A stretch of 20,278 bases of DNA. It comes from a virus. The stretch is taken from positions 1-20,278 of IMG/VR virus record IMGVR_UViG_3300032265_000105; one strand, given 5' to 3'. Below are positions 1 to 20,278 of this stretch, piece after piece. A program made the position numbers and the translations under genes. The notes under the pieces are model-generated. The model did not search any database and was not told the origin of the DNA. It worked only from the letters and a program-made list of their open reading frames with translations. How positions within the stretch are numbered: position 1 is the first letter of the stretch; each line of letters opens with the position of its first letter.

Positions 1-863
1 GTGTTGTTCGTTACATCGTTAAAGTACGCCAGCGCCTTTTGGGTACTATCGTACCAAAGGCGGCCTTCTGCATAACTTGGAGCCGCCGTTGAGGTAAATA
101 TTCCGTAATTGCTGACGGTTGGGTTAGCCAAGGTGACTGCTGTCAACGTGGATGCTGTCGCGCCCAGCGCAATTGACGTGCTGCCAATGGTGATGCTTGA
201 GTTCAACAAGCCGCCATTAGGAATACCAGTAATGTTTGTGCCGGTCAGCGTCGGGGTCGTTGTATAGCTAGGCGTTACACCACCAACAAGCACGCCTGTG
301 CCGGTTGCAAGCATCGAAGTCGCGCTTGCGCTTGTCTGATAAGGGATAGACCCTGCTGCGCCGCCTGCGAGGTTTGTGGCCGTTGTAGCGGTAGTGGCCG
401 AGCCTGCTGTAGTCGCTGACCCCGCGGTGGTCGCATAAGTTGCGGTGGCCGCATTGCCGTTAATCGAGCCGCTAATCGTGTTTGTGACCGACAGGCTGGT
501 GGAACTGAGCGTGGTAAACGCGCCGGTGGATGGCGTGATATTGCCGACTGGAGTGTTATTTAACGCGGTGATTGCAATAGAAACACCGGAAATTGAACCG
601 CCGGTGATGTTGACATTGCTGGACGCGAAATTGTTAAATGTCGCTAGTCCGGTGCTTGAGATTGTCGTGAAAACGCCCGTTGATGGGGTCGTTGAGCCAA
701 TTGGGGATGAGTCAATCGTGCTGCCGACAATTGTGTCTGAATTGATAGGAGGGGAGAAAAACTCCCCGCCTGGGCCTACTAAGCCGACACAAACGCCCGT
801 CTCGCTAAAGATGCCCTGCACGGGCACGATATTGATTGTTTGCGTAAGTGCGGCAGAGGTCAT
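1..863 (-). CDS. Tail fibre / receptor-binding structural protein, C-terminus beyond the window
   Basis: The frame is open from ATG at 863 to the window edge (287 codons seen, no stop), so the C-terminus is missing. The protein is very rich in Thr, Ser, Ala and Gly. Two copies of a motif built on TPSTGxFTT lie near residues 54-74 and 104-124. They are followed by an Ala-Thr stretch (residues about 138-167, ATYATTAGSATTAG...) of the kind found in trimeric fibre shafts. Near residues 260-287 comes an APSYAEGRLWYDS segment typical of phage fibre or appendage proteins. It is the last gene seen in the leftward structural block, after three small structural-type genes. No clear Shine-Dalgarno precedes the ATG; a short GC hairpin lies there instead. 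Function is inferred from composition and position; no enzymatic domain is visible. Confidence 0.75.
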   Translation of the reverse strand, partial: MTSAALTQTINIVPVQGIFSETGVCVGLVGPGGEFFSPPINSDTIVGSTIDSSPIGSTTPSTGVFTTISSTGLATFNNFASSNVNITGGSISGVSIAITALNNTPVGNITPSTGAFTTLSSTSLSVTNTISGSINGNAATATYATTAGSATTAGSATTATTATNLAGGAAGSIPYQTSASATSMLATGTGVLVGGVTPSYTTTPTLTGTNITGIPNGGLLNSSITIGSTSIALGATASTLTAVTLANPTVSNYGIFTSTAAPSYAEGRLWYDSTQKALAYFNDVTNN

Positions 864-870
864 TTTTCAA

Positions 871-883
871 GGGGCAAAGCCCC
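871..883 (-). promoter_or_regulatory. Short GC hairpin just upstream of the tail-fibre start
   Basis: GGGGC and GCCCC (loop of 3) form a 5-bp hairpin ending 7 bases before the fibre ATG, where a ribosome binding site would be expected. No long U-tract follows on either strand, so it is a weak terminator candidate. It could affect translation initiation of the fibre gene. A role is inferred only. Confidence 0.3.
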
Positions 884-888
884 GCCTT

Positions 889-1233
889 TTACGATTGGTC
901 TGCCACAGGTGTGACGTACAAAAGAGATGGGCCAGCAGCCGCGCCGATTGCTCGTACATAAAACGGCGTGGTAGGCACAGCAAGAACAACAGGCGAAGTC
1001 ATGCCAGCAGGCAGCAAGAAATCACCATTTGTTCCGCTTACGGGTAGGACAGCAGCGCCCACATTAGCGTCGCCCCATTTAACGGCAACAGCAACCGCAC
1101 CAGTATTCAAAAAACTTGCGTAATTGACCTGGTCGTTAGTGCTGTCATCAATGAGGGTAGCCGCAGTGGACGAAGCCGTTACCGATAGGGCAACGGTTGG
1201 CCCTACTGTACGGATAACGGATGTGCCTGCCAT
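889..1233 (-). CDS. Small structural-type protein, 114 aa
   Basis: I do not recognise the family. The product is Ala/Val/Thr/Ser rich, with alternating hydrophobic and small residues suggesting an all-beta fold. It has no signal peptide, no transmembrane segment and few charged residues. It lies 2 bp after the stop of the 108-aa gene and about 25 bp before the tail-fibre gene, so the three are probably co-transcribed. Composition and position between coat and fibre suggest a virion component (head decoration, neck or fibre adaptor), but this is inference. No convincing Shine-Dalgarno is seen, which fits translational coupling to the upstream gene. Confidence 0.7.
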   Translation of the reverse strand: MAGTSVIRTVGPTVALSVTASSTAATLIDDSTNDQVNYASFLNTGAVAVAVKWGDANVGAAVLPVSGTNGDFLLPAGMTSPVVLAVPTTPFYVRAIGAAAGPSLLYVTPVADQS

Positions 1234-1235
1234 GA

Positions 1236-1562
1236 TTAGGCCGCATTCACAGGAGTTGGGCCTTCGAGCCGAACGATTTGGAATTCATAAGTTCCAGCCG
1301 ATGGTGTTACCGAGCCAGAGGTGAAATTACCAAATTGAACAGTCAAAACGCCTGCGGTCAAGCAGTCTGCTTCAACAATAAACACGCCGCTGATTTGGTT
1401 TGAGATGTAACCCTGCGGAACAATGATGTCCGTGGTCAGCAAACCAGGCACGCTGAATGTTTGATTCGATGTGCTTTGAGCCGAAACTGCGGTGGGTGTA
1501 AGGGATGGGCCAATGTAGAAAGTCTCGTGCGAGTTTCCACGGGTGACGGTAGTCGATGCCAT
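1236..1562 (-). CDS. Small structural-type protein, 108 aa
   Basis: No recognised domain. The sequence is Thr/Ser/Val/Gly rich and probably beta-stranded, with a single Cys and no membrane segment. A ribosome binding site (AAGGAA) lies about 8 bases before the ATG. It is the first gene after the intrinsic terminator at about 1.6 kb, so its expression needs read-through or its own promoter; I found no clear promoter in the short gap. Its resemblance in size and composition to the flanking 114-aa and 140-aa products suggests a set of small virion surface or connector proteins. Function unknown. Confidence 0.72.
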   Translation of the reverse strand: MASTTVTRGNSHETFYIGPSLTPTAVSAQSTSNQTFSVPGLLTTDIIVPQGYISNQISGVFIVEADCLTAGVLTVQFGNFTSGSVTPSAGTYEFQIVRLEGPTPVNAA

Positions 1563-1603
1563 AAGAAATTCCTTTTAAGAATTGATTGAATTGTAGCCTA
1601 AAA

Positions 1604-1643
1604 GCAAAAAAGCCGCCTACCGAGAATATCCCAGCAGGCGGCT
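1604..1643 (-). terminator. Intrinsic (Rho-independent) terminator after the 140-aa gene
   Basis: Read on the minus strand, AGCCGCCT (1643-1636) pairs perfectly with AGGCGGCT (1618-1611) across a 17-base loop and is followed by a run of T (1611-1606, then GC and more T). It begins about 12 bases past the stop of the 140-aa gene. It separates the scaffold/coat unit from the small-protein/tail-fibre unit and would lower fibre expression relative to coat. Confidence 0.85.
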
Positions 1644-1655
1644 ATTCTTACCCGT

Positions 1656-2078
1656 TTAAGGCAGGAAAGAAAGGTCGTAGCCGTAGACGTAAACGTCCAT
1701 TGTGGCAGCAGCGCCTTGGGCAGTACCGACGTTCACATACAGGTTTTGGCCTGTTTGTTGGGCGGTAGATGCCACGGTGCGTTGCGACACAACGGTTGAG
1801 CCGGTCATAGCGGACAGCGCGGCGTTAGACACGATTGCAGTACCGCCTGCCGACGGAGCAGTGAACAAGCCTGCTGCTGCGGTGGTCAGGGATACGCTTG
1901 CATTCGTGAAAATCACGTTGCTGACGCTGTACGAAGACGTATTGTTAATGGGCAATACGGTGTCACCGGTTGCATTCACGTTCACGCCTTGGTAGCTTGC
2001 CAACAGACGAATTGCCTGATTGGAAGCCAAATTAGCGGGGTGATTGGCAACGGTGGTTGCTGGGCCTGGATTTGCCAT
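1656..2078 (-). CDS. Probable head-associated structural protein, 140 aa
   Basis: The gene lies immediately after the coat gene (25-bp gap) and is the last before a strong terminator, so it is probably co-expressed with coat and scaffold. The product is rich in Ala, Thr, Ser, Val and Asn with almost no charged residues, no cysteine, no membrane segment and a predicted beta-rich pattern. The ribosome binding site AAAGGA lies about 8 bases before the ATG. Position and composition suggest a capsid decoration or accessory head protein, but no family motif is recognised and this remains inference. Confidence 0.75.
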   Translation of the reverse strand: MANPGPATTVANHPANLASNQAIRLLASYQGVNVNATGDTVLPINNTSSYSVSNVIFTNASVSLTTAAAGLFTAPSAGGTAIVSNAALSAMTGSTVVSQRTVASTAQQTGQNLYVNVGTAQGAAATMDVYVYGYDLSFLP

Positions 2079-2103
2079 GATATTTTTCCTTTACAAGTTA
2101 ATA

Positions 2104-3096
2104 TTAAGCGGCAACGCGGCAAGCAAGTTCGGGGTACAGCGGTGCCCAGCCATACAACACGTCCAAGCGAGTCGGAATCGAATCGTTATTGATGGTGTAT
2201 TGGCGAACCACACGCATGGAGAGCCCGATTTCCTTATCGGAAGCGCGGCCAGCGAAGTGGACTCCGTCAGGCAGCTCGAGGTCAGCAACTGCCAAGCAAA
2301 ATGCATGCCGATGCATGACTATATTCTGCGGAGAAACCGTTCCAGTGTTGTTAAACGGGGTCACAGCAGCGGTCGAAGACGTAGCCGAGATATATACGTT
2401 TTGGAACTGGCCTGCGGAGATGACAGCGGGGCTGACAGTCACCGAGGTAGTACCGGACGTAGCAACGGTCACAGCAGAGGTCACGACAAAGTTACGCAGC
2501 TTGTTGGAGCCGTAAGCCTGGCGGTTCTGTGGGTTGACTGCGTACACGTTTGCAATGGTGATAACGTCACCTTGTTGCAGCGATGCAGTTGCGGTCGTGG
2601 CGGTCAGCGCGATGGTGGACGAAGAAGCCCAGCCCGAAGTCAGGAAGCCAGTTGCGGTTGAAGTATTGCACGCCAAGGTAGCAGTGCTATACGAACCGAA
2701 AGTTTGGCTCACAACGTTCTGGTCAAGTTTCCAGTTCATGCCAGCGGAGTCGCGTCCCATCAAGCCCTTGCGATATTGTTCGCCAATGGCTTCTTGAGGC
2801 ACAAACAGACCCTTCAAGCTGTCAACGATAGTCGCAGCGGTGAACGGCTCCACGATACAAGAACGGCGGCCATCACGGGGTGCGCCCTCAGCGTCGAGGT
2901 AAGCGCCTGCGGTCAGGTAGGTAATCAAACCAGTTGGAGGCGTGCCAGCAGTACCGACGATGTTCGCGGTATTGTTTTTAGCCATAACAAGACCATCACG
3001 GTCAATCTTATTGGCAATGGCAGCCACAGCGGGCTTGAGAACGCGGTCACTGAACATATCCAGCGACAGGGCCAGGTCTTGAGTGGTGAACTGGGT
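2104..3096 (-). CDS. Major capsid (coat) protein, P22 gp5-like, exon 2
   Basis: This holds codons 86-415 and the stop of a P22-family coat protein (HK97 fold) that builds the procapsid shell. It begins TQFTTQDLALSLDMFSDR. That segment matches the family region xxFSSxDLALSLDDFSxR, which normally follows a HVD motif; the HVD lies in exon 1. Further family-like segments are LKPAVAAIANKID, IVDSLKGLF and QYRKGLMGRDSAGM. The central region, rich in Thr and Ser, probably corresponds to the variable insertion domain. An ATG at 3099 makes this look like a free-standing gene, but it has no Shine-Dalgarno and is the last triplet of the intron. Spliced product 415 aa, close to P22 coat (about 430). The scaffold gene lies directly upstream, as in P22. 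Confidence 0.9.
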   Translation of the reverse strand, partial: TQFTTQDLALSLDMFSDRVLKPAVAAIANKIDRDGLVMAKNNTANIVGTAGTPPTGLITYLTAGAYLDAEGAPRDGRRSCIVEPFTAATIVDSLKGLFVPQEAIGEQYRKGLMGRDSAGMNWKLDQNVVSQTFGSYSTATLACNTSTATGFLTSGWASSSTIALTATTATASLQQGDVITIANVYAVNPQNRQAYGSNKLRNFVVTSAVTVATSGTTSVTVSPAVISAGQFQNVYISATSSTAAVTPFNNTGTVSPQNIVMHRHAFCLAVADLELPDGVHFAGRASDKEIGLSMRVVRQYTINNDSIPTRLDVLYGWAPLYPELACRVAA

Positions 3097-3374
3097 CATT
3101 CTGTTACTTCGGCTCTCCAGCCTACTGACCCTTTCGGGCGGGGTTGGTGCTTCGACCTACCCTCAGCGACTTCAATCAGGTTATATCGCTGTTCAGACTA
3201 TCGCATCAGCTTTCGCTGCCATCCCACTTAGTCGTTCAGGCTGCACAGAGTTTCCTCTTGCTTGCCCCCTGTCGCCCACCTCTGGGCTTCCAAGTCAATC
3301 AGGGACGGTTTTGCCAATCAAGCAGTCAGAGCAAAAAATGCGCTGTTTGCTACTTGATATGTGGACATCGGTTT
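3097..3374 (-). ncRNA. Group I self-splicing intron (278 nt, no ORF) in the coat gene
   Basis: P1: exon AUGUGGAU (3382-3375) pairs with the guide GUCCACAU (3366-3359), giving the U-G wobble at the 5' splice site. P2: 3358-3350 with 3325-3317 (9 bp). P3: CCGUCCC (3308-3302) with GGGAUGG (3225-3219). P7: GACUA (3233-3229) with UAGUC (3200-3196). P8: CAGC-GAAA-GCUG (3218-3207). P9: CAGCGA (3191-3186) with UCGCUG (3169-3164). Further hairpins lie at 3287-3274, 3258-3247, 3138-3129 and 3122-3111; the exact P4-P6 pairing is less certain. The core GCAGCCUGAACGACUA resembles that of the T4 td intron, as does the 3' end in AAUG. Terminal G is 3097. Removal joins HVD to TQF in frame without a gap. No homing endonuclease is inside. 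Confidence 0.92.
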
Positions 3375-3629
3375 ATCCACATGGAATTGGGTCGACAAAG
3401 TAACGGGAACCGAGGTCTCGACAAAGTCTTCCACATTCAACGCTGGGCCAGTAGTACCAATAAAACGGCCAGGGCGACGGACGTTTACGGTGTTACCGAT
3501 TTTCGCACCAACGACAGCGAACTGGTCATCATAGTTTCTATCTATCTCCGAGGTGAACGTCAACTCGTTTTCTAAAACCATCAATGCTTCATTGGTGATT
3601 TTAGAGATGGTAAGCAGATTGTTGCTCAT
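3375..3629 (-). CDS. Major capsid (coat) protein, P22 gp5-like, exon 1
   Basis: This encodes the N-terminal 85 residues of the coat protein: start MSNNLLTISKITNEALMV, then a conserved region ending STQFHVD. This is the typical N-terminus of P22-like coat proteins, in which helices bind the scaffold and beta strands follow. The ribosome binding site AGGAG lies 8 bases before the ATG. Without splicing the frame runs into the intron for 18 more codons and stops at 3318, giving a useless 103-residue fragment. The exon ends exactly at a codon boundary (GAT, Asp85), with U as the last base as group I splicing requires. The stop codon of the scaffold gene is 18 bases upstream. Confidence 0.9.
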
Positions 3630-3647
3630 TTACATACTCCTAAAATA

Positions 3648-4550
3648 CTAACGGATTCGACCAGCTTTTCTCGCTTCTTTCCAGGCTTGATAAGTTCCGT
3701 GGAATTGACCATCAGAGCCAATTGACACATCACTCATCTTGCCCGTTCCGCGAATAGGGCTAATCGGCGGTGGTGCTTTACTTTTACCGACAGGATTACT
3801 CGACTTGGTTTCAGTTTGCTTCTCAAACCGCGCCTCCAGTTTCCCAATCTCGCGTAGCGCCTGCGCTGGCGACATAGAAGTTAGACGCTTTGCAGCTTCA
3901 TCTTCTTTTGCAAGGTGATACAGGATTTGTGGGCCTACATCACTTTCCAATATTGCGTCCCGAATGTGGTCACCAACGACCACGCTGCTTGACGCAACCA
4001 TGTCATCGAAATCGGGCATTTCTGCTTTCGCTGCTGTCACTTTGGTCGCCCAAGTCGCAATGACTTTTTGACGTTCCGCATCGACCCTGCGATTCTCGTC
4101 TTCCCTATCTCGCTTTACCAATGCCTGCTCAGTCGACCATTCTGCTAATGCCCTTGCATATTCAAAGGCATCAGTAAATTGACTCGGCTGTGGCTCTGCG
4201 TTCGCTTGACGCACCGGTTGGGGCGCTGCTTGCTGACGATAAGCCGCTAACTCAGTTTCCAGCTTTTGCCTAGCTTCACGTTCTTGCGCTGCTTCTTGTT
4301 TGGCAAGTTCGCGTTGCTTGGTTATCTCTGAAAACCGTTTTTCGAGTTTCGGATTCTGCTTCCGTTCCTCTGTCGGTTTGGCATCATCGTCTGCTGACTG
4401 TTCACTCTGTTTCGTATCCTCTAACGGCTCTGAGGGAGTATTCTCAACCCCAGCCTCGTCAGTATCACTAGCAGCTAAACCAAGTCGATTTGCATAAAAA
4501 TCTGCCGAATTCTCACTAGTCAAAACATGACCGGCTTCTTTGTCACTCAT
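3648..4550 (-). CDS. Scaffolding protein, P22 gp8-like
   Basis: The 300-residue protein lies between portal and coat, the standard position of a P22-type scaffold, which guides coat and portal into a procapsid and is not kept in the virion. Residues 1-75 are acidic and probably disordered. Residues about 65-110 and 140-170 are highly charged, Glu/Lys/Arg/Gln/Ala-rich helices likely to form coiled coils. The C-terminus ends in a basic helix (AWKEARKAGRIR), resembling the coat-binding helix-turn-helix end of P22 scaffold. The ribosome binding site AGGGA precedes the ATG. No protease motif is visible. Identity rests on order, size and composition. Confidence 0.85.
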   Translation of the reverse strand: MSDKEAGHVLTSENSADFYANRLGLAASDTDEAGVENTPSEPLEDTKQSEQSADDDAKPTEERKQNPKLEKRFSEITKQRELAKQEAAQEREARQKLETELAAYRQQAAPQPVRQANAEPQPSQFTDAFEYARALAEWSTEQALVKRDREDENRRVDAERQKVIATWATKVTAAKAEMPDFDDMVASSSVVVGDHIRDAILESDVGPQILYHLAKEDEAAKRLTSMSPAQALREIGKLEARFEKQTETKSSNPVGKSKAPPPISPIRGTGKMSDVSIGSDGQFHGTYQAWKEARKAGRIR

Positions 4551-4613
4551 AGGTTTCCCTAAGTATTTTCCCCATGAGCCTCACGGGTAAGGTTTGTGGT
4601 TTATACCACGAAT

Positions 4614-6695
4614 TTATATAGCACGCTCAGTTGTTTCCAACGATGCCGCGTGCGTTGATGCCTTGTCCAAATGCGCCAACATTAGTGCAATTTCGCCCTT
4701 CATGCGCTCAATTTCCAATTGCGTCTGAGTTTTAAGGACAGTATCGTGCGCCGTGGTGCTTGTCCGCATTTCCATGTCTTTATGGCGTTCTTCGTTCCGC
4801 AATTCAATATCGTGGGCGCGGTTGGTTTCCTTAATAAGCGTCCGCTTGGTCTCGGCATCCTGCTTAACTTGCTCAATGTCTTGGCGAGTTTTAATCATCT
4901 GCTGCATTTGCTGGATAGCCTGCTGCATTTTCTGCATTTGCGCCTGATTTGCCTTAAGTTGCATCTGAACTTGCGGCGGCACAGGTGATTTATCGTCAAT
5001 CTGCGCCATTGGGTTAGCGGCGGCCAGTCGGTCAGCAATAATGTCCGCGCCAGGAAAGTCCATGTTGCGGAAAATAAGGTCGCCAGCTTGCTGCATGAGC
5101 GCGGGGTCAACCTTAAGCATATTGACCATAGATTCCACGGCCTCTTGGCGCTTGCTGTTATAGCCTGGGCCAGTGTCCATAACAACATCGTATTCGCCCA
5201 CAGTCATGTCGTGCATGATGGTGTAAACGCCCTGCGCGTCCTGCTTGGGTTCATTGATGTTCACCAAATCAGGTTTCCCATCGTCTCCGATGATTCGCAT
5301 TACCCGCTGAGAATCGTAAATCTTGGGGATGAGGTCAAGAATAATCGTGCCGGTTTGCGCGATGGATTTGGTCAAGTTGTCGTAGAAATCAAAGTTGGTC
5401 AAGTCAACTTGTTGCTGTTGGCCGTTCAAAGCCTTGCCCGAGATATTTCCTGGCAGTTGTTGACTTGGGTCAAAAATACCCATCAGCGTCGCAATGTCTT
5501 GGTTAATCATTGCAGACGCGGCCATTACCCCGCTTGGAGGCGGCTCAGGCTGCAGGCGCTGTGGAGGCGGTGCGGGTTGCCCGTCAATGTCGGTTTGCTT
5601 GTAGCGCAGCAGCGGGAAAGATTTAATGTTAGCCGCCGCCCATTCGGTCTCGTGGCCCTCGTCCTGCCCTTCGGCCATCAACCACTTAGCTTTGGGAGCC
5701 AACGCGACGCTTTCGGTGACGGTTGTTTGCCAAAAGTTATACATCCGCTGCGCGTCTTTAGCGTGGCGCACCATGCCGAACTTCTTACGCTTGTCGCCGA
5801 TGACGATATGGCGGCCGTAAACCGGCACAACGGGGATATAAGAGCCAGGCCAATCGCGCTCTTCAATCACCTCAATGGCGGTCAGTTTCTTCCACTTTAT
5901 TACTTTTTTGTATGAATCACGCTCGTCAACTACGGTCAAACCAGCTAAAGCCATGCGGTCTTTCATGTCTTTATCCATGAAACCTTGCGTGCCATCGGAC
6001 AGTTTGACCAGTTTGGCAGGCTCCCGACGGGTGTAGAAATACTCCGCAATGCGGATGTCTTCCTTGGTAATCCATTCGGATTGGCTGTCGCCCGTACCGC
6101 GCTGGGTAAAGCTAGAACCATCGTCGCAATCGGGGTACAACTCGCGGAATTTGGCCTTGCTCATCATGGTGGTGATGAGACAGCGGTCAGCGTCCGAGCC
6201 GTTTACGGCTTCAGAATTAGGGTCAAAGTAGACGGTGAACGGGTTTTGGATAGCCTCGATAAAGATTTCTTGGTCGAAGCTGTCCTGCTTTACATAGTCG
6301 GTTGTAACGCGCCAATAACCCCAGCCCATCCGCACGGCGTGGTCAAAAGCGGTGTCGTAGGCATTGTCCGCATTGGAGTTAATCTCAATATGGCGGCAAA
6401 TGCCTTCGATGATTTCGGCGGTCTTTACGTCAGCCTGGGTGTTTGTCGGGTGAACCTTGATGCGTGGGCGCTGCTGGCGCTGCTGATTGGTCACCTGGCG
6501 GCAATATCCATCCAGCTTATTGATTGTCAGGACAGGGCGCGATTCAAGATTGCGGGAGTTTTGTAAGTCAACCGGCCATTGGTCGCCGCCTGAGACAAAT
6601 TTAAGGTCTTCGAGCGCCTCTTGGCGGTTCATTGTGTCCGCGTCGTTGCAAAGTTTGAGAAAGTCCTTTGCCTCGTCAATGATTGATTCGTCCAT
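4614..6695 (-). CDS. Portal protein, P22 gp1-like
   Basis: The 693-residue protein has the N-terminal organisation of P22-type portals: an acidic helix, DLKFVSGGDQWP, then RPVLTINKLDGYCRQVTNQQRQQRPRI spread over residues about 53-80. The length is close to P22 gp1 (725 aa). It would form the dodecameric ring at the capsid vertex that nucleates assembly and passes DNA. The last 120 residues are a long Gln/Met/Lys/Glu helix (QMQKMQQAIQQMQQMI and following), consistent with the barrel that extends into P22 heads. It starts 1 bp after the terminase stop and is followed by a 63-bp gap with a small GTGGT/ACCAC hairpin and no U-tract. Confidence 0.95.
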   Translation of the reverse strand: MDESIIDEAKDFLKLCNDADTMNRQEALEDLKFVSGGDQWPVDLQNSRNLESRPVLTINKLDGYCRQVTNQQRQQRPRIKVHPTNTQADVKTAEIIEGICRHIEINSNADNAYDTAFDHAVRMGWGYWRVTTDYVKQDSFDQEIFIEAIQNPFTVYFDPNSEAVNGSDADRCLITTMMSKAKFRELYPDCDDGSSFTQRGTGDSQSEWITKEDIRIAEYFYTRREPAKLVKLSDGTQGFMDKDMKDRMALAGLTVVDERDSYKKVIKWKKLTAIEVIEERDWPGSYIPVVPVYGRHIVIGDKRKKFGMVRHAKDAQRMYNFWQTTVTESVALAPKAKWLMAEGQDEGHETEWAAANIKSFPLLRYKQTDIDGQPAPPPQRLQPEPPPSGVMAASAMINQDIATLMGIFDPSQQLPGNISGKALNGQQQQVDLTNFDFYDNLTKSIAQTGTIILDLIPKIYDSQRVMRIIGDDGKPDLVNINEPKQDAQGVYTIMHDMTVGEYDVVMDTGPGYNSKRQEAVESMVNMLKVDPALMQQAGDLIFRNMDFPGADIIADRLAAANPMAQIDDKSPVPPQVQMQLKANQAQMQKMQQAIQQMQQMIKTRQDIEQVKQDAETKRTLIKETNRAHDIELRNEERHKDMEMRTSTTAHDTVLKTQTQLEIERMKGEIALMLAHLDKASTHAASLETTERAI

Positions 6696-7967
6696 TTAGC
6701 CCATCCAATTCTGTGGTTGAACGAAAGTTGGCTTTGACACTCGTTTACGCGGCTCATTTACAACAAGGCCAAGCATACGGAAAGCATCGGCTCCGTGCGA
6801 AAACTGGTCGTGCAGCGGGTTTTTGCTGAACATTTTGGTGTCGGGGTCAACCTCGTAGCGGTAATGCCGCAAGCATTGTAGCCCATCATAGCAGTTATCC
6901 CTGTCAAACCAACAATTCCTAAATAGGGTACGCGCCGCGTTAATACTATCCACAATCGGGGTTCGCGGGATGATTTTGGTCTTATATCCCGCAGACCGAA
7001 CGATTTGGTCGATTGACCGACCGGCAGCGGCCAGCGTTTTGTTCTCAGCGTCGTGCGGAAGCCACAAGGTATCGTAGACATAACCGTAAGTTTGCATCTT
7101 GGCTAGGTAGTCGGAGATGGTCTTTTGGTTGTCCTCATGGTAGCGAATGAGCCTGGTTTCCATGCCGATAAACTGGACAAACCATATTGCAGTTGCATCC
7201 GACCAGCCTAGGTCAAACACGGCGTGAACCGGCTTCATGGGGTCATATCCGACCTTGGTGATGCGGCCATCCAACTCGGCCATCTGCATCTCGCGGGCAA
7301 AGATAGCGCCATCCACAGTTTGGCGGCATATGCCTTCCCATACGGTGTTATATGCCTCGATGTCGCGCATCTTGAGCGCGTCTTTTTCCAGCATCAACGT
7401 CTCAGGAAACCAAGGATTGTCCGACCAGTTAATCTTTTGGACAACGGCGTTCTCAGGTGGATGCAGCACAAACCGCTGATAGGTCTCGTCCGTCTCCAAC
7501 TCAGGGTTAAACGTGACCCATATCTCGCTGCCTTCCTTGCGGATGGTCGGAATCAGAATATTCCACGACAGGCGGCTGGTCGTTTGTGCCTCCTCCACCC
7601 AACACAGGTCTACTCCCTCGTAACTTTTTACGTTAGCGACGTTGTTCTTGAGGCCGACAAAGGCGAACTCAGTCCCGTTTTTGCCCCGAATACTGGCCTG
7701 GGTGATTTCGTAGAAGCCTTCTAACCCTAAGTCGATGATTTGGTCGCACAGCAGCTTGTGAACGGAATCTTTGATGGAAGTCTGAAACTCACGGGCGCAA
7801 AGGATACGCAAGCTGCGTTGTGCGCCTTTTATGAGCAATGCTCGAGCCACGCCCCAAGACTTAGCCCCACCGCGGCCACCATGCAAGATTCGGTAGCGGC
7901 TTTTCTCAGGTTGGAACAAGCATTGCAGCTTGACCGGAAACTGCGCTTTACTGAGATTCGGCTGCAT
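6696..7967 (-). CDS. terL: Terminase large subunit
   Basis: The 423-residue DNA packaging motor has an N-terminal ATPase and a C-terminal RNase H-like nuclease. Walker A is GGRGGAKS (residues 30-37), Walker B is DLCWVEEA (residues 120-127, catalytic Glu), and a coupling-type motif WVTFNPE lies near residue 150. Nuclease acidic residues sit in FDLGWSDAT (D252, D257), LPHDAEN (D306) and HGADAFR (D394). The family is the PBSX/Terminase_3 type. The gene overlaps the end of the small-subunit gene by 20 bp and abuts the portal gene. It would dock on the portal ring and translocate DNA into the procapsid. Confidence 0.95.
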   Translation of the reverse strand: MQPNLSKAQFPVKLQCLFQPEKSRYRILHGGRGGAKSWGVARALLIKGAQRSLRILCAREFQTSIKDSVHKLLCDQIIDLGLEGFYEITQASIRGKNGTEFAFVGLKNNVANVKSYEGVDLCWVEEAQTTSRLSWNILIPTIRKEGSEIWVTFNPELETDETYQRFVLHPPENAVVQKINWSDNPWFPETLMLEKDALKMRDIEAYNTVWEGICRQTVDGAIFAREMQMAELDGRITKVGYDPMKPVHAVFDLGWSDATAIWFVQFIGMETRLIRYHEDNQKTISDYLAKMQTYGYVYDTLWLPHDAENKTLAAAGRSIDQIVRSAGYKTKIIPRTPIVDSINAARTLFRNCWFDRDNCYDGLQCLRHYRYEVDPDTKMFSKNPLHDQFSHGADAFRMLGLVVNEPRKRVSKPTFVQPQNWMG

Positions 7968-8295
7968 TCGGCGCTACAAAGCTGACCTGGATGCCTTCAA
8001 TGGCCGACCCGTCAGGATTAGCCAGCTTGGTTGTGTTTGTCTCGCCCCAGGCCATTTGTGCCTTTGTCCACCATATCAGCGCCGTGGTGTCGCCTGCTTG
8101 GGCTTTGTTAAACAGCGTCCGAGCAATAGATGCGCTAGCCGTAGCCTTACCTAACGCCAGTTCGGTCTCGTAATACTTACGCAGCGTCTTATCGCTTATG
8201 CCTAAGAGTGCGCCTATTTGGTCGTGCGGCAATCCAAGTCCCGCAGCTTGTTGGGCTTGCGCTCTTGTCTTTTCGGTTGGCTCGTGAGGTAGCAT
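7948..8295 (-). CDS. terS: Terminase small subunit
   Basis: The protein precedes and overlaps terL, the normal place of the DNA-recognition subunit. A helix-turn-helix is visible in LGLPHDQIGALLGISDKTLRKYY, followed by a helical segment (ALGKATASASIARTLFNKAQAGD) typical of small terminases that oligomerise as rings. I placed the start at ATG 8295 (115 aa). An in-frame TTG at 8322, directly after the stop of the upstream gene, would add nine residues; neither start has a strong ribosome binding site. The last residues (SFVAPNAAESQ) overlap terL and probably contact it. Confidence 0.82.
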   Translation of the reverse strand: MLPHEPTEKTRAQAQQAAGLGLPHDQIGALLGISDKTLRKYYETELALGKATASASIARTLFNKAQAGDTTALIWWTKAQMAWGETNTTKLANPDGSAIEGIQVSFVAPNAAESQ

Positions 8296-8322
8296 CTTTT
8301 TATTAGCGGAAAGTGTTGGCAA

Positions 8323-9477
8323 TTACTCTGCAACTTCAGTTAACAGTTGGGCGGTCTTGCCGGTGAACTCTTCCCATCGCTTCACTATGACATCACAGTA
8401 TTTTGGGTCTAATTCCATTACGCGAGCGTGCCTATTTTGTTTTTCGCAAGCTATTAACGTACTTCCCGAGCCACCAAAATAGTCCAAAACAATGTTGTTA
8501 ACTTTTGTGCTGTTTTTAATGGCACGCTCACTTAAAGCAACAGGCTTTTGGGTTGGATGAACGTACTTGGTGTCTTTGGCTATATTCCACAAATCTGATT
8601 CGTTTTTGATGCTTGGGTCAATTAACCCATCAAAAACAATAAATTCGTGTTGATGCCTGTACCCGCGCCCAAGCCCAAACACATTTTTGGCCCACACAAT
8701 GCAAGCCTTAGGCTTTAGTGCTGTTTGCAAAATGCCATAAAACGCCCAATTGCAACAAATGTAATAACTGTTTGGCCTGAAGGTTTCAAATGTTTGCAGC
8801 CATTCTTTTATGAATTCTTCGAATTGGTCTTCCGGTAAGTCATCGTTTTTGATTACAGCAAACTTACCACTTCTGCCATTAAATGCCACATTGTAGGGCG
8901 GGTCAGTAAAAACCATGTCCGCACGGTCGCCAAGCAACAATTCTTCTACGGCATTTACGCTAGTGCTGTCCCCGCACATCAGCCGGTGGTTGCCTAATTG
9001 GTAAATGTCGCCCAGCTTGGTCTTTGGCTCCTCGGGCACATCAGGCACTGCATCTTCGTCGGTTAAGCCCTCAACCACTTCAGGCTCGAGCAATGCGGCC
9101 AGTTCTTTTGCATCAAACCCTAGGATTTCCATCGCAAAGTTGTCGGCCAGCAACTCGTTTAACTCAATGGTCAATAGGTCTGTGTCCCATTCGGCATTCA
9201 TTGCCAGCTTGTTGTCAGCAATGATGAGCGCCTTGCGTTGAGTGTCCGTGAGGTGCGCCAATTCAATAACCGGCACTTCCTTCATGCCTAGCTTACGCGC
9301 AGCCATTAGCCGCCCGTGGCCTGCAATAATGCCCTGGTCGCCATCCACCAAGATTGGATTAGTCCAGCCAAATTCCTTAATGCTGGCCGCTATTTGCGCG
9401 ACTTGAGCGTCGGAATGCTTGCGGCTGTTGTTGACGTAAGGGATTAGCTTGTCAACGGCGACCTGGGTGATGTTCAC
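8323..9477 (-). CDS. ParB-like domain fused to beta-class DNA N-methyltransferase
   Basis: Residues 1-75 form a ParB/sulfiredoxin-type domain (GHGRLMAARKLG, residues 53-64), residues about 75-130 a linking helical domain, and residues 155-380 a methyltransferase. Motif IV DPPY (192-195) precedes HPTQKP (307-312) and motif I FGGSGST (334-340), the order of beta-class N6-adenine or N4-cytosine methylases. The start is GTG, overlapping the stop of the small upstream gene as GTGA. Such fusions are common in phages beside terminase genes. Likely roles are protection of phage DNA from host restriction or marking DNA for packaging; target sequence unknown. No cognate endonuclease is adjacent. Confidence 0.92.
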   Translation of the reverse strand: MNITQVAVDKLIPYVNNSRKHSDAQVAQIAASIKEFGWTNPILVDGDQGIIAGHGRLMAARKLGMKEVPVIELAHLTDTQRKALIIADNKLAMNAEWDTDLLTIELNELLADNFAMEILGFDAKELAALLEPEVVEGLTDEDAVPDVPEEPKTKLGDIYQLGNHRLMCGDSTSVNAVEELLLGDRADMVFTDPPYNVAFNGRSGKFAVIKNDDLPEDQFEEFIKEWLQTFETFRPNSYYICCNWAFYGILQTALKPKACIVWAKNVFGLGRGYRHQHEFIVFDGLIDPSIKNESDLWNIAKDTKYVHPTQKPVALSERAIKNSTKVNNIVLDYFGGSGSTLIACEKQNRHARVMELDPKYCDVIVKRWEEFTGKTAQLLTEVAE

Positions 9478-9611
9478 TTTTTCTTCTTCTCTGCTTCGCG
9501 CTTAACCGAGTAGGCAATAGCTACCGCTTGCTTGGGCGGTTTGCCAGCCTTAATCTCGGCCTTGATGTTCTCACTCAGCGCTTTGGGTGTCGGCGACTTC
9601 TTCAGAGGCAT
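9474..9611 (-). CDS. Small basic conserved phage protein, 45 aa
   Basis: The tiny frame starts MPLKKSPTPKALSENIKA and continues EIKAGKPPKQAVAIAYSVKR with a lysine-rich tail. This arrangement (a KSPxA-type start, then AGKPxKQAVAIAYSxKR) is one I recognise from many phage and bacterial short proteins of unknown function. It overlaps the 56-aa gene upstream by 41 bp and the methylase gene by 3 bp. It is strongly basic and could bind nucleic acid, but no role is established. Confidence 0.75.
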   Translation of the reverse strand: MPLKKSPTPKALSENIKAEIKAGKPPKQAVAIAYSVKREAEKKKK

Positions 9612-9741
9612 CTTGCTTCTCCAGTTCGGTTAGCGTCCATTGACATTGTTGCAGCGCACCATTGATTTGGTGAATCTGAATTTCCAGTTCGCGGCCTTTA
9701 GCCATGAGGTCTTGGATTCTTGCGGTGATTAGGTCTTTCAT
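9571..9741 (-). CDS. Small coiled-coil protein, 56 aa
   Basis: I chose ATG 9741 because GGAGG lies 5 bases upstream and the start overlaps the co-chaperonin stop as ATGA. The upstream in-frame start at 9771 would add ten residues without a good ribosome site. The product is mostly one amphipathic helix (LMAKGRELEIQIHQINGALQ) with an acidic tail, so a coiled-coil oligomer is likely. No family is recognised. It sits between the GroES-like and basic 45-aa genes in the leftward operon. Confidence 0.7.
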   Translation of the reverse strand: MKDLITARIQDLMAKGRELEIQIHQINGALQQCQWTLTELEKQDASEEVADTQSAE

Positions 9742-10016
9742 ACTTCCTCCACGAAACAAATGTCCTGCCAACTCATGCGGAGATGGCGCTGGTCGTCAAT
9801 GGTAATGGTATCAAATTTAAGGTATTCGTCTTTGTACTCTTTAGCCAAAGTACCAAAATAGACCTTATCGCCGACTTTTAAGCCCTCGGCTGCGGCCTCG
9901 TCACCTACCGCGGTAATGTAGCCAACAGTGTCCGCTTCTGCGGTTTTAACCCACAACTCGCTTTTGATGCGCGTTTCGGGCTTAACGATGATTTTGTCTT
10001 TAAGCGGCTTGAACAT
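9738..10016 (-). CDS. groES: GroES-like co-chaperonin (Cpn10)
   Basis: The 92-residue length is typical of Cpn10. It starts MFKPLKDKIIVKPE, like the first GroES beta strand (xxPLxDRVxVKxxE). A shorter mobile loop follows, in which LWV (residues about 22-24) could take the place of the IVL tripeptide that contacts GroEL. Then come GYITAVGDEA and LKVGDKVYFGT, matching the GroES barrel, and an ending DICFVEEV. It would cap host GroEL, as T4 gp31 does, to fold the coat protein. It overlaps the upstream gene by 17 bp and the next by 4 bp, within the operon leading to the head genes. Confidence 0.85.
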   Translation of the reverse strand: MFKPLKDKIIVKPETRIKSELWVKTAEADTVGYITAVGDEAAAEGLKVGDKVYFGTLAKEYKDEYLKFDTITIDDQRHLRMSWQDICFVEEV

Positions 10017-10197
10017 CGTCGTCCTTTCGGAGTTTGAGTGTTATTTTTGGCTTGCGCTTAACTACAGGGCCATCTTCCCAAAATTCTCCGCACCACTCAC
10101 TTTCGTGCTTGGTTACGAACTGCGGATAACGCCGACATTGGCCGATTCGGTCAATATCAACGAAGTAAACGCATAACTTACAATTGCTCTCAGCCAT
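10000..10197 (-). CDS. Small Cys-containing phage protein, 65 aa
   Basis: Four cysteines are spaced as CKLCVYF (residues 7-13), GQCRRYPQ (19-26) and EWCGEF (34-39). This pattern, with CRRxP and a WCGEF-like segment, recurs in small proteins of phages and bacteria and probably binds a metal. The C-terminus is basic (KRKPKITLKLRK). The ribosome site AAAGGG is 6 bases before the ATG. It precedes and overlaps the co-chaperonin gene. Function unknown. Confidence 0.75.
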   Translation of the reverse strand: MAESNCKLCVYFVDIDRIGQCRRYPQFVTKHESEWCGEFWEDGPVVKRKPKITLKLRKDDDVQAA

Positions 10198-10224
10198 ATA
10201 GCCCTTTCTATGTGGTCAGGGAAA

Positions 10225-10246
10225 CCGAGACGTTACCGCGTCTCGG
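10225..10246 (-). terminator. Possible weak terminator hairpin
   Basis: CCGAGACG pairs perfectly with CGTCTCGG across a 6-base loop in the gap after the 110-aa gene. On the minus strand only three T follow, so termination would be partial at best; it may instead be a processing or stabilising hairpin. Confidence 0.45.
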
Positions 10247-10254
10247 AGACCCGC

Positions 10255-10587
10255 TTATTTGTCTTGCTCGTGTTCCATGCGCTCGTGGCTGTAGCACTCG
10301 TGCTCTTTGCTACCGCCCTTCATCTCACCCATGCGGCCATCGTGCATACCCATGTGCTTGGCTTCGCGCAGACCCAGGCCATCGGCCTTGCCCATGCCTA
10401 CACCGCCTTCGATGGGCATCTTGCGCTCACCGGAAGTGTCAGAGGCGGTTGCGCCCTTGGGAGGGGTAGCGCCGGTCATGCTCTTTGCGCCGCCGTATTC
10501 GCGGTCAACTTTAGACACACCGACCTTCTTCATGCCCGACATATCGGCTTTTCCGGCATTCGGAATGCTTTTAGCTTCGTATCCCAT
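10255..10587 (-). CDS. Gly/Met/Lys-rich protein of unknown function, 110 aa
   Basis: No domain is recognised. The protein begins MGYEAKSIPNAGKADMSGMKK, is rich in Gly, Met, Lys and Ala, and is probably disordered. It ends in a His/Glu/Met-rich tail (MGMHDGRMGEMKGG, then HECYSHERMEHEQDK) that could bind metal. AAGGA precedes the ATG; that site lies inside the perfect palindrome CCTTGCAAGG. It is the first gene after the candidate promoter at 10638-10666 and therefore heads the packaging/head operon. It may be a virion or DNA-binding protein, but nothing proves this. Confidence 0.7.
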   Translation of the reverse strand: MGYEAKSIPNAGKADMSGMKKVGVSKVDREYGGAKSMTGATPPKGATASDTSGERKMPIEGGVGMGKADGLGLREAKHMGMHDGRMGEMKGGSKEHECYSHERMEHEQDK

Positions 10588-10614
10588 AATTTTTTCCTTG
10601 CAAGGTTAAAATGT

Positions 10615-10629
10615 CATTGTGCCACAATG
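10615..10629. promoter_or_regulatory. Operator-like palindrome next to the 10.64-kb promoter
   Basis: CATTGTG and CACAATG form a perfect inverted repeat around one base. The site lies just downstream of the predicted start of the leftward transcript, between the 110-aa gene (minus) and the 71-aa gene (plus). A one-base loop cannot form an RNA hairpin, so a protein-binding site is the better reading. The protein is unknown. Confidence 0.5.
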
Positions 10630-10637
10630 GGCATCTC

Positions 10638-10666
10638 ATTATAGGAGTTTTTTGCTATGGCTACAA
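10638..10666 (-). promoter_or_regulatory. Candidate sigma-70 promoter for the leftward packaging/head operon
   Basis: On the minus strand a perfect -10 TATAAT (10643-10638) lies 17 bases from TTGTAG (10666-10661). Transcription would start near 10631 and run into the 110-aa gene and on towards terminase. The promoter overlaps the ribosome binding site and first codons of the plus-strand 71-aa gene, so the two are probably in conflict. The -35 match is only partial. Confidence 0.55.
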
Positions 10667-10872
10667 ATTTCAAGTTTACGGCTGAAAAAGCCAAACATAC
10701 CCAGCCTTCCAACTACGTCATTGAACGCGAATACAAAGCCGAGCGCCGCAAGGTCATGGAACTTGAGAAAGAATTGCAAGCCCATGAGCGTACGGACGCG
10801 GCCCATGCCCATCCTATGCATCGCTCCCATGAAACTCAACCGGATGCCCCGCTGCCTTCAATGCGGAAATAG
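10657..10872 (+). CDS. Small charged plus-strand protein, 71 aa
   Basis: A good ribosome site (AGGAG, 9 bases upstream) precedes ATG at 10657. The product starts MATNFKFTAEKAKHTQPSNY and has a charged helix (YKAERRKVMELEKELQAHER) and a His/Pro-rich tail. No family is recognised. It is a lone plus-strand gene inside a leftward block, and its last 59 bases lie antisense to the end of the YbcO-like gene. That makes it less certain, but the start signals and charged composition favour a real gene over a shadow. Confidence 0.6.
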   Translation: MATNFKFTAEKAKHTQPSNYVIEREYKAERRKVMELEKELQAHERTDAAHAHPMHRSHETQPDAPLPSMRK

Positions 10873-11158
10873 TCCTTTCGTGGGCGGCTTGCCACATGGC
10901 TTGTCGCTCATGCTTGGACAGGGTAGCGCCTTGGTCTAGGTTAAAGTGACACCGAAAGCACAGGCTAGCGATTAAATCATCGGATGCCTTAATTCCCCGT
11001 CCTTTGCCGCCGCCCCAATTTGTGTGTGCGGCCACCACAGTCCCGTCATCCAGCCCGCAATGCTGACAAGGCAGGCTTCGCGCTGCTTTTAGCAGGCTTT
11101 TGCTTCTGACATAGGATTGTTTCGCCCGTCCAAAACCGGTGTTCGTTAGCGCATTCAT
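10814..11158 (-). CDS. YbcO-like (DUF1364-type) putative nuclease, 114 aa
   Basis: Metal ligands are laid out as in lambdoid YbcO/DUF1364 proteins: LPCQHCG, then VVAAHTNWGGGKGRGIKASD, then LCFRCHFNLDQG. This gives two Cys pairs and His residues, related to HNH-type zinc folds. I start at ATG 11158 because AAGGAA lies 8 bases upstream; ATG 11182 would add eight residues. The start region overlaps the 3' part of the zinc-ribbon gene in another frame, and the 3' end overlaps the plus-strand 71-aa gene. Position after NinB fits the nin-like region. Nuclease activity is suggested by family only. Confidence 0.75.
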   Translation of the reverse strand: MNALTNTGFGRAKQSYVRSKSLLKAARSLPCQHCGLDDGTVVAAHTNWGGGKGRGIKASDDLIASLCFRCHFNLDQGATLSKHERQAMWQAAHERTISALKAAGHPVEFHGSDA

Positions 11159-11237
11159 AGCGTCGTTTCCTTGAGTTGTCATCTTTCAGTACCGTCTGTT
11201 TCACAAAAGTCCATGCACCGCATATAGGGCATTTCAT
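11046..11237 (-). CDS. Small zinc-ribbon protein, 63 aa
   Basis: MKCPICGAWTFV with C3 and C6, then KRRYECANEHRF with C29 and H33, resembles the NrdR-type zinc ribbon (CPxCG ... RRRxECxxxHRF) seen in many phage small proteins. The conserved part ends near residue 40 (WTGET). The rest (KPAKSSAKPALSALRAG) overlaps the N-terminus of the YbcO-like gene in another frame. The start codon overlaps the NinB stop by 4 bp. Likely nucleic-acid binding; role unknown. Confidence 0.75.
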   Translation of the reverse strand: MKCPICGAWTFVKQTVLKDDNSRKRRYECANEHRFWTGETILCQKQKPAKSSAKPALSALRAG

Positions 11238-11635
11238 ACATCAATTCCCTTATTAGTTGCCCAAGCAATTAAAAATTCAATGAATTCGGAAGAATCTTCC
11301 ACCGTGAATTTGTGAGACTGCAGGCCAAGCTGCACGACCCGTTCACCATCTAGGCTTGGCGCGACCTTGCCAATCTTGCGGCCGGTCTCATGCGCCCATT
11401 GGTCTATCAGCAGGCGTTTCCAATCGTCGGCTGTCCACGTTGACCCCGCGGTCGCCATTTGCTTGGCGATTTTCTCTATGATGCTGTGGAACATATCGTT
11501 TTGCTCGGTGCTGCGCCTACTTTGCTTAATTTCCAAGCGCATTTTCTTGCCAAGCGCAAGCGATTCCTTAACCTTGGGCCATAGGTCTTTCATTACTGTG
11601 GTGGCCTGGGTTGGGCTATACAGGTGGACTATCAC
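11234..11635 (-). CDS. ninB: NinB / Orf-family recombination mediator
   Basis: The 133-residue protein carries the NinB core: RSTEQNDMFHSIIEKIAKQ (residues 41-59), WTADDWKRLLIDQW (67-80) and a C-terminal LGLQSHKFTVEDSSEFIEFL. Lambda NinB (Orf) binds ssDNA and SSB and helps load annealing proteins in phage recombination. The start is GTG 11635, with AAGGA upstream; a nearby ATG is in the frame of the previous gene. It overlaps the PD-(D/E)XK-type gene by 20 bp. Together with the Erf gene in the plus-strand operon it would support recombination-dependent replication. Confidence 0.9.
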   Translation of the reverse strand: MIVHLYSPTQATTVMKDLWPKVKESLALGKKMRLEIKQSRRSTEQNDMFHSIIEKIAKQMATAGSTWTADDWKRLLIDQWAHETGRKIGKVAPSLDGERVVQLGLQSHKFTVEDSSEFIEFLIAWATNKGIDV

Positions 11636-11909
11636 TCATATTCCTTATGAGATTTTGCGCGGCTTCAACCGAGTCAATTAAGGCAACTGTTCCACCTTGC
11701 CAGCCCATCAAAAACGCGCTTTGCTTAACGTTTAGCCCTTTTTTGCCGTAAGCGCTGGTCGGGTCTTTGACTTCGACTAGGGCCGTTTTTCCCGCGTAGC
11801 CTACCAAGAGGTCTACCGGCATCTTTAGAACGAATACAGAGGCTCCTGATGCCCTTAGTGCGGCCACAATCTCACCTTGATTCGCGTCCGAACGTGCTGC
11901 GTATCTCAT
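11616..11909 (-). CDS. PD-(D/E)XK-type nuclease / resolvase-like protein, 97 aa
   Basis: A conserved N-terminal Glu (NQGEIVAALRASG, E13), Asp33 in PVDLLVGYAGKT and the pair E46/K48 in LVEVKDP match the PD-(D/E)XK nuclease core. They are followed by LNVKQSAFLMGWQGG, as in small Holliday-junction-resolvase-like and VRR-NUC-type proteins. ATG 11909 overlaps the stop of the methylase-like gene as ATGA, so I prefer it to ATG 11921. The neighbour NinB suggests a role in processing recombination intermediates. Substrate unknown. Confidence 0.8.
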   Translation of the reverse strand: MRYAARSDANQGEIVAALRASGASVFVLKMPVDLLVGYAGKTALVEVKDPTSAYGKKGLNVKQSAFLMGWQGGTVALIDSVEAAQNLIRNMSDSPPV

Positions 11910-12457
11910 GCATTGCCCCATTGGTCAGCCATAGCAGCCGCAATGCCTTTGTAGGTTGTGCTGCGTAACTTCCAGCGGTCAGGGCTGGGCGGCAATTTGT
12001 GAACCCGCGCTTCTCTGCCTTCCACAATGTCTGTGGGCGTTAACTTTGGCAATCCCATCAACCACAAACAAGTGGCTTTTGTCTCACCATGACCAAATTG
12101 CCAAGGTTGAATAATTTGGTCAGGCTTGCGAATGCGTGAAGAAATAACGCTAATTGGATTTTCCAACGCAATCCGTGGAATTGATGCGCTCATAAGCAAT
12201 CTGACAAATGCCAAGGCTTCAGCTTGTTCAACCGTTTTTTTGTAAAACCATTTTGCACCGGATACAGCCAAATGCGTGCATGGTGGGTGAGCAATCATCA
12301 AGTCCCATCCATCACCAATGATGTCCAACACGTTGCCTTGATAGTGCGGTCCAGGCGCATCGGTAGGCAACAAGTCGCACGACATTGCATCATGGCCTTT
12401 GGCAATGAAAGCGTCTCGCACTGTTCCGCTGTATTCGCAAGCAACAAGCACTTTCAT
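11906..12457 (-). CDS. Small cytosine-C5-methylase-like protein, 183 aa
   Basis: The N-terminus MKVLVACEYSGTVRDAF resembles the SAM-binding motif of C5 methylases. AHPPCTHL (residues 57-63) carries the catalytic-type PPC cysteine (C60), and ALENP (97-101) carries the ENV/ENP motif. At 183 residues it is about half a normal cytosine-C5 methylase, and a separate target-recognition domain is missing. FGHGETKATCLWLMGLPKL resembles a segment shared by similar short phage proteins. It may methylate DNA or have drifted to another use. It overlaps its neighbours by 4 bp on both sides. Confidence 0.82.
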   Translation of the reverse strand: MKVLVACEYSGTVRDAFIAKGHDAMSCDLLPTDAPGPHYQGNVLDIIGDGWDLMIAHPPCTHLAVSGAKWFYKKTVEQAEALAFVRLLMSASIPRIALENPISVISSRIRKPDQIIQPWQFGHGETKATCLWLMGLPKLTPTDIVEGREARVHKLPPSPDRWKLRSTTYKGIAAAMADQWGNA

Positions 12458-12618
12458 TTTTTCATTTCTTTCAAAACGTGGGCTTTGATGCCCCTAAACA
12501 AGTCGTCTTCATCCATGCGCTGCACTTCGCGCCAGGCCCATTCTTTCCAAGCTGGCAAATGGCATAAGCGCACCATGTCAGCAAAAACGCGCTCACGGAT
12601 TGCAATAGGGTCAAACAC
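12454..12618 (-). CDS. Small hypothetical protein, 54 aa
   Basis: The frame starts with GTG at 12618 inside the end of the helicase-loader-like gene and stops within the start of the methylase-like gene (ATGA-type overlap), filling an otherwise empty 150 bp. The product is Trp-rich (LPAWKEWAWREVQRMDEDDL) with a basic end (KAHVLKEMKK), probably helical. There is no clear ribosome site, so translation is probably coupled. An internal ATG (residue 15) is another possible start. Not recognised. Confidence 0.6.
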   Translation of the reverse strand: MFDPIAIRERVFADMVRLCHLPAWKEWAWREVQRMDEDDLFRGIKAHVLKEMKK

Positions 12619-12976
12619 GGCGAATTCGCAATTCGTTCAAGCGTTCACGGATGTGGTCAGGCATAGGCGCGGCTTTTTTGTCATCTTCATAAATCTTTTG
12701 CAGCGCTGAATCCACCCGTTTTTTGTCAGGCATATCAGGCACTTCAGCCCCGTCCCAGCGTTGTTGATTAAGGTAGACAAGAGGCGCGGGAATGAATGCG
12801 CCATCTGATTTGAGCCATTGTTCGGTGGTTTTCATCCATTCAATGTGCTTGATGATTTGGTCGGCCTGAGTCTCGCAGTAAAACTTGACCCATTTTTTTT
12901 TACATTCAGACTTTGCGCCCTTGCGCGGAGTCTTTGGGTAAGCAGTCCAAAACTTATCAAATCCTGATTCAAACAT
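12611..12976 (-). CDS. Helicase-loader / replication-protein-like, 121 aa
   Basis: The segment FDKFWTAYPKTPRKGAKSECKKKW, then HIEWMKTTEQWLKSDGAFIPAPLVYLNQQRWD, matches the small helical domain (FxxFWxxYPxK ... FIPxPxxxLNxxRW) found at the C-terminus of many phage replication proteins and DnaT-like helicase loaders. Here the domain stands almost alone, with a charged C-terminal helix. AAGGAG precedes the ATG. It follows the cro/RNA region, where lambdoid phages carry replication genes, so a role in starting replication or loading DnaB is likely. Confidence 0.75.
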   Translation of the reverse strand: MFESGFDKFWTAYPKTPRKGAKSECKKKWVKFYCETQADQIIKHIEWMKTTEQWLKSDGAFIPAPLVYLNQQRWDGAEVPDMPDKKRVDSALQKIYEDDKKAAPMPDHIRERLNELRIRRV

Positions 12977-13118
12977 CTGCTATCTCCTTAATTGCTTTTT
13001 GGTGAATGTTGGAGCAAAGCACAGCCTTACCGTGGTCAAAACCAAAGTTCGCTCTGTGCTGTGACTTGCTTTTCGGAGCCATGTCATCGCATCGCACTGG
13101 ACAGACTATTTCAACCAC
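12969..13118 (-). CDS. Small Cys-containing protein, 49 aa
   Basis: GTG at 13118 has AAGGA 9-10 bases upstream. The frame ends inside the first codons of the helicase-loader-like gene (8-bp overlap), a typical arrangement here. The product (VEIVCPVRCDDMAPKSKSQ, then HRANFGFDHGKAVLCSNIHQ, then KAIKEIADV) has three Cys and looks protein-like. An internal ATG (13082) is a weaker alternative. It is too short for most gene finders. No family recognised. Confidence 0.6.
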   Translation of the reverse strand: MVEIVCPVRCDDMAPKSKSQHRANFGFDHGKAVLCSNIHQKAIKEIADV

Positions 13119-13386
13119 CGCGCTCTATCCTTAGCCCACGCTCCCTGCCTTGGCTTGCTCGTGCAGCAGGGTATCTCAGACGCAACCACCGACGTACCGC
13201 ATTGCGTTGTCCAAAAGCAAAAACCCCGCAAGATGCTCTGTGGTCTTGGCTCTTGGCGAGAGCAACAGCGAAGCGATTGAACTGGTCAAAAGACTCGCTT
13301 GCCGTACGACAAGACCACACAGTACCCTGCGGGGTTCTCACCAGTTCATCGCCCAGATGCCACTCTAGACGGGTTGGATTATACAT
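13111..13386 (-). CDS. Doubtful ORF overlapping the structured RNA, 91 aa
   Basis: The frame fills the gap between the 37-aa and 49-aa genes almost exactly, which favours a gene. Against it: no ribosome site; the ATG lies inside the predicted -10 region; the product is Arg-rich with a single Lys, unlike its neighbours; and the DNA is dominated by a long inverted repeat with an intrinsic terminator. I rate the RNA interpretation higher, but both could be true. No domain is recognised. Confidence 0.3.
   Translation of the reverse strand: MYNPTRLEWHLGDELVRTPQGTVWSCRTASESFDQFNRFAVALAKSQDHRASCGVFAFGQRNAVRRWLRLRYPAARASQGRERGLRIERGG
13213..13371 (-). ncRNA. Candidate small structured RNA (about 160 nt) with own promoter and terminator
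   Basis: The 27-nt arms 13336-13310 and 13248-13222 pair at 25 of 27 positions in minus-strand RNA. Two of those pairs are G-U, which would be A-C mismatches on the other strand, so the minus strand is the transcribed one. The 61-nt loop holds two hairpins (13263-13249 and 13300-13271). Bases 13348-13340 (UGAACUGGU) are fully complementary to loop bases 13286-13278, so a pseudoknot or an alternative fold is possible. The main stem ends in GCGGGGUUUUUGCUUUU, an intrinsic terminator. A strong promoter lies just upstream. It sits between the cro region and replication genes. No Rfam family recognised by eye. Confidence 0.6.
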
Positions 13387-13407
13387 AAATTTAAGTCATT
13401 GTGTAAA
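13378..13407 (-). promoter_or_regulatory. Strong sigma-70-type promoter for the structured RNA
   Basis: On the minus strand TTTACA (13407-13402) and a perfect TATAAT (13383-13378) are 18 bases apart. Predicted start is near 13371. It overlaps the 3' end of the 37-aa membrane-protein gene and points into the structured RNA and the replication genes. Confidence 0.75.
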
Positions 13408-13504
13408 ACAGGTACAAAAGAAATGCCCATGCCCACCAAGGCGCGTGCCCAAAGATGCAAGCTACAAGCACCAAACAAAAGAAAAACAGTCTTAAAGAAA
13501 CCAT
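13391..13504 (-). CDS. Tiny membrane protein, 37 aa
   Basis: The ATG lies inside the last codons of the Cro-like gene (13-bp overlap). The product, MVSLRLFFFCLVLVACIFGH then APWWAWAFLLYLFYTMT, is almost wholly hydrophobic with one Arg, forming one or two membrane segments. It is below the size limit of most gene finders. Order and overlap suggest expression with cro. Possible jobs are membrane disturbance or exclusion; nothing is proven. Confidence 0.5.
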   Translation of the reverse strand: MVSLRLFFFCLVLVACIFGHAPWWAWAFLLYLFYTMT

Positions 13505-13644
13505 TCGGGCCTCATAGCTTTTAGCTGCCACAGCCTGGCTTTAGGGATTGCTTTCCATTGGGAAATGGCTGCGCTGCTGATGCCCAGGATTCGAGCCAGT
13601 TCGCTGGCTGTTCCCGCACGTTTGATTGCTTCTGCTTTGTCCAT
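13492..13644 (-). CDS. cro: Cro-like transcriptional regulator, 50 aa
   Basis: The protein is one helix-turn-helix: GTASELARILGISSAAISQW (residues 11-30), then KAIPKARLWQLKAMRPEWF. This matches the Cro layout of P22-type and YdaS-type proteins (GtxxxLAxxLGISxAAISQWxxIPxxRxxQLE). It starts at ATG 13644; GGAAG directly touches the start codon, so the transcript may be nearly leaderless. It faces the plus-strand early operon across a 147-bp control region with two operator-like repeats, as Cro does in lambdoid phages. No CI is in the window, so an antitoxin-like YdaS role cannot be excluded. Confidence 0.82.
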   Translation of the reverse strand: MDKAEAIKRAGTASELARILGISSAAISQWKAIPKARLWQLKAMRPEWFL

Positions 13645-13652
13645 CTTCCGAT

Positions 13653-13670
13653 GTTAACCTAGCTTACGAT
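13653..13670. promoter_or_regulatory. Operator-like repeat 1, next to the Cro-like gene
   Basis: GTTAACCTAGCTTACGAT shares 15 of 18 bases with the repeat at 13728-13745 in the same orientation. Its core TAACC-TA-GCTTA is an imperfect inverted repeat. It lies 8 bases before the Cro-like start codon, where a repressor would block leftward transcription or translation start. Confidence 0.55.
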
Positions 13671-13727
13671 GATTTTGCCATTAGGGTTTGCCCTATAGCA
13701 TTTCGCAACTTTAGTGCATGAATTGCT

Positions 13728-13745
13728 GTTAAGCTGGCTTACAAT
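13728..13745. promoter_or_regulatory. Operator-like repeat 2 overlapping a rightward -10 box
   Basis: GTTAAGCTGGCTTACAAT contains the perfect inverted repeat TAAGC-TG-GCTTA and ends in TACAAT (13740-13745), a good -10 box for the plus-strand early operon that begins at 13792. No clear -35 is visible. A repressor bound here would cover the promoter. Between the two repeats, TAGGG/CCCTA (13682-13695) forms another small inverted repeat. Confidence 0.55.
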
Positions 13746-13791
13746 AGAGCCATCACAACAACGTGATGTTTTTAACCCTAGAAAGGTTTTT

Positions 13792-13965
13792 ATGACTAAA
13801 GAAATGACCAACCAAGATGCAAGCCGCTTAATTGATGAATACATCAAAGTATTGCAACCATTAACAAAAGAAAAATTAAAAATGGCTTTGGAAAAATTAT
13901 CAAAAATGTATGACGTTTCTTTTGATGTTTTGCGTAATGAATGCGCTCGCCGCCGCGCTTTTTAA
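13792..13965 (+). CDS. Small helical protein, first gene of the early operon, 57 aa
   Basis: ATG 13792 has AAAGG 6 bases upstream and lies about 45 bases after the predicted -10 box. The product is Lys/Glu/Leu-rich and helical (ASRLIDEYIKVLQPLTKEKL), with a basic end (CARRRAF). No family recognised. As the first early gene next to the control region it may be a regulator or host-directed factor, but this is only position-based. Confidence 0.65.
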   Translation: MTKEMTNQDASRLIDEYIKVLQPLTKEKLKMALEKLSKMYDVSFDVLRNECARRRAF

Positions 13966-13975
13966 GGATAACCAA

Positions 13976-14068
13976 ATGACTAAAGAAACATGGGATTCCA
14001 TCATCACCACGGCAGCAATTGCCATCATTGCCTACACCATCGGCTACTTTGTCGGAGGTGGCGTATGA
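13976..14068 (+). CDS. Tiny single-span membrane protein, 30 aa
   Basis: AAGGA precedes the ATG. The product has a short polar start (MTKETWDS) and one hydrophobic helix (IITTAAIAIIAYTIGYFVGG). Its stop overlaps the next start as ATGA. Its first 10 nucleotides (ATGACTAAAG) match those of two other early genes. Function unknown. Confidence 0.55.
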   Translation: MTKETWDSIITTAAIAIIAYTIGYFVGGGV

Positions 14069-14241
14069 CACCAACATCCAAACTGCGTTTTGTAATTCGT
14101 TATGAGCCTACTCCAATTCGCATCCTTCAGCAATGGTGGGAAAAGTCAGTAACCATAAACCTTGGCTGGACTGGTGAGATGCCTTTGCGTAAAGCAGAGG
14201 GCGAATGGCGTGATGTACCACTTGAGGAGGAGCAAGCATGA
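14065..14241 (+). CDS. Small hypothetical protein, 58 aa
   Basis: GGAGG lies 6 bases before ATG 14065. The product is basic and Trp-rich in the middle (RILQQWWEKSVTINLGW) with an acidic end (VPLEEEQA). The stop overlaps the next start. No recognised family; soluble, no cysteines. Confidence 0.65.
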   Translation: MTPTSKLRFVIRYEPTPIRILQQWWEKSVTINLGWTGEMPLRKAEGEWRDVPLEEEQA

Positions 14242-14432
14242 ACACCACCGAATACACCTATGAAGGCGCGGTTTTTGAAATCGAATACGAAGTCAACAGC
14301 TTAGATGAGCCTACCGAAACATGGACAAGCATTTGGTCTATCAAGCACCAAGGCGTTGAATTCATCGACATCTTGAGCAAAGACTTGCTGAAGTGGATTG
14401 AAGAACAACTCAACAAAACGCTGGAGGACTAA
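14238..14432 (+). CDS. Small acidic protein, 64 aa, paralogue of the next gene
   Basis: GAGGAGG upstream gives a strong ribosome site. The acidic protein carries GVEFIDIL followed by an amphipathic C-terminal helix (LLKWIEEQL). The downstream 67-residue protein has GLEWIDYL followed by a similar helix at the same distance from its end, so the two are probably diverged tandem duplicates. Function unknown. Confidence 0.68.
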   Translation: MNTTEYTYEGAVFEIEYEVNSLDEPTETWTSIWSIKHQGVEFIDILSKDLLKWIEEQLNKTLED

Positions 14433-14636
14433 ATGGCTATTCATTCTTTTATGGAAGTTGAATGGGATTTAAAAGACAACGGCGAATATGCCAAGTTGTT
14501 GGTTGGCTATGAACGTAACAAAGATACTTTGACTGTTTTTTCAGTTATGCAAGACGGATTAGAGTGGATTGACTACCTTAACGGCCGCACTCGCGCTTAC
14601 CTTATCAAATATATCTTAGAAAGGCTTTACAAATGA
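14433..14636 (+). CDS. Small acidic protein, 67 aa, paralogue of the preceding gene
   Basis: GGAGG lies 5 bases before the ATG, which directly follows the previous stop. Strand-rich first half (HSFMEVEWDL), then DTLTVFSVMQDGLEWIDYL and a basic helix (YLIKYILERLYK). The G-[VL]-E-[FW]-I-D-x-L motif is shared with the upstream protein. No recognised family. Confidence 0.68.
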   Translation: MAIHSFMEVEWDLKDNGEYAKLLVGYERNKDTLTVFSVMQDGLEWIDYLNGRTRAYLIKYILERLYK

Positions 14637-14842
14637 AAGCAGTTTCCCGTGCTGATGCCATCATCAAACAATGCGATGAAGCGGCCATAAATTACAGCGT
14701 TGACCGCGCTGACCGGCTGGCTTACGAAGTTGGATGCCTGCGGGCCAACATCCGCGAATTGTGTGCTGAAGCTGAATTTACAAAAGAAGAACTGATGCAA
14801 GTCCAAGCCGAACTGATGTGGGAGCAAAAACATGGTCACTAG
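14633..14842 (+). CDS. Small helical protein, 69 aa
   Basis: AAAGG precedes the ATG, which overlaps the previous stop by 4 bp. The product is helical and acidic (three Cys), with a heptad-like stretch ANIRELCAEAEFTKEELMQ suggesting a coiled coil. It ends in EQKHGH. Not recognised. Confidence 0.65.
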   Translation: MKAVSRADAIIKQCDEAAINYSVDRADRLAYEVGCLRANIRELCAEAEFTKEELMQVQAELMWEQKHGH

Positions 14843-14987
14843 CAACAACCATGAAGAAATCATTGCGGAATGCAATTCTAAAGGCGACCCAAAAGGTTTT
14901 TTAGAACTGTACGTTTGGTTTTTGTGTCAACAACTGGAGCATAAAGATGAACGAATCAAATGGCTTAAAGAACAACTTGCAGCATGA
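14832..14987 (+). CDS. Small hypothetical protein, 51 aa
   Basis: GGGAG lies 7 bases before ATG 14832, which is inside the end of the preceding gene (11-bp overlap). Product MVTSNNHEEIIAECNSKGDP, then KGFLELYVWFLCQQLEHKDE and RIKWLKEQLAA: a helical protein with two Cys. Its 3' end overlaps the zinc-ribbon gene by 41 bp. Function unknown. Confidence 0.6.
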   Translation: MVTSNNHEEIIAECNSKGDPKGFLELYVWFLCQQLEHKDERIKWLKEQLAA

Positions 14988-15114
14988 AGACTATGAATGC
15001 CCTGAGTGTGGGCGTGATTGTGGCGACTTAACCCGCCACGCTTTTGACGATGTGACTGTGCTGTGGTACTTCACTTGTGAACATTGTGAAATTGATTTTG
15101 GGGGTGATTTGTGA
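14947..15114 (+). CDS. Small zinc-ribbon protein, 55 aa
   Basis: Two Cys pairs are visible: YECPECGRDCG (residues 17-26) and FTCEHCEIDFGGDL (42-55), a four-Cys zinc ribbon with 22 residues between knuckles. TGGAG precedes ATG 14947. Its first 14 codons overlap the previous gene in another frame, and its stop overlaps the GTG start of the next gene. Probably binds nucleic acid or protein; role unknown. Confidence 0.65.
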   Translation: MNESNGLKNNLQHEDYECPECGRDCGDLTRHAFDDVTVLWYFTCEHCEIDFGGDL

Positions 15115-15329
15115 TTGATGAACTAAAAGCAAAATTAAAAAAAGCCTATAGTGATTTGGACAAAGCAAACGCTAATGTAATAAATGCAATTGGAAGTGAA
15201 CGCCGCCAAGAATTTTCATTAGAAAAATGTTTAGCCAATTCGGAAAAAGCTAGAAATGAGTGGAGCAAAACGAATAAAGAAATTCAAAATATTCGACAAC
15301 AACTTAGAAACTTAGGAATACGCATATGA
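15111..15329 (+). CDS. Coiled-coil protein, 72 aa
   Basis: The GTG start at 15111 overlaps the preceding stop and has GGGGGTG upstream. The entire product is a charged helix (MIDELKAKLKKAYSDLDKAN ... RQQLRNLGIRI), probably a coiled coil. It is the first of three neighbouring genes of the same design, and LKKAYSDLDKA resembles LEKAYQDRLDT in the third. Not recognised. Confidence 0.62.
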   Translation: MIDELKAKLKKAYSDLDKANANVINAIGSERRQEFSLEKCLANSEKARNEWSKTNKEIQNIRQQLRNLGIRI

Positions 15330-15502
15330 CTAAAGAGCAATTTGAAAAAGAAATGACGAAGTGGCTCGAACTGCGCGATTTGGCAGATGAAGCATATAAG
15401 AAATACCAATTGCTTGCCGATGCTGCTGATTGTAAATTTGCGTCTATCAATCTATTAACAGAGAAAGACCATGAACTTTATATGAAAGGAGAGAAACCAT
15501 GA
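15326..15502 (+). CDS. Small helical protein, 58 aa
   Basis: TTAGGA precedes ATG 15326, which overlaps the previous stop. The product (MTKEQFEKEMTKWLELRDLA, DEAYKKYQLLADAADCKFAS ...) is a charged, helical protein. Its first 11 nucleotides (ATGACTAAAGA) match those of the gene at 13792 and are nearly the same as at 13976. Function unknown. Confidence 0.6.
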   Translation: MTKEQFEKEMTKWLELRDLADEAYKKYQLLADAADCKFASINLLTEKDHELYMKGEKP

Positions 15503-15663
15503 CATTACAGGAACAATTGGAAAAGGCCTACCAAGACCGGCTTGATACCGATGCTGAGTTAGAAAAAGCTGTTGACCACCAAAGCAAACTTATTGAGCAG
15601 TGGGCGCAAGCTAATGCAGAAATTAAACGCCTCCAAAAATTAATTAAAGGGGAGAAAGTATGA
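15499..15663 (+). CDS. Coiled-coil protein, 54 aa
   Basis: AAAGGAGAG lies before ATG 15499 (4-bp overlap with the previous gene). Charged heptad-like helix throughout (LQEQLEKAYQDRLDTDAELE, then IEQWAQANAEIKRLQKLIKG). Likely oligomeric. Possibly related to the 72-aa protein two genes upstream. Function unknown. Confidence 0.62.
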   Translation: MTLQEQLEKAYQDRLDTDAELEKAVDHQSKLIEQWAQANAEIKRLQKLIKGEKV

Positions 15664-15944
15664 AACACAAACACGCAGAAGTAATCAAGGCTTGGGCTGA
15701 TGGGGCTGAGATTGAATGCTTAGACCCTTACGCTGATAAATGGGTTACCCCCCAAATGTTTGTGTTTTCTGGAGAACTTGAATTCCGAGTAAAGCCAACA
15801 CCAAAGCCTGATGTTGTAGATTTTATGTGTGTAACCCATGGTCAATACATGAGACGCACTAGCGGCTTTAACGCAAGCCCAAATCTCAAACTTACATACG
15901 ATGGCGAAACTGGCAAACTGAAAGCAACAGAGGTGATTGAATGA
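15660..15944 (+). CDS. Conserved phage protein of unknown function, 94 aa
   Basis: The start MKHKHAEVIKAWADGAEIEC is one I recognise as typical of a widespread phage protein family (MKHKHAxxIKAWADGAxIxx) of unknown role. It is followed by WVTPQMFVFSGELEFRVKP and a beta-rich C-terminal half. AGGGGAG precedes the ATG. The stop overlaps the Erf start (ATGA), so it is translated together with the recombination genes. Confidence 0.78.
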   Translation: MKHKHAEVIKAWADGAEIECLDPYADKWVTPQMFVFSGELEFRVKPTPKPDVVDFMCVTHGQYMRRTSGFNASPNLKLTYDGETGKLKATEVIE

Positions 15945-16549
15945 AAAACATTTACGCAGCTTTTGTTAAAGCCCAGCGTGGTTTTGCACCGGCGTTAAAA
16001 ACGTCTACAAACCCGCATTTTCGGTCTAAGTACGTTGACCTTGCCGGTTGCATTGAAGCGGTTGTAGATGCCTTAAACAGCGCAGGAATAGCCCTTATCC
16101 AGCGCACATCTGAGGACAGCACCGGCGTGACTGTGGAAACGGTGTTTGTCCATGAATCGGGCGAAACCTTGGAGTGCGGCAAGCTGCACGTTCCTGCCAG
16201 CAAACAGGACGCGCAAGGGTATGGCTCGGCTTTGACTTACGCCAGGCGCTACAGCCTGATGGCGGCTTGCGGCATAGCACCCGAGGACGATGATGGCAAT
16301 GCGGCATCCAAGACTCCAGCGCCAAAAGTGTCGGCCACTAAAACTGACCTGGTTTCCTCACACCGCATGGCAATCATTGCGGATGTTGCGGCGGCCATTG
16401 GTGAGCGCATGAGCGCAAATGACCTTATCGGTGCGGTTGATGAATATTCGGGCATCACCGATGTAGAGGAAAAAATGGCATTGTGGGGAATGCTTGACAG
16501 CAAGACTCGCAGCGCAATCAAAAAACAAGCTGAATCACTTAAAGGGTAA
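15941..16549 (+). CDS. erf: Erf-family single-strand annealing protein
   Basis: The 202-residue protein has the Erf core: NPHFRSKYVDLAGCIEAV (residues 24-41) and GSALTYARRYSLMAACGIAP followed by EDDDGN (95-120). P22 Erf anneals complementary ssDNA and circularises the genome after injection. The C-terminal 75 residues are linker plus a helical region that may bind partners. GAGGTGA precedes the ATG. The SSB-like gene follows 2 bp later, a standard pairing since Erf-type proteins act on SSB-coated DNA. NinB in the leftward operon would complete the pathway. Confidence 0.93.
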   Translation: MKNIYAAFVKAQRGFAPALKTSTNPHFRSKYVDLAGCIEAVVDALNSAGIALIQRTSEDSTGVTVETVFVHESGETLECGKLHVPASKQDAQGYGSALTYARRYSLMAACGIAPEDDDGNAASKTPAPKVSATKTDLVSSHRMAIIADVAAAIGERMSANDLIGAVDEYSGITDVEEKMALWGMLDSKTRSAIKKQAESLKG

Positions 16550-16551
16550 TC

Positions 16552-16803
16552 ATGGCAATCATTTACGAAATCACCGTCAAAGACGGAACTTATCAAAACA
16601 AACAAGGCGAGACCAAAAATTCGTATCAACGCATTGGCGTGGTCATGGAGACCAAGGCCGGCCTGATGATGAAGCTGCGCTCTATCCCGATTGTTGAAGG
16701 TGGATGGAATGGCATGGCGTACCTTAACCAGCCGTGCCCTAAAGATGGATTCCCTAAAGATGACGGGTTTCCTAAAGACAACGACGAAGACCTACCTTTT
16801 TAA
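16552..16803 (+). CDS. SSB-like protein with acidic C-terminal tip, 83 aa
   Basis: The N-terminal 60 residues (MAIIYEITVKDGTYQNKQGE, then KNSYQRIGVVMETKAGLMMK) look like a compact beta barrel. The end NDEDLPF is the acidic-hydrophobic tip by which bacterial SSBs recruit partners. Between them is a short repeat, PKDGFPKDDGFPKD (residues 63-76). At 83 residues it is shorter than a standard SSB. AAAGGG precedes the ATG and it follows erf directly. Assignment rests on the tip, the fold pattern and the neighbour. Confidence 0.7.
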   Translation: MAIIYEITVKDGTYQNKQGETKNSYQRIGVVMETKAGLMMKLRSIPIVEGGWNGMAYLNQPCPKDGFPKDDGFPKDNDEDLPF

Positions 16804-16813
16804 GTGAGGATGT

Positions 16814-17020
16814 ATGTCACAAACTGATTGGATATTAAACAAGCTGCGGGCTGGCATCAGCCTGACCCCAATTGACGCGCTAAACGGATGCGGATGCTTT
16901 CGCCTGGCGGCCATTGTGTTTGACCTTAAAAAAGGTGGATGGAACATTGAGACCATCATTGAGAAACACAACAAAAAGCGTTATGCCCGTTATGTCATGC
17001 AAACACCGGAGAAGTTATGA
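16814..17020 (+). CDS. Small HTH_39-type DNA-binding protein, 68 aa
   Basis: The segment LTPIDALNGCGCFRLAAIVF followed by DLKKGGWNIET matches the helix-turn-helix domain (TPxxALxxxGxxRLAARIxxLRxxGxxIxT) common in phage early regions. The rest is a basic tail (KHNKKRYARYVMQTPEKL). GAGGA precedes the ATG. It follows the Erf and SSB-like genes and could regulate or bind origin DNA; not determined. Confidence 0.78.
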   Translation: MSQTDWILNKLRAGISLTPIDALNGCGCFRLAAIVFDLKKGGWNIETIIEKHNKKRYARYVMQTPEKL

Positions 17021-17154
17021 AATACGTTGCTGATTTTTTTGCTGCAATCGGGTTGGTTTCCACGATTGTTGTGGTTGGTTTTACCATTGGATACAAGTCT
17101 TGCGAACCATCGTGCCACAGCATGAAATCGCTTTTAACGGAGAAATGCAAATGA
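17017..17154 (+). CDS. Small membrane protein with Cys-containing tail, 45 aa
   Basis: Product MKYVADFFAAIGLVSTIVVV, then GFTIGYKSCEPSCHSM: one N-terminal membrane helix followed by a short tail with three Cys. The ATG overlaps the preceding stop by 4 bp, with GGAGA upstream. Function unknown; one of three membrane-type proteins in a row. Confidence 0.6.
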   Translation: MKYVADFFAAIGLVSTIVVVGFTIGYKSCEPSCHSMKSLLTEKCK

Positions 17155-17282
17155 ACAATGACGATGAAACTGACGCTGGTGGCGACTTTTTCTTTGACTT
17201 GATGAAGACGGTTATTGCCCTTTTTTGCTTTGTGCTAAGTGTGTCCTTGATATGTGCAGTCGTATGGGGATTGATAGCATGA
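17151..17282 (+). CDS. Small membrane protein, 43 aa
   Basis: ATG 17151 overlaps the previous stop and has CGGAG upstream. An acidic start (MNNDDETDAGGDFFFD) precedes one membrane helix (VIALFCFVLSVSLICAVVWG). The following gene starts in its stop codon. Unknown function. Confidence 0.6.
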   Translation: MNNDDETDAGGDFFFDLMKTVIALFCFVLSVSLICAVVWGLIA

Positions 17283-17491
17283 TTCAAGTTATCTACATCC
17301 CCGTGTTGTTTGTTTGCGTGGTTGAGCATTGCCAATTTATGCAAGCGCAAACTTGGTTTAAGACTGACCAACAATGCCGAGCCGTGATTGAGGCGCAAAA
17401 AGAAAATATGCAAAAGATGGCGCTTAAAAGTGGGCAGATGATTACCACGATAGAAGGCACTTGCATTACTTTACGAAATGGAATGTTATGA
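17279..17491 (+). CDS. Small protein with N-terminal hydrophobic segment, 70 aa
   Basis: ATG 17279 overlaps the preceding stop (ATGA). Hydrophobic start (MIQVIYIPVLFVCVVEHC) could be a membrane anchor or signal. Next comes a helical, Gln/Lys-rich domain with Cys residues (TDQQCRAVIEAQKENMQKMA ... GTCITLRNGML). The cysteine pattern suits an exported, disulfide-bonded protein. Not recognised. Confidence 0.62.
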   Translation: MIQVIYIPVLFVCVVEHCQFMQAQTWFKTDQQCRAVIEAQKENMQKMALKSGQMITTIEGTCITLRNGML

Positions 17492-17775
17492 AAACACCTG
17501 AAGACGAAGCGTTTGAAGAAATTGAGCGCAGACAAGGCGGCTTTCACGCCAAGCGGGAAATGTCCGCAGATAAACAGCGCACATGGACAAAAAAAGATTT
17601 GGCGCTAGATAGCTTGACCCGCGTTTGCGATATTCAGCAGCGGCTAATCAATCAGTTAATTGCGGTTGAGCAAAGTTCCTATGCCCGAGGATATGAGGAC
17701 GGAATGGCGGCTCAAGTAGAGATTGACATATCACTTAACGAAATGGTGCAACATGAAAATCACAGCGACATTTAA
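17488..17775 (+). CDS. Hypothetical soluble protein, 95 aa
   Basis: ATG 17488 overlaps the preceding stop. The start (MKTPEDEAFEEIERRQGGFH) is acidic, and a helical middle (LALDSLTRVCDIQQRLINQL) is followed by YARGYEDGMAAQ. The latter resembles a GYxxGxxA tail common in small phage proteins. No function assigned. Confidence 0.68.
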   Translation: MKTPEDEAFEEIERRQGGFHAKREMSADKQRTWTKKDLALDSLTRVCDIQQRLINQLIAVEQSSYARGYEDGMAAQVEIDISLNEMVQHENHSDI

Positions 17776-17947
17776 TGACGAAGAAGAGGCCATCAAAGCA
17801 ATCCGCTCAGGATATGCCTGGCAAACGCTACACGAAATCAATGAAGTGCTACGCAAAAGTAGAAAACACGACTTACCTTTTGAGCAAGTCGTGTCTCAGA
17901 TTCAAGCATCCATAAACGACGCTTTAGCGATGATTTACCCTGATTAG
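17753..17947 (+). CDS. Conserved phage protein of unknown function, 64 aa
   Basis: Product MKITATFNDEEEAIKAIRSG, then YAWQTLHEINEVLRKSRKHD. This layout (MKIxATFxDEEEA ... GxxxxxALxEIxxxLR) is familiar from many phage early regions, with no known role. It overlaps the previous gene by 23 bp and ends head-to-head with the hyperacidic gene on the other strand (4-bp overlap), so there is no terminator between the two operons. Confidence 0.75.
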   Translation: MKITATFNDEEEAIKAIRSGYAWQTLHEINEVLRKSRKHDLPFEQVVSQIQASINDALAMIYPD

Positions 17948-18207
17948 GCTTCTTCGCACTCTTCTTCTTCGTCTTCGTACTCTTCTTCGTCGTCGCCCCA
18001 ATCGGCTTCGTCGTCTTCAACCAAAAGCCACTCTCCGGTCTCTTCATTGAGCCAGTACCAGGCTTCGTGCTCTTCGTCGTACCAGCAGTAGCAATCTGCG
18101 TTTTCGTCGTACTCGTACTCTTCGCCTTCTTCAAAGCAATCAGCCAAAAAGTCGAAATCGTCTTCAACTTCTTCTACGCTGTTAACCAAAAATGTGAAAT
18201 GAAACAT
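17944..18207 (-). CDS. Hyperacidic protein without Lys or Arg, 87 aa
   Basis: About 40 of 87 residues are Asp or Glu, and there is no Lys or Arg. Trp and Tyr are also frequent (CYCWYDEEHEAWYWLNEETG) and there are four Cys. The N-terminus MFHFTFLVNSVEEV is the only hydrophobic part. This composition is like that of DNA-mimic proteins such as Ocr. AAGGG precedes the ATG. It is the last gene of the leftward lysis-side unit. A DNA-mimic, anti-restriction or anti-defence role is inferred from charge only; a metal-binding or packaging-linked protein is also possible. Confidence 0.72.
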   Translation of the reverse strand: MFHFTFLVNSVEEVEDDFDFLADCFEEGEEYEYDENADCYCWYDEEHEAWYWLNEETGEWLLVEDDEADWGDDEEEYEDEEEECEEA

Positions 18208-18215
18208 AAAAACCC

Positions 18216-19184
18216 TTATATGTTGATGATTTGACCCCGAAACTCCACCTGGTCGTCAGCCCATTTGTGAACTAACTCAGGCCACAAAATCCTACCACCC
18301 TTGAATGTCAAGACAGCAAAGCCCGACCTGTGGTTTAATGGGTTGCCTTCTCCGTAGTCAAATTGTGGGCCATACGGCTCCGCAAGAGTTCCCGTGTCTA
18401 CACCATATCTGTTACCGGTGTAATCAGCAAACGGCGTGACCTTTAGGCTATGCAAATGGCCTGTCACGATAGACACACCGGCGTTAACTGTGTTGTTGTG
18501 CGTAGCGTGAACGCCGTTTTTATAGCGGTGTTTTATGCAGCAGTCTTGCGTAGGCCAAACAGACCAAGCAAACTCCCACGCGGGGAGATGGTCTTCTAGC
18601 TTAAACCCATGCACTTCACGATACTGCGGCGCTTGTGATGCCAGCTTGTTGGCAAAGCGAATGTCGTGATTTCCCCATGTAAACAATAGCTTGACATTGT
18701 GCCGCGCAGCTTTTGCGGTTTCTTCAATCTCGCCTAGATGGGCTTGAACTGCTTTTAATTCTTCGATGACTGTTGGAGTCTTTGACCAGCCTAGCGGGTC
18801 GTGCCTGCTGATACTTGCCCCATCAAACGCATCACCATTACAGATGATGGCGTGGGGCTTGAGTTCCTTGATAGCCCACAAAAGCCCCTTGTACGCGGTT
18901 GTGTATTCATTAGGCCAAAAATGCGCGTCAGAAAAAACAATGACAGTCTGGTCAAGGATGCCTAACTCAACTCGATTGAGCGATGTCTTGATAGGCTGAA
19001 AATGAAAATATGGCCTTGATTGCTCATTGGCAGCAAGGAGAGGCTCATTAGTGTCTTTTTCTATTCTGCGCCTGCGGTTCATTACCGAGCGTTCAGTTAC
19101 ATCTAGGTATTTTGCTACTTTTGAGGCAGAGCCATATTGGTTCCACACTTCGACAAATTTCTCACGCGAGACTTTTGATTTCAT
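18216..19184 (-). CDS. HTH-metallophosphoesterase, calcineurin-like, 322 aa
   Basis: Residues about 15-45 form a helix-turn-helix (GSASKVAKYLDVTERSVMNR). The rest is a calcineurin-type phosphoesterase with all metal motifs: SDAH (85-88), NGD (116-118), GNHD (171-174), HATH (226-229) and GHLH (242-245). It would hydrolyse phosphodiester bonds using two metal ions, possibly as a nuclease or 2',3'-cyclic phosphodiesterase. I start at ATG 19184 (AGGG upstream); an upstream in-frame start at 19265 would overlap the endolysin gene. It lies between endolysin and the hyperacidic gene. Confidence 0.88.
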   Translation of the reverse strand: MKSKVSREKFVEVWNQYGSASKVAKYLDVTERSVMNRRRRIEKDTNEPLLAANEQSRPYFHFQPIKTSLNRVELGILDQTVIVFSDAHFWPNEYTTAYKGLLWAIKELKPHAIICNGDAFDGASISRHDPLGWSKTPTVIEELKAVQAHLGEIEETAKAARHNVKLLFTWGNHDIRFANKLASQAPQYREVHGFKLEDHLPAWEFAWSVWPTQDCCIKHRYKNGVHATHNNTVNAGVSIVTGHLHSLKVTPFADYTGNRYGVDTGTLAEPYGPQFDYGEGNPLNHRSGFAVLTFKGGRILWPELVHKWADDQVEFRGQIINI

Positions 19185-19224
19185 AAATGGCCCTGCAAAG
19201 TTGCGCGAGACTAGCACAACAAAA

Positions 19225-19749
19225 TTACGCCAGCATTGATTCTGCGGCGGTTTGTACTTTATCAACGCGGGCTAGCCATCCTTTTAAGAATTTTTGCTGG
19301 GATGGATTGCTCAATGCAAGACCGTTGTAGAAACGTTGCTTTTGGTCGGCAAAGGCGGCTAATAGGCGCGGCTTGTTGGTCACCGCGACTTTGCCCAATG
19401 TGCCGCCACCGATAACGCCATCGTCCACCGCGCCTACCGAGCGTTGTAGAAACTTGGCTGCTCGGGAAACCCCTGCGTTCACCGCAAAGTCAAAAACGGC
19501 GTAATCAACGCCTATGGGTAGGTCATCACCTTTGACCTTATCCCAATACATGGCGCGGTAGAACGGCTTAACTGTTTCCTTGGTTAGCGCTTTCATTTCG
19601 CCTGGCTCTATTGGTCGGCCAAGAAAAGCAGCCCATGCGCCTGCAGTAACGCCTAGGTTAGTTTCACCGCCAGCGTCATCTTTGTCCCAAACGTAACCGC
19701 CTTCCGACTGCATTACTTTGTCAAAAGACGCATCAAAGTTGGAGTTCAT
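19225..19749 (-). CDS. Endolysin, GH108-type N-acetylmuramidase
   Basis: The N-terminus has the catalytic Glu in SEGGYV (E16), then DAGGETNLGVTAGAW, the hallmark of glycoside hydrolase family 108 (EGGxxxxxxDxGGxTxxGIT). Further family segments are YRAMYWDKVKGDDLP and VFDFAVNAGVSRAAKFLQ, the latter from the C-terminal peptidoglycan-binding part. At 174 residues the length is normal. There is no signal peptide, so it needs a holin. Its start overlaps the holin stop by 4 bp, a normal lysis cassette. Confidence 0.93.
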   Translation of the reverse strand: MNSNFDASFDKVMQSEGGYVWDKDDAGGETNLGVTAGAWAAFLGRPIEPGEMKALTKETVKPFYRAMYWDKVKGDDLPIGVDYAVFDFAVNAGVSRAAKFLQRSVGAVDDGVIGGGTLGKVAVTNKPRLLAAFADQKQRFYNGLALSNPSQQKFLKGWLARVDKVQTAAESMLA

Positions 19750-20153
19750 ACGCGAGCAACTCCGTTTACCCGTTCAATTGTTCTGTATCCAGACAAACCA
19801 AGCATACCAAGTAAAAGTGGCATTAAAGTCGCCATATCCATCTGTGGAAACTTGACGGGATGGCCGTAAATTGCGCTGCCCCATTCGGCCAATGGGCCAA
19901 CTACAAATTGAATAGCAAAACCCGAACCGCACACCCATAGAATAAATGGCCTTGCGCCACTTACAAACACCGAGGGGTTAGCAGCCTCGGCCTTGTTGAT
20001 GTCCAACTGTCCAGCAATGATTGACAGTTCGCCCGACTGCTGAAGTTTGAACAACTCCAATTTGGCGGCGGCGGCTTGGGCGGGGTCAGGCCACAGCCTG
20101 TCCATCACCTTGCCGCCAATGTCTAGAAGTGCGCTAACGGGGTCAAGAGCCAT
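19746..20153 (-). CDS. Holin, 3TM family
   Basis: I chose ATG 20153 (GAGG about 9 bases upstream); a TTG at 20168 would add five residues. An amphipathic start (MALDPVSALLDIGGKVMDRL) with WPDPAQAAAAKLEL is followed by SGARPFILWVCGSGFAIQFV and MPLLLGMLGLSGYRTIERV, the layout of three-transmembrane holins such as those of gene transfer agents. It would permeabilise the inner membrane so the downstream endolysin can reach peptidoglycan. Confidence 0.85.
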   Translation of the reverse strand: MALDPVSALLDIGGKVMDRLWPDPAQAAAAKLELFKLQQSGELSIIAGQLDINKAEAANPSVFVSGARPFILWVCGSGFAIQFVVGPLAEWGSAIYGHPVKFPQMDMATLMPLLLGMLGLSGYRTIERVNGVARV

Positions 20154-20278
20154 TTTTAGTATCCTCAATGTGTGAGCCTACCTTTAGGCCCGAAAGCCAG
20201 CCAATCAAGCCACCGATGATGGTTTGGAAAGCTGGAGAAATGATTTCAAAAATAGCTTTGTTGTCTACTTCTCGGACA
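20143..20278 (-). CDS. Small membrane protein, N-terminus beyond the window
   Basis: The frame enters from the right edge and stops at 20143, overlapping the holin start by 11 bp. The visible 44 residues contain one hydrophobic helix (AFQTIIGGLIGWLSGLKVGS) after an acidic start. It is upstream of the holin in the lysis cassette and may be a second holin, an antiholin or an anchor. The start and full length are not visible. Confidence 0.6.
   Translation of the reverse strand, partial: VREVDNKAIFEIISPAFQTIIGGLIGWLSGLKVGSHIEDTKNGS

Follow-up and report, generated by a model that had tools for sequence, protein, structure and literature searches.

A compact group I intron family in phage coat genes, with a linked coreless mini-insert that may depend on its ribozyme

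Capsid genes of the mycobacteriophage LittleE and the lactococcal phage Tuc2009 are each interrupted by a group I intron, in LittleE with support from RT-PCR and protein sequencing, and the tail gene of BAKA carries an ORF-less group I intron of 265 nt (PMC3706429). Several such introns can occupy one phage gene, as in Twort orf142, which has three introns and undergoes exon skipping; the introns of Bastillevirinae average ~800 nt, mostly contain endonuclease ORFs and lie in polymerase, terminase and nucleotide-metabolism genes (PMC11878797). Genes for nucleotide synthesis and DNA metabolism are described as the preferred locations of phage group I introns, for reasons that are unknown (PMC12350094).

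The viral DNA investigated here (the window, a stretch of 20,278 bases analysed as a whole) carries a P22-like morphogenesis block on its minus strand, with genes for terminase (PF04466), portal (PF16510, E 1e-176), scaffold (phrog_8865) and coat. The coat frame is split into two ORFs, 3318-3629 and 2104-3099 (minus strand), exactly as an earlier note on this DNA had described. Without splicing, what is left is an open frame of 103 aa, which ends in an intron-encoded tail, KPMSTYQVANSAFFALTA, and another of 331 aa. The gap from 3374 to 3097 contains stops in all three frames, and cutting out 3374..3097 joins HVD in frame to TQFTTQ, giving a protein of 415 aa that matches PF11651 (P22_CoatProtein) end to end (E 1e-34). 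Exon 1 (3375..3629, minus strand) comprises codons 1-85 and ends in HVD, and exon 2 (2104..3096, minus strand) runs from TQFTTQ to the stop, as supported by its ORF, the joined frame and the P22_CoatProtein match. Compared with intronless alleles the junction is seamless, which bears out the note's further claim that excision leaves no residue missing. Elsewhere in the window, 9738-10016 (minus strand) encodes a phage-borne GroES-like co-chaperonin (Cpn10, E 4e-5), which is also annotated in the relative ctn9Y15.

The insert itself (3097..3374, minus strand; coat site nt 255) is 278 nt long, contains no ORF and has the helices of a group I intron, all of them given here on the minus strand. 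The 5' strand of P1 lies in the exon (AUGUGGAU, 3375..3382), its last U being the 5' splice site, and pairs with the internal guide GUCCACAU (3359..3366); the complete element, AUGUGGAU/AAACCGAU GUCCACAU with the slash at the splice site, has 8 bp, an 8-nt loop and a U.G pair at the junction. A P2 hairpin region (AUCAAGUAGC...GCUUGAUU, 3316..3358) was assigned from the sequence; it varies among introns and is absent from those at site 153. The 5' strand of P3 (CCGUCCC, 3302..3308) pairs with GGGAUGG (3219-3225), with compensatory changes at 6 of its 7 pairs. In the P4-P5-P6 domain (3238..3294), 100% of alignment cells are paired and compensatory changes occur in P5 and P6. P7, the guanosine-binding helix, joins GACUA (3229..3233) to UAGUC (3196-3200) in a pseudoknot with P3. 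P8 (3207..3218) rests on an alignment of 36 introns, and the P9 and P9.1 hairpins (3141..3191) show compensatory changes at 11 of 14 pairs. A terminal guanosine (omega-G, 3097) precedes the 3' splice site, as it does in every resolved intron, most of which end in GUAACAGAAUG; the junction search required a terminal G. P10 is weak in the window intron.

For the alignment, same-family introns were taken from the coat genes of other contigs, giving 36 introns at 14 sites. They share P3, P4, P5, P6, P7, P8, P9 and P9.1, with 98.3% of cells paired and a compensatory change at 26 of 42 pairs. Doubly changed cells numbered 319, against 89 in shuffled alignments and at most 57 when partners were slid. 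The nested consensus fold omits P7; we entered this pseudoknot manually and included it in the counts, and it is present and invariant in 36/36 introns. The guides fit the exon of their own site, with 77 bp in total over the 14 sites compared with no more than 67 in 2000 swaps. The group I fold that the note had read from the gap (P1 with U-G, P2, P3, P7, P8 and P9) was thus found helix by helix, with strong covariation in the core, and its description as a compact, ORF-less intron holds.

The note had also proposed a search with the Rfam group I model (RF00028), which found no match in the window, whether at the gathering score or with E values up to 10. The same model reaches another family member at only 20.8 bits, whereas a model specific to the family gives 117 bits for the window; we therefore attribute the miss to the limits of the Rfam model and do not count it as evidence against the intron. 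Since the Rfam scans were empty, this core covariance model was built from the family itself, using 27 coat introns from other sites and none from site 255. It has a single match in the window (3191-3311, minus strand, 117 bits, E 1.9e-25) and none in the intronless contigs L005 and L006, and it recovers introns in the ribonucleotide reductase gene of a Roseobacter phage (4e-16) and in a Desulfovibrio phage (5e-15).

Relatives of the coat gene were found in at least 599 stretches of IMG/VR, of which the best 80 were kept for comparison. All but one of these (79/80) are intronless over their full length. Among the matches listed, protein identity of intronless coats to the window coat reaches 98%, a value attained by the closest of them, L005, in which the 200 nt surrounding the junction are 93.5% identical and precisely these 278 nt are missing at the nt 255 site. 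The comparison with intronless relatives that the note had suggested hence yields an exact empty site. Near-identical 278-nt introns are present in the independent contigs L134 and L161, and the complete genome MW202674.1 (ctn9Y15, L373; Manatee Spring) has a homologous intron at the same coat site, its two exons being listed as two coat genes. Bacterial genomes with prophage relatives of the coat gene indicated candidate host groups and no firm host.

Could the insert be a degenerate element that no longer splices, so that the phage makes a shortened coat fragment of 103 aa and the C-terminal part as a second polypeptide? There is no splicing experiment, both frames remain open, and MW202674.1 does annotate two coat genes. 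This is nevertheless barely credible given a fully conserved core with compensatory changes, a P1 of 8 bp, exons that join seamlessly and the recurrence of the near-identical intron in L134 and L161. The presence, boundaries, fold, family and sporadic distribution of the window intron are observed in the DNA; that positions 3097-3374 form a self-splicing group I intron is almost certain in our view, with splicing in the cell inferred. In the transcript, AUGUGGAU at the exon end would base-pair with the guide GUCCACAU; P7 would bind a free guanosine, whose attack after the U of the U.G pair would release the exon. A second attack, by that exon after G3097, would join HVD to TQF and so give an intact coat mRNA.

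Site 255 is one of at least 14 resolved insertion sites in this coat gene, the others being nt 67, 116, 135, 153, 221, 311, 326, 612, 614, 1064, 1149, ~1169 and ~1180. The positions of ~1169 and ~1180 shift with indels among the references, and junctions at site 153 that were off by 4 nt in some loci were realigned by sliding. L241 has a 277-nt intron near coat nt 1086, the junction of which is unresolved, and this is possibly another insertion site. The coat introns are 218-281 nt long. Up to three occur in one coat gene, at nt 67, 221 and 311 in L137, at nt 135, 255 and ~1180 in L134, and at nt 67, 255 and 1064 in L206; L238, L241 and L329 have three each, plus the mini-insert described below. 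Once the introns are removed, nearly all complete coat loci read through to proteins of 406-424 aa, with late stops remaining in L235 and L288.

Occupancy of these sites is sporadic, in line with the note's suggestion of a mobile intron. On a coat tree of 142 rows, presence at site 255 changes at least 13 times and presence at site 326 changes 5 times. The motif CATGTGGAT precedes site 255 in all intron-containing alleles and, among the best 80 relatives, in 5 of 79 intronless alleles, a contrast that is partly selection bias because one search pattern loosely assumed the motif. The best explanation is that the family of the window intron moves from phage to phage as copies inserted into intronless alleles, the route of mobility being inferred. 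Near relatives differ in the coat sites they have occupied (for example, the window, L134 and L161 compared with L005 and L006), which suggests recent intron exchange among lake phages.

As the window intron has no ORF, it probably owes its mobility to an endonuclease acting in trans or to reverse splicing. No endonuclease was seen next to the coat gene in the 20-kb window, and neither an ORF nor a homing endonuclease of its own was found in the coat introns examined. That the coat introns spread within the gene mainly by reverse splicing and not by endonuclease homing is possible, though we doubt it. The idea draws on this absence of ORFs, on the many sites within one gene, and on the sequence CCGU, which immediately precedes 6 of the 14 sites and is the complement of a shared guide (the window coat CDS has only ten CCGT). 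A strong P1 is, however, needed for splicing itself, relatives in the family do bear LAGLIDADG or HNH ORFs, and a complete related genome has a free-standing HNH gene. Specifically, L121 has a LAGLIDADG-like ORF upstream of 736 (E 8e-4, just under the Pfam cut-off) and L003 an HNH_3 endonuclease gene at 1703-2356 (E 3e-8), in both cases with a family intron in a non-coat gene, and in MW202674.1 (ctn9Y15) the HNH gene lies among the tail genes (27314-27892) and is a candidate homing enzyme acting in trans. These genes make homing in trans plausible for the ORF-less coat introns.

Outside coat genes, a core-pattern scan yielded at least 42 further introns. Judging from flanking peptides, ~34 of these 42 among the matches listed interrupt other major-head genes, and profile scans of representatives matched phrog_9953 (E 1e-96), phrog_14242 (2e-7) and phrog_1357 (1e-10). 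One intron each was found, again among the matches listed, in a P22-type portal gene, a probable terminase gene and a ribonucleotide reductase gene. Unscanned major-head assignments rest on peptide similarity judged by eye, and the proportion is provisional. Unrelated major-head genes with family introns include those of L107, L121, L125, L153, L192 and L250, and L125 has three family introns within ~1.6 kb. Provisionally, then, the family shows a preference for the major-capsid genes of phages from several unrelated groups.

A second kind of insert, not present in the window, occurs in relatives at coat codon 40, 34 nt upstream of the nt-153 intron. It is only 32-41 nt long and breaks the frame, and no coat gene with the nt-153 intron was without it. 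We found it at 49 loci in 21 distinct sequences (including L177:1124-1221, L259:4859-4964, L361 and L357); these rows are related, and the counts are not independent events. The core of the nt-153 intron lies downstream in 45/45 loci with enough sequence, and the mini-insert and intron 153 are gained and lost together on the coat tree, the pair changing 11 times. Two scans that did not assume the insert sequence returned this insert alone from coat genes, always with intron 153. Pattern matches outside coat genes (e.g. L217, L226, L231, L240 and L243) were rejected, as the rest of the arrangement is missing and their number is about that expected by chance for 16 fixed bases.

The mini-insert has the splice-site elements of a group I intron. 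With slashes marking the cuts, it reads GUGGU/AUAA..NNCCU GNCUC..UUG/AGG and ends in G. Exon 1 and the insert form a P1 of 8 positions, with U.G at the junction (position 1) in 21/21 sequences, a constant unpaired U-U at position 4, and covariation at position 2 (G-C in 20, A-U in 1) and position 6 (U-A in 15, A-U in 5, G-C in 1). In P10, formed by the P1 loop with exon 2, position 4 is U-A in 5 sequences, G-U in 10, A-U in 3, C-G in 2 and G-C in 1; all are paired, and 0 of 5000 shuffles match this. The insert also forms a covarying P2-like helix of 9-11 bp with the 34-nt micro-exon between the two inserts (own score 351, compared with a best of 330 in 5000 swaps), and the 3' splice site lies within the loop of this helix. 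Minimum-energy folds show P1 of the mini-insert, the P2-like helix and P1 of intron 153 in tandem in 18 of 19 cases, and intron 153, unlike most of its relatives, has no P2. What the mini-insert lacks is a catalytic core of its own, since 32-41 nt leave no room for P3-P8. With splice-site elements and no core, it would act as a group I substrate and not as an autonomous group I intron. Of 506 pairwise differences in the micro-exon, 378 fall at third codon positions, and the amino acids of the family are retained, a pattern implying that the micro-exon is translated and that the mini-insert must be skipped.

We favour, with moderate confidence and in the absence of a splicing experiment, the interpretation that one group I ribozyme splices two introns from the coat mRNA, its own and the coreless 32-41-nt mini-intron. 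The insert, its strict linkage to intron 153 and the covariation are directly visible in the sequences; removal by the neighbouring core is inferred from them. In the proposed mechanism, the mini-insert would supply P1, P10 and the terminal G and form P2 with the micro-exon, intron 153 downstream would supply P3-P8, and its core would also excise the mini-intron, so that one core would carry out two splicing reactions.

It is quite unlikely, in our judgement, that ribosomes skip the mini-insert in the manner of the 50-nt coding gap of T4 gene 60, even though its length and the stop that directly follows the last exon-1 codon inside a stem-loop in most sequences (UAA after GUA) would suit such bypassing; the mini-insert starts with UAA or soon reaches it, and its lengths differ modulo 3. 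In bypassing, the landing codon must match the take-off codon (PMC5009743). Here the take-off codon is GUA or AUA and the only possible landing triplet, just ahead of the resume codon, is UGA in all 21 sequences, so that a valyl-tRNA cannot land. Nor does bypassing predict the U.G pair at the junction, the covariation of P10 with exon 2, the terminal G or the linkage to a group I intron. Frameshifting or readthrough was rejected, all three frames being closed in 19/21 sequences and UGA preceding the resume codon in all.

Excision by one adjacent core also has to be weighed against removal by a different copy of the ribozyme, using group I chemistry in trans, or by an RNA-processing enzyme of host or phage. 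The mini-insert does have substrate elements only, and engineered spliceozymes take out coreless introns in trans (PMC4094466). We hold this to be unlikely, because no mini-insert is seen in a gene that lacks intron 153 further downstream and the P2-like helix uses the micro-exon that ends at the 5' splice site of intron 153. The mini-insert could also merely hitch-hike with intron 153, in which case splice-type covariation would not be expected to be kept. Two further candidates were discarded: skipping of the micro-exon would break the frame and remove codons conserved in their amino acids, and the guide of intron 153 itself (GCGGAC) does not pair with GUGGU of exon 1 and so cannot have been retargeted to the mini-insert.

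We found no report in the open-access literature of a capsid-specialised group I family this dense, or of a coreless group I mini-intron, and we know of no natural coreless, ribozyme-dependent group I intron described before. If our reading of the mini-intron is true, it would be the first natural case and a group I counterpart of reduced group II-derived introns. In proposals on how spliceosomal introns originated, the change from a self-splicing to a dependent intron is the central step; it has been engineered but, to our knowledge, not found in nature for group I ribozymes. Confirmation would therefore provide a natural example of a self-splicing intron turned into a dependent one that is cut out by a separate catalyst. 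Compact and invisible to Rfam, the family places as many as three introns in the gene that is expressed most strongly; standard annotation halves such coat genes and overlooks the introns. Its preference for capsid genes also makes the question of intron target preference testable.

Among described systems, LittleE and BAKA resemble the present case in that a group I intron interrupts an essential gene for virion structure, with U before the intron and G at its end, and there splicing is proven at one site per gene (PMC3706429). The note's remark that a group I intron in a coat gene is uncommon has to be qualified, given LittleE and Tuc2009. In contrast to LittleE and BAKA, the coat family described here has at least 14 sites, up to three introns per gene and a distinct intron sequence family, and lacks a splicing experiment. 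Twort and the Bastillevirinae resemble it in that a single phage gene can contain several group I introns and that internal exons are small, whereas the coat-family introns are only 218-281 nt long and lie mostly in major-head genes. The ORF-less ribonucleotide reductase intron of Roseobacter phage CRP-118, unannotated in its record, has the same core (E 4e-16, 74% DNA identity over 117 nt) in a different host gene. T4 gene 60 resembles the mini-insert in its short frame-breaking insert, hairpin and immediate stop (PMC5009743), but the mini-insert has no matched landing codon and instead shows group I-type splice-site pairings. In engineered spliceozymes, too, a group I core removes a separate coreless intron from a pre-mRNA (PMC4094466); these are man-made and act in trans, whereas the putative mini-intron is natural, 32-41 nt long and linked in cis to its proposed ribozyme. 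What is new relative to the known capsid-gene introns is the scale and specialisation of the family, together with the coreless mini-insert in its relatives.
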